From contig DASPIR010000034.1 in the NCBI GenBank assembly GCA_035628995.1, positions 62,001 to 126,000 on the forward strand: a DNA stretch of 64,000 nucleotides, given 5' to 3'. The DNA is from Clostridia bacterium (GTDB taxonomy: Bacteria; Bacillota; Clostridia; Lutisporales; Lutisporaceae). The notes beneath the pieces were generated by a model, which did not search any database, was not told the DNA's origin, and saw nothing but the letters and a program-made list of their open reading frames with translations. The translations under genes and the position numbers were made by a program. Positions 1 to 64,000 of this stretch are shown here, piece by piece; the stretch's first letter is position 1, and every line of letters begins with the position of its first letter.

Positions 1-228
1 CAAGTCCACCAAAACGCTTTGCTCATTAATCAGAAAGAAATTAATCAGTCTGGTCTTCCCTGGATTTGAGCTGACTTTGACAAGCTTTTTCCTATTGAGC
101 AGTGAATTTATCAGTGAGGATTTCCCCACATTGGACCTGCCGGAAAAAGCTATTTCCGGCAGGTCCAACTCTGGGTATTGATCTTTATGAACTGCACTTT
201 TTAAAAATTCACATTTCTTAATTATCAT
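1..228 (-). CDS. engB: EngB/YsxC ribosome-assembly GTPase, 5' part
   Basis: This is the N-terminal 76 codons of a P-loop GTPase that in Bacillus (YsxC) helps assemble the 50S subunit; the rest lies beyond the window edge. The translation shows the family pattern: a short basic lead, then the G1 motif [12 protein letters not shown] at about residues 30-41 and a switch I stretch ending [12 protein letters not shown]. The ATG (226-228) lies inside the 3' end of lon, overlapping it by 11 bp, so translation is probably coupled. The lon-engB order is conserved in Firmicutes. The identification is firm; only the length is unknown. Confidence 0.95.
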
Positions 229-2560
229 TTTTATCACCCTTTACCAGAGCATGTGGCAGGACCTCATCCATATCAGACACAAGCACAAATTTCATATTCC
301 TTTTTACTGTGTCTGGAATCTCCTCAAGATCCTTCTCATTCTCAAAGGGCAGAATAATAGTCTTTATACCTGCACGCTTAGCAGCAAGCACCTTCTCCTT
401 CAGCCCGCCTATAGGAAGCACCCTGCCCCTTAAGGTGATTTCTCCGGTCATCGCAACCTCTCTGAATACCGGTGTCTTGGTCAAAGCTGATACCAAGGCT
501 GTAGTCATTGTTATTCCTGCCGAAGGACCATCCTTGGGAGTGGCACCCTCCGGAACATGTATGTGTATATCCATATTCTTTGTAAATTCCTTATCAATAC
601 CAAGCTCTTCAGCTCTGGAACGAATATAGCTTAAACCGGCTCTTGCTGATTCCTTCATGACATCCCCAAGCTGACCTGTGAGCTCTAGCTTGCCTGTGCC
701 AGACATAACAGAAACCTCAATAAAAAGCGTATCTCCGCCCACAGGTGTCCAAGCAAGGCCAGTTACTACACCTATCTCATTCTTCTGATTAATAATATCA
801 TACCTGTATTTTGCTATCCCAAGATATTTCCTGAGATTAGCAGGAGTTATCCTGACTTTTTTCTTATTATCCTCAACTATTTGAGTTGCGCATTTTCTTA
901 TAACATTCGCAATCTCCCTCTCCAGGCTCCTTACTCCGGCCTCTCTTGTGTAACCACTTATTATGCCTTTTATGGAAGCCTCAGATATAAGTATATTCTC
1001 CACGCTCAGCGAGTGCTCTTTTATCTGCTTAGGCACAAGGTAATCTGTAGCTATATGAAGCTTCTCCTCTTCTGTATAGCCAGAAATATGAATTACCTCC
1101 ATCCTATCCAAGAGCGGTGCCGGTATCGTGTCTATCGAGTTTGCAGTCGTGAGGAACATAACCTTGGAGAGGTCAAAGGGCAGCTCCATATAGTGATCCC
1201 TAAAGTCCTTGTTTTGTTCTGCATCAAGCACCTCAAGCAGTGCAGATGCCGGGTCTCCCCTAAAATCACTTGCAAGCTTGTCAATTTCATCGAATAGGAA
1301 CAGCGGGTTCTTGGAGCCTGCCTGTTTGATAGAATATATTATTCTGCCTGGGATAGCTCCAATATAAGTTCTCCTATGTCCCCTTATTTCAGCCTCATCG
1401 CGTACTCCACCCAAGGACATCCTGGCAAACTTCCTTCCCATAGCCCTCGCAATGGATTTGGCTATGGAGGTCTTGCCAACCCCAGGAGGTCCGACTAAGC
1501 ACAATATAGGTCCTTTCATGTTGTTGGAAAGCTGTCTTATTGCAAGGTATTCAAGCACCCTCTCCTTAACCTTCTTAAGGCCATAATGATCCTCATCAAG
1601 CACCTTTCTGGCATTCTTTATATCAAGGTTGTCGACCGTAGCAATGTTCCATGGCATATCAAAAATCCAGTCCAGATAGGTTCTGGTTACTCCTACCTCA
1701 GGAGAACCCGGGGACATCTTGGACAGCCTATCCAGCTCCTTTTCTACCTTATCCTTTACTTCTTCAGGAACCTCAAGCTTTGAGAGTTTTTCTCTATACA
1801 GGTCAATCTCTTCTGTATGGCCTTCCTTTTCACCCAGCTCCCGCTGTATAGCCTTAAGCTGCTCTCTCAGATAGTACTCCTTCTGTGATTTGTCTATCTG
1901 CTTTCTTACTCTGCCGTTTATCTTTCTTTCTATTTCAAGTATCTCAAGCTCCCTGGAGAGAATCTCATAAATCTTCTCTATTCTTTCCTTTATATCAAAT
2001 AAAGATAGTATTTCCTGTTTCTCTTCTATCTTGATTGTAAGATTGGAAGCCACTACATCTGCGAATCTGGATGCATCCTCTATGTCTGATACAGTAATAA
2101 GCGTCTCTGGTGCGACCTTGGGGTTTGCCTTAATATATTCATCAAATACTTCAAGCACGCTTCTTCGCAAAGCTTCCAGCTCCAAATCCTCATCCTGCTG
2201 CACTTCAGCCTGTTCCAGCACATCTGCAAGGAAGTAAGCTTCCTCTGAAATTATCTCCTGTATTTTAGCTCTGCTAATCCCTTCAACAAGCACCCTTATT
2301 GTATCCCCCGGAAGCTTTAACAGCTGCTTAATCTTTGATATGGTGCCCACCTCATAAAAATCTTCGGTGTCAGGCAGATCTGTGTGAGCATCCTTTTGCG
2401 TCACAAGGAATATAAGCTGATCGCCTATCATAGCTTCTTCCAATGCCCTTATGGATTTCTCCCTGCCCACATCAAAGTGCAAAACCATATAAGGAAAGAT
2501 ACTTAGGCCCCTTAATGGCAGCAGTGGCAACCTTTTGATATCGTTTTTTCTTTTTGTCAT
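218..2560 (-). CDS. lon: ATP-dependent protease LonA
   Basis: Cytoplasmic AAA+ serine protease that degrades damaged and regulatory proteins. At 780 aa it has full family length. In order: the N-terminal substrate-binding LAN domain (about 10-205) with LPLLPLRGL, a coiled-coil helical region, the AAA+ module with Walker A GPPGVGKT (about 355) and Walker [10 protein letters not shown], and the C-terminal protease domain with the catalytic serine in PKDGPSAG (about 675) and the catalytic lysine in GLKEKVLAA. It lies downstream of lonB and overlaps engB. A good sigma-A promoter sits in the lonB-lon gap, so it is probably expressed independently of lonB. Confidence 0.98.
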
Positions 2561-2623
2561 ATCATCAACTCCTGTAAATCTATATAAAAATATTGGATTA
2601 AACTCTAAAACTTGGCCTAACTT

Positions 2624-2652
2624 ATTATAGCTTTACGGATAAAAATTATCAA
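2624..2652 (-). promoter_or_regulatory. Sigma-A promoter of lon
   Basis: Read on the minus strand there is TTGATA (2647-2652), a 17-bp spacer and TATAAT (2624-2629), 64 bp upstream of the lon ATG. No CtsR-type or CIRCE heat-shock operator is obvious around it. Confidence 0.7.
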
Positions 2653-2726
2653 TATATTTAAAGGACTTCATAGATGTAGTGCTCTGCTGCCAGATACGAA
2701 TATTATCACAGGGCACATCGTGCTTA

Positions 2727-4439
2727 TTATTTGGAATCGCTCATTGCCTGTATAGTTGGTGTATTGCTCATACCCGTTGCAGTTAGTATGTTCATATCAA
2801 CAGGCTGTGCTATGAGAGTTTTCACTTCTGCCTGTCTCATGGTGGCTATGTTGACTGCCTCTATGATATTATCTACCGGTATCACTTCAATATCAAAGGT
2901 ATTGAATATTTCCTGCCAGTTCTCCTTTGGTATCATTACTCTTTTTGCCCCAGCATGCAAAGCAGCTTCAACCTTGGGGATAATCCCGCCTACTGCTTTT
3001 ACTTTTCCCCTTATTGAGATTTCTCCTGTCATTGCTATTTTGTTGTCTATATAGGTATTGGTTACAGCAGAATATATAGCAACTGCTATTGTAACACCCG
3101 CAGAAGGCCCGTCTACAGGTGTTCCGCCGGGGAAATTCAAGTGGATATCATAGTCACAGGGGTCTATCCCCAGATACTTCTTAATTACAGTAAGTACATT
3201 ATCAGTGGATGCCTTGGCCATGCTTTTTCTTTTAATAGTTCTGCCGTCTCTGGAGCCTATCTCTTCTTCTTCAACTATTCCTGTGACGACTAGCTTGCCG
3301 GTTCCTCTCGGGGCGCTTGCCGCAGTTGCTTCAATCTCCATAAGCGTTCCCATATTGGGACCATATACTGCAAGTCCGTTAACATATCCGACCTGAGGTT
3401 CATCATTGATCTTCCTCTCAGGCCTTGGGCTGTACTGTCCATTGTTAAGCACCCATTCTATGTCACTGACTGTGATCTTGTTTCTACTTTCATTAATATT
3501 CACACCAACTGCTGTTTGTACTATATTTACAGCTTCCCTGCCGTTTGTTGCATATTTTCCTACAAGCTCGGCTACCCCTTCTTCACTTTCAAACTTGATT
3601 TTGTTAAGAGCATTTGTTGTCACCTTTATGATTTCATCCGGAGTCAGAGATCTGAAATATATCTCAAGACATCTTGAACGCAATGCGGGAGGTATTGCTT
3701 CAGGGCCTCTTGTAGTAGCACCTATCAGCCTAAAGTCAGCCGGAAGCCCATTCTGGAAAATATCATGGATGTGGAAGGGTATGTTGGAATCCTCTGAGCT
3801 GTAGTATGCGCTCTCCAGAAACACTTTCCTGTCTTCAAGTATTTTAAGTAGTTTATTCATCTGTATAGGATGCAGCTCACCAATCTCGTCTATGAATAAT
3901 ACGCCTCCATGCGCTTTGGTTACAGCACCTATCTTAGGCTGTGGTATTCCGGCAACACCCATTGCTCCTGCACCTTGGTATATTGGATCATGCACAGAGC
4001 CAATAAGCGGGTCTGCAATACCTCTTTCATCAAACCTCACAGTTGTTGCATCAACTTCAATGAACTTGGCATCCTGCCTGAAGGGACAGTTGAATACTTT
4101 CTTTGCCTCCTCCAGTATAAGTCTGGCGGCAGCTGTTTTCCCAATTCCAGGTGGACCGTATATAATCACATGCTGCGGATTAGGACTGCATATTGCAGCC
4201 CTTAGAGCCTTCACTCCATTCTCCTGGCCCACAATTTCATTAAAATTAGATGGCCGCGTAATCTCAGACAAGGGTTTTGTGAGCTCAATATCCCGCATAT
4301 GCTGCAGCTTTTCCATTTCCTTCCGTGATTCTTTTTCTATCGCAACCTTATTCCCCTGCTGGCTCCTTAGCAGGTTCAGAAAATATAACCCAATTACAAC
4401 CGCAAAAAACAACTGGATAACTAAAAACAATTGTGTCAT
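2727..4439 (-). CDS. lonB: LonB-type membrane-anchored ATP-dependent protease
   Basis: Second Lon-family protease, of the sporulation LonB type known from Bacillus, where it is forespore-associated. It has 570 aa. It starts with a single hydrophobic segment (about 2-22) and a basic coiled coil instead of the LAN domain. Then come an AAA+ domain with Walker A GPPGIGKTAAARL and Walker B VLFIDEIGEL, and a Lon protease domain with the catalytic serine in PVDGPSAGVT and the lysine in GGIIPKVEAAL. The C-terminal 40 residues are polar and variable. It lies directly upstream of lon in the same orientation. A sporulation sigma-factor promoter is plausible, but I could not identify one. Confidence 0.95.
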   Translation of the reverse strand: MTQLFLVIQLFFAVVIGLYFLNLLRSQQGNKVAIEKESRKEMEKLQHMRDIELTKPLSEITRPSNFNEIVGQENGVKALRAAICSPNPQHVIIYGPPGIGKTAAARLILEEAKKVFNCPFRQDAKFIEVDATTVRFDERGIADPLIGSVHDPIYQGAGAMGVAGIPQPKIGAVTKAHGGVLFIDEIGELHPIQMNKLLKILEDRKVFLESAYYSSEDSNIPFHIHDIFQNGLPADFRLIGATTRGPEAIPPALRSRCLEIYFRSLTPDEIIKVTTNALNKIKFESEEGVAELVGKYATNGREAVNIVQTAVGVNINESRNKITVSDIEWVLNNGQYSPRPERKINDEPQVGYVNGLAVYGPNMGTLMEIEATAASAPRGTGKLVVTGIVEEEEIGSRDGRTIKRKSMAKASTDNVLTVIKKYLGIDPCDYDIHLNFPGGTPVDGPSAGVTIAVAIYSAVTNTYIDNKIAMTGEISIRGKVKAVGGIIPKVEAALHAGAKRVMIPKENWQEIFNTFDIEVIPVDNIIEAVNIATMRQAEVKTLIAQPVDMNILTATGMSNTPTIQAMSDSK

Positions 4440-4741
4440 CGTGTCTTCCTCCCTCTCTTAACTGTATTCAGTGTATAACAGAGCTTCTATCTCAATTGAA
4501 AAGCTATTTATATGAAAAATAATGTTTTCCGCAAAATGTATTGCTCCGCGATATTTGAAGCATTGATAATATTATCTGCCCATGGGTTTTTTTTATCCTG
4601 TACTTCAAAAATTTTGACAAAATTAGTGCGTATGAATAAATGCTTATTAAATTGAATAATGTTAAATAGTTCTATATAATCTATATAGAACGCATTTAAC
4701 ATTATTCAAGTAGAAAAAAGTGCATAGGTGGAGGTGCGAAT
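4440..4741. other. Divergent intergenic region with long inverted repeat
   Basis: About 300 bp between the divergent lonB and tautomerase genes. The only clear structure is the near-perfect inverted repeat at 4652-4709, described separately. A 64-codon reading frame on the minus strand starts inside that repeat, has no ribosome binding site and is not credible as a gene. Confidence 0.6.
4652..4709. repeat. 58-bp near-perfect inverted repeat
   Basis: The arms TTGAATAATGTTAAAT... and its complement ...ATTTAACATTATTCAA enclose a 3-4 nt loop. They match over about 27 bp per arm with one short mismatched patch (TAG against GCG). The repeat lies 32 bp upstream of the tautomerase start codon. It has no U-tract, so it does not look like a simple terminator. 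It could be an operator, a 5' leader hairpin or a relic of a small palindromic element. Confidence 0.7.
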
Positions 4742-5098
4742 ATGCCAACAGTAAAAATTCATGTTTCCTCGACAATTCTTCCTTTTCAGAAGCCTATACT
4801 GGTTAAGGAAGTGAGAAAATCAATAGTGGAACTGCTGAATACTGATGAGAGAATCAGCCAGGTTATCCTATATGAAGCTCTTCCACAGCTTAGAAGTGCC
4901 CATGAAAGCAGGAGCAGCAGCTTTGTATATGTAGAAATAATAATGTACCCCGGCCTGAGTTCCGAGAATAAAAAGGTGCTGCTGCAGAGAGTCTGCAGCC
5001 TGGTTTCCAAATCTATAGAAATTGATATGAAAGATATCAGCTGTTGTATAATAGAGGTTCCTGCTGAAAACTGGTATGAAGGGGTTTTGCAAAATTAA
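4742..5098 (+). CDS. Tautomerase-superfamily protein
   Basis: Small cytoplasmic protein (118 aa) of the 4-oxalocrotonate tautomerase/MIF superfamily. It begins Met-Pro-Thr-Val; removal of the Met exposes the Pro-1 that is the catalytic base in this superfamily. The alternation of short strands and helices, with a second beta-alpha-beta unit starting near YVEIIMYPG, fits a two-unit (MIF-length) subunit rather than the 62-aa 4-OT type. The ribosome binding site GGTGGAGGTG sits 6-7 nt before the ATG. The physiological substrate cannot be inferred. It is a single gene, with a long inverted repeat in its leader. Confidence 0.75.
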   Translation: MPTVKIHVSSTILPFQKPILVKEVRKSIVELLNTDERISQVILYEALPQLRSAHESRSSSFVYVEIIMYPGLSSENKKVLLQRVCSLVSKSIEIDMKDISCCIIEVPAENWYEGVLQN

Positions 5099-5225
5099 GA
5101 GCTGATTTAAATTCATACAGATTTTACACATTTGAAACACAGAATTGCCGGAGTTCTTGGGTATTATTAAATTGTAGCAGAAACGAAAGCTTCAGTTACA
5201 ACTAAATAATAAGGAGTGTAAGAAA

Positions 5226-5705
5226 ATGAAAAAAATGTTAGTTTTAACTATGGTATTGGTGTTTATGTGTGCTCTCTCAATAGGGGTATTTGCCGAGGAG
5301 CCTGCAGGGGATGCAGTGAATCCTGAGCTGAAGGCCGAACTTAAAGAAATGAGAGCTGAGTTGCAGGGTCTAAGAACAGAACATAAGGACCTTCACCTGC
5401 AGGTAGTAGAAAAAAGAACTGATATCAAGGAAACCATAAAGGACATTAAGGAATCAGGCTCATTGGAAATCCTCGATACAATACAGCCTTACAGGGAAGA
5501 GCTCAAAGCCATACGAGAAGAGCTTAAGACTCTAAGGGAAGCAAAAAAGGAATTGTGGACAGAAATAAAAAGTGCAAAAGAAGTGAAGGATTTTGAAACA
5601 ATAAAGGATAAGCTTGCACAGGTAATTGAGTATAAGGGGCAGATAATAGAAAAAGTTGAAGATAAAATCGTGCTCTTGGATAGTATAATAGATGCATTGG
5701 AATAG
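5226..5705 (+). CDS. Secreted coiled-coil protein of unknown function
   Basis: A 159-aa protein with a clear signal peptide (basic MKK start, hydrophobic core, likely cleavage after GVFA around residue 23). The rest is a highly charged Lys/Glu-rich coiled coil with repeated K/E heptads and no cysteines. It should be extracellular or cell-wall associated, and nothing marks it as an enzyme. Similar small Lys/Glu-rich exported proteins are common in Clostridia and have no assigned role. The ribosome binding site AAGGAG precedes the ATG. The gene ends at a terminator shared with convergent clpX. Confidence 0.65.
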   Translation: MKKMLVLTMVLVFMCALSIGVFAEEPAGDAVNPELKAELKEMRAELQGLRTEHKDLHLQVVEKRTDIKETIKDIKESGSLEILDTIQPYREELKAIREELKTLREAKKELWTEIKSAKEVKDFETIKDKLAQVIEYKGQIIEKVEDKIVLLDSIIDALE

Positions 5706-5711
5706 AAAATA

Positions 5712-5755
5712 AAAAAACCGGTTCGGGTATTACCCGAGCCGGTTCTGTTTTTTTA
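5712..5755. terminator. Bidirectional terminator between coiled-coil gene and clpX
   Basis: The hairpin AACCGGTTCGGGTA/TACCCGAGCCGGTT is flanked by A7 on the left and T7 on the right. It can therefore stop transcription from both the plus-strand gene and clpX on the minus strand. Confidence 0.9.
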
Positions 5756-7051
5756 AGATGCTGTACCTCGTTTTGCTTTCTGGCCTTTTCTGGACTGCTT
5801 CTTGACAGTCTTTTTCGACCCTGGTTCAAGGTACACTATGTTTGGTTCTTTATGCTCCAATATCGATTCCTTTGTAACTATGCACTTGTCTATATCATCC
5901 CTGGAAGGGATTTCGTACATTACATTCAGCATAGTTTCTTCAAATATCGCCCTTAAGCCTCTTGCTCCAGTCTTTCTGTCCAAAGCCTTCTGTGCAATCT
6001 CATCTATGGACTCCGGTTCAAACTCCAGCTCTACATTATCCAGCTCAAATAGCTTCTGATACTGTTTCACAAGAGCATTCTTCGGCTCAGTGAGTATCTG
6101 CACCAATGCTTTTTTATCCAGAGGATTAAGAGTAACTATAATTGGCAGCCTCCCTACGAATTCCGGTATCAAACCGAACTTCAGAAGGTCTTCAGGCATT
6201 ATCCTCTTTAAAATCTCTCCTATATCCTGCTGTTCCTTAGACTGTATATCAGCTACAAAACCCATGGACTTCTTGCCTGTTCGGTTCATAATTATTTTTT
6301 CAAGACCGTCAAAGGCTCCGCCGCAGATAAACAGAATATTGGTAGTATCAATCTGTATGAACTCCTGATGAGGATGCTTTCTTCCTCCTTGAGGCGGTAC
6401 GCTTGCCACTGTACCTTCAAGAATCTTAAGAAGCGCCTGCTGCACTCCCTCACCGGAAACATCTCTGGTGATTGAAGGATTTTCAGACTTCCTAGCTATT
6501 TTGTCAACTTCATCGATATAGACTATACCCTTCTGCGCTTTTTCAATGTCATAATCTGCACTTTGAATCAACTTCAAAAGTATGTTTTCTACATCTTCTC
6601 CCACATAACCAGCTTCAGTCAGTGAGGTAGCATCTGCGATAGCAAAAGGAACATTTAGCATCTTCGCCAGGGTTTGTGCAAGTAATGTCTTACCTGAGCC
6701 TGTGGGACCTATAAGTGCTATATTGCTCTTCTGCAGTTCCACATCATCAATCTTGTAATCAGAATTTATTCTTTTATAGTGGTTGTATACAGCAACTGCC
6801 AAAGCTTTTTTAGCTTCGTCCTGCCCTATTACATACTGGTCAAGAAATTCCTTGATCTGTGCTGGTTTTGGAACATCCTGCAGCTCTGTATCCAATTCCT
6901 CGTCAAATTCCTCGTCAATGATCTCCTGGCAAAGCTCGATACATTCATCACAAATATATACACCTGGGCCTGCTATTAATCTCCTGACCTGTTCTTGATT
7001 TTTTCCGCAAAAAGAACATTTCAGCTGTTTCTTATCATCAAATTTAGCCAT
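5753..7051 (-). CDS. clpX: ClpX ATPase subunit of ClpXP protease
   Basis: AAA+ unfoldase that feeds substrates to ClpP. At 432 aa it has full length. The N-terminal C4 zinc finger (CSFC...CDEC, residues about 11-38) is the substrate- and adaptor-binding domain. Walker A is [12 protein letters not shown] (about 117) and Walker B is [11 protein letters not shown]. The pore loop GYVGEDV and the ClpP-contact region follow. The C terminus has a basic tail ([13 protein letters not shown]). It lies 14 bp downstream of clpP, so clpP and clpX probably form one transcript ending at the shared terminator. Confidence 0.98.
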
Positions 7052-7065
7052 CTTTTCACCTCACA

Positions 7066-7650
7066 TTACCTTCTCTTAACAAGGATTTCATCAACAATTC
7101 CGTATTCCTTTGCCTCCTCAGCTGACATGAAATAATCTCTTTCAACATCTCTTTCAACTTTTTCTAAAGGCTGCCCTGTCTTTTCACTAAGTATTTCATT
7201 CAGCCTCTTTCTAGACTTTAGAAGCCTTTCAGCATATATTCCCACATCTGTTGCCTTACCTTGTGCTCCGCCGGAAGGTTGGTGAATCATAATCTCACTG
7301 TTTGGAAGGCAAAATCTTTTTCCCTTTGCTCCGGCAGTCAGCAGGAATGCGCCCATGCTGGCCGCCATACCTACACAGATTGTGGAAACATCGGGCTTGA
7401 TATACTGCATTGTGTCATAAATTGCCATACCTGATGTGATTGATCCGCCGGGACTGTTGATATAAAAGCTGATATCCTTATCAGGATCATCAGCTTCCAG
7501 AAACAAAAGCTGTGCAACTACCAGGCTTGCTGTCACATCATTTACTTCATCGCCCAGGAAAATTATCCTGTCCTTCAGAAGTCTTGAAAAAATATCATAG
7601 GAGCGTTCTCCTCTATTGGTCTGTTCTACAACTATCGGTACTAAGCTCAT
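7066..7650 (-). CDS. clpP: ClpP serine protease subunit
   Basis: Self-compartmentalised serine protease of ClpXP. The catalytic Ser lies in [11 protein letters not shown] (about 98), the His in MIHQPSGG (about 123) and the Asp in [11 protein letters not shown] longer frame beginning MRRIL upstream is rejected as the start: its codons form the ribosome binding site GAGGAGG, correctly spaced for the ATG at 7650. That start gives the canonical [12 protein letters not shown] terminus and 194 aa. The gene lies between tig and clpX. Confidence 0.98.
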
Positions 7651-7677
7651 AAGTATCCTCCTCATCCTCGAAAGATA

Positions 7678-8964
7678 TTATTTGGTTACACTGTTTTCCA
7701 CAAGGAAGTCAATAGTCTTTTGGACTATTATTCCATCCTTTATATATGATATTTCGTCTTCTTTTAAGGTTTCCTTGAATTTTTCAATATCCTGCTTATA
7801 GTGCTGTGCTGTCTTTTCAATTTCTGTATTCATATCTTCCTCTGTAGCCGCAACACCTTCGACTTCAGCTACCTTTTCAAGCACCAGCTGACTCTTTACT
7901 CTAGCCTTGGCTCCACTTCTGTATGACTCTTTGAGTGTATCCATATCTGTGTTCATATATTTAAGGTAAGCTTCCAGATTCAAGCCCTGATATCTAAGCT
8001 GGTAATCGAAATCCCTAAGCATTACGTTTACTTGTGCATCAACCATTACCTCTGGAATATCAACAGTCGCATTCTCTACAATCTTACTGATGACTTCATC
8101 TTCATACTGCTGCTTCTCCAGCCTCTTAGACTCTTCTTCTCTTTTTTTCCTGATATCTGCTTTCAACTCATCAAGGCTATTGAACTCGCTTACATCCTTT
8201 GCAAACTCGTCATCAAGATCAACCATCTGCTTTTCCTTGATTTCTTTTACTGTAACCTTAAATATGGCGGGCTTTCCTGCTAGATCTTCGCTTCTATAAT
8301 CCTCTGGGAATTGGACATTGACATCTACTTCTTTACCAATCTCAGCGCCAACAAGCTGTTCTTCAAAGCCTGGTATGAATTGTCCAGTGCCTATCTCAAG
8401 ATTGTGGTTCTCAGAAGTGCCCCCCTCGAACTGATTACCATCAACAAAGCCTTTAAAGTCAATTATTGTAATGTCTCCGTTTTTTACAGGCCTGTCAGTA
8501 ACTTCTACCAATCTGGCATTTTTCTCTCTCATTTTTTCGATTTCTTTATTTACATCTTCATCAGTAACATTATACTCTTTTTTTTCTGCTTCTATTCCTT
8601 TATACTGTCCCAACACAACTTCTGGCTTTACAGTAACTGTAGCTTTGAAAATCAGTCCTTTGCCGCCTTCAATATCAACTATGTCTATGTCAGGTCTGTC
8701 AACTGGATCCAGGTTGTGCTCTTTGACTGCTTCGTCATATGCATCCGGGCAAACAATATTTATGGCATCTTCGTAAAAAACTGCTTCGCCATAATGTCTC
8801 TCGATTATTTTCCTCGGTGCTTTTCCTTTTCTGAATCCGGCAATATTGAACTTTTTTACATTCTTGAGGTATGATTTCATTATTCCTTCCTCAAGCTTCT
8901 CTGGTGAGACTGATATCTCCAATGTTGCAATATTGTTTTCAATTTTTTCTAATTTTGAATTCAT
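7678..8964 (-). CDS. tig: Trigger factor chaperone
   Basis: Ribosome-associated folding factor and peptidyl-prolyl isomerase, 428 aa. The ribosome-binding domain carries the signature loop GFRKGKAPR (about 43-51). The FKBP-like PPIase domain (about 160-245) contains DFKGFVDGNQFEGG and IPGFEEQLVG. The long helical C-terminal domain follows. First gene of a tig-clpP-clpX series with a 27-bp gap to clpP and a good promoter upstream. Confidence 0.97.
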   Translation of the reverse strand: MNSKLEKIENNIATLEISVSPEKLEEGIMKSYLKNVKKFNIAGFRKGKAPRKIIERHYGEAVFYEDAINIVCPDAYDEAVKEHNLDPVDRPDIDIVDIEGGKGLIFKATVTVKPEVVLGQYKGIEAEKKEYNVTDEDVNKEIEKMREKNARLVEVTDRPVKNGDITIIDFKGFVDGNQFEGGTSENHNLEIGTGQFIPGFEEQLVGAEIGKEVDVNVQFPEDYRSEDLAGKPAIFKVTVKEIKEKQMVDLDDEFAKDVSEFNSLDELKADIRKKREEESKRLEKQQYEDEVISKIVENATVDIPEVMVDAQVNVMLRDFDYQLRYQGLNLEAYLKYMNTDMDTLKESYRSGAKARVKSQLVLEKVAEVEGVAATEEDMNTEIEKTAQHYKQDIEKFKETLKEDEISYIKDGIIVQKTIDFLVENSVTK

Positions 8965-9089
8965 GTGTTTCCTCCTTAATTATGTAATTCTGCAAGCTAT
9001 TCTTTTGCTTATTAATTTTATCTAAATTCAAGCATTAATCCTTGTAGAATCAATGGTAATTTGAAAGCTAAATCGCTTCAATCCTTTAT

Positions 9090-9117
9090 ATTATAACATA
9101 CCTATAACCTTAATCAA
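9090..9117 (-). promoter_or_regulatory. Sigma-A promoter of tig-clpP-clpX
   Basis: Minus-strand TTGATT (9112-9117), 16-bp spacer, TATAAT (9090-9095), leaving a leader of roughly 120 nt before the tig ATG. Confidence 0.65.
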
Positions 9118-9139
9118 GATTTTTTCACATATTCATAGA

Positions 9140-10057
9140 CTACCTCACTGCTTGCTCAAGAATGCTTAAGGTTCTGCTGCAAGTGTCGATTAAAGCCTCC
9201 GCACCTATTGGGATTGTTATATTGGGCTTACAGTGTCCAATCTTGTAGCCTTTCAGCACCGGTTTGTCTATATTTTTAAACATATCCTCAAAAACCTCTT
9301 CCAAACTCAGGCTCTTTTCAGGCTCTTTCGGGTCTGAGTCTCCCCAATCGCCCAGCACAACCCCTGCCGCATCCCTAAGCTTTCCGGCTAATCTGAGCTG
9401 GTTCAGCATCCTATCTATACTATATGGTTCCTCATTCACATCCTCCAGCAGTAATATCCTGCCCTTGGTGTCGATTTCATAAGGCGTGCCAAGAGAAGCT
9501 GCTACTATGGAAAGGTTGCCGCCAACCAACTCCCCCTTTGCTCTGCCTTCAGCAACAATCTCGGGGATCTCTGGATTTGGCACTTCTCCTATTGGTTCTG
9601 TGCTCCCCAATGCTTTTTTCACAGCTGCTTTAGTCTGTTTACCCAGACCTCCTGCAAAGTCTCCTCCCATAGGGCCATGAAAAGTTATAAGGCCACATTC
9701 CTGGTAAATTGCATTGAGCAAAGCCGTTATATCGCTAAAGCCCATGAATATTTTAGGATTATCCCTGATAAGCTTGAAATCCACAAGGTCCAATATACGC
9801 TGTGAACCATATCCTCCCCTCAGGCAAAACACTGCATTTACCTCATCATCCGCAAACATCCTGTTGATGTCATCAGCCCTTAATTCATCCCCGCCTGCCA
9901 GATAACCTCTGCTGCTGTATACCGACTCACCTGTCTTGACTCTATAACCCATGGCAGTCAGGTTTCTTACTGCCTTTTCCACTTTCGAGTGATCGGATGG
10001 GCTGGCAGGAGCGACCATTCCGATTGTATCACCGACCCTCAGTCTTTTTGCCCTCAT
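9140..10057 (-). CDS. LD-carboxypeptidase (peptidase S66, MccF-like)
   Basis: Cytoplasmic serine peptidase family that cleaves L,D-bonds in muropeptide recycling (LdcA) or inactivates peptidyl-adenylates (MccF). It has 305 aa. The nucleophile-elbow serine is in MGFSDITAL (about 107), preceded by the family glycine-rich CLRGGYGSQRIL. The Glu is in ILLLEDVNEEPYSIDR and the His in GYKIGHCKPN, completing the Ser-Glu-His triad. With no antibiotic genes nearby, murein recycling is the likelier role. It sits 27 bp downstream of the methyltransferase gene. Confidence 0.9.
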   Translation of the reverse strand: MRAKRLRVGDTIGMVAPASPSDHSKVEKAVRNLTAMGYRVKTGESVYSSRGYLAGGDELRADDINRMFADDEVNAVFCLRGGYGSQRILDLVDFKLIRDNPKIFMGFSDITALLNAIYQECGLITFHGPMGGDFAGGLGKQTKAAVKKALGSTEPIGEVPNPEIPEIVAEGRAKGELVGGNLSIVAASLGTPYEIDTKGRILLLEDVNEEPYSIDRMLNQLRLAGKLRDAAGVVLGDWGDSDPKEPEKSLSLEEVFEDMFKNIDKPVLKGYKIGHCKPNITIPIGAEALIDTCSRTLSILEQAVR

Positions 10058-10084
10058 TGCAACACCCCATTTAAATATGGATAC

Positions 10085-11104
10085 TTATCCTTTTTTTAGA
10101 TAAAGCGTTACTTCCTCCCTATTATGAAAAAGCTGCTTTACCGCTAAAACCTCAAATACCTCTTTATATATAGTAAGAACTTCCTTGATTGTCTTTCTTA
10201 CTTTGTCGCCCATAAGCTTCAAGGTTATTACAGCAGTTCCGCCAGACTTTAAGTATACTGAAGCATTATTTATGAGCCTTGCAGTGTTTTTAGGATTCCA
10301 GCTTATATCCGATGTCATCAGGTCAAAGCTGTCATTTTTCAGCTCCAACTCTGCAGCATTTGCTTTTATGAACTTGAAATTCGGATATTTGAACAGTCTG
10401 GCATCCATATCCCCCGTATCTACAGCGGTAACCTGAAGGCCATGCTCTAAAAGCACTGATGTCCATCCACCCGGAGCAGCCCCAAGATCAAGTGCGTAAC
10501 GGAACCCTCCCATCTCAATATTGAATACCTCAATGGCTTCCATTAGCTTATATTTGGCTCTTGAAACGTCATTCTCACTCTTTTTATAATGTATCATGCC
10601 ACCTGACCAGTCTGAGATATTGTCATCAGGGGTGCCAAGTCCTATACAGCACTTTTCAGACCACAGCAATATTGATATGATCTGCTCAGGCTCCTTAACC
10701 TCGGGAATAGCACCCATACTGTCTGTAAGCACAGCATCAACAGCACTTTTGACATCTATTGAGCTGTAAGGATAATCCCCCAGGCCCTTCCTGACTTGAA
10801 CAGCTATCCTTTGCCCCTCTGATATTCTGCTTCGATATTGCTTGACCGCATCAGCTGTCTTCTGGGGTCCGTCGGCTTCTAAATCAATAATATAGTCAAC
10901 TGCATTCATATGCCTTATAAATACCGGTTTCTTAGCCTTTACAGCCTGTATAAAATCAAGCTTCTCAAGCTTTGTTTCTATAATAGCGACCCCATTTTCT
11001 AAAAGCTTTACAACTCTTACGCTTCCATCTATCTCTTGCAATTCACTGAGACCTTGATTAAAGTATTGTGCTGAAGCAGTAATTACAAACACGCTGTTTT
11101 CCAT
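10085..11104 (-). CDS. RlmM/FtsJ-like 2'-O-methyltransferase
   Basis: SAM-dependent RNA ribose methyltransferase related to the 23S rRNA enzyme RlmM, 339 aa. The N-terminal half resembles a THUMP-like RNA-binding region. The Rossmann domain has the SAM motif DLGAAPGGWTSVL. The K-D-K-E catalytic tetrad of FtsJ-type enzymes can be placed: Lys in AKYKLMEA, Asp in MTSDISWNP, Lys in VITLKLMGD, Glu in NREEVTLYL. The exact target nucleotide is an inference from RlmM and could differ in a Gram-positive. The ATG lies directly after the DUF2500-type gene, in the same transcript. Confidence 0.85.
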   Translation of the reverse strand: MENSVFVITASAQYFNQGLSELQEIDGSVRVVKLLENGVAIIETKLEKLDFIQAVKAKKPVFIRHMNAVDYIIDLEADGPQKTADAVKQYRSRISEGQRIAVQVRKGLGDYPYSSIDVKSAVDAVLTDSMGAIPEVKEPEQIISILLWSEKCCIGLGTPDDNISDWSGGMIHYKKSENDVSRAKYKLMEAIEVFNIEMGGFRYALDLGAAPGGWTSVLLEHGLQVTAVDTGDMDARLFKYPNFKFIKANAAELELKNDSFDLMTSDISWNPKNTARLINNASVYLKSGGTAVITLKLMGDKVRKTIKEVLTIYKEVFEVLAVKQLFHNREEVTLYLKKG

Positions 11105-11119
11105 CGTTTACTTCCTTTC

Positions 11120-11491
11120 CTATCCACGTTCTCTTTCAAAATCAATAAATCTTGTACCCCGGTGAGTCAGCATTCCCGCATCACCTTCCACATCCAGTCC
11201 GAAAAGCGAGCTGCTTACAGGGAACTCCAATCGTTCTCCCTTCTCAGTTTCAAAGGTAACATAATAACTGGTATGTGCACTCATATTTCCATGCCCGCCC
11301 CAGGTATGTGTACGTTTTGCTAAAAGCCTTGCAGGTATACACTCCTCCGGAATCCCGCTGTTTCTCACATACTGACTGACTCCTTTAACTAAAGATGTTA
11401 TGAATACCATAACCACAATTGCAAAGACTATGAATATAAAAAACGGAACAGCCGAAAACATAAATGAATCGAATGGATTTCCAAAGCCCAT
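11120..11491 (-). CDS. DUF2500-family membrane protein
   Basis: A 123-aa protein with one transmembrane helix (about residues 10-35) and a C-terminal beta-rich domain. That domain matches the DUF2500 pattern: THTWGG, SYYVTFE, RLEFPVS and EGDAGMLTHRGTRF. The function of the family is unknown. A longer frame starts at a TTG five codons upstream, but those codons encode the ribosome binding site GGGAGGGG, so I chose the ATG at 11491. First of three minus-strand genes with the methyltransferase and LD-carboxypeptidase. Confidence 0.8.
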   Translation of the reverse strand: MGFGNPFDSFMFSAVPFFIFIVFAIVVMVFITSLVKGVSQYVRNSGIPEECIPARLLAKRTHTWGGHGNMSAHTSYYVTFETEKGERLEFPVSSSLFGLDVEGDAGMLTHRGTRFIDFERERG

Positions 11492-11668
11492 AAATACCCC
11501 TCCCAAGCTTCTGTATTAATATAGAAACAGTTTATTAAAAAGGCATCAAATATGTGTATGTTATAAATCTATTATTTCTAGGTTTATAAAATTTAGCCAA
11601 TTATACCAGAATAATTCGAAACCACAAATATAATAACAGATATACTTATGTTTAGCTATATTATACCA

Positions 11669-11706
11669 AAAATAACGTTCCGCATCACTGCGGAACGCTA
11701 TTTTAA
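11669..11706 (-). terminator. Terminator of YhcN-type gene
   Basis: Minus-strand hairpin AGCGTTCCGCAGTGATGCGGAACGTT followed by ATTTTTGG, 14 bp after the stop codon of the lipoprotein gene. Confidence 0.85.
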
Positions 11707-11719
11707 TCTCAAATGCTTA

Positions 11720-12616
11720 TTACTGCCTTACGGGATTTAATCCCCTTATGAGCGTAGTAAGCTCATTTCTAAAGCCACTTATAGGACTTCCGCTCTTGAC
11801 TCTATCTCCGACGCTCCTAAGTCTTTCAAAAAAGTCGGCATCTGTGCTGACATACACTGTTTGTATTCTCGGATCAGTTGATTTCACCCTCTGGGCGCAT
11901 GATCGTTTTACTGCATCAAGACCAGTTGCGTTCCCATAGGAAATATTTCTGCCTGTAAGGTCCCCATCAGTATCTATACCTACATAAGCCGTATTTCCAT
12001 TTACAACAACAGTCGCGTTGTCAACGCCGGCCATTTGTTCGATGGATCTTGCTATTCCATCAGCCTGAGTTGTTCCTCCGGTATTATTCAATCCATAGTT
12101 TGGAGAGTTGTTGCTTCCTCCAACATTTCTATAATCATTCCCATATCCGCCATACATGCCTTGATTATAGCCACCGTACCCGCCATAACCGCCGTAGTAA
12201 GATGGGGTGCCTATTCCAGTTGCTCCTCCGCCATAGTTGTCTTTACCTGGTAGTGTGCCATAGTTGCCTTTTGATGCTACTCCGCCATAGTTGCCAGTAG
12301 TTCCTGTTCCGCCATAGTTGGTTCCAGCTCCTGTTGCGCCATAACCGCCATAGCCTGGATTGTTTCCTGCTCCGGGATTGTTTCCTGTGCCATAACCTAA
12401 ATCGTAGGGGTTATTAGAACTTGGCCCCATACCATTATATGTGCCTGTGTTTGTGCGATTACCTGTTGTTGTGCCTGTACCACGGTTGTAATTGTAGCCC
12501 GTGGTACCCTGCCCTGGCTGTACTGGTGTTTGCAGAGGTCTTCTAACTGCACAAGCTGTAAACACGAATGCAAAAACCAATACTAAAGCTAATATGACAC
12601 CTGTTTTTCTTCTCAT
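11720..12616 (-). CDS. YhcN/YlaJ-family sporulation lipoprotein, Gly/Asn/Tyr-rich
   Basis: Secreted lipoprotein: signal peptide with lipobox FTAC (Cys about residue 22). A roughly 130-residue low-complexity tract of Gly, Asn, Tyr and Thr follows (repeats of NYGG, GYGG, TGTT). The C-terminal YhcN/YlaJ domain contains IEQMAGVDNATVVVNG, AYVGID and ALDAVKRSCAQRVKSTDP. Family members are spore-membrane or coat lipoproteins in Bacillus. The Gly/Tyr/Asn tract is unusually long and resembles coat or adhesive low-complexity proteins. Single-gene unit with its own terminator. 298 aa. Confidence 0.85.
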   Translation of the reverse strand: MRRKTGVILALVLVFAFVFTACAVRRPLQTPVQPGQGTTGYNYNRGTGTTTGNRTNTGTYNGMGPSSNNPYDLGYGTGNNPGAGNNPGYGGYGATGAGTNYGGTGTTGNYGGVASKGNYGTLPGKDNYGGGATGIGTPSYYGGYGGYGGYNQGMYGGYGNDYRNVGGSNNSPNYGLNNTGGTTQADGIARSIEQMAGVDNATVVVNGNTAYVGIDTDGDLTGRNISYGNATGLDAVKRSCAQRVKSTDPRIQTVYVSTDADFFERLRSVGDRVKSGSPISGFRNELTTLIRGLNPVRQ

Positions 12617-12719
12617 AGGCTGTTATTCCTCCATATTTTTTATTTTTGGTTTTGCATTTATATTTTTCGCTAATCTTCTAATAATATTAAAAAACTTATT
12701 TACTTTTATTCCAAATAAA

Positions 12720-12746
12720 AAAGCTGCAATTTCTTGCAGCTTTTGG
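12720..12746 (-). terminator. Terminator of nucleoside kinase gene
   Basis: Minus-strand AAAAGCTGCAAGAAATTGCAGCTTTTT: a 9-10 bp stem with a loop of about 6 nt and a U-tract, 8 bp after the stop codon. Confidence 0.8.
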
Positions 12747-12753
12747 TTGCTTA

Positions 12754-14418
12754 TCAATCTTTTTCAAAGAAACAGCTCTTGCCCACGAACTCCCTCAGTA
12801 TCGAATTGGTAGGAATCTCTTCTATATCTGCATTTAGGAAATATTGCAGAAATTTTGAAAGTCTCTTTGCTTCTATATATTCCGGGACGCTGTTATCTAT
12901 CTTCTCCAGCTGTGGCAAAGCTATCTGATTCAACACAGCCAGCTCATATACCAGAGATGAATTGAACATTATATCAGCTTCCTCCTGGAAGGGGTAAATA
13001 TAAGTATCTTCCCCTCGTCTCACCGAGTCCCATCGTTTTATTGTGGAAAGTGCATCTGCAGACCTGAACTGGAAATCCCTCACTATGCGCCTTATAAGTC
13101 TTAAATCGGATGTAGGAATCCTGTTATGGTCATCTATGCTGAGGTGTGTGAGGGCGCTTATATAAATCTTGAACTTTTGCTCCCTGGGAATATCCTGTGT
13201 GAGTGTTTCGTTGAGGCCATGTATTCCTTCAACCACAAGCACCTGCTCTTCACTGATCCTCAGTTTTTTGCCCCTCCACTCCCTATTCCCTGTATGGAAG
13301 TTGAAAGAAGGCATTTCCACTTCCTCACCTTTAATTAGTCTCCTGATTACATCATTAAAAGTAACTATATCAATTGCAGCTATTGTCTCAAAATCAAAAT
13401 CTCCAAATTCATCTATAGGGGTATCCACTCTGTCCTTAAAGAAATCATCTATTGATATGGGAACCGGCTTCAAGCCATTAACTCTCAACTGAACCGACAG
13501 ACGCTGGGCAAAGGTTGTTTTCCCAGATGAGGATGGTCCGGCTATAAGCACAAGCTTCTTATTGTTTGAAGCAGAAATCATATCTGCAATCTGTGCGATT
13601 TTCTTTTCATGGAGACCCTCAGCAACCGCTATTACCTCACTGATTCTGCCTCCATTTATCGCGTCGTTCAAATGACTTATATTTTCCAGCTCCAATATCT
13701 TTCCCCAATTTTCAAACTCTCTGAATATATTGAAAAGCTTTTTTTGCTCCTTGTATTCGGGCAGCTGGTTGGGAGTTGACTTCTCAGGAAACCTCAGCAC
13801 GAGTCCCGGCTTATTGAATTTCAGATCAAACAGTTTGAGATACCCGGTAGAGGGAACCATATATCCATAGAAATAATCATGGTAACCGTGACAGCTGTAT
13901 ACATTGATGTACTTTTTCTTACGATATTTTATCAAATCCACCTTATCCAGCTGTTGAGTGCTCTTAAAAAGTTCTATGGCCTCAGTACTGGCTATTTTTC
14001 TTTTTTCAAAGGGTATATCCTGTTTTTGAAGCTCCCACATTTTTTCTTCTATTTTTATAATATCCGGCTGTGTCAAAGGCTCATTCTTATGAACCTCACA
14101 ATAAAGCCCTTTGTTGAGGGAATGCTCTACTGTGACCCTGCACCCTTTGAATACCTCTTTTGCCGCTATTATAAACAGAAAAGCCAAGCTTCTCGAGTAA
14201 AACCTGTTCCCATAGCCTGTAGTTCTATCAATAAACTGCAGAGTGCAATCCTTTTGGATTTCAACCCACAATTCCTTAAGCTCGTTATTCATAATTGCTC
14301 CAACAATATCTGATTTAAAGCCCTGCTGAAAATCTTTTGCGATCTCCGAAAGCTTGGTTCCCTTTGGATATTCCTTGTTTATACCTTGGGGAAATGTCAT
14401 TAATACCATATCTTTCAT
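12754..14418 (-). CDS. Uridine-kinase-like nucleoside kinase with TGS/tRNA-synthetase-editing-like N terminus
   Basis: A 554-aa composite kinase. The N terminus (1-60) looks like a TGS-type beta-grasp domain. Residues 60-200 resemble the second additional domain of threonyl- and alanyl-tRNA synthetases (YSRSLAFLFIIAA, CHGYHDYFYG). The C-terminal PRK/Udk-type kinase has Walker A GPSSSGKTTFAQRL (about 293), the substrate motif SIDDFFKDR and VLVVEGIHGLN. Clostridial proteins of this layout are annotated as nucleoside or uridine kinases. It presumably phosphorylates a nucleoside with GTP or ATP; the substrate is not proven. Monocistronic, with its own terminator. Confidence 0.85.
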   Translation of the reverse strand: MKDMVLMTFPQGINKEYPKGTKLSEIAKDFQQGFKSDIVGAIMNNELKELWVEIQKDCTLQFIDRTTGYGNRFYSRSLAFLFIIAAKEVFKGCRVTVEHSLNKGLYCEVHKNEPLTQPDIIKIEEKMWELQKQDIPFEKRKIASTEAIELFKSTQQLDKVDLIKYRKKKYINVYSCHGYHDYFYGYMVPSTGYLKLFDLKFNKPGLVLRFPEKSTPNQLPEYKEQKKLFNIFREFENWGKILELENISHLNDAINGGRISEVIAVAEGLHEKKIAQIADMISASNNKKLVLIAGPSSSGKTTFAQRLSVQLRVNGLKPVPISIDDFFKDRVDTPIDEFGDFDFETIAAIDIVTFNDVIRRLIKGEEVEMPSFNFHTGNREWRGKKLRISEEQVLVVEGIHGLNETLTQDIPREQKFKIYISALTHLSIDDHNRIPTSDLRLIRRIVRDFQFRSADALSTIKRWDSVRRGEDTYIYPFQEEADIMFNSSLVYELAVLNQIALPQLEKIDNSVPEYIEAKRLSKFLQYFLNADIEEIPTNSILREFVGKSCFFEKD

Positions 14419-14730
14419 AATTCAAGCCTCCAATCATAATAGATTATTATCCCGCATTATCAAAATAAAAATCGTGCAAATATACATCACTATCTTATTC
14501 ACCATAAATAAAAATTACCATATTTTTTGAGTAGTAATATGTTTATTTTCGTCAGTAATGTTTAAAATCCTTTATTTAATACAGCTTTATCATTTCCTAC
14601 TAAATTTAGAAATATTTATATTTAAATTGAGTAGACTTTATAATAGAATATATATGCTGAAACATATTTGTTTTACAGGTTTTAACGGTACCGCAGTACT
14701 GTGTTATGAAAAATGAAAGGTGGGTCATGT
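14419..14730. other. AT-rich divergent intergenic region
   Basis: About 310 bp between the divergent nucleoside kinase and AIM24-type genes. A TATAAT at 14639-14644 could serve the plus-strand gene, but no good -35 partner stands at 17 bp. I see no RNA gene or repeat. Confidence 0.5.
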
Positions 14731-15573
14731 ATGCTTAATTACAAAATAGTCGGCAACGCAATGCAGCAGATTGTTGTGGAGCTAGGAGCTAATCAGCTGA
14801 TGTACAGTGAAGCCGGAAAATTCCTATGGAAAACAGACAATATCAAATTTGAGACTTCCTTCAATGTAAGTGACAAAAAAGGTCACTTTGAAGAAAAAGG
14901 CGGCGGGGGACTCCTTGGCAAGTTCATGGATACCGCTGTCAATGTGGGTAAAAGAAAGCTGGCAGGGGAGTCTGCTGCATTTCAAGTATTCAATGTTACT
15001 CATGGGCAAAGCGGCTTGGTAACTTTCGCCCAGACTATTCCCGGTGAAATAAAGGCTCTGAATATTGAAGACTTTGGTGAGCTGTATGTTCAGAAGGACG
15101 GCTTCCTGGCAGCAGAAAACACAGTAGACTTTGATATCGCACTTACAAAGAAGGTTGGCGCTGGCTTCTTCGGTGGTGAAGGCTTCATCCTTGAGAAATT
15201 TACAGACAAAGGTACTCTTTTCATTGGTGCCTGCGGTAATTTCATAGAGCTTAATCCTGCGGATTACGGCGGAAAGATACAGATAGACACCGGCGCTCTG
15301 GTTGCCTTTGATAAGAATATTGATTATGATATTGAATGGGTAGGTAAAAGTGCAGGCCAGGTAGCCAAGAACCTCTTGTTAGGCGGAGAAGGACTTTTCC
15401 TCGCCACTCTCTCAGGAAACGGAAAGGTACTACTCCAAAGCATGAACATAACAACCCTGGCTAGAACGCTTTTCAGGAACGCAACCAAATCATCTGCTGA
15501 AGACAGAAGCAGCGGCAACGTGCTCGGCGGGCTTGGCAGCCTCCTTGGAGAACTAGGCGGCGATAAGTATTAA
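14731..15573 (+). CDS. AIM24/TIGR00266-family protein
   Basis: A 280-aa beta-rich protein of the family related to the mitochondrial biogenesis protein AIM24; the bacterial function is unknown. Typical features are MQQIVVELGANQLMYSEAGKF near the N terminus, the Gly-rich KGGGGLLGKF, several G-F-F/L-G-G-E repeats (GAGFFGGEGFILEKF, LLGGEGLFLATL) and a Gly/Leu-rich C-terminal tail. A frame starting at 14713 exists, but its codons include the ribosome binding site AAAGGTGGG. The ATG at 14731 is therefore preferred. Followed at once by a terminator. Confidence 0.85.
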   Translation: MLNYKIVGNAMQQIVVELGANQLMYSEAGKFLWKTDNIKFETSFNVSDKKGHFEEKGGGGLLGKFMDTAVNVGKRKLAGESAAFQVFNVTHGQSGLVTFAQTIPGEIKALNIEDFGELYVQKDGFLAAENTVDFDIALTKKVGAGFFGGEGFILEKFTDKGTLFIGACGNFIELNPADYGGKIQIDTGALVAFDKNIDYDIEWVGKSAGQVAKNLLLGGEGLFLATLSGNGKVLLQSMNITTLARTLFRNATKSSAEDRSSGNVLGGLGSLLGELGGDKY

Positions 15574-15580
15574 GCTATTT

Positions 15581-15612
15581 AAAGCTCCGATAAATGTATC
15601 GGAGCTTTTTAG
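15581..15612 (+). terminator. Terminator of AIM24-family gene
   Basis: AAAGCTCCGATAAATGTATCGGAGCTTTTT: an 11-bp stem with a U-tract, 8 bp after the stop. Confidence 0.9.
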
Positions 15613-15755
15613 TGTACATAATAACTTACCAAAGATGTAAACAATTTGTAACAACTGGCTCCAGCCTATATCATTATGTTTTCTATTCTAATATAATAAC
15701 ATTAAGGAAAGTAATTAATGCTAATACTCTTTATTCCTCCCCCTCATTTTAAAGA

Positions 15756-15789
15756 ATGCGGCATTTATAGGAAACTATAAATGCCGCAT
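15756..15789. repeat. Perfect 15-bp-arm hairpin with GAAA loop
   Basis: ATGCGGCATTTATAG - GAAA - CTATAAATGCCGCAT, a perfect palindrome with a GNRA tetraloop. It lies in the 325-bp gap between the AIM24-family and HAD genes. Neither strand has a clean U-tract after it, and it is 110 bp from the HAD start. It may be a leader structure or a small-RNA element. The rest of the gap (15613-15898) shows nothing else recognisable. Confidence 0.65.
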
Positions 15790-15898
15790 GTTGCTTTGCC
15801 TTTCTCTGCTCATATTTCATTTACATTTCTCAGATTATTATATATATTATTCTTTGAGACCATAATTATATTTATTTTAATAAGGGAGAAAAATACTG

Positions 15899-16621
15899 AT
15901 GATTGATACTATTTTATTTGATTTGGACGGAACACTTCTGCCTCTTGATATGCAAAGATTCACTGAGATTTATTTTAAAGAAATGGGAAATATGTTTAAG
16001 GATATGATGGATCCCAAGCTGCTTGTAAAATACATCTGGACCGCAACCGAAGAGATGGTAGAAAATACTGAATATAAGACAAACGAAGAAGTATTCATGA
16101 ATAAATTCCAGCAGCTTATCGGCGGGGATATCAGCAAGTATCAGAAGCGATTTGATGATTTCTATGACACTCTATATCACAAGACAAGAGAATCCGTACA
16201 GAGCCAGGCATTAATAAAAGAGAGCATTAAACTGCTCAAAGAGAAAAATTATAAGCTCGTTGTCGCTACCAATCCCCTATTTCCACGCAAGGCGATATAT
16301 CATAGGATTGAGTGGGCAGGGCTTGATTTGAAGGATTTCGCATATATTACATCTTACGAAGATAATCATTACTGCAAGCCACAGCTGCACTATTACAAGG
16401 AAATACTTGAGGTGATAGGTAAACGACCTGAGCAGTGCATGATGGTAGGAAATGATGTACAGGAGGATCTAGTCGCCCTTAAGCTGGGACTGAAAACCTT
16501 CCTGATAAGAAACCATATGATACATAGAACACAGGATGAAATAGACAGCACTTACGAAGGGGTCTATGAGGATTTCTATAATTTTGTGAAAGGTATGGAT
16601 GCTGTCAGCGCGTCTTCCTAA
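15899..16621 (+). CDS. HAD-superfamily hydrolase
   Basis: Haloacid-dehalogenase-type phosphatase, 240 aa, cytoplasmic. Motif I is FDLDGTLLP (Asp nucleophile at about residue 8 and +2 Asp), motif II Thr is in VVATNPLFP, motif III Lys is in YCKPQLHYY, and motif IV is MVGNDVQEDLVA. A helical cap (about 15-95) places it with the C1-cap phosphoglycolate phosphatase-like group. The substrate cannot be inferred. Its last 17 bp overlap the 3' end of the convergent CPBP gene. Confidence 0.85.
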   Translation: MIDTILFDLDGTLLPLDMQRFTEIYFKEMGNMFKDMMDPKLLVKYIWTATEEMVENTEYKTNEEVFMNKFQQLIGGDISKYQKRFDDFYDTLYHKTRESVQSQALIKESIKLLKEKNYKLVVATNPLFPRKAIYHRIEWAGLDLKDFAYITSYEDNHYCKPQLHYYKEILEVIGKRPEQCMMVGNDVQEDLVALKLGLKTFLIRNHMIHRTQDEIDSTYEGVYEDFYNFVKGMDAVSASS

Positions 16622-17399
16622 GCATTGCTCTGATAGCCCAGACAGCCGGTATAAGCGTGATGGCAGTTATTATTATGAGATAAAAACTGCCGCTATAGTA
16701 TTTTGCAAGAGAAATCAAATCGTTGTAAAAGTGAGCTAAAAAGCTTATCCAGATATTGCCCGTATACAAAGTGACAAAGAATACCGGTATATAAGCAATA
16801 CCTATAGGAATTGCGGCATTAAATCCCCAGCCGAAGGTGTGCAGAATACCAAAAATCAAAGCAGCGGAAAGTATGCTTCCAAATAACCTGCATTTCCCAG
16901 GAAGCTTCATATATTTATATAAGAAAGAAACCAGAAGCAAATTCAGGAGTTCTTCTGCAAAGGCTATCAGTGGCAGGAGCATAACCTTGGTTATTAACTC
17001 TGCGGATGTGCTGCCCGCCGCATCTATCTGCTGCGGGGCAATGGGAAAAATGCCTGTTGCTATAAGCAAATTACTTATTATCCCTATTAGTGACATTAGT
17101 ATAACGGGATAAATAAATATAGTGTCCAGCCTATGCCCGATGAAAACGGGCATTTTTTTATTCTCCCCCGGAAAACTCAAATAGCTGCTTAAGCTCTTGA
17201 ATAGCAGCATGCATAAAATCACTAATGATATATAATAGGCACCGCCGAAAACAGATGTGAATAAGAAGCTTTTACTTTTATTGATAAGAAAAAGGCACAA
17301 TAGTGTCCAAACAAACACTATTGTACCATTTAAGATACTTACCCCAGTGTATACGTTACCCTCTGCCTTTTTTATAGCTCTCTCCAGTTTGACATTCAT
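16605..17399 (-). CDS. CPBP-family (Abi) intramembrane protease-like protein
   Basis: Multi-pass membrane protein, 264 aa with about seven hydrophobic segments. It shows CPBP/Abi motifs: EE in FAEELLNLLL, F-x3-H in FGILHTFGWG, and H-x3-N/D in LAHFYNDL. The first motif lacks the arginine of the usual EExxxR, so proteolytic activity is uncertain. Relatives process prenylated proteins or confer bacteriocin self-immunity. The ribosome binding site GGGGTG precedes the ATG. Convergent overlap with the HAD gene. Confidence 0.75.
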   Translation of the reverse strand: MNVKLERAIKKAEGNVYTGVSILNGTIVFVWTLLCLFLINKSKSFLFTSVFGGAYYISLVILCMLLFKSLSSYLSFPGENKKMPVFIGHRLDTIFIYPVILMSLIGIISNLLIATGIFPIAPQQIDAAGSTSAELITKVMLLPLIAFAEELLNLLLVSFLYKYMKLPGKCRLFGSILSAALIFGILHTFGWGFNAAIPIGIAYIPVFFVTLYTGNIWISFLAHFYNDLISLAKYYSGSFYLIIITAITLIPAVWAIRAMLRKTR

Positions 17400-17434
17400 G
17401 AATTTGCACCCCGTTATTTACTGCGGAAGCTGCA

Positions 17435-17755
17435 TTAGCTGATTCTCAGCTTAAGCTCCTCCAGTCTGTTTACATCGAAATTTGCTATGTACTCTCTGAG
17501 ATTGTACCACTCCAAATTGCTGTTGCTGTAATACTCCCTATCTATTAATTCGGCAATTGTTTGAGCAAGATTACACCTTGTCTCCACATTTTCAGCCTTT
17601 TTTATTGAGCGGTACTTTTCGAGAACAAGTGATGTTGCAAGTGTGAGCTTGCCATTATGGACCATCAGGTAATCGTCGCTGAACTCTAGAACATGGGGCC
17701 CCTTTCGTATGAGCTTAACAAATATCATTTCTTTTTCATGCTCAATATTTGTCAT
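17435..17755 (-). CDS. Hypothetical protein, 106 aa
   Basis: Small soluble protein with mixed charge, no signal peptide, no cysteine motif and no family I recognise. The central region looks helical (LVLEKYRSIKKAENVETRCNL, AQTIAELIDREYY). GGGAGTGAGG upstream of the ATG is a good ribosome binding site, and codon usage resembles the neighbours, so it is probably a real gene. It lies 35 bp upstream of the CPBP gene on the same strand and may share its transcript. Confidence 0.55.
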   Translation of the reverse strand: MTNIEHEKEMIFVKLIRKGPHVLEFSDDYLMVHNGKLTLATSLVLEKYRSIKKAENVETRCNLAQTIAELIDREYYSNSNLEWYNLREYIANFDVNRLEELKLRIS

Positions 17756-17910
17756 AGCCTCACTCCCTTTCTTTTATGAGTATACACTAAGTAATCCATG
17801 ATTATTATAGCATACCCCCCTATGATGCAAGCCTCTTTTATATTATCTGTCGAATATTCTGGGTAATTGGCATACACTTACCTTTTATCAAATATTTAAT
17901 GAAAAAATTT

Positions 17911-17943
17911 AAAAGAGCATTCCCCTAAGAGAATACTCTTTTG
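17911..17943. terminator. Terminator of excisionase-fold gene
   Basis: AAAAGAGCATTCCCCTAAGAGAATACTCTTTT, an imperfect 12-bp stem flanked by A and T runs, 15 bp after the stop of the minus-strand gene at 17958. Confidence 0.75.
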
Positions 17944-17957
17944 TATTTTCTGCAATG

Positions 17958-18338
17958 TCAGTTGCCAGTATTTTCACCTTTATTTCCCTTTAACCACTCA
18001 TCTATAGCTTCTTTACCGAACCTATATTCACCACCTATATTTACATAAGGAAGTCCTACACCTGGTGCATCAATCATGTCATATACTTGATTAATATTTA
18101 TATTCAGATACTCTGCAAGTTCCGTAGGTGTGAACACATCCTTTTCCTTTGCTTCAGTCTTTGGCTGAATTAAATTCTGATTGTTCGCACTGCTCTGGAC
18201 TCTGGCAAGCTGCACTTCAAGCAGATCAAGCTTGCTGCTCATCCCATCAAGCCTGTTATTTAGCGTATTCAATAAAAATCCATTGGCAGCAATTAGTATA
18301 ACACCCAATACAACTAAGATTATACCTATCTTCTTCAT
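17958..18338 (-). CDS. Membrane-anchored protein with excisionase-type HTH
   Basis: A 126-aa protein. It has an N-terminal transmembrane helix (residues about 4-24), a short coiled coil (NTLNNRLDGMSSKLDLLEVQL) and a C-terminal domain of the excisionase/MerR-like HTH_17 type (FTPTELAEYLNININQVYDMI, then YRFGKEAIDEWLKG). Joining this DNA-binding fold to a membrane anchor is unusual; it may tether DNA or act as a membrane-bound regulator. It lies next to the structured-RNA locus and the tRNA-Lys island, but outside the island's left repeat. Function unknown. Confidence 0.65.
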   Translation of the reverse strand: MKKIGIILVVLGVILIAANGFLLNTLNNRLDGMSSKLDLLEVQLARVQSSANNQNLIQPKTEAKEKDVFTPTELAEYLNININQVYDMIDAPGVGLPYVNIGGEYRFGKEAIDEWLKGNKGENTGN

Positions 18339-18479
18339 TCATTAACCTCCCATTACTATTGAGAATAACTAATTCATAAGAAATTATATTCAGATAGCAC
18401 TTAATAAAGACTTTTTCTATCATATCATAATGTGATGTACAATGCAGTAAGGAATTGGATTCCCAGGAAAAATCCAAAG

Positions 18480-18840
18480 AAATAAAAAAACCTTGAATCT
18501 TCAAGGAGTGGCTAATGCGAAATAAGCGACAATTGAGCAGCCATGTATAGCACGGTATAACTATACAAATCTTGATGGTACTAACTCTCTGCGCCTAAGA
18601 AAAGTCTACCGCCTTCCAAAGGCCATCCTTGGCCCTGGAAGGCTTGCTCGGCATCCTTGCCTTGCATACGACTGTTTCTAAGGCTCCGTTCCTAAGTACC
18701 ATTAACAAGCTTTGTATAAGTATACCTTTGCTATTACATGGCTGCTTACATAGTGTATATTGTTTATTCAGGCTACGAAGCTTTTGGATAGTTCTTCGGC
18801 TAGCTGCCCTTGATTGCTCAAGGGTTTGCTTATTATAAAT
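18480..18840 (-). ncRNA. Candidate large structured non-coding RNA
   Basis: About 350 nt with no credible reading frame but strong nested pairing on the minus strand. Arms at 18535-18584 and 18692-18747 are complementary over about 50 bp (core AGCAGCCATGTA...GGTATA...CTATACAAA...CTTG...ATGGTACT). They enclose a region with the stem GCCTTCCA/TGGAAGGC (18611-18643), topped by GGCCAAGGATGGCC, and a second small hairpin GGCAAGGATGCC (18650-18661). The minus-strand end is a clean intrinsic terminator, CCTTGAAGATTCAAGGTTTTTTTA (18483-18506). It begins just after a degraded tRNA-Lys 3' half. I cannot assign an Rfam family; large clostridial RNAs such as the raiA motif are worth comparing. Confidence 0.55.
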
Positions 18841-18841
18841 A

Positions 18842-18889
18842 AATGGTGTGTCATGACGGACTCAAATTGCGGACCCATTGATTAAGAGT
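18842..18889 (-). repeat. Decayed tRNA-Lys 3' half, left attachment site of island
   Basis: About 48 bp match the 3' half of tRNA-Lys(CTT) at 25478-25527, from the encoded CCA to the anticodon loop, with about eight substitutions and a perfect 19-bp core (GGACCCATTGATTAAGAGT). Beyond the anticodon loop the similarity stops. This is what a tyrosine recombinase leaves after inserting into the 3' end of a tRNA gene. The displaced copy is now free to decay. Confidence 0.8.
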
Positions 18890-18957
18890 TATGACGAACA
18901 CATGTTCGTACTTTTCCGTTACTTATAAGCGAAATCGTACTATTTAGGATAAAAAAA

Positions 18958-18981
18958 TGCACGATAGATTCATATCGTGCA
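18958..18981. repeat. Island hairpin copy 1
   Basis: TGCACGATA-GATTCA-TATCGTGCA, perfect 9-bp arms, 43 bp after the stop of the gene at 19025. On the minus strand it is followed by T7, so it can also act as that gene's terminator. Confidence 0.8.
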
Positions 18982-19024
18982 GTATTCAGATAGACCAGGT
19001 GACACTTCTACTTTTACTTTGCAT

Positions 19025-19903
19025 TTAGGAACTAAGATTAAAAATTAAACCTGTGTTTACTTCTTTAACTTTCCATTTACCATCTATGTTGACCAAATTA
19101 AATCTAAGTACATTTGGTACCTGTAACTTTTGTTTGAGTATTGTATCATTTATAAGTCCTATATTATTCTTAACTGATATTTCTAATTTCCTAACTTCTT
19201 TAATTCCATTTTGGTATTCTCTTACATCGATCATTGCATCCCCAGATGTCATAATACCCATCCCGGGAGGAATTATAACAATCTTTGTTCCATCCTTATC
19301 AATTAACTCTACTGGCACACTTATTCCAGCATCTCTTAATTGTTGGTGTTGGGCATCTGTGACTTCATAACTTAAACCCTGAGCACCCTTAATTTTGAAT
19401 GGTTCTATTAGTTCAGGCCAGTTATTTTGCATTATTTGCAGAATATCTTTTTTAGTCCAGTCCTTATGTTGAAAAACATTTATCAAGTATGCCATATCAT
19501 TTAAAAAATAAACAAATAGCAATGGTCCAGTGCGTTTTATATATTTCTTATTGGCTTCTATTTCATCACCTAAATGAAGATGCAGGATACCCCAATCATT
19601 ATACATTCCATCATTGTTTAATTTATCAACTTGCTTACTGAGGTATGGAGATATGTCATCACCTTTTTTTAAAACTTCAATCAATTGATCTAATCCTTTT
19701 TTCAATTCAGGTGGGCAATTAAACTCTTTTGCAATTTTGATATTATAAGGTTTCCTAATACCCTTTTTTCTTAAATACGAGAAGTATCTTATTATTAATA
19801 AATCTTTTGATAGATTCTCATCAAACATGAGACCTTCTTCTTTAATTTCTTCAATAAGTGCGATATGCCAGTATTGTACAAAATCCATCTCCAATTTTTC
19901 CAT
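19025..19903 (-). CDS. Unrecognised island protein, 292 aa
   Basis: Soluble 292-aa protein with no signal peptide. The N-terminal part is helical. A central motif, YNDWGILHLHLGD followed by GPLLFVYFLND and DWTKKDILQIM, is compact and hydrophobic and looks like the conserved core of a catalytic or ligand-binding domain (paired His in HLHLG). The C-terminal 120 residues look beta-rich. I do not recognise the family. It is the last gene of the island on the minus strand; GGAGG stands 7 nt before the ATG. By position, a role in defence or toxin function is possible but only inferred. Confidence 0.6.
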   Translation of the reverse strand: MEKLEMDFVQYWHIALIEEIKEEGLMFDENLSKDLLIIRYFSYLRKKGIRKPYNIKIAKEFNCPPELKKGLDQLIEVLKKGDDISPYLSKQVDKLNNDGMYNDWGILHLHLGDEIEANKKYIKRTGPLLFVYFLNDMAYLINVFQHKDWTKKDILQIMQNNWPELIEPFKIKGAQGLSYEVTDAQHQQLRDAGISVPVELIDKDGTKIVIIPPGMGIMTSGDAMIDVREYQNGIKEVRKLEISVKNNIGLINDTILKQKLQVPNVLRFNLVNIDGKWKVKEVNTGLIFNLSS

Positions 19904-20084
19904 AAATGAACCTCCTTAAACTAAAGCAATTTTATAGAAATGTTACAAATTCTCATATTGACGATATATATCATCAGTAAATTTATATAGATATAATTAA
20001 ATAGTAAATACTGTAAATATATAATTCGATGTGATTTAATAATATCCTTCAATATTTCTTATATCTAAGTAACGTAGTAAAATT

Positions 20085-20111
20085 TAAAATGCACGAAACC
20101 TCGATTTAGCG
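20085..20111. repeat. Island hairpin copy 2, right arm decayed
   Basis: AAAATGCACGAAACCTCGATTTAGCGTTA matches copy 5 (22083-22111) at most positions through the left arm and loop, but the right arm is mutated. It abuts the stop codon of the gene at 20112. Confidence 0.55.
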
Positions 20112-20666
20112 TTATAATATCGACCTAAAATAATTATTAAATAAAAATACTACTATAAAGAAACCACTATAACAAATTAAGTAGCTCTTGAGTGTTACTA
20201 GTTTTAATTTCTTATTTGATAAATGAAATTTAACAAGAGACTGAAAAATATCAGCAACTGCGAAAAGTTCAGTAATAATAATAACTTTAATGAAATTATT
20301 TATATCATAAGACTTATTCCAAGATAAAAAAAGTGCAATGTATAAAATAGCAGTATTGTATAGAGCACCTATAATAACCACGGTATTTAACATATCCTCG
20401 TTATTTTTAAAATTAGCTGTCCGATATGAACTACTAAGATAAGGAAATGTGTAAATTAACATATTAATAAAATAAATTGGAAATGTGATACTTGAAGATA
20501 AAAATACTAGCTTAACAATATCAAAGCTTATAAAATACTCACTATAAAAGTGAAAAAGAATAAGTAAACCTGCGCATATTGTGCCAGTAAACATGATAAG
20601 AATACATGAGACTTTGCTTATGCTAGTTTTAAAAATTTCAGCTAAAAATTCCATATTATCCTCCAT
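20112..20666 (-). CDS. Island membrane protein with about five TM helices
   Basis: A 184-aa, very AT-rich gene encoding hydrophobic segments at roughly 15-40, 48-75, 88-115, 123-140 and 158-180, separated by short Lys/Asn-rich loops. There is no motif I recognise. GGAGG stands 7 nt before the second in-frame ATG (MEFLAEIF), at 20654, so the true start may be there instead of 20666. Membrane effectors of this size are common in anti-phage systems, but nothing in the sequence proves that role. Confidence 0.55.
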   Translation of the reverse strand: MEDNMEFLAEIFKTSISKVSCILIMFTGTICAGLLILFHFYSEYFISFDIVKLVFLSSSITFPIYFINMLIYTFPYLSSSYRTANFKNNEDMLNTVVIIGALYNTAILYIALFLSWNKSYDINNFIKVIIITELFAVADIFQSLVKFHLSNKKLKLVTLKSYLICYSGFFIVVFLFNNYFRSIL

Positions 20667-20774
20667 AATATAATTACTTAGAATATTATAACATCAAAAT
20701 TTATCAATAAATAGCATAATATGTAAACATAGTTCTAATTCGTTACAATCAACCTTACAAGTTTAAAAGCAAAA

Positions 20775-20798
20775 TGCACGAAAGATTAATTTCGTACA
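20775..20798. repeat. Island hairpin copy 3
   Basis: TGCACGAAA-GATTAA-TTTCGTACA, 9-bp arms with one mismatch, 44 bp after the stop of the MazF-fusion gene. A TTTTGCTTTT run follows on the minus strand. Confidence 0.75.
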
Positions 20799-20842
20799 AT
20801 ATGTAGATTTTTTACTTCAAATAATTATAATAGAACAATATT

Positions 20843-21721
20843 TTATTCATCTTCAAGACTACTATATTTACCTATAATGTAAGAAGAGATTTCTGTTCCT
20901 ATTAATTTCTTTTTTACACCTTTAACTCTAACATGAAGTTCATTTCCTTTAACGAAATATATTGTTTTTTTATCAGGTGAAAGGGGTATGACAATTTCTA
21001 TTATATAAAGGTTTTCTATTGGCTTGTTATATTTATCAACTACTGGGTGGTATATGATGTCAAAAAAGTTAGGAGAAATAGGAGGTTGTATACTAGCTAA
21101 ATTTGAGTAAATTGTTCTATTAATTTCATCAACTTTATCCTTATTTATTAGGACTCCCTTTACTACTCTATCATTTGCAATACCAAAGTAAAGTCTGCCA
21201 CCTCTACCATTTAAAAAAGAAGCTGTATACTCGGAAATAGTGCTATTTATTGAATTATTAGGATCTGGTCCTCTTATTTCTTTGAATTCACAATCATAAT
21301 CTTCAATAAAGTCTACTTTTTCATCAAGTCTAAATTTGTAAAAACTATTAACTTTTTCTTTTTCATCAAGTGAGTAATCTATAACACCTCCAGCAACTAG
21401 ATAAGCTGACGTTATTTGTTTTAATAGGTCCTCATCAACATGAGCTATTCTTTCTTTGAGTCTTTTTTTATCTATTGTTCTAATTTGTTCAAACAATATA
21501 ACAGAATCTTTAGCCATATTGTATTTTTTTGCATCGAGGTCAATATGCGTTGGTAATGTTGCTCTAGTAATTTGTGATGTAATTGCAGCGATAATTGTTG
21601 TTGGCGCATATTTGTTTGCTATATCATTTTGTATAATTAAAACAGGTCTTACTCCTCCCTGTTCACTACCAATAACAGGGCTTAAATCAGCATAGAAAAT
21701 ATCTCCTCTTCTAATAATCAA
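20843..21721 (-). CDS. MazF-type endoribonuclease fused to Schlafen/AlbA_2-like domain
   Basis: Two-domain protein, 292 aa. Residues 1-115 are a MazF/PemK toxin very close to the Firmicute type (GDIFYADLSPVIGSEQGG). With the TTG start at 21721 the catalytic residues fall on Arg25 (VRPVLIIQND) and Thr48 (AAITSQ), the same numbers as in B. subtilis MazF. GGGGG stands 9 nt before the TTG, while the upstream ATG (21742) has no ribosome binding site. Residues about 140-285 match an AlbA_2/Schlafen-type domain (EFKEIRG, GRGGRLYFGIAND, NELHVRVKG). No MazE-like antitoxin gene adjoins. Fusing an RNase toxin to this nucleic-acid-binding module is unusual; the Schlafen part may sense or regulate. Confidence 0.85.
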   Translation of the reverse strand: MIIRRGDIFYADLSPVIGSEQGGVRPVLIIQNDIANKYAPTTIIAAITSQITRATLPTHIDLDAKKYNMAKDSVILFEQIRTIDKKRLKERIAHVDEDLLKQITSAYLVAGGVIDYSLDEKEKVNSFYKFRLDEKVDFIEDYDCEFKEIRGPDPNNSINSTISEYTASFLNGRGGRLYFGIANDRVVKGVLINKDKVDEINRTIYSNLASIQPPISPNFFDIIYHPVVDKYNKPIENLYIIEIVIPLSPDKKTIYFVKGNELHVRVKGVKKKLIGTEISSYIIGKYSSLEDE

Positions 21722-21770
21722 AATTGAAAACCCCCATTGCATTAATATAGTAAATATAGAGTTCTGGGAA

Positions 21771-21798
21771 GATGCACGGAATTTATATTCCGTGCATC
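21771..21798. repeat. Island hairpin copy 4
   Basis: GATGCACGGAAT-TTAT-ATTCCGTGCATC, perfect 12-bp arms. It lies exactly between the stop of the small gene at 21799 and the MazF-fusion gene, with no clear U-tract on the minus strand. Confidence 0.8.
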
Positions 21799-22008
21799 TT
21801 ATAGCATTTTAAAGTGTATAAAGGCATTCCTGATATCTACTTGTTTGTTTGGTGGGCATGGGTGCGTACGATTATCAAGTGAATATCTATTTGGTGATAC
21901 TCTAGTGCTAAGGCCACATAATTCTTTCATGTGAGCTATCCAACATGTTTTTGGTATATACCCACATTTGTTTCTTACATATTCCTGTATCTCCCTATAT
22001 GTTGCCAT
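21799..22008 (-). CDS. Small conserved basic protein, 69 aa
   Basis: A compact 69-aa protein beginning MATYREIQEYV, with GYIPKTCWIAHMKELCGL and an ending rich in Pro/Cys/His. I recognise the pattern as a small protein found in many bacteria, often beside DNA-modification or restriction genes, with no assigned function. The GGGAGTG ribosome binding site precedes the ATG. It lies just upstream of the MazF fusion on the same strand, separated by hairpin copy 4, so it is the only candidate for a linked partner or antitoxin. That link is inference. Confidence 0.65.
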   Translation of the reverse strand: MATYREIQEYVRNKCGYIPKTCWIAHMKELCGLSTRVSPNRYSLDNRTHPCPPNKQVDIRNAFIHFKML

Positions 22009-22086
22009 ATTTTAACACTCCCTTCTATTTTAGAATACCAAACTATAACTAAAAATCAAGTTGTGTAATTATAATATAATAGAAAA

Positions 22087-22110
22087 TGCACGAAACCTCA
22101 ATTTCGTGCA
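22087..22110. repeat. Island hairpin copy 5
   Basis: TGCACGAAA-CCTCAA-TTTCGTGCA, perfect arms, 26 bp after the stop of the TPR gene. Short T runs on both sides make it a possible bidirectional terminator. Confidence 0.8.
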
Positions 22111-22136
22111 CTTTTTAAAAAAGCTATATACTAGTA

Positions 22137-23372
22137 CTAAGCTTTAATATTAGTGTCCTCACTATTTAAGACTCGAGTATTATTTGTCCGTGTTTTCATT
22201 ACTGTATTAATCATATCTAACTCCCTCTTTTCTTCTTCCCTAATAGCTTCATATGTAGTAGAAATTCTGTTATGTGTGTATTCTGAATCCGGATCAATAC
22301 GTAAGGCAGCAGTAAAACATTCCAAAGCTTTGGAATAAAAACCTTTGTTTTTATAAGCATTTCCTATGTTAGCAATAATCCATGATTGATTATTATTAGC
22401 TAATTCATTGGCTTTTTCATAACATTCTAATGCTTTATTATAAAAGTTCAAATCTAAATATGTATTGCCCAGTAGGCCTATATAATTCTCATTTTTAGGA
22501 TATAATTCAATCATACGTTTATAAATAGATAACGCCTCTTCTTTTTTATTGCTATTATAAAGAAATGCTGCATAAACTTTTAAAAGATTTTCATCACTTG
22601 GATTTTTCATTAATGCCATATTATAGCTTGCATAAGCATTGTCTAAGTCATTCTTCTTAATATAAATATCAGCTTTAAGCGTGTTACATTCAATATCGTT
22701 AGGGTAATGTTCGGCAAGCATACTTATTATATCTAATGCCTCCGGGAATCTTTCTAGCTCTGTTAAAACTTCTACTTTTCTTTTCAGTATTCTACAATTA
22801 TCTTTTATTTTACTTATGCCTAAATCAAGTATGTTAATTGCCTCATTAGGTAATTTGCATAATAAGTATTCTGATGATAATGCCAAATATGGTCTTGAAT
22901 CACTTGGATATTTCTCAGCAAAAGAATTTAATTTTCTATATCCTGAATTAAAATCTTTTTTTAACAAACATAAACCTATAATATACTCATTATCTGCTAC
23001 TTCTTTTGAATCTTCAGCTTTGTCTATTAGTCTTTCTAATACTTTAATTGCAATATCATAGTCTTTATTCATATAATGGGATATCCAATCAAATGGTTTA
23101 TCTCCATCACCTATATGATCACATTCATCATTAACACAATTATTTTCTACAATATCTTTATTAATAATTTCTTTTCTACTAGATGGTAATAATAACGTAT
23201 CATCACTTTCTGAGCCTCCAACTTCTATTTTAAAACCATCTTTGGTTTTTTCAAATCTTTTTGTCGAGGCAACACTGGTTAACATTTTCACTAAAGGCTT
23301 CTTATAAACTAATAAAATTATTAATAGAACAATAGAAACGATGATAATCGATAAATATTTTATCCATTCCAT
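22137..23372 (-). CDS. Membrane-anchored TPR protein of the island
   Basis: A 411-aa protein with one N-terminal transmembrane helix (about 5-26). A polar linker with CVNDECD follows, then at least seven tetratricopeptide repeats from about residue 85 to 385 (for example ALSIYKRMIELYPKNENYIGL and ALECFTAALRIDPDSEYTH). TPR arrays bind peptides or proteins, so it is likely a scaffold at the membrane. The TTG-initiated frame five codons longer is rejected because those codons form the ribosome binding site GGGAGGA for the ATG at 23372. Next to a GmrSD-like gene it could be a defence sensor; that is inferred. Confidence 0.75.
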   Translation of the reverse strand: MEWIKYLSIIIVSIVLLIILLVYKKPLVKMLTSVASTKRFEKTKDGFKIEVGGSESDDTLLLPSSRKEIINKDIVENNCVNDECDHIGDGDKPFDWISHYMNKDYDIAIKVLERLIDKAEDSKEVADNEYIIGLCLLKKDFNSGYRKLNSFAEKYPSDSRPYLALSSEYLLCKLPNEAINILDLGISKIKDNCRILKRKVEVLTELERFPEALDIISMLAEHYPNDIECNTLKADIYIKKNDLDNAYASYNMALMKNPSDENLLKVYAAFLYNSNKKEEALSIYKRMIELYPKNENYIGLLGNTYLDLNFYNKALECYEKANELANNNQSWIIANIGNAYKNKGFYSKALECFTAALRIDPDSEYTHNRISTTYEAIREEEKRELDMINTVMKTRTNNTRVLNSEDTNIKA

Positions 23373-23473
23373 AAGTAATCCTCCCAATTATATAAATTAT
23401 TGGATAATAAATTCACTTTAGTTAAATTATAGCAGTTTATAGTATGTAAGGGAATAAAAAGTAAAAACAGGAC

Positions 23474-23507
23474 ATAAATGCACGAAAGGTTACTTTCGTG
23501 CATTTAT
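23474..23507. repeat. Island hairpin copy 6
   Basis: ATAAATGCACGAAAG-GTTA-CTTTCGTGCATTTAT, perfect 15-bp arms, 16 bp after the stop of the DUF262 gene. The longest and best-preserved copy. Confidence 0.85.
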
Positions 23508-23523
23508 AAGTTGCTAAAATAGG

Positions 23524-25236
23524 TTATAGTATATCCTTTAGTTTCTTTAATAAAAGTGTCTTTCTTTGTTCTATGAAAATTTTAAAATCTTCGATCCTTA
23601 AACAATTTGGAATTAATTGCTTTTGTATATCAATATTTTCCTTAGTTACCCAATCAACTAGCGTTTTATCCTTTTTAGATTCATTTTCTCTTGAATCAAT
23701 AAGCTGCAAGTTAAGTATACTATTATAATGATTTTTATCTAAGTAAAATTTTATATCATCATCATTTGTAATCCCAATGTTGGTTAAATGGTTGATATTA
23801 AAACAGCTTTCCGGGTGAATGTGGTCTTTATGAAAATCATTATTTTTATAATCAAGATGTGGATACAGTAATGATAAAATTGAAAATGTATAATTATCAT
23901 CTTTTTGAGTATATAATATCTCACTTAAATACTTTTCGTCTGTGCTGATATAGCCACTATCTATTAATTTAGAAACTGTTTCTTCATATGGAAACCAAGG
24001 CAAACTAAGATAGCTTTTAATAACATTTCTTAATAATGAAAGTATGGTATCCGAAGAGCGCCCAAACACTCTCTGTAACAATACTAAGTTAATCCATCTT
24101 TGAATGATACGTCTATCACTTTGCATTAATTTTGATTTCACAAAATCTTTATAAATATCCTTATGATATAAATAATAGATTATCGGTATAATTGCATTTT
24201 TTGATGTTAATGTGTTTTCTGTGAAGCCAAAAGATCTGAGTAAAGCGAACGATGTTTTAATTACACTTTTTATTTCATCCCATTTTTCTTCAAACTGTTT
24301 TGCACTATCAGCCTGGAAGTTACTAACCCTGAATTTAATATTATCACTATGTAAAACTAAATAGACTCTTAAAATGAAGTCTTTTGTTATAAAGAACCCT
24401 TCATCTCTGATAGATTCTATAAGTTTTTGAAATTCTTTTTTTGCATCTAAATTTTCCCAGTGTGCTATCGCTATAGATATTAATAAATCCGAATAATCTA
24501 AAGGCTCACCACCACTATTTATTCTAATAAATATATTTAACGCCTTTTCAATATTTTGTTCCTTTTCTAGAAAATAATTTATTAATTGTTTTGAGTGAAT
24601 GACATTATGTAATGTTGAAAGTGCCTTATAAGTAAATTCGCTATCCTTATATCCATATGTATCTAAGTATTTGTTGAATTCAAAATTATCCTTCAAATCA
24701 AGTATCTTACCAACCTTAAACCACTTTTTATGACCACTATCAAACTCGAACTCATCTAAAGTAAGAAATCTAAAGTCATATATTCTACCATCTTCTTGAT
24801 TGCTTACTGCAGATTCAATATTTAAGTAAAGATATCTTGTAGGTATATTATCTTCTGTATCTTTCCAGAAAACTCTTGGCTTTTTATGTGCGTAGCTACC
24901 CTTTAACCCAATATATAGAGAAGTAAGCCTCTGTTGTCCATCTAAAACAGCATAAAAATCATGCAATCCTTCAGTTCCGAATTCATCGCTTTGCGTCCTA
25001 AACAATTCTCGATATTCTTTCAAAAAACTGTAATACTTATAACGGTTTTTTGTTTCTCCTTCTATTCTCCAAAATAAAAAGGAGCTTATCGGATAATTTT
25101 GCATAATAGAATCAAAAAGTCTCTCAACCTTTTCGTAGTTCCAGACAAATTCTCTTTGGATTGCTGGTAACAAATAGTAATGGTTTTCAATGTTCTCCAT
25201 AGCTTCACTTATTGTTATTGGCACTTGAAATGACAT
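23524..25236 (-). CDS. DUF262/HNH (GmrSD-like) restriction-type protein
   Basis: A 570-aa protein. The N-terminal DUF262 domain is ParB-fold and nucleotide-hydrolysing in GmrSD. It has LPAIQREFVWN (about 24-34), the signature DGQQRLTSLYIG (about 98) and the helical RINSGGEPLDYSDLLIS. The C terminus has an HNH-like patch: DHIHPES, then LNLQLIDSRENESKKDK, equivalent to the DUF1524 nuclease with a His/Asn core. Single-chain DUF262-DUF1524 enzymes act against modified phage DNA, but the target here is unknown. GGGGGG stands 7 nt before the ATG. First gene of the island after the tRNA. Confidence 0.85.
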   Translation of the reverse strand: MSFQVPITISEAMENIENHYYLLPAIQREFVWNYEKVERLFDSIMQNYPISSFLFWRIEGETKNRYKYYSFLKEYRELFRTQSDEFGTEGLHDFYAVLDGQQRLTSLYIGLKGSYAHKKPRVFWKDTEDNIPTRYLYLNIESAVSNQEDGRIYDFRFLTLDEFEFDSGHKKWFKVGKILDLKDNFEFNKYLDTYGYKDSEFTYKALSTLHNVIHSKQLINYFLEKEQNIEKALNIFIRINSGGEPLDYSDLLISIAIAHWENLDAKKEFQKLIESIRDEGFFITKDFILRVYLVLHSDNIKFRVSNFQADSAKQFEEKWDEIKSVIKTSFALLRSFGFTENTLTSKNAIIPIIYYLYHKDIYKDFVKSKLMQSDRRIIQRWINLVLLQRVFGRSSDTILSLLRNVIKSYLSLPWFPYEETVSKLIDSGYISTDEKYLSEILYTQKDDNYTFSILSLLYPHLDYKNNDFHKDHIHPESCFNINHLTNIGITNDDDIKFYLDKNHYNSILNLQLIDSRENESKKDKTLVDWVTKENIDIQKQLIPNCLRIEDFKIFIEQRKTLLLKKLKDIL

Positions 25237-25431
25237 AATTGTTCCCCCCGAATATATGAATTTGTATTTCTTTTAGTTTCAGCTTTATTATATCAGTAAA
25301 ATTTAACATAAAATAGTATTTATGGAAAATTTTATTTAACATAAATGGCTCTATATAAACCAGAAAAAGCGTTACAATAACTACCCCAATAACAAAAATG
25401 TTTAGCTGTTTTCGGCAAAAATCCAAAAATT

Positions 25432-25457
25432 AAAAAAAACCTTGATTTCTCAAGGTT
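25432..25457 (-). terminator. Terminator of tRNA-Lys
   Basis: Minus-strand AACCTTGAGAAATCAAGGTTTTTTTT, 8-bp stem with a GAAA loop, about 21 bp after the encoded CCA. Confidence 0.85.
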
Positions 25458-25477
25458 TACAGTCCAAAAAATAAAAA

Positions 25478-25553
25478 TGGTGCGCCATCACGGACTCGAA
25501 CCGTGGACCCATTGATTAAGAGTCAATTGCTCTACCAACTGAGCTAATGGCGC
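25478..25553 (-). tRNA. tRNA-Lys (anticodon CTT)
   Basis: 76 nt with encoded CCA. Acceptor stem GCGCCAT/ATGGCGC, D-loop AGCTCAGTTGGTAGAGC, anticodon loop CTCTTAA reading AAG codons, and T-arm GGTTCGAGTCC. It is intact and serves as the right boundary of the genomic island. Confidence 0.97.
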
Positions 25554-25594
25554 AGGTTTGTTTGTTTTGTACAGTTTCGTCAACCGACTTTTTT

Positions 25595-25623
25595 ATTATA
25601 CAAAAGAAAGTAAGCTATGTCAA
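25595..25623 (-). promoter_or_regulatory. Consensus promoter of tRNA-Lys
   Basis: Minus-strand TTGACA (25618-25623), 17-bp spacer, TATAAT (25595-25600), 41 bp upstream of the tRNA 5' end. A perfect sigma-A match, as expected for a stable RNA. Confidence 0.9.
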
Positions 25624-25757
25624 CAGCTTATTACTGGATTAGCTGTAATTTTTTTTAGAATAATGCATGAAAGAACTTCCACTCATATTATATCTAGAAT
25701 TCAAATGTCTATACTGTCGCTTACATAAACTATGCCTTTAGCTTTAAAAAGGAATTC

Positions 25758-25801
25758 AAAAAAATCAATAGACCGGTTTAAGCCGGTTTATTGATTTTTT
25801 G
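25758..25801 (-). terminator. Terminator of M19 dipeptidase gene
   Basis: AAAAATCAATAGACCGGTTTAAGCCGGTTTATTGATTTTTT forms an imperfect stem of about 17 bp with A/T tails, 12 bp after the stop. Confidence 0.85.
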
Positions 25802-25813
25802 TTACAATTACTG

Positions 25814-27238
25814 CTACTGAATGCAAAAAATTCTGGCTTCCCTTGTAGTCTTGCCGCTATGATTTGCTGCTTCAAAGGTTACAACATGGAATTTTTCCTT
25901 TAATGGCTCTGTAACAGCTATGCTCATAGTTCCCGTTGTCTCATCAAATTCAGGAGTATATACATTTCCATCCACTATTAGCTTCAAGCTGTCAATATCA
26001 AGCTTGGAGCCTTTGTCAGTACTTACTGCTGCAGTTAGTGTAGGAGTTGCAGTACTAATTATTTCCCCCATTGCTATTGAAGGTTCAATAATTGGGGCTG
26101 CTCCGCTATTTTCATTCTCTGCGGCTTTTCCCCAAACTTCCTTGAATAACCTTAAAGAGTTCCCGCCAAGTATCTTCTCTATATCACTCTTTATATACCC
26201 TCTTTCAAGCAATTCTTTTGTGATATTAGGCACAAAGGATACATTCTGGAGGTCTATCGGCATGTCTGCTCCATCAAAGTCAGAGCCAAGTCCCACATAA
26301 TCAATCCCTACCAGGTTTACTATGTAATCGATATGGTCAACCAGATCTTTGGTCGTAACAGTTGCGGGATTTCCTAAAAACAGATTATAAAAATTGACTT
26401 GGATTACACCGCCCCCATCTGCTATAGCCTTTATCTGATCATCCTTCAGGTTGCGGACTTGGTTTGCTATGTTGTATACGCAAGAATGGCTGGCGATTAC
26501 TGGTGCTTCCGAAGCTTCTATAGTTTCCCAGAAGGTTGCCTCATTCATATGGGATACATCCACAATCATACCCAGCTTGTTCATTTCTCTTATTACTTCC
26601 CTGCCAAGCTCTGTCAGACCGCCTGAAGAAGGTGTGCCATCCTTGTATTTATTGTTTACACCTTCGCCTAGTGCGTTGGAATTGCTCCAATTAAGCGCTA
26701 ACATCCTCACACCAAGGTCATAGTACTGCCTTAACAACTCAATTCCTGTATCCTCATTGAGTGAATAGGCTCCTTCGATGCTGGATAATGCAGCAATCCT
26801 TCCAGAATGTTCAATTTTTTCGATATCTTTGAGGGTTAACGGCTGCTCTATGGTGTCCGGATTGTTATCCAGTGTCCATTTCAGGGCATTGATAAGAGCC
26901 AGTATGCGGCTGTTTCCCCTGGTAAAGTCCTGTCCCCCAGTAGGAATAGCATACCCACCAGTATATGCACCGAAGGTCTGTACATCGACTCCACCTTGCT
27001 GCATCTTTGGTATGTCCAACTGGAAATCTGTTTCATTGCCAATGTTTGAAGCGGGAAGCCATGTAGTACGGTCTATAATGTTTAGTAATGTGTCTGAATG
27101 AGTATCCACCACTGTTGCATCACTATGTATCTCTGCTGCGTTTCCAACTGTAGCAGGAGTAGCGTAAGTAGTTGTGAAACTAACGAGAAGAACTATACAT
27201 AGAACCATACATAAAGTACATTTTCTCTTTCTCACCAT
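25814..27238 (-). CDS. Exported M19 membrane-type dipeptidase
   Basis: Zinc dipeptidase of the renal-dipeptidase (M19) family, 474 aa. Signal peptide at about 1-26 (LCMVLCIVLLVSFTTTYA). The metal motif VVDTHSDTL (H-x-D) stands at about 44. The bridging Glu is in SSIEGAYSL, with further metal His in VDVSHMNE and IASHSCVYN. GSDFDGAD and LGGNSLRLFKEVW close the barrel. After about residue 375 there is a Thr/Ala-rich linker and a small beta domain, probably a surface module. It should hydrolyse dipeptides, including D-amino-acid types, outside the cell. 291 bp of upstream sequence show no riboswitch I recognise. Confidence 0.9.
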   Translation of the reverse strand: MVRKRKCTLCMVLCIVLLVSFTTTYATPATVGNAAEIHSDATVVDTHSDTLLNIIDRTTWLPASNIGNETDFQLDIPKMQQGGVDVQTFGAYTGGYAIPTGGQDFTRGNSRILALINALKWTLDNNPDTIEQPLTLKDIEKIEHSGRIAALSSIEGAYSLNEDTGIELLRQYYDLGVRMLALNWSNSNALGEGVNNKYKDGTPSSGGLTELGREVIREMNKLGMIVDVSHMNEATFWETIEASEAPVIASHSCVYNIANQVRNLKDDQIKAIADGGGVIQVNFYNLFLGNPATVTTKDLVDHIDYIVNLVGIDYVGLGSDFDGADMPIDLQNVSFVPNITKELLERGYIKSDIEKILGGNSLRLFKEVWGKAAENENSGAAPIIEPSIAMGEIISTATPTLTAAVSTDKGSKLDIDSLKLIVDGNVYTPEFDETTGTMSIAVTEPLKEKFHVVTFEAANHSGKTTREARIFCIQ

Positions 27239-27542
27239 TCTATTACCTCCTAGCTATTTTTACTGACAGGCAGTGTCCAACTCCGAGACTTACCACCGCT
27301 TTCGTTTTATATTGCCTGCTTATCCAAATTACACCATATGAAGAATGCAATATTTTGTAATATCCTATATCTGTCTGCTAAAAAAACGTTCTACTTGTTT
27401 TCTGTGCAGAGGAGCAATTTTGATTAATTTCTTAATCCGCACCCAAATTTCATAGTTATATTACATTTCCTCCTCAAAGCCAGCCAAAGCAGCCGGGCTT
27501 GGAATGGATGCTGAAGCCCAGGTCGATTTCACAAAATCCTGA
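27239..27542. other. Gene-free stretch between dipeptidase and kinase-like gene
   Basis: About 300 bp. It contains the dipeptidase ribosome binding site (AGGAGG) and presumably its promoter. I see no RNA gene, repeat or convincing terminator for the upstream kinase-like gene. Confidence 0.4.
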
Positions 27543-29576
27543 TTACTCTGTACGCCTCAAGTTTCCCTCATAAATCTGCACTAAGCCGTCATATCCATTG
27601 GCTGAGTATTTCGGTACCAGCAGCCTTATTTCGTCCATATACTTTACTGCCTTCTCAAATTCCAACTTTGCCTTATCATACTTTCCTTGACTAAAGTAAT
27701 TTACTCCAGTTTTATTGCACTCATCAGCTAATTTAAAGCATTCATATACCTTTTCAGCCTTTTCCAATATTCTATTTTTGTTCCCCAGATATGCAGTCTT
27801 CAGTTTGGAATACTGCTCTTGATCGTAATTACTTATACATGCTTTCATGGATTCCAGCTTGTTCAAGGCTTTATCAAATTCATTTTCTCCCTGCTCCAGT
27901 TTGCCTTCATTGAAGTATTGCACCCCCAATAAGTTATGCTTCCCGGCAAGCTGAAAGAAGGAATCGGCATACTGGGCAGAGCTGCTGTAACCGGCATCAA
28001 TTTTAGCCAGCTCTGCAAAAGCTGTAATAGCTCTTTCATAGTCATTCCGTACATAATAATCTGTTGCTTCTTTATAAAGCTTCTGCACTTTCAAATAGTT
28101 TCTTACAGTCTTGATCTGACTGTCCACCTTACCGCTTTCGTATCCCAGCCTTTTTGATTCTTCAAAAGCAGAAAGGGCCAGCCCATATTGCTTACTCTTC
28201 ATATATCCCAAGCCCATCTTGAAATATTCCTCCCCGCTTTTTCCCATAACAGGCTGAGGGGCTAGGGCTGGAGTTGTTGTTGTCGTTGTAGTCGGTAAAG
28301 GAGTAATCTTTATAATATCAGTTGCTGTCTCTTTTATAGGTGGTTTAAACTCATATGCATTAATAAATGCTAAAGTAAATGCCAGTGTCATCGCTATAAT
28401 CCCGGTGGCAACTGAGACTATAAATCTCTTTCTCGCGCGTTTTTTTGCATTATTCATTTTATCTATCGATGCAACAAGCTCGACTACTGCTATCTTTTCA
28501 AGCTCCTGCGCATATGCTGCCCGTGCATCGGCTCCTCCTTTATCTACAGCTATCTGGGCCTCTTCATAATCAGCTTTTCCTGCTGCGCATTCAGCTGTGC
28601 TGTTTATTGCCAAGCCATCTCCCTTTGCAGACCTTGCATCCGCTTTCAAGAAGCGCTCCAGCTTTTGCCTCAACTCATTGGGTGACTTATACCTATCCTT
28701 TTTATCATAGCTGCATGCCTTTAGAATTATCGCCCCCAGGTTCTCGCCTGCATCTACAGGCAATGGCAATTCTTCTCCTGCCATCCTGCCAGCTATGGAT
28801 TTTTCTGTATCATCAACAGTAATATTGTCCGGGGGCAGAGGCAAAAATGGCAGTCTCCCTCTGTTAAGTAATTTGTACATGACAATTCCCAGTGAGTATA
28901 TATCTACTGAAGAATCATAGCTCTGTTCCTTATATAGCTCAGGAGCCATGTATAAGGGGTTGAATTGAGCCAGAGCCGTCCTTCCGCCCTTTAAGAGCTC
29001 CTTTGCCAGACTGAAGCCGCCCAGCTTGAATTCTCCTTTAGTTGATACATATATGCTGGAATCCTTGATGTCCCTGTGTATTATGCCTTCCCTGCCGCAT
29101 GCCTCCAGGGCCTTGCATATATCAATTCCAAGCTTTGCCACCTCGCTCTTTCCAAGCTCCCGGCTTATCAGAAAATCCGGCAATGGCTGAAGGAACTCCA
29201 TCCTTATCAGTACATCCCAGCCTAATTCACCTTTCTTCTGATAAATTGCATGGTCTTCATAAATTACAATGTTGCTGTTTCCCCTTAATTTGTACATCAG
29301 CTCAATTTCGTTAAGGATGCTGCCCACCATGCTTTTAAAATATTCCGGCATTGATGCCTCATCAATACCTATATCTTGTGCTTCCTTAATATCGCTCTTG
29401 CCAATGGAAAAGCTCATTAGCTTAACAGTAGAGATATACCTTTTGCCCCATTCTTCCTTATACGCCCTGTATACTTCACAGCCACCCCCCTGGCCTATAA
29501 GCTCCTCCACTCTCCAGAAGCCCCACAGCGGCTGATATCTTTCTATAGCACTGACAACTTCCTTCATTTCATTCAC
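27543..29576 (-). CDS. Ser/Thr kinase-like (probable pseudokinase) TPR membrane protein
   Basis: A 677-aa protein. An N-terminal protein-kinase fold (about 15-300) has the glycine loop IGQGGGCEVYRA and the lysine in STVKLMSF. Then come the low-complexity acidic/Ala region, a transmembrane helix (about 388-412), a Thr/Pro linker and extracytoplasmic TPR-type repeats to the C terminus. The catalytic loop reads HRDIKDSSIYV, with Ser where kinases have the metal-binding Asn, and the DFG motif is replaced by GGF. Both Mg-ligand positions are altered, so catalysis is doubtful. Like Hanks-type clostridial kinases it could sense envelope signals. Monocistronic. Confidence 0.85.
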   Translation of the reverse strand: MNEMKEVVSAIERYQPLWGFWRVEELIGQGGGCEVYRAYKEEWGKRYISTVKLMSFSIGKSDIKEAQDIGIDEASMPEYFKSMVGSILNEIELMYKLRGNSNIVIYEDHAIYQKKGELGWDVLIRMEFLQPLPDFLISRELGKSEVAKLGIDICKALEACGREGIIHRDIKDSSIYVSTKGEFKLGGFSLAKELLKGGRTALAQFNPLYMAPELYKEQSYDSSVDIYSLGIVMYKLLNRGRLPFLPLPPDNITVDDTEKSIAGRMAGEELPLPVDAGENLGAIILKACSYDKKDRYKSPNELRQKLERFLKADARSAKGDGLAINSTAECAAGKADYEEAQIAVDKGGADARAAYAQELEKIAVVELVASIDKMNNAKKRARKRFIVSVATGIIAMTLAFTLAFINAYEFKPPIKETATDIIKITPLPTTTTTTTPALAPQPVMGKSGEEYFKMGLGYMKSKQYGLALSAFEESKRLGYESGKVDSQIKTVRNYLKVQKLYKEATDYYVRNDYERAITAFAELAKIDAGYSSSAQYADSFFQLAGKHNLLGVQYFNEGKLEQGENEFDKALNKLESMKACISNYDQEQYSKLKTAYLGNKNRILEKAEKVYECFKLADECNKTGVNYFSQGKYDKAKLEFEKAVKYMDEIRLLVPKYSANGYDGLVQIYEGNLRRTE

Positions 29577-29830
29577 CCCAAATCCAACTGAGACTGATTC
29601 GATTCGGATATTAGTAATTCCGGCATCATTATATAACTTAATAATTTCTATATTTGGAAGCTGTATCCTTTATTAAATTTTTCGCAAGTTTTGACAGGAT
29701 TTTCCTGAACTCCCGCGATAGTACCCCACGAATATTTATCAACAGAACAATTTGCTTAATTGCAGGTAATAAAATTATGATTCCTTTATATACTAAATGA
29801 GATATAATTAACTTAACAATTTGAAGGAGT

Positions 29831-30217
29831 GTGATTATCATCAATGCATTAAGCCAATTGATTCAATCAGGCGACTGGAAGGGCGAAAAACATGTGCCAG
29901 TGATTCACTGCCCGGAAAAGGTAAAACTCGATACTCCCTTTGAAATAAAGGTGTCAATCGGTGACGCTGTACCCCATCCAAATACCTTCGAGCACCACAT
30001 AGTGTGGATTAAAGTATTTTTCCAGCCAGAAGGCTCAAAATTCCCAACCGAAGTGGCTAGTTTCAGGTTCTCCGCTCATGGAGAAGGGGAGACCTTTACG
30101 GATCCGGTAGGACTGACTCAGATTAAGATCAAAAAGTCCGGTACCATCTATGCAATGTCATATTGCAATATCCATGGGCTATGGGAAAATAGCAAGCAAA
30201 TAAGTCTGGAAGAGTAA
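29831..30217 (+). CDS. Superoxide reductase (neelaredoxin type)
   Basis: Non-haem iron enzyme that reduces superoxide to peroxide in anaerobes, 128 aa, one-domain type without the N-terminal desulforedoxin centre. Iron ligands can be placed: His in KHVPVIHCP, His in PHPNTFEHHIVW, and Cys and His in SYCNIHGLW. The catalytic Glu-Lys loop is reduced to GEKHVP. The start is uncertain: the GTG at 29831 is only 1 nt from the ribosome binding site GAAGGAG, and the better-spaced ATT or ATC codons at 29834/29837 may be used. Ends at a terminator shared with the next gene. Confidence 0.9.
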   Translation: MIIINALSQLIQSGDWKGEKHVPVIHCPEKVKLDTPFEIKVSIGDAVPHPNTFEHHIVWIKVFFQPEGSKFPTEVASFRFSAHGEGETFTDPVGLTQIKIKKSGTIYAMSYCNIHGLWENSKQISLEE

Positions 30218-30221
30218 GCAG

Positions 30222-30254
30222 AAGCCCTGATGTATCATACATTAGGGCTTTTAT
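30222..30254. terminator. Bidirectional terminator after superoxide reductase
   Basis: AAGCCCTGATGTA-TCAT-ACATTAGGGCTTTTAT, 12-bp stem with one mismatch, between the convergent genes at 29831 and 30269. Confidence 0.85.
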
Positions 30255-30268
30255 CTTGCCAACCCATA

Positions 30269-30622
30269 TTATTCACTTCCAAAATAATACCTGGGGTCCT
30301 CGGCATCTTTTACATATGTCTCATATAGGAACAGCTCGCCTCTTGGAGTTGAGAAGATAAGATTGTTATCTGTATCAATGTAAGCTCTGGCAAGGGTATA
30401 TACCTCACCTTCATGCTCATACATGACCCCTTCATACAAGTGCAAGTAAATTGTTTTGTTCTCTATAATGGCTGTTGTACCAACACTATCCCCACTTAAA
30501 TCATATCCGAACATCACATGCACCAACTCAGCTATACCATGATCTTCAAGCTCGGACCATTTAGTCTTGATCTTACCCTCTGCTATCAATTCTTCAAGCT
30601 TCACATCAAGTTTTGTAAGCAT
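30269..30622 (-). CDS. Hypothetical protein, 117 aa
   Basis: Soluble beta-rich protein: TTAIIENKTIYLHLYEGVM, YTLARAYIDTDNNLIFSTP, ending with YETYVKDAEDPRYYFGSE. No signal peptide and no known motif. The ATG at 30622 is chosen over an upstream GTG because AGGAGGT is spaced 6 nt from it. It is one of two adjacent minus-strand genes with the PhzF gene, although promoter-sized gaps separate them. Function unknown. Confidence 0.6.
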   Translation of the reverse strand: MLTKLDVKLEELIAEGKIKTKWSELEDHGIAELVHVMFGYDLSGDSVGTTAIIENKTIYLHLYEGVMYEHEGEVYTLARAYIDTDNNLIFSTPRGELFLYETYVKDAEDPRYYFGSE

Positions 30623-30707
30623 TTCCAAACCTCCTACTATCACACTTCTTATGTCTATTTTACCACCCTTAGCGCATTAAATACTTCTTCATCGTGAATT
30701 ATGACCT

Positions 30708-31598
30708 CTAGTACCTCAATTCTCCATCCAAAACAGTAACAGCTGTGCCGCCTACCTTTACTCTCTGTATTTCGCTGTTCTGTTTTGAAATATTCACATA
30801 TACACAACCTGGTCTGCCAACTTCCTGTCCTTCTTCTCCAATCAAATCGATAGCTTCATCGCATTCTACAAGTTTATTCTGTATTATATAAGAAGCTACG
30901 CTTCCGTTGCCGGTACCACAAACAGGATCCTCGGCAATTCCAACAAAGGGAGCAATTGCTCTCATATGATAACTATATTTCTGGTCCAATACTTCAAGAC
31001 AGAAAGGAGTAATTCCTATCAGCTTATACTTCTCACTTATCCTTTCAACAGCTTTCAAATCAGGCTTTGCATTCATAAGCTTATCCAGTGTTTTTATCCC
31101 AAACACCAGCCACCATATCCCGGTACTAACTTTCATAGCCGGTATATCCAGCAATTCACCTTCATTCAAGCCTAAGAGCTCTGCAACTTCACTTTTGCTT
31201 AAATCAAGGCTTTCAAATTTAGGGGTAGCTTGCGTCATCATAAACACTTTTTCATTGTTGATACTCATCAATTCTACAGGCAATACACCAGCCTTAGTTT
31301 CCTGATAAAATATATCTTTGCCCAAATCCAGCTTTCCTTCTTCATAAAGTGCTGAAAATGTGCCTATTGTGGCATGACCACATAAGTCCACTTCAAATCT
31401 GGGTGTGAAAAACTGTACCTTAAAATCAGCAACCCTTGAAGTAGAAACAAAAGCAGTTTCAGAAAGGTTCATTTCTTTAGCAATTTTCTGTTTAACATCA
31501 TCAGTTACACCTGAGGCATCTGTGACAACCCCGGCAGGATTACCTCCAAAAGGTATAGACGTAAATGCATCTACCTGCTTGATTTTAATACTTTTCAT
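30708..31598 (-). CDS. PhzF-family isomerase/epimerase
   Basis: A 296-aa protein of the PhzF/diaminopimelate-epimerase-fold family. It begins KQVDAFTSIPFGGNPAGV. The catalytic Glu is in MNLSETAFV (about 46), and the family motifs DLCGHATIGTF and EDPVCGTGNGSVASYI are present. In phenazine producers PhzF isomerises DHHA, but no other phenazine genes are here, so the substrate is unknown. The gene is divergent from the MarR/nitroreductase unit. Confidence 0.9.
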   Translation of the reverse strand: MKSIKIKQVDAFTSIPFGGNPAGVVTDASGVTDDVKQKIAKEMNLSETAFVSTSRVADFKVQFFTPRFEVDLCGHATIGTFSALYEEGKLDLGKDIFYQETKAGVLPVELMSINNEKVFMMTQATPKFESLDLSKSEVAELLGLNEGELLDIPAMKVSTGIWWLVFGIKTLDKLMNAKPDLKAVERISEKYKLIGITPFCLEVLDQKYSYHMRAIAPFVGIAEDPVCGTGNGSVASYIIQNKLVECDEAIDLIGEEGQEVGRPGCVYVNISKQNSEIQRVKVGGTAVTVLDGELRY

Positions 31599-31731
31599 TC
31601 ATTTCACCCCTATTTATATTTGTTGTTTTTATTTCTCCATCTATTTCCATAATCCTCTAATTCTTCAACACAATTTATAACCCATTTTGATTTGCTCAAA
31701 AAGCAAAAGCTGCTAATTAATAGAAATAGTA

Positions 31732-31760
31732 TTGACACATAAAAATGAAATGAATATACT
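31732..31760 (+). promoter_or_regulatory. Promoter of marR-nitroreductase unit
   Basis: TTGACA (31732-31737), 17-bp spacer, TATACT (31755-31760). The operator palindrome begins at the next base. Confidence 0.85.
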
Positions 31761-31780
31761 ATAGTTAGAATTCTAACTAT
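31761..31780. promoter_or_regulatory. MarR operator 1
   Basis: Perfect 20-bp palindrome ATAGTTAGAATTCTAACTAT directly after the -10 box of the marR gene, the position expected for autorepression. Confidence 0.8.
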
Positions 31781-31797
31781 GTAAATGGAGATAAAAT

Positions 31798-32244
31798 ATG
31801 CGCAAACTGTCTTTAATGTCTAAAATGGGAATAGTATTTCTTACGTGGAGGCGCGCTCTTCAGAAGGAGTTGGTTCCACATAAGATAACTCTGAACCAGC
31901 AGTATGTCTTGAACCAGTTAACAAAACGAGAGTTCCTTTACCCCTCCCAGATTGCCGATATGCTTTTCTGCGATCGCCCGACTGCTACAGTCATCATTAA
32001 GAACATAGAGCGGGAAAAATGGGTTAGAAGGGAAAAGGACATAGAAAATGCAAAGCAGATTAGGATTTACATCACTGAAGAAGGTAGACAGAAGCTTGCT
32101 TCCTTGAAAGGTGCATCCGGTCCTGAAGATATGGCCCTCTATGACCCGCTTATGTGTCTTACCGATAAGGAAAAAGAACAGCTTGATACTCTTCTGACTA
32201 AAGTACTGTCCAATCTGAAAGAAAATAAAGACAATCATATATAA
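31798..32244 (+). CDS. MarR-family transcriptional regulator
   Basis: A 148-aa winged-helix repressor. The HTH spans LNQQYVLNQLTKREFLYPSQIADMLFCDRPTATVII, with the wing around KNIEREKWVRREKDIENAKQ. Two near-identical palindromes (TTAGAATTCTAA core), one in its own promoter and one before the nitroreductase gene, are the likely operators. It should respond to an aromatic or oxidant ligand. The ribosome binding site is weak (TGGAGAT). Confidence 0.9.
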   Translation: MRKLSLMSKMGIVFLTWRRALQKELVPHKITLNQQYVLNQLTKREFLYPSQIADMLFCDRPTATVIIKNIEREKWVRREKDIENAKQIRIYITEEGRQKLASLKGASGPEDMALYDPLMCLTDKEKEQLDTLLTKVLSNLKENKDNHI

Positions 32245-32259
32245 AATTTTTTGAGACTA

Positions 32260-32277
32260 TGATTAGAATTCTAATCA
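32260..32277. promoter_or_regulatory. MarR operator 2
   Basis: Perfect 18-bp palindrome TGATTAGAATTCTAATCA, 21 bp before the nitroreductase ATG and sharing the TTAGAATTCTAA core with operator 1. Confidence 0.8.
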
Positions 32278-32298
32278 ACATAATAAGGAGGAGCTCAT

Positions 32299-32928
32299 AT
32301 GGATTTTTATAAAGTCGTTAATTCCAGGAGAACAGTCAGAGATTTCCAAGAGAAGGAAATAGAGCTTGAAGTAATTAAAAGAATTATTGATGCGGGGCTC
32401 AAGGCACCCTCCAACGATCATTTGCGCCAGTGGGAATTCATACTGTTAAATGACCGGGCAGCCAGATCAAATCTGATAGAGCAATTGAATGAAAGCTATA
32501 CCGAGGAAGAAGCAACAGAATTGGTGAATAGAAGGGGATATGCCGATGAATATCAGCGTGAAATGTATATTGATGCAAACCAAAAGCAGTATAGCATGCT
32601 TGTAAATTCCGGATGTCTTATCATACCATGCATGCGCCAGAAAACGCCGCTTCTGGAACCTTCTAAACTGTCCTCATTAAATGGGCTGGCTGCAATGTGG
32701 TGCTGTATTGAGAACATACTGCTTGCTGCAGCAAGCGAAGGCATATATGGCGTAACACGAATCCCCTGCCTGGATGGAGAGACCAAGCATATAAAAAATA
32801 GACTAGGCATACCAGAAGACTATGAAGTTCCTTGCTATATAGCATTGGGTTATCCAGACGAGAGTGCCAGAAAAATCAGACAGCACTCTATAAAGGCGGA
32901 GGAAAGGATGCATTTCAATAAGTGGTAA
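32299..32928 (+). CDS. Nitroreductase-family flavoprotein
   Basis: FMN-dependent NAD(P)H oxidoreductase, 209 aa. The N terminus carries the FMN-phosphate signature SRRTVRDF. The helix AGLKAPSNDHLRQWEF and the GLAAMWCCIENILLAA helix fit the fold. ALGYPDE near the end closes the flavin site. Controlled with the MarR gene; substrates are probably quinones or nitroaromatics. The GGAGGAG ribosome binding site is strong. Confidence 0.88.
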   Translation: MDFYKVVNSRRTVRDFQEKEIELEVIKRIIDAGLKAPSNDHLRQWEFILLNDRAARSNLIEQLNESYTEEEATELVNRRGYADEYQREMYIDANQKQYSMLVNSGCLIIPCMRQKTPLLEPSKLSSLNGLAAMWCCIENILLAAASEGIYGVTRIPCLDGETKHIKNRLGIPEDYEVPCYIALGYPDESARKIRQHSIKAEERMHFNKW

Positions 32929-33028
32929 ATAAAAAACCTGTGCTTTGCCCCGGACCCCTTTTATTGCATAATCGGACGCATACTATTAGATAATAGATGT
33001 GACTTATGATTTAGAAGAGGTGCGAAAA

Positions 33029-34096
33029 ATGAAAGTAGCAATCCTTGGTGCTGGCGTTACAGGCCTTGCATGTGCACTCGAGTGTGAAAGACTTGGGGTG
33101 TATGCTGACCTTTATGAACGAGACCATACAGTTGGATGGGTATGGCCATCTGTGAATTATTGGCCAAGCATATTTTTTAGAGATACCGGTGACATAATTG
33201 ACTATCTTAAAAAAGAGTACAAAATGGACCTAAATCCAATCGGTGAATGCAAGAACATTGTATTAAAGTCGCCAAATCAGACTGCTAGTATTGATGGTAA
33301 ACTAGGCTACTTTATTGCCAGGGGCAAAGGTGAGGAATCAATAGAGTCGCAATTGAGGAGATTTTTAAGAAAGACTGTAGTTCATTTCAATAGTAACGTG
33401 GATTATAAAGAACTGTCTAAAAATTATGATTGGGTCGTAGTAACAACTGGAAATGATATAGTAGCCAGAGATTTAGGGATATGGGAAGATGAAGGATTAG
33501 TCCGTATAATGGGCGGTGTCGCGTTAGGAGATTTTAATCAAGAATCAGCGAGCCTTTATCTTGATACCAGTTATACTGGTTCCGGTTATGCCAGATTAAC
33601 GCCTTTTAGCTCAACACAAGCAATAGTTGGGTTGTATACAATCGGATGTGATGAATTTGATTCAGAAAGGTTGTATTCTGCGTTCTTACAGAAAGAAGGT
33701 TTAACTAACTTAGAATTCTTGTATAAATTACTTCCCCCACCATTTTCAACAGGAAAAGTAAGAAAGTTTCAAGTTCGCAATATACTTCTTGCGGGGAGAG
33801 CAGCTGGGCTAACAGAGAGATTGCTTGGTGTCGGAGCTCCAGAGGGGATAATAAGTGGGATCTTGGCAGCAAGGGCCATCATTAATAATGAGGATTACAC
33901 AAAACAGGTAGAGAAAGTAAGGAATCATGTAGAAAACATATCCAGTTTTAGAAAAATTATTGAGAAATTTGATAATAACGATTATGACAAGCTTATAGCA
34001 GCTTTAGATACGCCAGGAATAAAGCAAATTATATATAATACAAATATAGATTTTGCTGATATGGCAGGTAGAATAATAAAGCATGTGACAAAATAG
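33029..34096 (+). CDS. FAD-dependent oxidoreductase
   Basis: A 355-aa flavoprotein. N-terminal dinucleotide-binding motif GAGVTGLACALECERLG, then LYERDHTVG, and a C-terminal FAD motif ILLAGRAAGLTERLLGVGAPEGIISG. This layout fits geranylgeranyl-reductase or halogenase-like FAD enzymes; the substrate is unknown. The ATG at 33029 is preferred over 32999 because it begins exactly at the Rossmann strand and AGAGGTG precedes it. Not obviously linked to its neighbours; the cobalt/nickel transport genes converge on it. Confidence 0.8.
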   Translation: MKVAILGAGVTGLACALECERLGVYADLYERDHTVGWVWPSVNYWPSIFFRDTGDIIDYLKKEYKMDLNPIGECKNIVLKSPNQTASIDGKLGYFIARGKGEESIESQLRRFLRKTVVHFNSNVDYKELSKNYDWVVVTTGNDIVARDLGIWEDEGLVRIMGGVALGDFNQESASLYLDTSYTGSGYARLTPFSSTQAIVGLYTIGCDEFDSERLYSAFLQKEGLTNLEFLYKLLPPPFSTGKVRKFQVRNILLAGRAAGLTERLLGVGAPEGIISGILAARAIINNEDYTKQVEKVRNHVENISSFRKIIEKFDNNDYDKLIAALDTPGIKQIIYNTNIDFADMAGRIIKHVTK

Positions 34097-34112
34097 GGAG
34101 CCTTTTGATTGA

Positions 34113-34862
34113 TTAATGCCCACATATTGGACAGCCTTGCAGACTTAAAGGTAGTTCCAGCCCGCATTCCTCGAGCAGCTGAGAATTCGTCATGATTTCA
34201 GTAGTGGGTCCGTCGTACTCTACTCTCCCATTCTTCAGTACTATCGTTCTGCTGCATAGTTCCAGTGCCATATCCAAGTCATGGGTCGCTATAAGCTTTG
34301 TATGCATAAAACCCTGCAGCAGATTTATTAATCTTCTTCTGGACTTGGGGTCCAAAGCAGCAGTAGGTTCATCCATAGCCAAAACACTTGGCTCCATGGA
34401 CAGCACTGTTGCAATTGCTGCTGCTCTTTTCTCTCCACCAGACAGCTTATAAGGGGCACGATGCAAGAGGTGTTCTATTCCCACTGTCTGAAGTGCTTTT
34501 ATTACTCTTCTCTCAACTTCCTCTTCATCTAAGCCATAGTTTCTTGGCCCAAAAGCAACATCATTATAAACACTTGTATTGAACAGCTGATCCTCCGGAT
34601 CCTGGAAGGTAAAACCTATTTGCTGTCGTATCATGTTCAATGTTTTCTTAGTAACAGGAAATTCACCCAACCTTATTTCACCTTGCTCTGGCATCAAAAT
34701 ACCTACCAACAGCTTCAGCATGGTGGATTTCCCAGCTCCGTTAGCTCCTACTATTGCTACTGATTCTCCATGGTGAATACGGATATTAAGGTTTTCTAAA
34801 GCCTTATTGCCGTCATTATAGGAGTAAGATATATTTATAAAATCAATTATATGGTGGCTCAT
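34113..34862 (-). CDS. ECF transporter ATPase for nickel/cobalt (CbiO/NikO/LarO)
   Basis: ABC ATPase of an energy-coupling-factor transporter, 249 aa. Walker A GANGAGKSTMLK, Q-loop FTFQDPEDQLF, signature LSGGEKRAAAIA, Walker B VLAMDEPTAALD and H-loop IATHDLD are all present, so it should be active. Its ATG overlaps the stop of the permease gene by 4 bp. Last gene of the larE-nikMN-Q-O set, which favours nickel over cobalt. The tail HCKP-like CPICGH carries a Cys pair of unknown use. Confidence 0.9.
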   Translation of the reverse strand: MSHHIIDFINISYSYNDGNKALENLNIRIHHGESVAIVGANGAGKSTMLKLLVGILMPEQGEIRLGEFPVTKKTLNMIRQQIGFTFQDPEDQLFNTSVYNDVAFGPRNYGLDEEEVERRVIKALQTVGIEHLLHRAPYKLSGGEKRAAAIATVLSMEPSVLAMDEPTAALDPKSRRRLINLLQGFMHTKLIATHDLDMALELCSRTIVLKNGRVEYDGPTTEIMTNSQLLEECGLELPLSLQGCPICGH

Positions 34863-35680
34863 TTTATCACCTTTGTCACTAATAACCCTAAAAGCATGGG
34901 TATATCATTAAATTTTGCTACTAAAAGAAAAGCTGTCCATCCCAGTAAGTATATTATATCTATTTTATTAAGCTTATCGAGATTTACTCCATAGTACTGA
35001 TCTTGAAAGCCCCTCAGCTTCATAGCCTGATATAGTCTGAGTGCCCTATCATAGGTTCGCAGCAGCAGCAATCCAATCAAAGACCCCCAAACATTTCTGC
35101 TTATGCCCTTTTTGTATGGTGCTCTTATGGTATAGGCATTATATACCCTGGAGGTCTCTCCCATAAGCACTGATATGTATCTATAGGTTAAGAGAAGCTG
35201 GATTATGAATATTTGTGGTACGTGCAGTCTTTGCAAAGCAGCTGCAATCTTGTTCATACCTGTAGTAGCCAGCAGAAGCAAAGCCGCCGTTACTGTCAGT
35301 CCACATTTTATAAGCAATGAAGCAAAAGACAGCATGCCTGCCGAAATACCAATACCTCCTATAGCAACCACTATAGCCCTGTCTAAAAACGGATTGAATA
35401 TTCCAACCCCAATTACCAAGGGTGCCGCTATTGCTAGACCAACCAGTATTGGTTTAAGAGAAATATCTCCCACTGTCATTATGATAACTGGGTAAAAAAG
35501 CATGGGTAAAAGCCCCGATATATCATACTTATCGTAGGATACAACAACTAATAGGTATATAAAGGTTACAACCAGCTTTACTACAGGATTGGTCCTGTGA
35601 ATAGCAGTCTTTTTTTCAGCCAATTCATCCAGTATGAATATTTTGTAGTATGCCTTTGTTATATCCACCATATCTACCAA
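34859..35680 (-). CDS. ECF transporter T component (CbiQ/NikQ/LarQ)
   Basis: A 273-aa membrane permease that couples the ATPase to the substrate-binding component. About five hydrophobic segments. The coupling-helix motif occurs as TYRYISVLMGE followed by RAPYKKG, and as A-R-G-like AMKLRGFQDQYYG. It overlaps the ATPase gene by 4 bp and lies 53 bp downstream of the NikMN-type gene. Confidence 0.88.
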   Translation of the reverse strand: MVDMVDITKAYYKIFILDELAEKKTAIHRTNPVVKLVVTFIYLLVVVSYDKYDISGLLPMLFYPVIIMTVGDISLKPILVGLAIAAPLVIGVGIFNPFLDRAIVVAIGGIGISAGMLSFASLLIKCGLTVTAALLLLATTGMNKIAAALQRLHVPQIFIIQLLLTYRYISVLMGETSRVYNAYTIRAPYKKGISRNVWGSLIGLLLLRTYDRALRLYQAMKLRGFQDQYYGVNLDKLNKIDIIYLLGWTAFLLVAKFNDIPMLLGLLVTKVIK

Positions 35681-35733
35681 TCCCCATAGCTATTTATTTG
35701 CAGGGCATGCCTGCTTCGGACTGCTATGTATTA

Positions 35734-36741
35734 TCATCGATTCTTTTTCTTAGTCAAGACCTTTATTATTATACCAACACAAGCTGCTAGAAACAAGGTT
35801 ATTGCTGACCCCACTACTCCGGAAATACTGGTGCCTGCTTGCTTTGGCGCTTCTGCACCTGACTTGAAACTGTAATGCGGCAAAATAGCAAGTTTATTTT
35901 GTATAGCGGAAAGCATTTGACTCAGCTCACTGCCTTGTTTCAGCTCTCCCTGCCCTGCTGAATTTTGCAAAGACCATTCCAATCCATCAGGATTGCCGGA
36001 TGCATACCAGGATAATATACCTCCGATTACTAAGGCTGCAATTATCAATGACAACAAAATTCTTTTGAAGGGAACATTGCCGCCAGTAGTCTTTGAACCA
36101 CCAGAACCTTCTATCAGTTCAGGCCTGGCCTTCCAGATAAAGTTGATCACCGCTGCGGTTATTAAGCCTTCAACTACACCGATAGCAAGATGGATTGACT
36201 GCATCAGCAGTAAGAATGTCGTGAAGGGAAGCTCCAGCTTTCCTGATAGCATTGTCTGAACAACAACACTAAAAGCCCCCAATTGCAATCCTACTATAGA
36301 AGCCAACATAGATGCCCAAGTAATACGTATTGTAGAATAGCCTTTTGTTAAAATCCTTTTGTATATAAAGGGATAGGCTATAAAGCAAGTATAAAAGCCC
36401 ATGTTAAATATATTGCAGCCCAGAGCCAGCAAGCCTCCATCTGCAAAAAATAATGCTTGAATGGTAAGTACCGCTGCCATAGCCAAAAAACCTGCATAAG
36501 GGCCGAGAATAGCTGCTAAAAGCATACCTCCGCCCAAATGTCCGCTTGATCCTGTACCTGGTATAGTGAAATTTATCATTTGAGTCGCAAATATAAAGGC
36601 TCCCATGACTCCCATCATAGGTATTTTAGTATCATCCATGTCACTTTTAATTCTATTTATGGAGTCATTCCCCACCTTTGCAGCAGCAATATACATCACT
36701 CCACCAACCAAAGGCGTTATTAGCGCATCTGCCATGTGCAT
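35734..36741 (-). CDS. Fused CbiM-CbiN-type metal-binding component (NikMN/LarMN)
   Basis: Substrate-capture component of a nickel/cobalt ECF transporter, 335 aa with about eight membrane helices. The start at 36741 gives Met-His-Met-Ala-Asp; in NikM/CbiM the N-terminal Met-His bind the metal, which supports this start over one 9 codons upstream whose codons hold the ribosome binding site GGGAGGA. The GSSGHLGGGML and GFYTCF motifs are typical. The C-terminal 110 residues (PDGLEWSLQ..., then a TM helix) correspond to NikN/CbiN fused in frame. The LarE neighbour points to nickel. Confidence 0.88.
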   Translation of the reverse strand: MHMADALITPLVGGVMYIAAAKVGNDSINRIKSDMDDTKIPMMGVMGAFIFATQMINFTIPGTGSSGHLGGGMLLAAILGPYAGFLAMAAVLTIQALFFADGGLLALGCNIFNMGFYTCFIAYPFIYKRILTKGYSTIRITWASMLASIVGLQLGAFSVVVQTMLSGKLELPFTTFLLLMQSIHLAIGVVEGLITAAVINFIWKARPELIEGSGGSKTTGGNVPFKRILLSLIIAALVIGGILSWYASGNPDGLEWSLQNSAGQGELKQGSELSQMLSAIQNKLAILPHYSFKSGAEAPKQAGTSISGVVGSAITLFLAACVGIIIKVLTKKKNR

Positions 36742-36803
36742 GTCAACGTTCCTCCCATTAAAAAACAATCATCCTAATGCAGCATTCAGCCCAATTGCTC
36801 CTG

Positions 36804-37619
36804 CTAATCCCTGTGCAATTTGCCCAATACCTCATTTAAACTGCCTGTTCTGTAGCCGATCAAATCCATAGAAACATATTGAAAACCTATTTCTTTCAAT
36901 TTGCTATCAATGGCTTTATTCAAGTCTTCTGTAAATATCCTTTTAATATCCTCAGGTACAAGCTCAATCCTTGCCAGCTTGCCGTGACATCTCACTCTCA
37001 ACTGTGTAAAGCCAAGGCTTCTTAAATATGCTTCCGTCTTATCCACCATACTAAGCTTTTCTTCTGTTATCTCCTCATAATATGGTACTCTGGAGGCAAG
37101 GCAGGCTAGACTCGGTTTATTCCAAGTATTAAGCTTCAACTCTTTAGAAAGCTCTCTTATCTCACTTTTCCCAAGACCGCTAAGCTTAAGAGGGCTCAAC
37201 ACCTTAAGCTCCTGCAGCGCTTTCAGTCCTGGTCTATAATCTCCCTCATCATCTGCATTTGTACCATCCACTACTACTGCTATGCCTTTTTCCTTCGCTC
37301 TTTCAAGTATCTCTTCAAATACCTTATGCTTGCATATGTAGCACCTATCACTAGGATTTTCCTTAAAGCCCGGTATTTCTAATACATTCTTCTTAATAAA
37401 AATATGATTTACATCCATAGCAGCCAGAAACTTTTCCGTCTCAGCCAGCTCTTCTCTTGGCGTTACACTAGAAAGTATTGTTATAGCCAAAACATTTTCT
37501 TTACCCAGGGTATCCAAAGCCACCCTTAAAAGAAAACTGCTGTCCACTCCACCTGAATATGCTATGGTAGCTTTTCCGTAGCTTCTTAACAATTCCTGCA
37601 ACTTCGCGAACTTTTCCAC
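36804..37619 (-). CDS. larE: LarE, sulfur transferase of nickel-pincer cofactor synthesis
   Basis: PP-loop ATP pyrophosphatase that thiolates the pyridinium precursor of the NPN cofactor of lactate racemase and relatives, 271 aa. The PP-loop is SGGVDSSFLL (about 21). Besides the usual cysteine in SLACLASRVPYY it has DRCYICKHKVFE, a CxxC pair. Three cysteines are the mark of the [4Fe-4S] LarE type described in Thermotoga, against the single sacrificial cysteine of Lactobacillus. It heads a minus-strand unit with the transporter genes. larA, larB and larC are not in the window. Confidence 0.92.
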   Translation of the reverse strand: MEKFAKLQELLRSYGKATIAYSGGVDSSFLLRVALDTLGKENVLAITILSSVTPREELAETEKFLAAMDVNHIFIKKNVLEIPGFKENPSDRCYICKHKVFEEILERAKEKGIAVVVDGTNADDEGDYRPGLKALQELKVLSPLKLSGLGKSEIRELSKELKLNTWNKPSLACLASRVPYYEEITEEKLSMVDKTEAYLRSLGFTQLRVRCHGKLARIELVPEDIKRIFTEDLNKAIDSKLKEIGFQYVSMDLIGYRTGSLNEVLGKLHRD

Positions 37620-37797
37620 TTGTTTCCTCCTTTAACGCATAGTCCCTTACCGACAACCACCCCATTTTATACTATTATAATTTGTCACACATACAATTAC
37701 CAGATAAAATAAAGTAATACCACAAATTACCACATACCTGTAAGTTTACATAATTCGTTATAAGTCCTATAATATTCTTAAGACAGGAGGTAGCAAA

Positions 37798-38457
37798 TTG
37801 AATATAGTACTGAGAAAACTCATATATAACGAGTCTGAGATACACCTGATAACTTGGAACGGAAGCCCTTGTTTCATGGTGTCCGAGATAAATAAAGCGC
37901 TTGACGGTGCTAATAAGGAAGATATGTCATTATACTTACGGCATAATGTTATATCAGTTAAAGGCATCGATTATGATGTAATACAAAATGCAGAAGCACG
38001 TGCACTAAGGAGTAGCTTAGAAGAAAGCGGAGTTGTAAAAAAATTTGCGAAAGTCATGATTGTATACTTTGCCGGGCTGCGCAAATACTTTGAATTCAGA
38101 AGGACAATTCAGGTTAAGGATTTTAGTAATTATCTGATAAAGAATAAAGTATTCATAGCTGAAGATGAAACAAGTAACAAGTTAATACCAAGTATTTCTG
38201 CCCCTCTGCCCGATTCAGCCAGTCAAAGTGTGAAGACTGCACCAACGGCAATACCGGATAACAATATTGGCTATAAAGGATACTCTGAATTTTATAGGCA
38301 TATTGCTTTTATGGAGGAGTTCGTTAGCTCAATAAATAAGCTGAACATCTCACCTGACAAATCTATTGCTTTTACAATGGATATGGTCAAATTCCTCGAA
38401 GACAACGGCATGCAGCCTCAGAAACTACTTGCGCAGATAAAAAAATGGATAGTATAA
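37798..38457 (+). CDS. BRO-N-like hypothetical protein
   Basis: A 219-aa protein. It starts at TTG, with AGGAGG 8 nt upstream and no ATG near. Residues 1-60 recall the BRO-N domain of phage antirepressors (LITWNGSPCFMVSEINKALDGANK). A basic helical region follows, then a linker with Pro/Ala/Thr and a helical C terminus (YRHIAFMEEFVSSINKL). The BRO-N assignment rests on pattern only. The stop codon lies in the loop of the terminator hairpin. No phage genes adjoin. Confidence 0.55.
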   Translation: MNIVLRKLIYNESEIHLITWNGSPCFMVSEINKALDGANKEDMSLYLRHNVISVKGIDYDVIQNAEARALRSSLEESGVVKKFAKVMIVYFAGLRKYFEFRRTIQVKDFSNYLIKNKVFIAEDETSNKLIPSISAPLPDSASQSVKTAPTAIPDNNIGYKGYSEFYRHIAFMEEFVSSINKLNISPDKSIAFTMDMVKFLEDNGMQPQKLLAQIKKWIV

Positions 38458-38470
38458 AACTATCCATTTT
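38443..38470 (+). terminator. Terminator overlapping the BRO-N-like gene's stop codon
   Basis: AAAATGGATAGT-ATAAA-ACTATCCATTTT, perfect 12-bp stem. The TAA stop (38455-38457) falls in the loop. Confidence 0.8.
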
Positions 38471-38571
38471 AACAGTTTGTCCGAACCTTTCAACTTTCAC
38501 AACATATTATATAGCAAACAACAAACCTTCTTGGGTTGTTTCATAAATAGAAATAAGGAGTGCTAAACTAG

Positions 38572-39336
38572 ATGACATCCACAGAATTTGTTACTATTGC
38601 TATTCTTGCAAAGGATAAGGCCCATGTATTGCCCTTGTACCTTAACCAGATTGAGAACCAGACTTACCCTGCATCCAAGATAAAGCTCTATATACGTACA
38701 AACAATAACTGGGACAATACTGCTGCTTTGCTTGAGCAGTGGGTAAAACGAGTCAGGGACAGGTATTCAGAGGTTTACTTTGATTCCAGTGATGTTGAGG
38801 AACCTGTACAAAACTACGCTCCTCATGAATGGGTTTCATTGAGGTTAAAGGTGCTGGCACGACTTCGCCAGGAATCGATAGATTGGGCAAAAGCGAAGGG
38901 AACCCATTACTTTGTAGTTGATTGTGACAACTTTGTCGTCCCAGAGACTCTTGAAATGCTGCTATCCACAGGTTTACCGGTTGTTGGACCAATGCTTCAT
39001 GATGGTGATGACCCCCTACGCCTTTTTTCCAACTATCACCCTGAAACTGATGAAAATGGCTACTACAAGCATTCGGATACTTTCTGCGACATATTCAACC
39101 AAAAGATCAAAGGCCTTATCGAGGTGAATTTAGTTCACTGTGCCTACCTGATACGCAATGAAGTACTGGATTATGTCAAATACGATGATGGCAGCGGGCG
39201 CCATGAATATGTGATATTCAGCGATGTTCTGAGGAAATCGGGTATACCGCAGTATATAGACAACCGCCGCTATTATGGGAAACTTACATTCTGTGATACA
39301 GAGGAAGAATTCAAGTCAAAGAACATTGAAATATAG
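38572..39336 (+). CDS. Glycosyltransferase, GT-A fold, procollagen-galactosyltransferase-like
   Basis: A 254-aa nucleotide-sugar glycosyltransferase. The opening TIAILAKDKAHVLPLYLNQI with QTYPASKIKLYIRTNNNWD resembles the N-terminal GT2-like domain of collagen galactosyltransferases. The metal-binding D-x-D is in FVVDCDNFVVP (about 122), and later VGPMLHDGDDP and the acidic EYVIFSDVLRKSGI follow. The acceptor is unknown. GGAG precedes the ATG. Single gene. Confidence 0.8.
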   Translation: MTSTEFVTIAILAKDKAHVLPLYLNQIENQTYPASKIKLYIRTNNNWDNTAALLEQWVKRVRDRYSEVYFDSSDVEEPVQNYAPHEWVSLRLKVLARLRQESIDWAKAKGTHYFVVDCDNFVVPETLEMLLSTGLPVVGPMLHDGDDPLRLFSNYHPETDENGYYKHSDTFCDIFNQKIKGLIEVNLVHCAYLIRNEVLDYVKYDDGSGRHEYVIFSDVLRKSGIPQYIDNRRYYGKLTFCDTEEEFKSKNIEI

Positions 39337-39441
39337 TCAGGTTTTAGGGTTAGTTAAACTAGTGAGTATTTGTAAACAAATAATAGTATTGCTTGTGGAA
39401 AATAAAGGACTGGCATACTTACTGCAACGGTAATTTTAGCC

Positions 39442-39470
39442 TTGAAATATCATCATTTATGCCATATAAT
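39442..39470 (+). promoter_or_regulatory. Promoter of the RND efflux operon
   Basis: TTGAAA (39442-39447), 17-bp spacer, TATAAT (39465-39470). The -10 box lies inside the palindrome at 39457-39501. Confidence 0.8.
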
Positions 39471-39501
39471 AGTTATAATATATAACCATTATATGGCATA
39501 A
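39457..39501. promoter_or_regulatory. Operator palindrome of the RND operon
   Basis: TTATGCCATATAATAGTTATA - ATA - TATAACCATTATATGGCATAA, 21-bp arms with one mismatch, covering the -10 box. Likely binding site for the MarR regulator encoded at 43912. Confidence 0.7.
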
Positions 39502-39548
39502 AATATTTTAGTACCATTTAATCAAGCTTAATGTAAAGGTGGGGGAAA

Positions 39549-42500
39549 ATGAATATAACCGAACTATCCGTTAAAAGGCCAACTGCTATAATAATCCTGG
39601 TTGCCTTGTTTATCGGTCTGGGTGTCATGGGCTATATGAGCATTGGGGCAGACCTGTTTCCTTCTGCGAACACGCCAATAATGGCCATTCAGACGACCTA
39701 TGCCGGCGCGAGTGCTGAAGAGATTGAAAAGGATATCGTCAAACCCATTGAAGATGCCGTATCCGGCATCAGCGGTATCGACAGCATCCATTCTACAGCA
39801 GGAGAGGGTTATGGCTACAGCGTCTTGCAGTTTTCCATGTCTACTGATCCAAATACGGCAGTCATAGATGTGCAGAAGGCTGTAGACGGCGCGATTGACA
39901 AATTGCCCGAGGATGCCTCAAGACCAGTGATTCACAAGTACAATATCAATGATTCTCCTATTCTTATTCTCTCCGTTTCAGGTTCGCAGGCTTATGAGGA
40001 GCTGTATAAGGAAGCGGACAGGATCAAGCAGGCGGTTGAAAAGCTGCCCGGAGTAGGAAATGTCACACTCCGCGGTGCTTATAAGAAGGAGCTCTCCATA
40101 AAGCTGGACAAGACAGTTCTGGAATACTATGGCATCGATGTGAGCACTGTCATTTCAAAGCTCAAGGCAGAAAATTTGAATATACCTGCCGGACAGATCC
40201 AACAGGCTGCAAGAAATAAGACTGTCAGATTATTGGGGGAGTTTGAGAACATAAATGAAATAAAAGATCTCCGCATTCCTCTGTCAACCGGTGGGAATGT
40301 TCGTATGGACGATATCTCCGACATAGAGCTGCAGTACCCTGCCGCTGAGGATATTGTAAGGCTTAACAGCAAGCCCTCCATAGGAATTCTTATTCGCAAG
40401 CAAAGTGATGCCAATATCGTGGCTACTGCCAATAAAGTAAAAAATGAGCTTGAAGCTCTGAAAGGGACCTTATCTCCCGGTACCGACCTGGTAATCGCTG
40501 AGGATTCCACCTATTTCATCAATTCCTCCTTGGGGGAGACCAAAAGAAATCTGGTGGAAGGAATCATTACTACAGCAATCGTACTTTACCTCTTTCTGAG
40601 GAGTTGGCGTTCCTCGCTGATCGTGCTTATTGCCATACCAACCTCATTAATTTCCACCTTTTTTGCCATGTATGTGCTGAATTTCACCTTCAACATTGTC
40701 TCCCTTACTGCGCTGGCTCTCTGTGTTGGCATATTGGTAGACGACTCTATAGTTGTTCTGGAAAATATACATAGGCATATGAATATGGGCAAGGATCATA
40801 TAACAGCTGCCATAGACGGACGTGCGGAAATAAGCCTTGCTGCCATTGCCATCACTCTTTGCGATGTCGTTGTCTTTGCACCAATAGCCTTTATGACAGA
40901 CCTGGTAGGCCAATTTTTCAGGCAGTTCGGCCTCACAGTGGTTTTCGCCACCTTGTTCTCCCTTTTTATATCCTTCACCTTGACACCATTGATGGCGTCC
41001 AGAATATATAAAAAGTCCGGTGGTATAGGAAAACCTGACGAAGAACACAGTGAAAACCAAGGAAAGCTTTCGAAGCTTTTTGATAAATATGCCAAACCGG
41101 CCTACAGCAGCTTTCTAGTCTGGTGTCTTGACAACAGATGGAAGATTGTCAGCATTGTTATGGCAGGAGTCGTATTCAGCGCTGCTCTCATCCCCCTTGG
41201 TGTTATAGATGCTGAGTTCCTGCCGAAGTTTGATCAGAGCAAGCTTAACGTGAGTCTGAGCTTGACTCCGGGCTCCAGTCTGGAAAAGACCAATGAAAAA
41301 ACCAAGCAGGTAGAGGAGCACCTCAAGTCCATGCCTGAGGTCAAGGAGTTTTTTACAACTGTAGGGGCTGAAAGCAATGAGGCTGCAGCAGAAATCAATA
41401 TCAATCTGGTAGACAAGAACAAAAGAAAGAAGAATGTATCACAGCTGGCCAAGGAGCTTAGAGGCTGGGGGAAGAGTATTACAGGAATCAGCTTCTCCGT
41501 TTCAGAGCCCAGTATAGTGGGGCAAACCTCGGTAGCCGGTGCAAAGCCTGTAATACTGAATATAACGGGTACAGATACAGAGATTTTGAAGGGTGTATCC
41601 AGAGAGGTAGAGGACATAGTCCGGTCAGTGTCCGGCGCAGTTGACATAGACAACTCCATAAGGGCAAGCCAGCCGGAAATAAAAGTTAAAATAGACAGAC
41701 TTGCAGCGTCAGAATACGGAATCTCCATTGCCGGCCTGGCTTCAACCCTGAGGACTGCCATCGCAGGTACCGAGGCTGGTGTGTTCAGGCAAAACGGGGA
41801 TGAATACGACATAATAGTGAGCTTCAATAAGGATCAGGTAAGAACCCCCGGTGATATTGGAGCTATAAAGGTGATCAGTCCGGCAGGTCAGCCGATCTCT
41901 CTGAGCCAGATTGCCGAGATATACCAGTCTGATAGTCCTCAGGAAGTACTGAGGCTTGATCGGCAAAAGGTCGTAACAATATCTGCAAACCTTCAAGGAA
42001 GGGCTCTAAGTGATGCAAATGGTGAAATCACAGAAAAGCTCAAGATCTTGAAGCTGCCCTATGGCTATCAGATAAAACTGAGCGGTGATCAGGAGAACAT
42101 GACAGACTCCTTTTCTTCCTTCATCAAGGCATTAGTCGCATCGATCCTTCTCATTTACATGATACTGGTTGTGCTATATGAATCGTATCTTACACCTTTA
42201 ATCAGGATGCTTTCCCTACCCTGTGGCATCATAGGCGCTTTGCTTGCTCTGGCAATAACGGGGAAAACGCTGAATCTCATATCCCTTATAGGTATCATCA
42301 TGCTGGATGGTTTGGCTTCAAAGAATGGAACCTTGCTAATTGACTATGCCAATACACTTATGAAAAGAGGACTGCCACTTAGGGAAGCGTTGCTGGAGTC
42401 AGGGATCACAAGGCTGAGGCCGATTATAATGACATCCATAACCATGATCATGGGAATGATGCCCTTGGCATTGGCCTTGGGCGAGGGCAGCGAAATAAAA

Positions 42501-42668
42501 TCGGGCATGGCAGTTGCGTTGATTGGCGGACTAATAACTTCAACACTTCTCTCTCCCGTTCTGCTCCCTGTAGTATATACCCTAATGGATGATTGGAAAA
42601 ATCATATCCACCGTAAGCGCAGTAAAAATACCAATATTAACGGAGGTGCCACAAATGAAACAGTCTAG
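39549..42668 (+). CDS. RND-family efflux permease
   Basis: Proton-driven multidrug exporter of the AcrB/HAE1 superfamily, 1039 aa. It has the 12-helix layout with two large extracytoplasmic loops. Starts LSVKRPTAIIILVALFIGLGV. The proton-relay Asp pair is in CVGILVDDSIVVLEN (about 400). The GxxxD-type and TM11 region GLASKNGTLLIDYAN are present. Gram-positive RND pumps work without an outer-membrane channel, and none is encoded here. It overlaps the adaptor gene by 14 bp. Confidence 0.93.
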   Translation: MNITELSVKRPTAIIILVALFIGLGVMGYMSIGADLFPSANTPIMAIQTTYAGASAEEIEKDIVKPIEDAVSGISGIDSIHSTAGEGYGYSVLQFSMSTDPNTAVIDVQKAVDGAIDKLPEDASRPVIHKYNINDSPILILSVSGSQAYEELYKEADRIKQAVEKLPGVGNVTLRGAYKKELSIKLDKTVLEYYGIDVSTVISKLKAENLNIPAGQIQQAARNKTVRLLGEFENINEIKDLRIPLSTGGNVRMDDISDIELQYPAAEDIVRLNSKPSIGILIRKQSDANIVATANKVKNELEALKGTLSPGTDLVIAEDSTYFINSSLGETKRNLVEGIITTAIVLYLFLRSWRSSLIVLIAIPTSLISTFFAMYVLNFTFNIVSLTALALCVGILVDDSIVVLENIHRHMNMGKDHITAAIDGRAEISLAAIAITLCDVVVFAPIAFMTDLVGQFFRQFGLTVVFATLFSLFISFTLTPLMASRIYKKSGGIGKPDEEHSENQGKLSKLFDKYAKPAYSSFLVWCLDNRWKIVSIVMAGVVFSAALIPLGVIDAEFLPKFDQSKLNVSLSLTPGSSLEKTNEKTKQVEEHLKSMPEVKEFFTTVGAESNEAAAEININLVDKNKRKKNVSQLAKELRGWGKSITGISFSVSEPSIVGQTSVAGAKPVILNITGTDTEILKGVSREVEDIVRSVSGAVDIDNSIRASQPEIKVKIDRLAASEYGISIAGLASTLRTAIAGTEAGVFRQNGDEYDIIVSFNKDQVRTPGDIGAIKVISPAGQPISLSQIAEIYQSDSPQEVLRLDRQKVVTISANLQGRALSDANGEITEKLKILKLPYGYQIKLSGDQENMTDSFSSFIKALVASILLIYMILVVLYESYLTPLIRMLSLPCGIIGALLALAITGKTLNLISLIGIIMLDGLASKNGTLLIDYANTLMKRGLPLREALLESGITRLRPIIMTSITMIMGMMPLALALGEGSEIKSGMAVALIGGLITSTLLSPVLLPVVYTLMDDWKNHIHRKRSKNTNINGGATNETV

Positions 42669-43899
42669 GCGGATGATACATAAATGGATTTCTCTGCTCC
42701 TGATTGCAGCCCTAACCTTGCTCCCCTTGGTTGGGTGCAGCAAAAATCAGGAAAACACGCAAACCGTAAAAAATGTAAAAGTCACTGAGGTAAAAAAGTC
42801 ATCTATAAGCATTGCTGTCGAATATGCGGGAAAGGTCACTCCCCTTGAAGAGGTAACCATAGCTTCAAAGCTGCCGGGTAAGGTTGAGCTGGTTAAGGCA
42901 GATGTCGGCAGTCAGGTGCAAAAGGGCGATCTGCTGTTCAGCCTGGATGTCAAATCGGTAAATGCGCAGCTCAATCAATCAAAAGCAGCTGTTGTCAATG
43001 CACAAGCAAACCTGGTGAGAGCAAGTGATTCCTCAGTTGTTCAGCAGGTCACGCAGCTGGAAGCGGCAGCTAACCAGGCACAGCTGCAATACGACGATGC
43101 CAGGCGCAGCTATGAGAGGGTACAGACGATGTACACCTCTGGTGCAGTCTCCAAGCAGCAATTGGAAGCTGCAGAAACCTACTTTAAAAACGCAGAAATT
43201 CAGCTGAACTCTGCAAAGGATGGTTTAAGAATCCTGAATGAAAAGGCAGCACCCCAGACTGCTGCAATAGCATCAGCCCAGTTGGAACAGGCGCAGGCAG
43301 CTTATGAGTCTGCTTCTATTCAAGTCAGTGACTCCGCTGTCACCGCACCGATTACCGGAGTTGTATCAATGCGCAGTATCGATGAAGGTGAATTTGTCGC
43401 AACCGGTATACCGGTTTTTACTGTGATCAACTCAAAAACTCTAATCATATCAATCAGTGTGCCTGATACAGTAGTTGAAAAACTCTATACCGGTGAGCAG
43501 GTACCCATGAAAATAACCGCGCTGTCGAAAAGCGAGTTTACAGGCATCATAGATACCATAAGCCCCACTGCCGATCCCAAAACCCAGGCTTATACTGTCA
43601 AGCTCAGGCTTGAAAACCCTGACAATGTAATCAAGCCGGGCATGTTGGCCAAGGTAATACTGCCGCTGGAGAGCAAGGAAGGTATAATAGCCGTGCCAAA
43701 TGAAGCAATCTTTGTAGCCGATGCGATTCAATATGTGTTTCTTGTCGAAGCTGGAAAAGTCAAAAAAATCTCAGTCGAGACCGGACTCTCCAATGATAAA
43801 ATCACTGAGGTTACTGAAGGCTTGTCAGAAGGAGCTGCAATTATAACAGAAGGGCAAAGCTTCTTGAATGACGGTGAAAAAGTGAGCATAATCAAATAG
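42655..43899 (+). CDS. RND efflux periplasmic-adaptor-type lipoprotein
   Basis: Membrane-fusion protein of the HlyD/AcrA family, 414 aa. The lipoprotein signal is LLIAALTLLPLVGCS (Cys about 26). The lipoyl half-motifs (VEYAGKVTPLEEVTIASK, then VTAPITGVVSMRSIDEGEFV) flank a long coiled-coil hairpin rich in Gln/Ala. A beta-barrel and membrane-proximal domain follow. The ATG at 42655 is preceded by GGAGG and lies inside the permease gene, giving coupled translation. An upstream ATG at 42589 would add 22 residues with no signal peptide sense. Confidence 0.92.
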   Translation: MKQSRRMIHKWISLLLIAALTLLPLVGCSKNQENTQTVKNVKVTEVKKSSISIAVEYAGKVTPLEEVTIASKLPGKVELVKADVGSQVQKGDLLFSLDVKSVNAQLNQSKAAVVNAQANLVRASDSSVVQQVTQLEAAANQAQLQYDDARRSYERVQTMYTSGAVSKQQLEAAETYFKNAEIQLNSAKDGLRILNEKAAPQTAAIASAQLEQAQAAYESASIQVSDSAVTAPITGVVSMRSIDEGEFVATGIPVFTVINSKTLIISISVPDTVVEKLYTGEQVPMKITALSKSEFTGIIDTISPTADPKTQAYTVKLRLENPDNVIKPGMLAKVILPLESKEGIIAVPNEAIFVADAIQYVFLVEAGKVKKISVETGLSNDKITEVTEGLSEGAAIITEGQSFLNDGEKVSIIK

Positions 43900-43911
43900 G
43901 AGGACATACTG

Positions 43912-44364
43912 ATGAAAAAATCGAGAGATGAATATCTAATGAGTGATTCCATATTGTTCTATCCGATACAGTATAGCAATTATGTGAACTATATCTATAG
44001 CCTCGTGGGAGAACCAAATACCCCGAAGGTATATGTCCTGATCCTGCTCACCCTAAAAAAATTCGGGCCCATGCCTATTTCCAAGATTGGAGAGTGGATC
44101 GGCATTGCAAAACCCAATATGACGTCAGTTATTTACGGATTGACGGAAAAAGGCTGGATCAGAAGAAACTCATCCTCAACGGATAAAAGGATAATAAATA
44201 TTGAAATGACAGAGACAGGCAAAGAGTATTTGAATGATCTTATAGAAAGATTATACCCCATCATGCAGGAGCAGTTTGCAAAGCTAAGCGATGAGGATGT
44301 GGAGAAAATGGTATCCTCCCTGGAATTCCTCGTAACGATAGGGCAGAAGCTTATCAAAGCTTAA
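43912..44364 (+). CDS. MarR-family regulator of the RND operon
   Basis: A 150-aa winged-helix regulator. The HTH is in GPMPISKIGEWIGIAKPNMTSVIYGLTEKGW and the wing in RRNSSSTDKRIINIEMT. It is third in the pump operon, 12 bp after the adaptor gene with GGAGG before its ATG. It probably represses the operon through the palindrome over the -10 box and is relieved by pump substrates. Confidence 0.9.
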   Translation: MKKSRDEYLMSDSILFYPIQYSNYVNYIYSLVGEPNTPKVYVLILLTLKKFGPMPISKIGEWIGIAKPNMTSVIYGLTEKGWIRRNSSSTDKRIINIEMTETGKEYLNDLIERLYPIMQEQFAKLSDEDVEKMVSSLEFLVTIGQKLIKA

Positions 44365-44406
44365 GTGTCCACAGCTTCTGCAGCGGTAACTTGGTGCATA
44401 TCTAGG

Positions 44407-44468
44407 GTGCCAGTCTGTCAACTTATCAACTTACTCAGAAATAAGCTAACAAGTTGACAGACTGGCAC
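44407..44468. repeat. MITE-like palindromic element, copy 1
   Basis: 62 bp with 18-bp terminal inverted repeats (GTGCCAGTCTGTCAACTT). It is 60/62 identical to the copy at 49416-49477. Related ends stand beside an IS3-family transposase remnant at 51185-51328. It lies between the convergent marR and gltS genes, where it may also act as a terminator. Confidence 0.8.
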
Positions 44469-44486
44469 GTAACTTTTCTAGTCATC

Positions 44487-45686
44487 TTATGCGAAGAAAT
44501 TCATGAATGCAGTAATAATACCTGCGTTAAAGAAGTCTATAAATAAGCTTCCTACTAATGGCAGTATGAAGAATGCCGCTGGAGCAGCTCCATATTTGCT
44601 TACGAGTGTTTCCATATTTGCAATGGCATTAGGTGTAGCACCCATTCCGAAGCCGCAATGTCCACTTGCCAGTACTGCTGCTTCATAATCTCTGCCCATA
44701 AGTCTGAAGGTTACGAAGTAAGCGAATAATATCATCAGGATTGTTTGAGCAAGCAGCATAACAACCAATGGTACAGCCAGTTCTGCCAGCTCCCAAAGCT
44801 TTAATCCCATTAAGGCCATTGATAGGTATAAGGATAGTGAAACACTTCCGATAACATCAATCTCATCCATAAAAGTATTATATAATTTTGTACCGTCAGA
44901 TATATTTCTCATTATAGCAGCTGCAAACATCGCACCTAAATATGATGGGAAAGTCATACCTACGCTTTGGAAAAAGGTTGAAATAATCGTACCCAATCCC
45001 ATTGCCAAGATAATCTGAGAAGCAGCGGAGGCAAAGTTGCCTGGAATCAATTCTTTTGTCTTTTCCACCAATATCACAGCAGCTTTACCTGCTGCCTTTG
45101 ACTTGTGATGGTTTTGTGACAAACCATATTTCTCAATTAAACGTTTTGCGATAGGTCCGCCAATCATACTACCAATAACCAAACCGAAAGTAGCAGAGGC
45201 CATGGCTACTGTAGTGGCTCCTATTGCTCCGGCCTTTTCAAATAATGGGGCAAATGCACCTGAGGTACCGTGGCCGCCAGTCAATGGAACGGATCCTGTA
45301 GCAAGTCCGAGTAGGGGGTTAAGGTTGAAAGCCTTCGCGAGACTTACGCCCACAATGTTTTGTAATAATACTAAAATGACAGACACTCCTAAGAATACTA
45401 AAACCTTTATACCGCCTTTTTTTAGCAGCTTAAAGCTTGCTGTAAAGCCGACTGTTGTAAAGAATGCAGTCATAAGAACCTTTTGCAGTGTAATATCCAT
45501 TTCAAGAGCCAATATGCCTGTTTGTCTAAGTACCAGGAAAAGTGTTGCAAATATCAATCCTCCTACTACAGCTGCAGGAATACAATATTTTTCAAGAAAA
45601 TCTATTCTCTTTCTTAAGGTTTGTCCCAGGAACAGCACAGCTACAGCCAATGCGATGGTTTGAATAAGATCGAACTTTAAAACCAT
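44487..45686 (-). CDS. gltS: GltS-type sodium/glutamate symporter
   Basis: Membrane transporter of the ESS family, 399 aa with about ten helices in two repeats. LFLGQTLRKRIDFLEKYCIPAAVVGG at the N terminus, the re-entrant loop GSVPLTGGHGTSGAFAPLF and its repeat GHCGFGMGATPNAIANM are the family signatures. Sodium-dependent glutamate uptake is expected. It lies downstream of the GlnK/GlnL-type genes, which probably control it. Its ribosome binding site pairs with an anti-SD segment in the leader, described separately. Confidence 0.92.
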   Translation of the reverse strand: MVLKFDLIQTIALAVAVLFLGQTLRKRIDFLEKYCIPAAVVGGLIFATLFLVLRQTGILALEMDITLQKVLMTAFFTTVGFTASFKLLKKGGIKVLVFLGVSVILVLLQNIVGVSLAKAFNLNPLLGLATGSVPLTGGHGTSGAFAPLFEKAGAIGATTVAMASATFGLVIGSMIGGPIAKRLIEKYGLSQNHHKSKAAGKAAVILVEKTKELIPGNFASAASQIILAMGLGTIISTFFQSVGMTFPSYLGAMFAAAIMRNISDGTKLYNTFMDEIDVIGSVSLSLYLSMALMGLKLWELAELAVPLVVMLLAQTILMILFAYFVTFRLMGRDYEAAVLASGHCGFGMGATPNAIANMETLVSKYGAAPAAFFILPLVGSLFIDFFNAGIITAFMNFFA

Positions 45687-45694
45687 AAAAAAAC

Positions 45695-45740
45695 ACCTCC
45701 ATAAAAATAATATAATGATACAGATTAATTTTATGGAGGT
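45695..45740 (-). promoter_or_regulatory. Leader hairpin sequestering the gltS ribosome binding site
   Basis: In the mRNA sense, ACCTCCATAAAATT (45727-45740) can pair with ATTTTTATGGAGGT (45695-45708) across an 18-nt loop, giving about 13 bp. The right arm contains the gltS Shine-Dalgarno GGAGGT, 8 nt before the ATG, so the stem would block translation unless opened. Confidence 0.6.
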
Positions 45741-45861
45741 CCTACATCAGACTACCGAGTACTTTATAATCCGACAAAAAGATTTATAAAATTCAATCTT
45801 TGGCACTAAATGAATCGCGTAATGCAATTGTCAGATAATATATACTGTAATAAGCGTTACA

Positions 45862-46734
45862 TTAGCTTGACTTAGAAATTATTCCTTCAACAAACTTTTT
45901 CACACTGATTTTTCCTCTTTCCTCCCGGGAATTTTCTATATATCGTATTTCTTGCTTTACTTGCTTGAAGTCGAATAAAATAGCGCTGTATTCTACAAAT
46001 TTATCATTGTAATAATCATCATGCCCTAATAAGGCAATGTTTTCCAAAGCCTTTAGAATAACTCTTCTTATTCTCTGTTCAATTGTCTTTGTATTAGTAG
46101 CTGCATCTTCTCCTTTATATTCTTCTTCAGCAATCTCTTTATAAAAATCTTGAAGTTGATATTGTTCTGAAGGGGAAACCTTCTTAAAATCCATAACCTT
46201 CTGAACCAGTTTCATAAGTTCTCTACTGCCGGTTTCGCTGATAATTCCAATATCGGTGAAAACTTGAAATGCATTATTACTAGTAATGGATTTTGAAGCA
46301 GGCTGCTTATTTTGATTAATATTAATAACTGCATTCGTTATTAGCTGCATAGAACGCTCCAATTCAATGTTGTGGCAGACACCTTTTATTACATTTATTA
46401 CTTCAATCATATTTATTGGCTTGCCGATAAAGAATATTATCCCTCTTTCATAAGCCTTTGCTATCATATCCTCATCTTCAACCTGCGAAATCATAATGAA
46501 TTTCCCTTGATAGCCTTCAGCTTTGACAGCTTCGATAATTTGGATGCCATCTCTGACTGGCAGAAGAAGATCAATCAGTACAATATCAGGATTATAGAAT
46601 ATAATTTCTTTTACCGCATGTTCCCCACTACTTAATTCGCCTACAACTTTACCCAAATTATTTTTTGAAATAATATGGGTAAACATCTTTCTTATATTGA
46701 TGTCATCATCGATGATGAAAAAAGTATTTTCCAT
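45862..46734 (-). CDS. GlnL/YcbB-type response regulator
   Basis: A 290-aa response regulator. The receiver has FIIDDDINIR (Asp-rich pocket), the phospho-acceptor Asp in DIVLIDLLLPV (about 54) and Lys in FFIGKPINM. A linker follows, then a C-terminal YcbB-type DNA-binding domain (TIEQRIRRVILKALENIALLGHDDYYNDKF). In Bacillus GlnL activates glutamine uptake and glutaminase genes. It lies 6 bp after the kinase gene and 175 bp before gltS. Confidence 0.88.
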   Translation of the reverse strand: MENTFFIIDDDINIRKMFTHIISKNNLGKVVGELSSGEHAVKEIIFYNPDIVLIDLLLPVRDGIQIIEAVKAEGYQGKFIMISQVEDEDMIAKAYERGIIFFIGKPINMIEVINVIKGVCHNIELERSMQLITNAVININQNKQPASKSITSNNAFQVFTDIGIISETGSRELMKLVQKVMDFKKVSPSEQYQLQDFYKEIAEEEYKGEDAATNTKTIEQRIRRVILKALENIALLGHDDYYNDKFVEYSAILFDFKQVKQEIRYIENSREERGKISVKKFVEGIISKSS

Positions 46735-46740
46735 TAAATA

Positions 46741-47976
46741 TCACCCCAATAAAGAATTCTTTGGTAAGGTTATTTCAAAAATAGTTCCTGCTTCTAAAGC
46801 AGACCCCACATTAATATTGCCTCGCAATTCTTCAACAATATTTTTTACATGGGATAGGCCGATACCTGTGGATGCTTTGCCATTATCATAGTATTTTGTA
46901 GTAAATCCCGGATTGAATATGTAGGGAAGAATATCTTTTTCAATTCCAACACCGTTATCTTCCACACAAAAGTAGATGTTATCCTCATCGCTCTTTTCAC
47001 TTACCTTTATTATTCCATCAATATCACAGGCATCAATCGCATTTATAATTAAATTATTTAGGATAGTAAAAAGACTATAATATTTTTTTAATTTAAAATC
47101 ATCTCTAAAATTAAAATGCATGGTTATTTTCTTTTCATGTTCAGAAAGATAACGGTTCGTGTTGTCTTTGATTATTGCATGCATATCTTTCAAGGTCATG
47201 GTTCCATTGTTTTCAAAGCTCTTCAGGAAACTTTGAAAGCCACTTAATATACGATAATATTCTTTTTTGATTTCATGTACTTCACGGGCGATATTAAGAG
47301 TGTCTTCTTGTAAATCTTCGTTTTCTTTATGTTTTTCATATAATTTGTAGCTTTTACTCATAACGTTTTCGATATCTCCCATAGATTTTTTCAAATAAAA
47401 CATTTCAGCCTGAATATCTGATATAAGGATATTTAATTGGCTATATCTTTTCTGGTGCTCCCGTCTAAGTATAAAAAGCTCTTGGTTTTTGTAGAGAAGA
47501 TAAATAAAGTATGCTGCGATGCTTCTGACTAAACCTATAAGAATGAATACTTGTATTATATCAAAACTGACAATTCCATCGCGTATAAGAACCTCAACGG
47601 TGTTGCTTAGAGAATCTGTTAATGAGAAAAGAAAGATAGCAGGAAAGAAGTGTTCTTTATATTTTCGAATACGGAGCAATAATATCAGGAATCCATATGC
47701 CAAATAGTAAGCTACTGAAGGTAAGTTATATTGTATTATATCAGTAAAAGGGATACCTGAAAAATACACACCTATTATGATTCTCAATAGAAAAACAATA
47801 ACACCTGCAAAAACGGCAGTATAATATTCTGAAATATCATCAGCAATTAATACAATTAGGTTCAAGGCGATAATACCTGCAGATATCCTCAAACTGCTGT
47901 TTATGGGATAGAAGTATATTTCTCCGAATAAGGCTACAAAAATCGCCGGTAATAAATATTTTTTTAATTTATCCAT
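46741..47976 (-). CDS. GlnK/YcbA-type sensor histidine kinase
   Basis: A 411-aa membrane kinase. About six transmembrane helices (1-170), a coiled-coil DHp-like segment with the probable phospho-acceptor His in REVHEIKKEYY, then a GHKL ATPase domain with N box LNNLIINAIDAC, G1 VEDNGVGIEKD and G2 TGIGLSHVK. Partner of the regulator 6 bp downstream. In Bacillus this pair responds to glutamine; here the linked transporter suggests glutamate or glutamine. Confidence 0.9.
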   Translation of the reverse strand: MDKLKKYLLPAIFVALFGEIYFYPINSSLRISAGIIALNLIVLIADDISEYYTAVFAGVIVFLLRIIIGVYFSGIPFTDIIQYNLPSVAYYLAYGFLILLLRIRKYKEHFFPAIFLFSLTDSLSNTVEVLIRDGIVSFDIIQVFILIGLVRSIAAYFIYLLYKNQELFILRREHQKRYSQLNILISDIQAEMFYLKKSMGDIENVMSKSYKLYEKHKENEDLQEDTLNIAREVHEIKKEYYRILSGFQSFLKSFENNGTMTLKDMHAIIKDNTNRYLSEHEKKITMHFNFRDDFKLKKYYSLFTILNNLIINAIDACDIDGIIKVSEKSDEDNIYFCVEDNGVGIEKDILPYIFNPGFTTKYYDNGKASTGIGLSHVKNIVEELRGNINVGSALEAGTIFEITLPKNSLLG

Positions 47977-48063
47977 AGTCGTCTCCTAAGCGGGACAAGG
48001 GACAGGTGCCTTCTCAGGTAGATAATTAACAGCTGCTTAGGTTATTGATTATTTAACCATAAC

Positions 48064-48096
48064 AAAAACAAGCATTCCCAAAAGGAGTGCTTGTTA
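48064..48096 (-). terminator. Terminator left of the tRNA-Arg island
   Basis: Minus-strand AACAAGCACTCCTTTTGGGAATGCTTGTTTTTGTT: 8-9 bp stem and U-tract. It is probably the original terminator of the tRNA-Arg gene, now separated from it by the insertion. Confidence 0.7.
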
Positions 48097-48120
48097 TAAC
48101 GTCCTGTGACGAGGATTTAC

Positions 48121-48170
48121 ATGGTGCGCCCAGAGGGAGTCGAACCCCCGACCTACTGATTCGAAGTCAG
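48121..48170 (-). repeat. tRNA-Arg(TCG) 3' fragment, left attachment site
   Basis: 50 bp identical to 51605-51654, from just past the CCA end to the anticodon stem of tRNA-Arg(TCG). Similarity ends at once on the anticodon side. This is the footprint of site-specific insertion into the tRNA gene. Confidence 0.88.
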
Positions 48171-48507
48171 TAATATTTTGTTATGTAAACTTATCTATGC
48201 TTGCTTAAAGCATTGTAATATAAGCTTTTTATTCTATCATTGTATTATAGAATTCGTTACCGTTATGTCATCAAATTCAAAAAGTGTCATCAAATTGTCA
48301 TCAATAAAATTTGTTACAATCTATGCAATTGTCAGGTCAAATACCGAGCCTTCCTTAGTATAGTAATTAATTAGCCAGATGTTTAGTAAACAATGGGCTA
48401 GGTATATTGTATCGCAGAATGTCTAATATTTCAACTTTGAATTATATGGATAATCCAATGTGTAGTTATCAATATAACATATCAATAAGAAATTCAATTA
48501 ATAAGAA
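48171..48507. other. AT-rich gene-free stretch inside the tRNA-Arg island
   Basis: No credible frame. It contains the triple repeat GTCATCAAA(TT) (48265-48305). I see no hairpin of note or promoter. Confidence 0.4.
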
Positions 48508-49386
48508 TTATATGTAATATTTTATTTTTTGCTCATTTACATGCTTTATTGCGTATTGGATTTGTGATTCAAGTTCAGGAAATAATATCCTTGTATTAAC
48601 ACCTATCATATCTAGTTCGGACAATATTTGTTCTTTTGTGGCAGCAGGAATGATGATCGTCCTGCTTTCAGGCCAGAGATCGTCAATTGATAAATAGCTT
48701 GCTTCACAGAATTCTATACCACTGCTCGTGTTTTCTTTGATTTTCATGCCACAAAGAACAAAAACTCCATCCTGACACCTTAATCTTTGATTTGTGAGTT
48801 TGGGATAGATACCGATCGGATCTGTTAGTATTTTAATTATAGCCTCATCATTGTGCAAATCTTCAACGCCTCTCAAAGGGTAGTTTAACAAATTGTTTTT
48901 TATCTCATCAATAAGCACTTGTGGCACAAAAGGCAAACTACTAAATTCAAAGATATACTTCATCACAATTGATATCCAAACAAATTCCTGCCGATAAAGA
49001 GGAAATGCGTGTAATTCAAAAACTGCTCCGTCTTTTGTGGGTTCTCCACAACATGCAAAATACAGGGCAACCAATGAATTTGTCGTAAAATCTATAAGTC
49101 GAGTAGGTAATCCGTAATGTTGCATTTTCATGAGTTTTTCAATATAGCTTAACCCTGTAAAAGAATCAGGTTCAATACGCTCAATCTCACGTATATAGTT
49201 GCCCTCATGTCTAAAACGACTATTTCGATATACAGATGGTTCTATTGGCCAATTTGCATTGGCTTGTCCACGGAATAGAGGCATATAATTTGTTGTTCGC
49301 GTATAGAATCTCGTGCTATCTGATAAAGCAACATCTTTGATATATTGTGTTACTGAGGTTACAACAATATTTTTACGCTTCGCCAC
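48508..49386 (-). CDS. FRG-domain protein
   Basis: A 292-aa protein carrying the FRG domain. The name motif is in MPLFRGQANANWPIEPSVYR (about 34-53). The conserved core MQHYGLPTRLIDFTTNSLVALYFAC (about 87-111) follows, and the C terminus contains RLRCQDGVFVL. FRG proteins are frequent in phages and defence islands, and their biochemical activity is not established. Lone gene of the island's left part, preceded by GGGGGC and by a MITE. An anti-phage or toxin-like role is inferred from context. Confidence 0.85.
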   Translation of the reverse strand: MAKRKNIVVTSVTQYIKDVALSDSTRFYTRTTNYMPLFRGQANANWPIEPSVYRNSRFRHEGNYIREIERIEPDSFTGLSYIEKLMKMQHYGLPTRLIDFTTNSLVALYFACCGEPTKDGAVFELHAFPLYRQEFVWISIVMKYIFEFSSLPFVPQVLIDEIKNNLLNYPLRGVEDLHNDEAIIKILTDPIGIYPKLTNQRLRCQDGVFVLCGMKIKENTSSGIEFCEASYLSIDDLWPESRTIIIPAATKEQILSELDMIGVNTRILFPELESQIQYAIKHVNEQKIKYYI

Positions 49387-49415
49387 TTAAAAGCCCCCTT
49401 TATATTATATTTGGG

Positions 49416-49477
49416 GTGCCAGTCTGTCAACTTATCAACTTATTCAGAAATAAGCTAACAAGTTGACAGACTGGCAT
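49416..49477. repeat. MITE-like palindromic element, copy 2
   Basis: 62 bp differing from copy 1 (44407-44468) at two positions, with the same GTGCCAGTCTGTCAACTT ends. It lies 29 bp upstream of the FRG gene. Confidence 0.8.
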
Positions 49478-49578
49478 ATAACTTCTATCCATTTTTCAAC
49501 ATGTTTCATTCTATCACCAAATTGTTTAATTGTAAATACTTGTTAATTAATCCACCAATATACATATTATTCTGTGTC

Positions 49579-49614
49579 AAAAAACACAAAGCCCCCAGTT
49601 TATCTGGAGGCTCT
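49579..49614 (-). terminator. Terminator of the Rap/Phr-like unit
   Basis: Minus-strand GAGCCTCCAGATAAACTGGGGGCTTTGTGTTTTTT: stem GCCTCCAG/CTGGGGGC and T-rich tail, 18 bp after the peptide gene. Confidence 0.8.
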
Positions 49615-49631
49615 GCAACGTATATTTAACA

Positions 49632-49838
49632 TTAGTCAGGGTCAGTATCATGCACTAATACCACTATTGGCGGAGCATCAAGTCTAATTGATTCCTCATC
49701 GGTATTTTGAATATACTGCTCCTCTGTTACAGGATTCACAACCGCATCTGGTGTAGTGTCATGAACAGCAAATACAGTCATGAAAGACGTACAAGTGATA
49801 GTGATAACTAAAAGACAAATAACCATTAGCTTTTTCAT
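49632..49838 (-). CDS. Phr-like secreted signalling-peptide precursor
   Basis: A 68-aa precursor. It has an N-terminal signal peptide (MKKLMVICLL..., likely cleavage after VFA at 24) and a short acidic exported part. Two related segments, VHDTTPD just after the signal peptide and VHDTDPD at the very C terminus, could each be a mature peptide. It begins 15 bp after the stop of the Rap-like gene with GGAGG before its ATG, exactly as phr genes follow rap genes. No sequence homology to known Phr peptides is claimed; the call rests on architecture. Confidence 0.7.
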   Translation of the reverse strand: MKKLMVICLLVITITCTSFMTVFAVHDTTPDAVVNPVTEEQYIQNTDEESIRLDAPPIVVLVHDTDPD

Positions 49839-49853
49839 TGGTTTTCCTCCTTC

Positions 49854-50942
49854 TTAATTTGAACTTAGTACTTTTAATGAAAGGCACATATCGCTTAGAA
49901 TATTATTGAGTTCCCCTTTGCAAGTTTTACTTCCCTTACCAATCTTATCCATTATATCTGTAATCTGTTTTGCATATTGGGCCATTATCTGTTTGTCTTC
50001 CAAATCTGCTTTTACAGCAATGTTAATTCCATCAACGATGAAACATTTGTACATGAAGATTTCATTAACCTGACTTATCAATTCAACCAGCCTATTTAGT
50101 TCGTCTTTTGACTCGCCCTGTAATATTTTAATCTGAGTATATGTCATAAAGAATATAAAGAACTTGCTCATATTCTTACTTTCCAATAATACAAATGCTT
50201 CGTTTATATGCTCCAAAGCTTTTTCATAGTTACCTATATTCTTATACAATTCTGCAATACTATTATGTATGCTACTTCTTTCAATCGAATAATCTTCCCC
50301 GTAGAGTTTTAGTGCTTTGTTGAAATATTCAAGTGCCTCATTATATAACTCACGCCTTTCATAATTTGCACCGATATTTAAGAGTACTTTCCCTTGCTGT
50401 GGGATTTCTTTTGCATATATTAATGCTTCGCAAAGCACATTGTACGAATTAATGTAATCTTCCATGTGCCAATATAGTATGCCAGTACGCAAATAGAGTA
50501 AATATTGCGTTTTATCCTCTAAGCCATCTGTATAAGGCAAAAGTTCGAGGGCTTGTTTAAATGCTTTTTGGGCTGACTTGTACTTTAGGTCATAGAAACT
50601 CACTAACCCTTTGTCAGCTAAAAATTGAACTATCAAATTATATGACTTCTGTTCCATTGTAATCCTTAGAGACTGACTAATGTACCTGGTTGCCTTTTTA
50701 GTATCGTTCTTGTAAAAATGGTACATTCCGATGTTTCTTATCATCTCTGCTGTTTCTTTAGTCAATGCCTTTACTAAACATAATCTTTTAAGCTTTTTCA
50801 ACATAACGATATCATCATTGTGTGTATAGCTCTGGATATCCTTGGTAATATTATCGACATTTCCAATTATTTCTTCAGTCAGCAATATTCCTTTCTTTTC
50901 TTTTTCTAAGAGTTTACGTACATCCAGAATATTAACCCGCAA
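49854..50942 (-). CDS. Rap-like TPR receptor (RRNPP-type)
   Basis: A 362-aa cytoplasmic protein. A helical N-terminal region (1-75) precedes five to six tetratricopeptide repeats (for example ALEYFNKALKLYGEDYSIE, ALEHINEAFVLLESKN). Length and layout match Rap proteins. There is no recognisable DNA-binding HTH, so it would act on a protein partner rather than DNA. The start is TTG at 50942; the ribosome binding site is GGGGGTGA at the end of a run of ten G. Followed by the peptide gene. Target and peptide binding are inferred. Confidence 0.7.
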   Translation of the reverse strand: MRVNILDVRKLLEKEKKGILLTEEIIGNVDNITKDIQSYTHNDDIVMLKKLKRLCLVKALTKETAEMIRNIGMYHFYKNDTKKATRYISQSLRITMEQKSYNLIVQFLADKGLVSFYDLKYKSAQKAFKQALELLPYTDGLEDKTQYLLYLRTGILYWHMEDYINSYNVLCEALIYAKEIPQQGKVLLNIGANYERRELYNEALEYFNKALKLYGEDYSIERSSIHNSIAELYKNIGNYEKALEHINEAFVLLESKNMSKFFIFFMTYTQIKILQGESKDELNRLVELISQVNEIFMYKCFIVDGINIAVKADLEDKQIMAQYAKQITDIMDKIGKGSKTCKGELNNILSDMCLSLKVLSSN

Positions 50943-51184
50943 AATTTATCACCCCCCCCCCACTCAAAAACAAAGAATGTAATTTATAATCAGATTATAT
51001 CAAATTTTGGAAATCATTGCTATATTTAAATGTAAAATGCTGGATTTTTTATATGAACGGTAAATAAAAGTACTAAAAACAAAAAAACTCCATTTTAAGG
51101 AGTTTTATTCTGTCAATAGTGCATTTATTTATTGCCTCTTCTCCTGAAGAAATAGTAGATTACACAGCCAGTTAGTATCTAGGG

Positions 51185-51328
51185 TGCCAGTCTGTCTAAA
51201 CTGATACCTATGTCAAAGACATTTATAAAAAGTGCTAAGCACTCAAAAGATGATTTCTGAACTGTACAGGAGTCATCTTTTTTAATCCCCATTGATAAAG
51301 CGGTCAATAGTTATAGTGCCAGTCTGTC
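51185..51328. repeat. Two direct copies of the MITE end flanking an IS remnant
   Basis: GTGCCAGTCTGTC occurs at 51185-51197 and again, extended to GTGCCAGTCTGTCAACTT, at 51316-51333. The left copy is where the 3' end of the decayed transposase unit stops, so these sequences look like IS termini. Confidence 0.6.
51235..51297 (-). pseudogene. IS3-family transposase OrfB remnant, C-terminal end
   Basis: The minus strand reads YQWGLKKMTPVQFRNHLLSA then TAG, the typical last 20 residues of IS3/IS150-type OrfB. The frame is lost just upstream, so only this tail survives. Confidence 0.8.
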
Positions 51329-51465
51329 AACTTGTCAACTTACTACTTCCACTTTTATTCTAGCACTACTTGCAATATAAACACATATTCCAATAACCAT
51401 ATAACGTTACAGCTAAACCACAAAAAAGTTTTCAGTGTCGAAATTTAACATAGTTTCACAAAGCA

Positions 51466-51489
51466 AAAAAGCCTTGAAATATCAAGACT
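51466..51489 (-). terminator. Terminator of tRNA-Arg pair
   Basis: Minus-strand AGTCTTGATATTTCAAGGCTTTTTT: 7-bp stem with a U-tract, about 20 bp after tRNA-Arg(CCG). Confidence 0.75.
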
Positions 51490-51507
51490 TTAATTATTAT
51501 CTAAAAA

Positions 51508-51584
51508 TGGTGCACCTAGAGGGACTTGAACCCACGGCACACGGTTTCGGAAACCGCTGCTCTATCCAGCTGAGCTATAGATGC
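51508..51584 (-). tRNA. tRNA-Arg (anticodon CCG)
   Basis: 77 nt with encoded CCA. Acceptor GCATCTA/TAGGTGC, anticodon stem GCGGT/ACCGT with loop TTCCGAA, T-arm GGGTTCAAGTCC. It lies 22 bp downstream of tRNA-Arg(TCG) in the same orientation, on the island side of the right repeat. Confidence 0.95.
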
Positions 51585-51605
51585 ATATTTATTTATTCAT
51601 ATATA

Positions 51606-51682
51606 TGGTGCGCCCAGAGGGAGTCGAACCCCCGACCTACTGATTCGAAGTCAGCCACTCTATCCAGCTGAGCTATGAGCGC
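51606..51682 (-). tRNA. tRNA-Arg (anticodon TCG)
   Basis: 77 nt with encoded CCA. Acceptor GCGCTCA/TGGGCGC, anticodon loop CTTCGAA. Intact copy of the gene whose 3' 50 bp recur at 48121-48170; the integration target. Confidence 0.96.
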
Positions 51683-52056
51683 ACGTATTACTGAGCCGAC
51701 CAACTGATTAATTTGAGAGTAGACCAACTGATTGGCACTATTATATATTACCATATTAGTCGCAAATATAAAAGTTCTAATATTTTCACTCTGAGGTATT
51801 CTAGTCATCTTAATCAATTTATATACTTTTTTGCTCTATGTACCCTTGTAAATAACCGCTTCTCAGACCTATTAAAGTGCATAAAGTGTTAATCATGTGT
51901 TGTAATGGTAATTAGCTATGCTTAGCACTCACTCAATTCATTCATACACTTTGAGCAAATAATCTTTTCTTTATATAACTTCGATTCACCTACACTATCG
52001 CAGAAGAAGCAAGAAGGGGTATATTTTCTTTCCTAAAATTTACCCTCTTATACATA
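51683..52056. other. Gene-poor stretch upstream of the tRNA-Arg pair
   Basis: It contains a 12-bp direct repeat GACCAACTGATT (51698 and 51722) where the tRNA-Arg promoter should be, with a minus-strand TATAAT near 51742. A zinc-ribbon fragment lies at 51922-52036. Nothing else is supported. Confidence 0.45.
51922..52036 (-). pseudogene. Possible zinc-ribbon fragment
   Basis: The minus strand encodes about 36 codons with the pattern C-F-F-C ... C-S-K-C (KYTPSCFFCDSV..., KIICSKCMNELSEC). It resembles small two-CxxC proteins such as the anti-sigma-G factor Gin. There is no start codon before an upstream TAG, so it is probably a truncated remnant. Confidence 0.35.
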
Positions 52057-52098
52057 AAAAAGCTCATAGACGGTATAAGACCATCTATACGAGCTTAT
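52057..52098 (-). terminator. Terminator of 52114 membrane-protein gene
   Basis: Minus-strand AAGCTCGTATAGATGGTC...GTCTATGAGCTTTTTTATG: 15-bp imperfect stem with U-tract. Confidence 0.8.
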
Positions 52099-52113
52099 AT
52101 AAAACACTATTAA

Positions 52114-52560
52114 TCACTTTGTCTTAACTGTTGTTTCTATTAAGTACCTTTTAAACGCTAAACCTAATACTACTCCAAAAAAAATCGCACCAAGAAATTC
52201 AGCGAGATAGCCACTTACTGGTCTATACGGAAAGGTTTTTCCTTCTAGTGTAACAGTTAAGAAAAATTCTAAAACTGCCCAAACGAATAATGACAAAAAC
52301 GCACTTTTTAAGATGAGATAGTCAGAACCAACTTTGTTTATTCCATAATATAGGACAAAAGCAATAAAACCTGCAACTATAGAACTAACAATAATCCCTA
52401 TCACAGGGACTGGTCTATTCCCTGTAACCGCAAAACTATCTAATTGATAAAGAGTGTATTTCGATAATCCCATATATTTCGTAACCATAGTAAATAATTG
52501 AAAAGGTATAGTACAAATCATTCCTATTAAAATAGCAACTAAGGGTTTATCAGTATTCAT
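52114..52560 (-). CDS. Small four-TM membrane protein
   Basis: A 148-aa protein with hydrophobic helices at about 8-28, 52-75, 85-108 and 123-142. Conserved-looking loops are GNRPVPVIG and TFPYRPVSGYLAEF. The layout recalls the YagU/YqhR-type family, but I cannot confirm it. The ATG at 52560 has GGAGGGA 10 nt upstream; an earlier GTG overlaps that site. Single gene with its own terminator. Confidence 0.65.
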   Translation of the reverse strand: MNTDKPLVAILIGMICTIPFQLFTMVTKYMGLSKYTLYQLDSFAVTGNRPVPVIGIIVSSIVAGFIAFVLYYGINKVGSDYLILKSAFLSLFVWAVLEFFLTVTLEGKTFPYRPVSGYLAEFLGAIFFGVVLGLAFKRYLIETTVKTK

Positions 52561-52810
52561 GTATGTAGTTCCCTCCACCAAATGATATTAGTAATAGTTA
52601 AGCTTCATTATTGCTTATTATTTGAATAGTATATGTTAATTATGTATTTTGAAACTTACATCATCTATACTCTTTGAGCCGCAACGGTTTTAAAGCCTAA
52701 TATCCTGATAAAATCGAGAATTTATCTTCTAATAATAAAAAAGGCATATCAATAATTGATATACCTTATATTACCTTCCTTAATATCTCTGTAATTACCT
52801 CTATTAATAT
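52561..52810. other. Short intergenic stretch with hairpin
   Basis: AAGGCATATCAATAATTGATATACCTT (52741-52767) forms a 12-bp stem and may terminate leftward or rightward transcription. Otherwise empty. Confidence 0.5.
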
Positions 52811-53002
52811 CTACTCCCCTATTAATTTAACTTCTCCATTTTCATACGTTGCAATTTCATAACCACGATGTGTTATTGTGTAAATATAATCATCAAATTT
52901 AGGCATATAGTCCAAATCCTTCGTTTCCTTTTCATATAAATCTTTAAACGGAATATAATAGTTAAACCAAGTGTTCTGTGGTATTTTTTTGTATCAGGCA
53001 GG
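52811..53002 (-). pseudogene. 3' fragment of an unidentified gene
   Basis: The minus strand reads about 62 sense codons (IPQNTWFNYYIPFKDLYEK..., YTITHRGYEIATYENGEVKL) ending in TAG. It is bounded upstream by a stop, with no start codon. The amino-acid composition looks genuine, so this is probably the C-terminal end of a deleted gene. I do not recognise the family. Confidence 0.45.
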
Positions 53003-53060
53003 TGTATTAACTAGAAGTAAAGGCTGTATATGCAAGTCATTGTATATACAGCCTTTGTTA

Positions 53061-53342
53061 TCAGCAAGAGCTTCTTGAACCGTTCACATATATCGAGAAA
53101 CCTTTTCTAAGCCAGCCTTTATTGTAGTCAATTTCTAAATAGTTGACTACATCGGCGATTTCCCTTTCTACTGAGAAAGCCATGCCGTCTTTTTCCACTG
53201 TTACTTCTCCATCCTGTGGCTCACCCTGAGCCAATCCAAAATATGGACCTGATCAGCCATAGCCTTGCAATACAATCCGGTAAGCTTTTGAATTAATGCT
53301 GGCAAACTCCTCTGCAGCTTGCTTAGTTATTCTTATATTCAT
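53061..53342 (-). CDS. HesB/IscA-like selenoprotein with in-frame TGA
   Basis: A 93-aa protein if TGA codon 30 (53253-53255) is read as selenocysteine. The sequence continues smoothly across it: RIVLQGYG-U-SGPYFGLAQGEPQDG. Relatives in the HesB-like family have Cys at this place before G-P. Downstream it keeps family features (DGMAFSVERE, LEIDYNKGWLRKGFSIYV, C-terminal SSC). A SECIS-like hairpin follows the TGA (53217-53233). GGGAGGTG precedes the ATG. The terminal codon is also TGA, followed by TAA. HesB-like selenoproteins are known in anaerobes. The alternative is a nonsense-mutated pseudogene. Confidence 0.8.
53217..53233 (-). promoter_or_regulatory. SECIS-like hairpin
   Basis: In the mRNA sense, TGGCTCA-GGG-TGAGCCA: perfect 7-bp stem with a G-first 3-nt apical loop. 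26 nt separate the TGA from the loop, inside the 16-37 nt range used for bacterial SECIS elements. Confidence 0.75.
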
Positions 53343-53369
53343 GATGACACCTCCCAACGTTCACTACCC

Positions 53370-53386
53370 GTACCCCCGTGGGGTAC
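53370..53386. promoter_or_regulatory. CsoR-like operator palindrome
   Basis: GTACCCC-CGT-GGGGTAC, G/C-tract palindrome of the CsoR/FrmR-family operator type, 28 bp upstream of the selenoprotein ATG and near a TATAAT (53395-53400) in the divergent region. Confidence 0.5.
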
Positions 53387-53508
53387 ATATTAATTATAAT
53401 GCTGATTCAGGTGAAAATCAAGTACTGAAAAAAGAAAATTACAGGTTAAGGCTTGTCACACTATTTTGTGGCCAAGCATATCCTGCCAGTAGAAAGGAGG
53501 TGAAAAAA

Positions 53509-53829
53509 ATGATAATAAGAAGACTTATCCAAATTATCGGAGCGATTCTGATAATTATAGGTGTACTGCTTATTGCAACAGGATTCCCGATTTCGATTAT
53601 AGGTCCCCTGCTTATTGTTGCTGGTTTACTCCTGATATTTCTTTCTGTGTTTATTGACGGAAAGTTTGTATTAGGAATAGTAAGCATTTTGCTGGGGATT
53701 TTGGTTGTGATTATAGCAGCTGCCATATTCGCCATTCTCGGCGCAACGCTTCTCGTGGCATATGTGCTGCTGTTCCTTGGGATTGCTTTGATAGTCCTTG
53801 GGTTAATCCTGCTGTCCAGGCCGTGCTAA
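53509..53829 (+). CDS. Small hydrophobic membrane protein
   Basis: A 106-aa protein made almost wholly of four transmembrane helices of Ile/Leu/Val/Gly type with G-x3-G spacing (IIGAILIIIGVLLIATG, LLIVAGLLLIFLSVF, LGIVSILLGILVVI, VAYVLLFLGIALIVLGL). The perfect ribosome binding site AAAGGAGGTG stands before the ATG at 53509; longer frames starting upstream are spurious. Shares a divergent region with the selenoprotein gene. No family recognised. Confidence 0.65.
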   Translation: MIIRRLIQIIGAILIIIGVLLIATGFPISIIGPLLIVAGLLLIFLSVFIDGKFVLGIVSILLGILVVIIAAAIFAILGATLLVAYVLLFLGIALIVLGLILLSRPC

Positions 53830-54009
53830 GCCACATGGAATCAACAAAAGACATCGGTACATTAAAGATTGTATGTATAGATGAAAATCCTAAAAGGTAA
53901 GTGTACACAAATGAAATGAAAATGGACATGCATGAAGAAAAGCTTTTCTAGCTGATCTAGAGATTTGAACCTTTACCTTAGAGATGTAAATATCTCTTCA
54001 AAAAATAGT

Positions 54010-54086
54010 TGGTGCGCCTGAAGGGAATCGAACCCCTGGCACACGGATTAGAAGTCCGTTGCTCTATCCAACTGAGCTACAGGCGC
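54010..54086 (-). tRNA. tRNA-Arg (anticodon TCT), copy 2
   Basis: 77 nt with CCA. Acceptor GCGCCTG/CAGGCGC, anticodon loop CTTCTAA. Identical in sequence to the copy at 54664. Last gene of the tRNA operon. Confidence 0.96.
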
Positions 54087-54092
54087 ATATTT

Positions 54093-54167
<75 letters not shown>

Positions 54168-54198
54168 ATATTAAATTTTCAGAAAATAAATGTATATA

Positions 54199-54273
54199 TG
54201 GAGCGGGTTACGAGATTCGGACTCGCGACTTTCACCTTGGCAAGGTGACACTCTACCACTGAGTTAAACCCGC
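54199..54273 (-). tRNA. tRNA-Gly (anticodon GCC)
   Basis: 75 nt with CCA. Acceptor GCGGGTT/AACCCGC, anticodon loop TTGCCAA. Confidence 0.96.
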
Positions 54274-54308
54274 ATGTGCATAATGCTCATATATACTAAT
54301 GGAAAAAA

Positions 54309-54392
54309 TGGTGCGGAGTAAGGGACTTGAACCCCCACGTCGTTGACACTAGATCCTAAGTCTAGCGCGTCTGCCAATTCCGCCAACTCCGC
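54309..54392 (-). tRNA. tRNA-Leu (anticodon TAG)
   Basis: 84 nt, class II with a long variable arm (TGTCAACGACG). Acceptor GCGGAGT/ACTCCGC, anticodon loop CTTAGGA, encoded CCA. Confidence 0.95.
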
Positions 54393-54401
54393 ATGTTTTT
54401 A

Positions 54402-54477
54402 TGGTGACTCACCGGAGGATCGAACTCCGGACACCATGATTAAAAGTCATGTGCTCTACCAACTGAGCTAGTGAGTC
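54402..54477 (-). tRNA. tRNA-Lys (anticodon TTT)
   Basis: 76 nt with CCA. Acceptor GACTCAC/GTGAGTC, anticodon loop CTTTTAA. Unlike the tRNA-Lys(CTT) at 25478 it shows no insertion scar. Confidence 0.96.
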
Positions 54478-54487
54478 ATAGCTTTAA

Positions 54488-54563
54488 TGGCTGGGGTGGC
54501 TGGATTCGAACCAACGGGATGCCAGAGTCAAAGTCTGGTGCCTTACCACTTGGCGACACCCCA
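54488..54563 (-). tRNA. tRNA-Gln (anticodon TTG)
   Basis: 76 nt with CCA. Acceptor TGGGGTG/CACCCCA, anticodon loop CTTTGAC. Confidence 0.95.
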
Positions 54564-54575
54564 AAATTTAATTGT

Positions 54576-54653
<78 letters not shown>

Positions 54654-54663
54654 ATATAAAATA

Positions 54664-54740
54664 TGGTGCGCCTGAAGGGAATCGAACCCCTGGCACACGG
54701 ATTAGAAGTCCGTTGCTCTATCCAACTGAGCTACAGGCGC
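54664..54740 (-). tRNA. tRNA-Arg (anticodon TCT), copy 1
   Basis: 77 nt with CCA, identical to 54010-54086; anticodon loop CTTCTAA. Confidence 0.96.
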
Positions 54741-54747
54741 ATGTTAT

Positions 54748-54822
<75 letters not shown>

Positions 54823-54865
54823 TTGTCTTTGGCGCACTTGTTATAAGTATCGCCGACATTTATAG

Positions 54866-54894
54866 ATTATAACAAAATTTATTATGTGTGTCAA
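54866..54894 (-). promoter_or_regulatory. Consensus promoter of the nine-tRNA operon
   Basis: Minus-strand TTGACA (54889-54894), 17-bp spacer, TATAAT (54866-54871): a perfect sigma-A promoter. Confidence 0.92.
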
Positions 54895-55073
54895 CTGATT
54901 TTGGACTTTTATTAGTATGCAATTTATAACATATCGCCCATTCTGCATACTTGTCTTCTGTCACTTGAGCATAGTTCATACATGTTATACAATTGATAAA
55001 GATTCTCTTTCGAAAATTACATGTATATTCTTAACAACTTTTATTTTTTCTATTCCTTATTATATATTCGTCT

Positions 55074-55661
55074 TTATTTAAGCTTGTTCACAAATTCCTT
55101 GAGCGCATTTGCCCTATGACTTATATTGTTCTTCTCAGCCGAGTCTATTTCAGCCATGGTCCTTCCATATCCATCAACTATAAAGAGCGGATCATATCCA
55201 AAACCACGCTCGCCTTTTTCTGCATAACCAATTTTCCCATATACATAGCCTTCTGCTGTTATCTCTTTCCCGTTTGGAAAAACTGCAGCAATTGCAGAAC
55301 AGAATCGTGCGCCTCTTTTATCATCCGGTATGTCCCTCAAAGCTTTTTTGAGCTTTTCATTGTTTTTAACATCCTTAGCAGCCCCTGCTTCGCCTGAATA
55401 CCTGGCGGATTTTACGCCAGGCTCTCCATTTAAAGCATCCACTTCGAGGCCGGAATCATCAGCAATGGCTGCTTTCCCCGTCAGTCTGAAAACCTCTCTC
55501 GCCTTTATCAGTGCATTATCTATGAAGGTGTCCCCGTTTTCCTCAATCTCTATATCCAGCCCGACATCTGCCATAGACTTGACTTCTATACCTTTTTGCT
55601 TAAGTATCGCTCTTATTTCTTCGAGCTTGTGGCTGTTATTTGTTGCCGCTATCATTTCCAT
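55074..55661 (-). CDS. rdgB: XTP/dITP pyrophosphatase (RdgB/HAM1)
   Basis: House-cleaning nucleotide pyrophosphatase that removes ITP, dITP and XTP, 195 aa. Substrate-binding [11 protein letters not shown] at the N terminus, metal-binding [12 protein letters not shown] and [26 protein letters not shown], and [12 protein letters not shown] with [10 protein letters not shown] near the end are the family motifs. It overlaps the end of rph by 26 bp, a conserved rph-rdgB arrangement. Confidence 0.96.
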
Positions 55662-56403
55662 TGCTCATACCTACCTTGCCGGCAATTTCACCAAGGGACT
55701 GCTTTTGTGCTTCAATCAAATCCTTTATACCCTTTTCACCAAGCTCCATCAATTCCTGCAGCTGTGTCTTGCTGAAAGGACTCTCCTCACCTGTGCCCTG
55801 AATCTCTATAAATTCTCCCTTGTCAGTCATTACCAGGTTCATATCCACCTGGCAGGTTGAATCCTCTGAATAATTCAAATCCAGTATTGCTTCACCGTCT
55901 TTGATTCCTACACTTACTGCTGCTATATAGCCGTTTAGCGGTATTGCTTTAAGCTTTTCCTGAATTACAAGCTTATTCAGCGCATCCACAAGTGCCACAA
56001 AGGCTCCTGTGATAGATGCTGTTCTAGTGCCACCATCAGCTTGTATCACATCGCAGTCTATATAAACTGTCATTTCGCCCAATTTCTGAAGGTCTACTAT
56101 GGAACGCAGCGCTCTTCCTATAAGCCTCTGAATCTCCATTGTTCTTCCATCCACTTTACCTCTTGTAGACTCTCTTGGCTTGCGAGTCTCTGTTGACCGC
56201 GGGAGCATGCCGTACTCGCTGGTAATCCAGCCCTTGCCTGTTCCTTTGACAAAAGGCGGTACTCTCTCTTCAATAGAAGCAGTGCAAATTACTTTGGTAT
56301 CACCCATTTCAATAAGCACTGAACCCTCCGCATGTTTCAAATAATTCCTTGTTATTTTAACTGGTCTGATCTGGTCCTTATTTCTTCCGTCTATCCTCTG
56401 CAT
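55636..56403 (-). CDS. rph: RNase PH
   Basis: Phosphate-dependent 3'-5' exoribonuclease that trims tRNA 3' ends, 255 aa. Motifs [45 protein letters not shown], the catalytic [20 protein letters not shown] and [17 protein letters not shown] are all present. The C terminus overlaps rdgB. Conveniently close to a tRNA operon, but transcribed separately. Confidence 0.97.
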
Positions 56404-56569
56404 CTGTATTCCTTCCCTTCATATACAACTAAAGCTTTATTTTAAAGCTTGCTTGCAATTTAAATTTTTTTTGAGCTTCATATAATATTATTCCTAAAGT
56501 GCAATGCATTTATTTTGCTCTTTCTTCCCAAAATATACTAAAAGCATACAGCTTGTCAACCTTTTGTTC

Positions 56570-56605
56570 TCAAATAATCCACTTTAAAGCTAAAGTGGAT
56601 TATTA
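56570..56605 (-). terminator. Terminator of GerM-type gene
   Basis: AATAATCCACTTT-AAAGCT-AAAGTGGATTATT, 13-bp perfect stem, 18 bp after the stop of the gene at 56623. Confidence 0.8.
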
Positions 56606-56622
56606 ATACGTTATATGTATTG

Positions 56623-57678
56623 TTATTCGTAAAAGTTTACAAAAACCGGAACATCAAGATAATTGTCAGCACCTAATCCGTCAGCGTTTTCTACGATTTT
56701 GCCGTTTACAAATATCTTGGCCTTTGAAACCTCAGGGAATTCCTTCAATGTAAGCGTTACTGCCTTCATCATTGCATTTTCTGCTGCTTTGTCACCCTGC
56801 TTTGCCAATACCTGCTCGGAAAAATTCACGTAAGCTACACTGTCCTTCACCTGCACTCCAAGGAGCTGTGTGCCTTCCGGGAAAGAGGTAACCAAGCTGC
56901 TTCCGTCTGTGGGTCCTTCAAGAAGTGCGCTCATTGCTGCCTCTGCGCTGTTCTCGAAGCCTGATACTATCTTTGTCACAGGGACAAAATATGAGTATGC
57001 TCCACTACCTTTTTTATGATAGTATACCACAACCTTTGATGGCTTTTCACCTGGGTTTTCCACAGATGCTAAATTTATTTCAGTTCTTTTGAGACTGGAT
57101 TCAATTTTTGTTCCCATAGGCATTTCTTCTATTTTTTTGCCATCTACTCTGATTTCCAAAGAATTAATGTTAGGAAACTCAGTCAATGTATATACTATCG
57201 CTTTCAACCCCAGCTCTTCAGCCTTAGCACTGCTGAAGTTCAGGAATTCCTTTGAGAAATCGATTATAGCCAGCCCGCTTTCTTTTATAACTGCTCCATT
57301 GATTTTGGTGCCCATAGGCAGTGCCGGTGTCAAGCCTGCTGCATTAAGATCCTGTGCTTTATCGGGAGTGTAAATAAGTGCTGATAACGCAGTTTTTGCT
57401 ATGCCCAGGTCACCCTTAGGTATATATCTCATTACAGGTACCAGGAAGTTTTCATTATCTTTGTAGTAGAGCACTGTCGCCCTGCTGTTCTCCGGTTGGG
57501 CCATACTGACTTCACTCATGCTTTGGGTTTCTTCCTGCGCCTGCTCTTTTTCATCATCTATCGTATCGTCATTTTTGTTAAAAAAATCCCGTAAGGACGT
57601 CAGCGGGTTGCTGCAGCTTGCAAGAACCAATGTGCAACAAAAAATCATTGCTAATATTAGTACAAGCTTTCTGTTCAT
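56623..57678 (-). CDS. GerM-type spore germination/sporulation lipoprotein
   Basis: Exported lipoprotein, 351 aa: lipobox LVLASC (Cys about 21), an acidic linker (about 30-65), then two GerMN domains. The first runs from about TVLYYKDNENFLVPV to the KIEEMPMGT region, the second from VVVYYHKKGSGAYSYFVPV onward; both carry ALSALI/AMSALLEGP and the paired NSLEIRVDG/SKAKIFVNG strand. GerM in Bacillus is needed for sporulation and germination and belongs to the engulfment complex. Single gene with its own terminator. Confidence 0.9.
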   Translation of the reverse strand: MNRKLVLILAMIFCCTLVLASCSNPLTSLRDFFNKNDDTIDDEKEQAQEETQSMSEVSMAQPENSRATVLYYKDNENFLVPVMRYIPKGDLGIAKTALSALIYTPDKAQDLNAAGLTPALPMGTKINGAVIKESGLAIIDFSKEFLNFSSAKAEELGLKAIVYTLTEFPNINSLEIRVDGKKIEEMPMGTKIESSLKRTEINLASVENPGEKPSKVVVYYHKKGSGAYSYFVPVTKIVSGFENSAEAAMSALLEGPTDGSSLVTSFPEGTQLLGVQVKDSVAYVNFSEQVLAKQGDKAAENAMMKAVTLTLKEFPEVSKAKIFVNGKIVENADGLGADNYLDVPVFVNFYE

Positions 57679-57761
57679 TCATTTCACCCCTTATTTTTTT
57701 TATCAATATATTATATTAGCCTTATGAGGGGTATATTCGTGAATTAAATGGCTGAAATGAA

Positions 57762-57796
57762 AAGACCCTGAAGCCTATGTAAGCTTCAGGGTCTCA
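57762..57796 (-). terminator. Terminator of amidase gene
   Basis: Minus-strand GAGACCCTGAAGCTTACATAGGCTTCAGGGTCTTTTC: 11-bp stem with a short U-tract. Confidence 0.85.
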
Positions 57797-57804
57797 AATT
57801 CTTA

Positions 57805-60342
57805 TCAGTTGCCGGACATGTTGTCTTGAGCAGTAATTTGCTCTGTAATGAGGCTTTCCTCTGCAGAGGACTGTCCATTGTTTAGTGCTGCACTCTGCAG
57901 GCTGTATGGATTTGCAGGTGTGGGTGCTGCATATATAGCATCAATGTCTATATCAAGGCTGATTCCCTCAATTTCTTCAAAGTGTCTCACTATGGAAACC
58001 GCCAGCGCCCTTGCTGCCATTTCCCTGTATTCAGCCTTCTTAATCTGTGCAAACTCTTCAGGGTTTGTGATAAAGCCAAGCTCCGCTAGTATCGCAGGCA
58101 TCTTTGTCTTGTTCAGAACATGCAGTCCAGGTCTTGGTGTTATTCCCCTGGAGGGTCTCTTTAGAGCATCTGTTATCTCATTATGGAAAATGTTCGCCAT
58201 TTTTTTATTGTCAAAGGGATACTCATCAGTTATTTCATTTGGATAGTATAGCGTCTCTATGCCCTTAGCTGTGCTTGTAAAGGCATTAAAATGTATACTC
58301 ATGAAGAAGTCTACATAATTGTTGTTTGCCATACCTGACCTGCTGGCAAGATCCACATATCTATCATCTTTTCTTGTAATCATGGTATTGAAGCCTATAT
58401 CTTTAAGTATCCTGTTCAATCGCAATGCAACATCCAGGTTAAGGTCCTTTTCATTGGTTCCGTCTTTCGCCCTTGCTCCGGGATCCTTCCCACCATGTCC
58501 TGGGTCAATAAGCACAGTAAGCTGATCGACTCTCTCTGCTTTTTGCTTGAATTTGATGCTTACAAGCTTGGTGATTGCCGGGGAGAGCAGCTCATAATCT
58601 ACCGTAGGCTTCATCATGAAGGAAGCAACTGTATATATATTCTCTCCGTGGGTTTCTTTGGTAACTGTAACATATTCCATCACATTGTCATTCATTTCAT
58701 AGGTCTTCTGTTCCACGTCAAGATCCTTTGGTATCATTATTTTAAGGGTTCTGTTGACATTATCAATAATGGGCTGATATTCCACTTCTACTCCGGGGCT
58801 CAACTCGATAAATGCCGAGCTGTAATATTTCTTGTAATCGAAAAAGGAGAAGGGAATATTGGAAATATATACCTTGGTCAAGCTTCCTTCAGTCTCATAG
58901 TCATAATACATGCCCGGTTCCAGATCAAGCACTACTCTGGCAACTCCCACGTCCGCCTGCCCTGACCTTATGGATTTAACATAAGAGGTTTTTGTATCTA
59001 ATGACTGATACTCGCTCAGTACTGATTTGTACATATCCACTACCAGCCTGTCAGGGTTCTCCAATTTGAACACATTAGGATCCATATCCTGGCTTCCCCT
59101 TATCATAATCACATCTTTGCCTTCCTCTTTGATAAAGCTGACCGGATTGATTATATTAGCATATATCAGGGATACCGTCTTCTTATCGTTAGACTGTACC
59201 AGTTTACATCTTGTCTGATCCTCCAGGTCTATTACAACCCTCACAACATCTGGAGACTTGCTGAATTGTGCTACTCTGACCCTGATTACGCCGCCTTTTC
59301 CTATTTCTTTGGTTTCAAATTCAGTATTCAAAAGGGAGCTTTCTATATCCACTACCATTCTGTCCGGATTGGACATTGTATAGCTTTTATATTTTATAGG
59401 GTTATTAGCAGCTATATTAAGCTGAGGAAAACCTCCGTTATCATCGTAGATAATATCGTCTATGGTTGCAGTCTTGTACTCTATGGGCTTTTCTGCCGCT
59501 ATAATCGGTGGTGGTGCAGCCTTTTTATCAACCTTTACTATATTCTTTGCTTTGTCATAAGAAACGTCATAGTCAAAATTGTTTTGTATGAAGGTTATCG
59601 GCACGTATGCTCGTCCATTATACAAAAGCGGTGCTGGGTCTATCTTTGCACTTTTGCCATTTACATAGCCATTGCCCGAGCCTATTACTACTTTAGCCGA
59701 GCCGTTGGCCGATTTCAATTCCATTGTCTTCGAGGCTGCATTCCAGGTTACTTTGTAGCCCAGGCCTTCCCCGATGTGTCTAAGAGGTATGTATACTTTG
59801 TTGTTTTTTGTTATCGCCAAATCGGTGGCAGTCATCTTTTTTCCCAAGACGTATACGCCTTTGGCTGCTGCCGCACTGCTGCCCGTGCTTGCGGCTGCTG
59901 TTTTCTTATTGATAGTGATAAGATTTTTTGCCTTATCGTATGTAGTGGTAAAGTTAAAGTATTTCTGTACAAAGGTCAAAGGAATATACGCCCTGTCGTT
60001 ATACATTATCGGGGCAGCATCCAGCTTTGTCTTCTTGCCATTTACATAGGCATATACGTTGCCTATCGTAACCTTTATTGTCTGGCTGGAGGCTTTAAGT
60101 TCCATAGTTTTGGTTTTCGCAGTCCAAACGGCCTTGTAGCTCAGCGCTTCTCCTACCGCCCTGACAGGCAGGTATATTCTATTGTTCTTAACAATAGGAG
60201 GACTTGCTGTGCTTACTTTCTTTCCCAGTATCTGCATTGACAGCGGAGGTGTTTTTGTGTTGGTTGTTTGTGCGAATACAGTGCCTGCAAAGCTGGTTGT
60301 CATTAAGCAAAGCACAAGTATGACTGCAATTGTTTTTTTCAT
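57805..60342 (-). CDS. Exported N-acetylmuramoyl-L-alanine amidase with CuAO-N and AMIN domains
   Basis: An 845-aa peptidoglycan hydrolase with a signal peptide (about 1-24). Two copper-amine-oxidase-N-like repeats follow (about 30-150 and 165-275: VKNNRIYLPVRAVGEALSYKAVW and ITKNNKVYIPLRHIGEGLGYKVTW). Two AMIN-type domains (about 300-510: PDRMVVDIES, NPDRLVVDMYKS) and a middle beta domain come next. The zinc amidase_3 domain (about 620-800) has VLIDPGHGGKDPGA, MSIHFNAF and ILAELGFITNPEE, so its zinc ligands are intact. The repeated CuAO-N modules are a Clostridia wall-binding style. It cleaves the glycan-peptide bond at the envelope. Confidence 0.93.
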   Translation of the reverse strand: MKKTIAVILVLCLMTTSFAGTVFAQTTNTKTPPLSMQILGKKVSTASPPIVKNNRIYLPVRAVGEALSYKAVWTAKTKTMELKASSQTIKVTIGNVYAYVNGKKTKLDAAPIMYNDRAYIPLTFVQKYFNFTTTYDKAKNLITINKKTAAASTGSSAAAAKGVYVLGKKMTATDLAITKNNKVYIPLRHIGEGLGYKVTWNAASKTMELKSANGSAKVVIGSGNGYVNGKSAKIDPAPLLYNGRAYVPITFIQNNFDYDVSYDKAKNIVKVDKKAAPPPIIAAEKPIEYKTATIDDIIYDDNGGFPQLNIAANNPIKYKSYTMSNPDRMVVDIESSLLNTEFETKEIGKGGVIRVRVAQFSKSPDVVRVVIDLEDQTRCKLVQSNDKKTVSLIYANIINPVSFIKEEGKDVIMIRGSQDMDPNVFKLENPDRLVVDMYKSVLSEYQSLDTKTSYVKSIRSGQADVGVARVVLDLEPGMYYDYETEGSLTKVYISNIPFSFFDYKKYYSSAFIELSPGVEVEYQPIIDNVNRTLKIMIPKDLDVEQKTYEMNDNVMEYVTVTKETHGENIYTVASFMMKPTVDYELLSPAITKLVSIKFKQKAERVDQLTVLIDPGHGGKDPGARAKDGTNEKDLNLDVALRLNRILKDIGFNTMITRKDDRYVDLASRSGMANNNYVDFFMSIHFNAFTSTAKGIETLYYPNEITDEYPFDNKKMANIFHNEITDALKRPSRGITPRPGLHVLNKTKMPAILAELGFITNPEEFAQIKKAEYREMAARALAVSIVRHFEEIEGISLDIDIDAIYAAPTPANPYSLQSAALNNGQSSAEESLITEQITAQDNMSGN

Positions 60343-60571
60343 CTAATTCCTCCTTTAAAGACATATTATAGTATATATTTCGACCATATTCTTCAAATAC
60401 CTTTGCTTTTATATTATAATTACATTACCAATATATTTCATTTATGTTTCAAACTCCCTTACAGTCCCTAGTCTTACGTCTAATTCATCATAATAAAAAA
60501 GCTCATAAAAAAAGATACGATATGCTCGTATCTTTCGACGTATATTTACATTATTTTGTTCCAATAAATTT

Positions 60572-61546
60572 TCATGCTTTGAAAAGCTCATCAACGTCGG
60601 GGGGGCTGAGTATTAGTGTCTCCCCGTCTCTGATAATATTTCTGTCATGCTCTGTTATCCTACCAATTATAGCCGCCGGTATACCCTTTTGCTCAAGTAT
60701 CCTAACCAGCTCAGCTCCATTTTTCACGGTTATCAGCATGGAACCGCTTGATATCAGTCTATAAGGGTCTATTCCAAATACATAGCACAGCTTTCTGGTA
60801 ACCGCATGTACAGGTATCTCATCAATATATATGTCTATTCCCTTGGATGAACTTTCAGCAATTTCCCATGCAGCCCCAAGAATGCCTCCTTCGGTTACAT
60901 CATGCATGCTGCTTGCTCCAAACTCTCCAGCAGCTACACCTTCCTCCACAACGCTTATATGCTCAATGAAAGACTTTGCGACTTCTATCTCCTCTTGTGA
61001 CAGCCTGTCTGCGAGCACTTTTTCCTTATCTGCCGCTATTATCGATGTGCCTTCCAGCCCAGCCCATTTGGTCATTATTACATCGTCTCCGGTTTGCGCT
61101 CCCGAGGACCTTACTATTCTATCCTTCAGCACCTTGCCCACAGCGGTCGTGGATATCACTATCCTGTTTACCGCCGAGGTGACTTCAGTATGTCCTCCTA
61201 TTATTTCGACACCAAGCGCCGCGGCTGCCTCACCTGCTTCTTTCATTACCCTGCCAATATCCCCTTCTGTGGCTGTTGGGGGTACGAGAATTGTGACCAT
61301 TATCCCGACCGGTCTAACCCCGCAGGTAGCAACATCATTGCAGGAGATATGTATTGCAAGGGTGCCGGCGCCCTTTTCCGCTCCTGTTATCGGATCAGTG
61401 GACAATACGCATGCGTGGCCTCCAAAATCTATTGCAGCACAGTCCTCGCCGATTTCAGGCCGCATTATGACTTCTTTGCTCTTCACTTTTATATTATTGA
61501 ATACCAAACTCTTCAAAAGTTCTGGAGGTATTTTCCCTTCCTTCAA
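60572..61546 (-). CDS. AIR-synthase-family protein (HypE-like)
   Basis: ATP-binding protein of the PurM/HypE/ThiL superfamily, 324 aa. Motifs: GEDCAAIDFGGHACVLSTDPITG (metal/ATP strand), HISCNDVATCGVRPVGIMV, GVEIIGGHTEV and HDVTEGGILGAAWEIAE, plus the late SSGSMLITV. It lacks the HypE C-terminal PRIC, and no hydrogenase genes adjoin, so the substrate is unknown. I chose the TTG at 61546, 6 nt after GAGGGTG; the frame upstream has no ribosome binding site for its ATG. Confidence 0.82.
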   Translation of the reverse strand: MKEGKIPPELLKSLVFNNIKVKSKEVIMRPEIGEDCAAIDFGGHACVLSTDPITGAEKGAGTLAIHISCNDVATCGVRPVGIMVTILVPPTATEGDIGRVMKEAGEAAAALGVEIIGGHTEVTSAVNRIVISTTAVGKVLKDRIVRSSGAQTGDDVIMTKWAGLEGTSIIAADKEKVLADRLSQEEIEVAKSFIEHISVVEEGVAAGEFGASSMHDVTEGGILGAAWEIAESSSKGIDIYIDEIPVHAVTRKLCYVFGIDPYRLISSGSMLITVKNGAELVRILEQKGIPAAIIGRITEHDRNIIRDGETLILSPPDVDELFKA

Positions 61547-61734
61547 ACATAACACCCTCTTTAGCTGAATATTTTCATGACTATTATAGCACAATTTTAT
61601 GTCGGGCAATAGGCGCTTGGCAATGGGCAATGGGATTTAGAAAGTATATGTATTTAGTTTTATCCAACTAATTCAATGCATAAATATATATAGATACCAT
61701 GTCATTTTCTAATTATATTGCGGGTGGTGTTTCA

Positions 61735-63102
61735 ATGAACTTTGAATTTTCATATCCCGACATAATAAAACAATGCAATACCATGGCTTATCTCAATGTG
61801 GTTTCCTTCTGTCTGCTTTCAGGCTGCGGCAACATAGAGATGCCTAATGAACAGGAGTTAAATCAGATATACAAGCTTTTAAGAGATGAACACAGCCATA
61901 AAATGCCAAAGAATATAGCTTTCATGTCGTCCCTTTACAAAAGGTGCCTGCCTGCTTATGCAGCTATTCCTGATACGACCTATGATTTTAAGTGCTTCCG
62001 CTGGGTAGACAAAAAAACCAAGAGAGTACTAGAACCCAATGTACTTGCCCATTCCATATGTGCCATGACTGCTCTTATACCTGTCATACAAAAGGGAGAA
62101 ATACAGCTGGATAATAAGGATTTAATTGCTTACTGCCTTGGTGTAAGCTCAATAAAGCAAGCTCGTTTTCTTGTTGATTTTCTTAAGCTGGGGGACTTCT
62201 ATTATTCAGGAGAGGATACGGGTGATAATGCATATGGGGAATATAAGATTGTCATCAATAATGAAAATCCTGATATCAGAACACAGTTTTATGCTGCTGA
62301 AGCCCTGTCCTCTGCAGTAAGACTGATTAGCGATAACGAGCAATATTCCAGGGAGCCGTTATCCAAGCTTGAAAAGGGATTGGAGATACTTCCGGTAATA
62401 TGTGAAAATGTAATTGAAAACATCAATGATATCAGTTCAAGGGATTTGTCCCTAATATGCTTAAGTCTCCTGTCCACACTGAAGCACACTGTTCTGTATA
62501 AGGAAATTGCATATAACACCGTTAATGCAATAGGCATTGAGCTATGTGAGCGCCTTGCACATACCGGTGATATTTCCAGAAATATATCCGACGACAGCTC
62601 AAGCTCCTTTGTTACCTTATGCAACTGCATGAACTGTTTGATTAAGCTTTATGAGGTCAATTGCATAAGTATATATGAGGCTTCCTACTCAAAGCTCTAT
62701 GATAGAATTGACTCCTATTGGGATAGAAGCGGCGGACTCTTTATCACCTCGAGCAAAAGCAAGCAAAAATATAGCTTCAAGGACATATCGGCTGTCCTGG
62801 CCGCAATTCGAGCCCTTCGCAGCTGCCTTACCGAGCCTGATCTGTATATGCATGTGGATAGGCAGTTGTCCTCCTTTTATAGCTCAGCAATTATCAGCAG
62901 CAAGCTATTCAATAATCAGTTCTATCCTATATTGCAGGATGGCAAGCTGGAGCTTCACAATTTAGGTTCCTCAGTAAAAGATATTGCACCCGTTTTTATG
63001 GAGGGTTTTGAGGTTAAGGTAAATAAAAAGAAGTACTATTGTGAGCCGGGGGTTTTTGAAGCAGAAGAAATACTTCTTGGCTGCAGGTATCTGCTGTATT
63101 GA
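61735..63102 (+). CDS. Unrecognised 455-aa protein
   Basis: A soluble protein, helix-rich and with regular hydrophobic spacing (LNVVSFCLLSGCGN, CAMTALIPVIQKGEI, AVLAAIRALRSCL). The layout recalls an alpha/alpha-barrel or prenyltransferase/terpene-cyclase-like fold, but I see no catalytic motif. It has 15 or so cysteines, many near the N terminus and in CNCMNCLIKL. The ATG at 61735 follows GGGTGGTG by 5 nt; the ORF starting at 61699 is spurious. Its 3' end overlaps the convergent gene at 63036 by 67 bp. Function unknown. Confidence 0.6.
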   Translation: MNFEFSYPDIIKQCNTMAYLNVVSFCLLSGCGNIEMPNEQELNQIYKLLRDEHSHKMPKNIAFMSSLYKRCLPAYAAIPDTTYDFKCFRWVDKKTKRVLEPNVLAHSICAMTALIPVIQKGEIQLDNKDLIAYCLGVSSIKQARFLVDFLKLGDFYYSGEDTGDNAYGEYKIVINNENPDIRTQFYAAEALSSAVRLISDNEQYSREPLSKLEKGLEILPVICENVIENINDISSRDLSLICLSLLSTLKHTVLYKEIAYNTVNAIGIELCERLAHTGDISRNISDDSSSSFVTLCNCMNCLIKLYEVNCISIYEASYSKLYDRIDSYWDRSGGLFITSSKSKQKYSFKDISAVLAAIRALRSCLTEPDLYMHVDRQLSSFYSSAIISSKLFNNQFYPILQDGKLELHNLGSSVKDIAPVFMEGFEVKVNKKKYYCEPGVFEAEEILLGCRYLLY

Positions 63103-63704
63103 GTCTCAATAATCCGGTTCCCTGGCTTGAAGAATTCCTGCCATTCCTTATAGCTCATTATCTGGTGGTCTGAGATTATATAAAGACATTCAATATCTTC
63201 CGGAGGGATTTTGTGCATTACGAGCAATTCTGCATCATATCCCTCCCTTTTATCATATCTAACATTTAAATTATCCCTATAGCTCAGGGAATTTTCCCAA
63301 TATTCCTCAACAAATGCCCTTCCATTAACCCTCATATATTCCCGTATATCGCCAAACCCCTCCAAATTTTGAAGAATATATGGCTCATATATGAAATTAG
63401 CCAAATTCTCATTGCAAATCCAACATCTATCCTTCTGTATCTTGACTTTAAGCACAGCACTATGGGAATGCCATTTATGCCCTTTTTTGAAACAGATACT
63501 TGCAAATATTGCTTTCTTTCTCTCTACCCATCCGGGTATAGCTGCAGGCTTGTAATAATCCAAATATGAATGGAAATCATAATATTTGCTGTCATATGTA
63601 GGCTTGTCATCATACTTAATGCCTTCAGCCAGAGTTTTTCCCAAATCTACAATATTGACTACATGATATGCATAACCTTGCTCAGAACAATCCTCAAGCA
63701 TCAT
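63036..63704 (-). CDS. Unrecognised 222-aa protein
   Basis: A soluble protein with an early YHVVNIVDLGKTLAEGIKYD, a middle SICFKKGHKWHSHSAVLKVKI and CWICNENLANFIYEP (CxxC), and a later AELLVMHKIPPEDIECLYI. The opening His/hydrophobic strand and the Val-Pro-x-x-Ile-like segment recall ADP-ribosyltransferase-fold proteins such as DarT or DUF4433, but I cannot place a catalytic triad, so this is only a hint. It overlaps the convergent gene at its 3' end by 67 bp. GGGGGAGCATG contains its ribosome binding site. Confidence 0.5.
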   Translation of the reverse strand: MMLEDCSEQGYAYHVVNIVDLGKTLAEGIKYDDKPTYDSKYYDFHSYLDYYKPAAIPGWVERKKAIFASICFKKGHKWHSHSAVLKVKIQKDRCWICNENLANFIYEPYILQNLEGFGDIREYMRVNGRAFVEEYWENSLSYRDNLNVRYDKREGYDAELLVMHKIPPEDIECLYIISDHQIMSYKEWQEFFKPGNRIIETQYSRYLQPRSISSASKTPGSQ

Positions 63705-63845
63705 TGTTCATGCTCCCCCGATCCAATTGCTGTTATAGCTTCAACACTTAATCTGTTACATTAGTTTTGACGAATTTGAGAAAATTATAATATTCCCCGG
63801 GCAATATTCGACAGCATACGTTTGAGAGCTTGTAGAAATATATTA

Positions 63846-64000
63846 TTAAAACTTGGCAATATAAGCAGTATATAGAAAGTATACAAAGATATTGTGTATC
63901 AGAATGAACAATGCAAGCTCCGGAAAGCTGTTCAGATAGGTTTTGCTCCTTCTGTACAAACGCACAATAATATACGATAAAGCTGCTGTAATCAGCAGTA
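63846..64000 (-). CDS. C-terminal end of a membrane protein, partial
   Basis: The minus strand reads about 50 codons open to the window edge, ending at TAA. Two hydrophobic segments (LLITAALSYIIV and ELALFILIHNIFVYFLY) flank a basic loop RLYRRSKTY. The amino-acid pattern is typical of an inner-membrane protein. The family cannot be told from this piece. Confidence 0.5.
   Translation of the reverse strand, partial: LLITAALSYIIVRLYRRSKTYLNSFPELALFILIHNIFVYFLYTAYIAKF

Follow-up and report, generated by a model that had tools for sequence, protein, structure and literature searches.

A HesB-like selenoprotein gene of a Clostridia bacterium and the predicted CsoR-type operator at its promoter

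The window, a 64,000-nt stretch of DNA from a Clostridia bacterium, carries on its minus strand (53342 to 53061, direct reading) a hesB-like gene in which the TGA at codon 30, judged from comparison of related sequences, is nearly certain to encode selenocysteine (Sec). Its product adds a member to an established family, the HesB-like selenoproteins (UxGP; TIGR01911), and the promoter is followed by a predicted CsoR-family operator. On balance we favor the reading that the gene encodes a redox or sulfur-handling selenoprotein with the IscA/HesB fold, which would be repressed by a CstR-like protein as part of a persulfide regulon. The features of the locus are collected in Table 1.

Table 1. 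Features of the hesB-like selenoprotein locus, in window coordinates
Feature	Position	Strand	Remarks
-35 element TTGATT	53416..53421	-	17-nt spacer to -10
-10 element TATAAT	53393..53398	-	promoter reading
Palindrome GTACCCCACGGGGGTAC, predicted CsoR-type 2 operator	53370..53386	.	core TAC-N9-GTA (53371-53385); definition from PMC3902906
Ribosome-binding site GGGAGGTG	53348..53355	-	direct reading
hesB-like selenoprotein CDS	53061..53342	-	93 aa, Sec at residue 30, stop codon included; conserved TGA, NCBIfam matches
In-frame TGA, Sec codon 30 of UxGP motif	53253..53255	-	conserved in relatives; aligned with IscA cluster Cys
Bacterial SECIS-like hairpin, 7-bp stem	53217..53233	-	TGGCTCA (53233-53227), loop GGG (53226-53224), TGAGCCA (53223-53217)
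Cys93 codon	53064..53066	-	sole C-terminal Cys; last residue in most relatives too
Tandem stop TGA-TAA	53058..53063	-	TGA here a true stop; relatives terminate at the same place
17-bp inverted repeat, probable transcription terminator	53019..53056	-	directly after stop codons

Evidence for selenocysteine at codon 30

The frame opens with ATG (53342-53340) and runs through 29 codons, the TGA and 63 more codons to a terminal TGA, giving the protein MNIRITKQAAEEFASINSKAYRIVLQGYG-U-SGPYFGLAQGEPQDGEVTVEKDGMAFSVEREIADVVNYLEIDYNKGWLRKGFSIYVNGSRSSC; it is a gene that standard gene callers would split or drop at the internal TGA. The initial annotation had described this frame with the right coordinates, and both the strand and the conserved upstream operator were absent from it. 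Reading the feature on the plus strand yielded no frame. The terminal TGA was also considered as a second Sec codon (SSCU) and ruled out, as relatives stop there with TAA, TAG or TGA, and comparison of their C-termini revealed no common extension past this point. Elsewhere in the window, a tRNA-Arg(tct) and tRNA-Gly(tcc) pair occurs twice in one tRNA cluster (54010-54167 and 54664-54822), apparently by duplication.

A first search of relatives recovered homologs from 19 of 60 related genomes, and each of the 20 matches, the window gene counted in, contains exactly one in-frame TGA, all of them falling in a single alignment column. A wider sample of the class gave matches in 53 of 391 genomes, where the number of TGAs was one in some cases and zero in others, and many of the more distant members have no stop. 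Cys stands at the Sec position (GxGCSGPxFG) in Youngiibacter fragilis, a Peptostreptococcaceae MAG and a Clostridium sp.; the profile search of contigs used a Cys-containing pattern and so found mainly Cys forms. The window protein has USGP, in which the TGA is aligned to the conserved Cys of homologs and followed by x-G-P, and the family shows U in close and C in more distant homologs, the alternatives that the initial annotation had proposed looking for at codon 30.

The genome, which is in 35 contigs and estimated by tool to be 99% complete and 2.4% contaminated, holds all four components of the Sec machinery named in the initial annotation, each over its curated cut-off. The genes selD (393 bits), selA (630 bits) and selB (372.5 bits) sit side by side at G000:C21:84085-88588, and the gene for tRNA-Sec (anticodon TCA) maps to G000:C21:104102-104194, all on a contig other than that of the hesB-like gene. 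The selD gene in turn encodes a selenoprotein, with a TGA in TRSSGUAAKIGP (L042, G000:C21:84085-85005).

As described initially, a 7-bp stem with a GGG loop starts 19 nt past the TGA. Folded alone, the hairpin is mildly stable (z = -1.74, equalled by 15 of 200 shuffles), and single-sequence MFE support for it is weak. Across 29 homologs 180 of 203 stem pairs are formed, versus 116.2 +/- 5.1 (maximum 134) in 2000 draws of a synonymous randomization, in which the codons of 29 distinct TGA-containing genes were swapped for synonyms at the codon usage of the window; the stem geometry was fixed from the window gene, which biases its own p value, and the other genes are independent of that choice. 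Changes on both sides were found in five of the seven stem pairs, the observed covariation score was reached in 0 of 500 shuffles, and GG begins every apical loop of the 29 homologs. The hairpin is decisive because pairing and covariation are kept across these homologs, not on account of single-sequence folding, and the family test places it far above the random level that the initial annotation had named as grounds for rejection. Functional Sec insertion, also suggested there, is supported by the conserved TGA, the Cys homologs, the Sec machinery and the covariation of the stem. By comparison rather than biochemistry, SelB with Sec-tRNA would read UGA codon 30 owing to the hairpin 19 nt downstream. 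The contrary reading of a pseudogene or sequencing error, with the TGA as a nonsense mutation and no protein made, could appeal to the split frame and the modest z value of the isolated hairpin and is refuted for practical purposes by the identical TGA in 19 of 19 relatives across many genera, the complete Sec machinery and the synonymous-site covariation.

A divergent HesB-like selenoprotein with an IscA-type fold

HesB-like selenoproteins were listed in published work by Zhang et al. (2006, PMC1794560) and are characterized in a review by the motif UxGP (PMC13188914), and the window gene falls into this family, as the initial annotation had presumed. It matches NCBIfam NF038090 (IscA_HesB_Se; E 3.6e-12, 46.5 bits) and TIGR01911 (HesB_rel_seleno; E 1.2e-7, 32.3 bits) under their curated cut-offs of 85 and 66.35, which are naming thresholds and not biochemical features. 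Since both models match 29 of the 30 alignment members and one relative in the same alignment (L098) clears the TIGR01911 cut-off with 69 bits, the window gene falls within a divergent branch of the family. With the other members it shares the IscA/HesB fold, Sec of UxGP at the first IscA Cys position, Cys forms in other species and a bacterial SECIS downstream; it differs from them in its scores below the cut-offs and its single C-terminal Cys.

The AlphaFold model, computed with Cys substituted for Sec, has a pLDDT of 91.3 and a pTM of 0.81, and its best Foldseek matches in the PDB are IscA and SufA (1x0g, E 6.8e-7, TM 0.75). Profile alignment places Sec30 on the conserved cluster Cys of E. 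coli IscA, which bears out the initial proposal of a metal-binding Cys before Gly-Pro at the TGA site, and places the last Cys, Cys93, on the first Cys of the C-terminal pair of E. coli IscA, the second being missing. The protein therefore resembles the A-type Fe-S carriers IscA, SufA and ErpA in fold and in the position of the first cluster Cys, whereas it has Sec for that Cys and one C-terminal Cys instead of their CxC pair; of the three-Cys IscA set (first Cys plus C-terminal CxC), Sec30 and Cys93 are the only counterparts. Sec30 takes the place of the first cluster-binding Cys of IscA, with Cys93 remaining.

In same-genus genomes G001 and G003 (L092/L093, also L038/L039), GDCGULSMAYS replaces GYGUxGP and is accompanied by a perfect SECIS-like stem; this form has neither the C-terminal Cys nor TAC-N9-GTA upstream and possibly represents a different selenoprotein subfamily. 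The Sec form of Desulfogranum mediterraneum (L108), GGUAGPSLGL, has a Cys-rich C-terminus (CSSGSCSSGSCGU), in which a second TGA is directly followed by TAA.

Predicted operator and candidate regulon

Transcription would proceed from a sigma-70-type promoter, whose TATAAT is followed after 7 nt by the palindrome GTACCCCACGGGGGTAC and after 8 nt by its core TACCCCACGGGGGTA (53385-53371). Type 2 CsoR operators are defined as TAC-N9-GTA with C and G tracts (PMC3902906), and a dyad of exactly this form, with its C/G tracts, is found here at the promoter. The same dyad flanking C/G tracts is seen in Streptomyces lividans, as TACCCCCTAGGGGTA in copZA (PMC3902906), the difference being that it serves copper export there and precedes a selenoprotein gene here. 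The perfect TACCCYNNNGGGGTA occurs in the genome at this site only.

TAC-N9-GTA lies within 100 nt upstream of 22 of the 29 Sec-HesB genes, versus 1.2 expected from shuffles and a background of 1.6% of the remaining 100-nt windows of these loci; the loci are related by descent, so that a binomial value overstates the enrichment, although divergence has accumulated in the stretches between the conserved parts. Most of the sites are located 28 to 51 nt ahead of the start codon. The element was not found within 100 nt of the remaining seven genes, several of which have longer or imperfect versions. Three Sec-HesB genes from other families (L098, L101 and L102) show a longer spacing of about TAC-N14-GTA, to which a different CsoR-family subgroup possibly binds. 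Genome scans with TACCCYNNNGGGGGTA, whose spacing is off by one base, gave nothing above control, and the corrected pattern with one mismatch gave no enrichment (18 versus 21 in the control); enrichment became visible only once the -10 element was added to the pattern and relatives were included.

With the layout TATAAT, 4-14 nt, TACC-N7-GGTA, 53 hits versus 17 for the reversed control were obtained in 14 genomes of the window's family (f1; our count), and the genes directly downstream sort into a small number of groups, encoding the HesB-like selenoprotein, regulators of the CsoR family, enzymes similar to CoA-disulfide reductase and membrane proteins similar to CcdA. In the window's genome this arrangement lies upstream of hesB and of the genes for the regulator at C23:40903 (TTGACA...TATAAT...TACGGATACGGGGTA), a CoA-disulfide reductase of 559 aa that contains a rhodanese domain, a CcdA-ResA pair and a NapH-like ferredoxin. 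The predicted regulon loci apart from hesB are L084, L143, L078 and L046 (CoA-disulfide reductase-rhodanese, CcdA-ResA, NapH-like ferredoxin, CstR-like regulator).

The candidate regulator (C23:40903-41139) matches PF02583 (E 3.2e-27) and, under cut-off in every case, the NCBIfam models RicR, FrmR and RcnR; it has Tyr at the copper-His position of CsoR and keeps both sensor Cys. In six f1 genomes the operator stands upstream of 6/6 regulators lacking this His and of none of the His-containing ones; in family f22 (G042 and G172) the regulator with the operator upstream keeps the His. CstR represses CoA persulfide reductase in Enterococcus (PMC9405070) and reacts with selenite and tellurite (PMC5016687). 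The persulfide-sensing CstR regulon of Staphylococcus and Enterococcus (PMC9405070) is similar to the predicted one in its CsoR-family regulator without the copper His and in the CoA-disulfide/persulfide reductase with a rhodanese domain under its control, and differs in that the predicted regulon would further include a selenoprotein, a CcdA-ResA pair and a NapH-like ferredoxin. A CstR-type regulon that includes the HesB-like selenoprotein is moderately supported by these comparisons.

Proposed role and alternative readings

In the proposed mechanism, a CsoR-family repressor, likely the CstR-like protein at G000:C23:40903, would bind TAC-N9-GTA just downstream of the -10 box and block transcription. 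The inducer would then most likely be persulfide or a related reactive sulfur or selenium species, because the repressor has its sensor Cys and carries Tyr for the copper-binding His. Once made, the selenoprotein would work alongside the other products under the same operators, namely the CoA-disulfide reductase-rhodanese, the NapH-like ferredoxin and the CcdA-ResA thiol system. Under such stress it may serve to carry sulfane sulfur (or selenium) or to reduce it, or else to mend or assemble Fe-S clusters. A more specific version, in which it is, in this bacterial family, a persulfide/selenide handler induced via the CstR-type repressor, with Sec30 and Cys93 transferring or reducing sulfane sulfur (or selenium) in place of housekeeping Fe-S assembly, is put forward tentatively, as a possibility that falls somewhat short of even chances.

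The main rival is that a copper-sensing CsoR binds the operator and the selenoprotein protects or repairs Fe-S clusters in copper stress. Members of the CsoR family recognize similar sites, so the repressor could be the copper CsoR; the operator agrees with the general type 2 definition (PMC3902906), copZ in this genome has as its neighbor the gene of a CsoR-like protein carrying the HxxxC copper motif (L045), and an HxxxC regulator has the operator in the f22 genomes. In the window's family, however, the operator precedes none of the HxxxC regulators and 6/6 of the no-His ones, and the co-regulated genes encode thiol and persulfide enzymes, not copper pumps, and we consider copper sensing unlikely. 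Slightly less probable still is an ordinary HesB-like housekeeping Fe-S carrier, with the palindrome as the site of another factor or a 5' RNA hairpin of the transcript: the IscA-like fold and the naming of the family as iron-sulfur related speak for it, but the same element stands ahead of unrelated genes and of a CsoR-family gene, and the protein lacks the second of the two C-terminal Cys found in classical IscA.

Listings of HesB-like selenoproteins go back to 2006 or earlier, and a 2026 review still groups them under unclear function. Our limited literature search, which is no proof of absence, found no paper tying them to a CsoR or CstR operator, and the regulatory link of a HesB-like selenoprotein to a CsoR/CstR-type operator appears new. 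The conserved operator offers a testable clue, predicting when the gene turns on, which repressor would act on it and which enzymes would be its partners. That the predicted operator is common to persulfide-reducing enzymes suggests an unreported job for the protein in sulfur or selenium stress; if true, a selenoprotein would be wired into a reactive-sulfur stress regulon.
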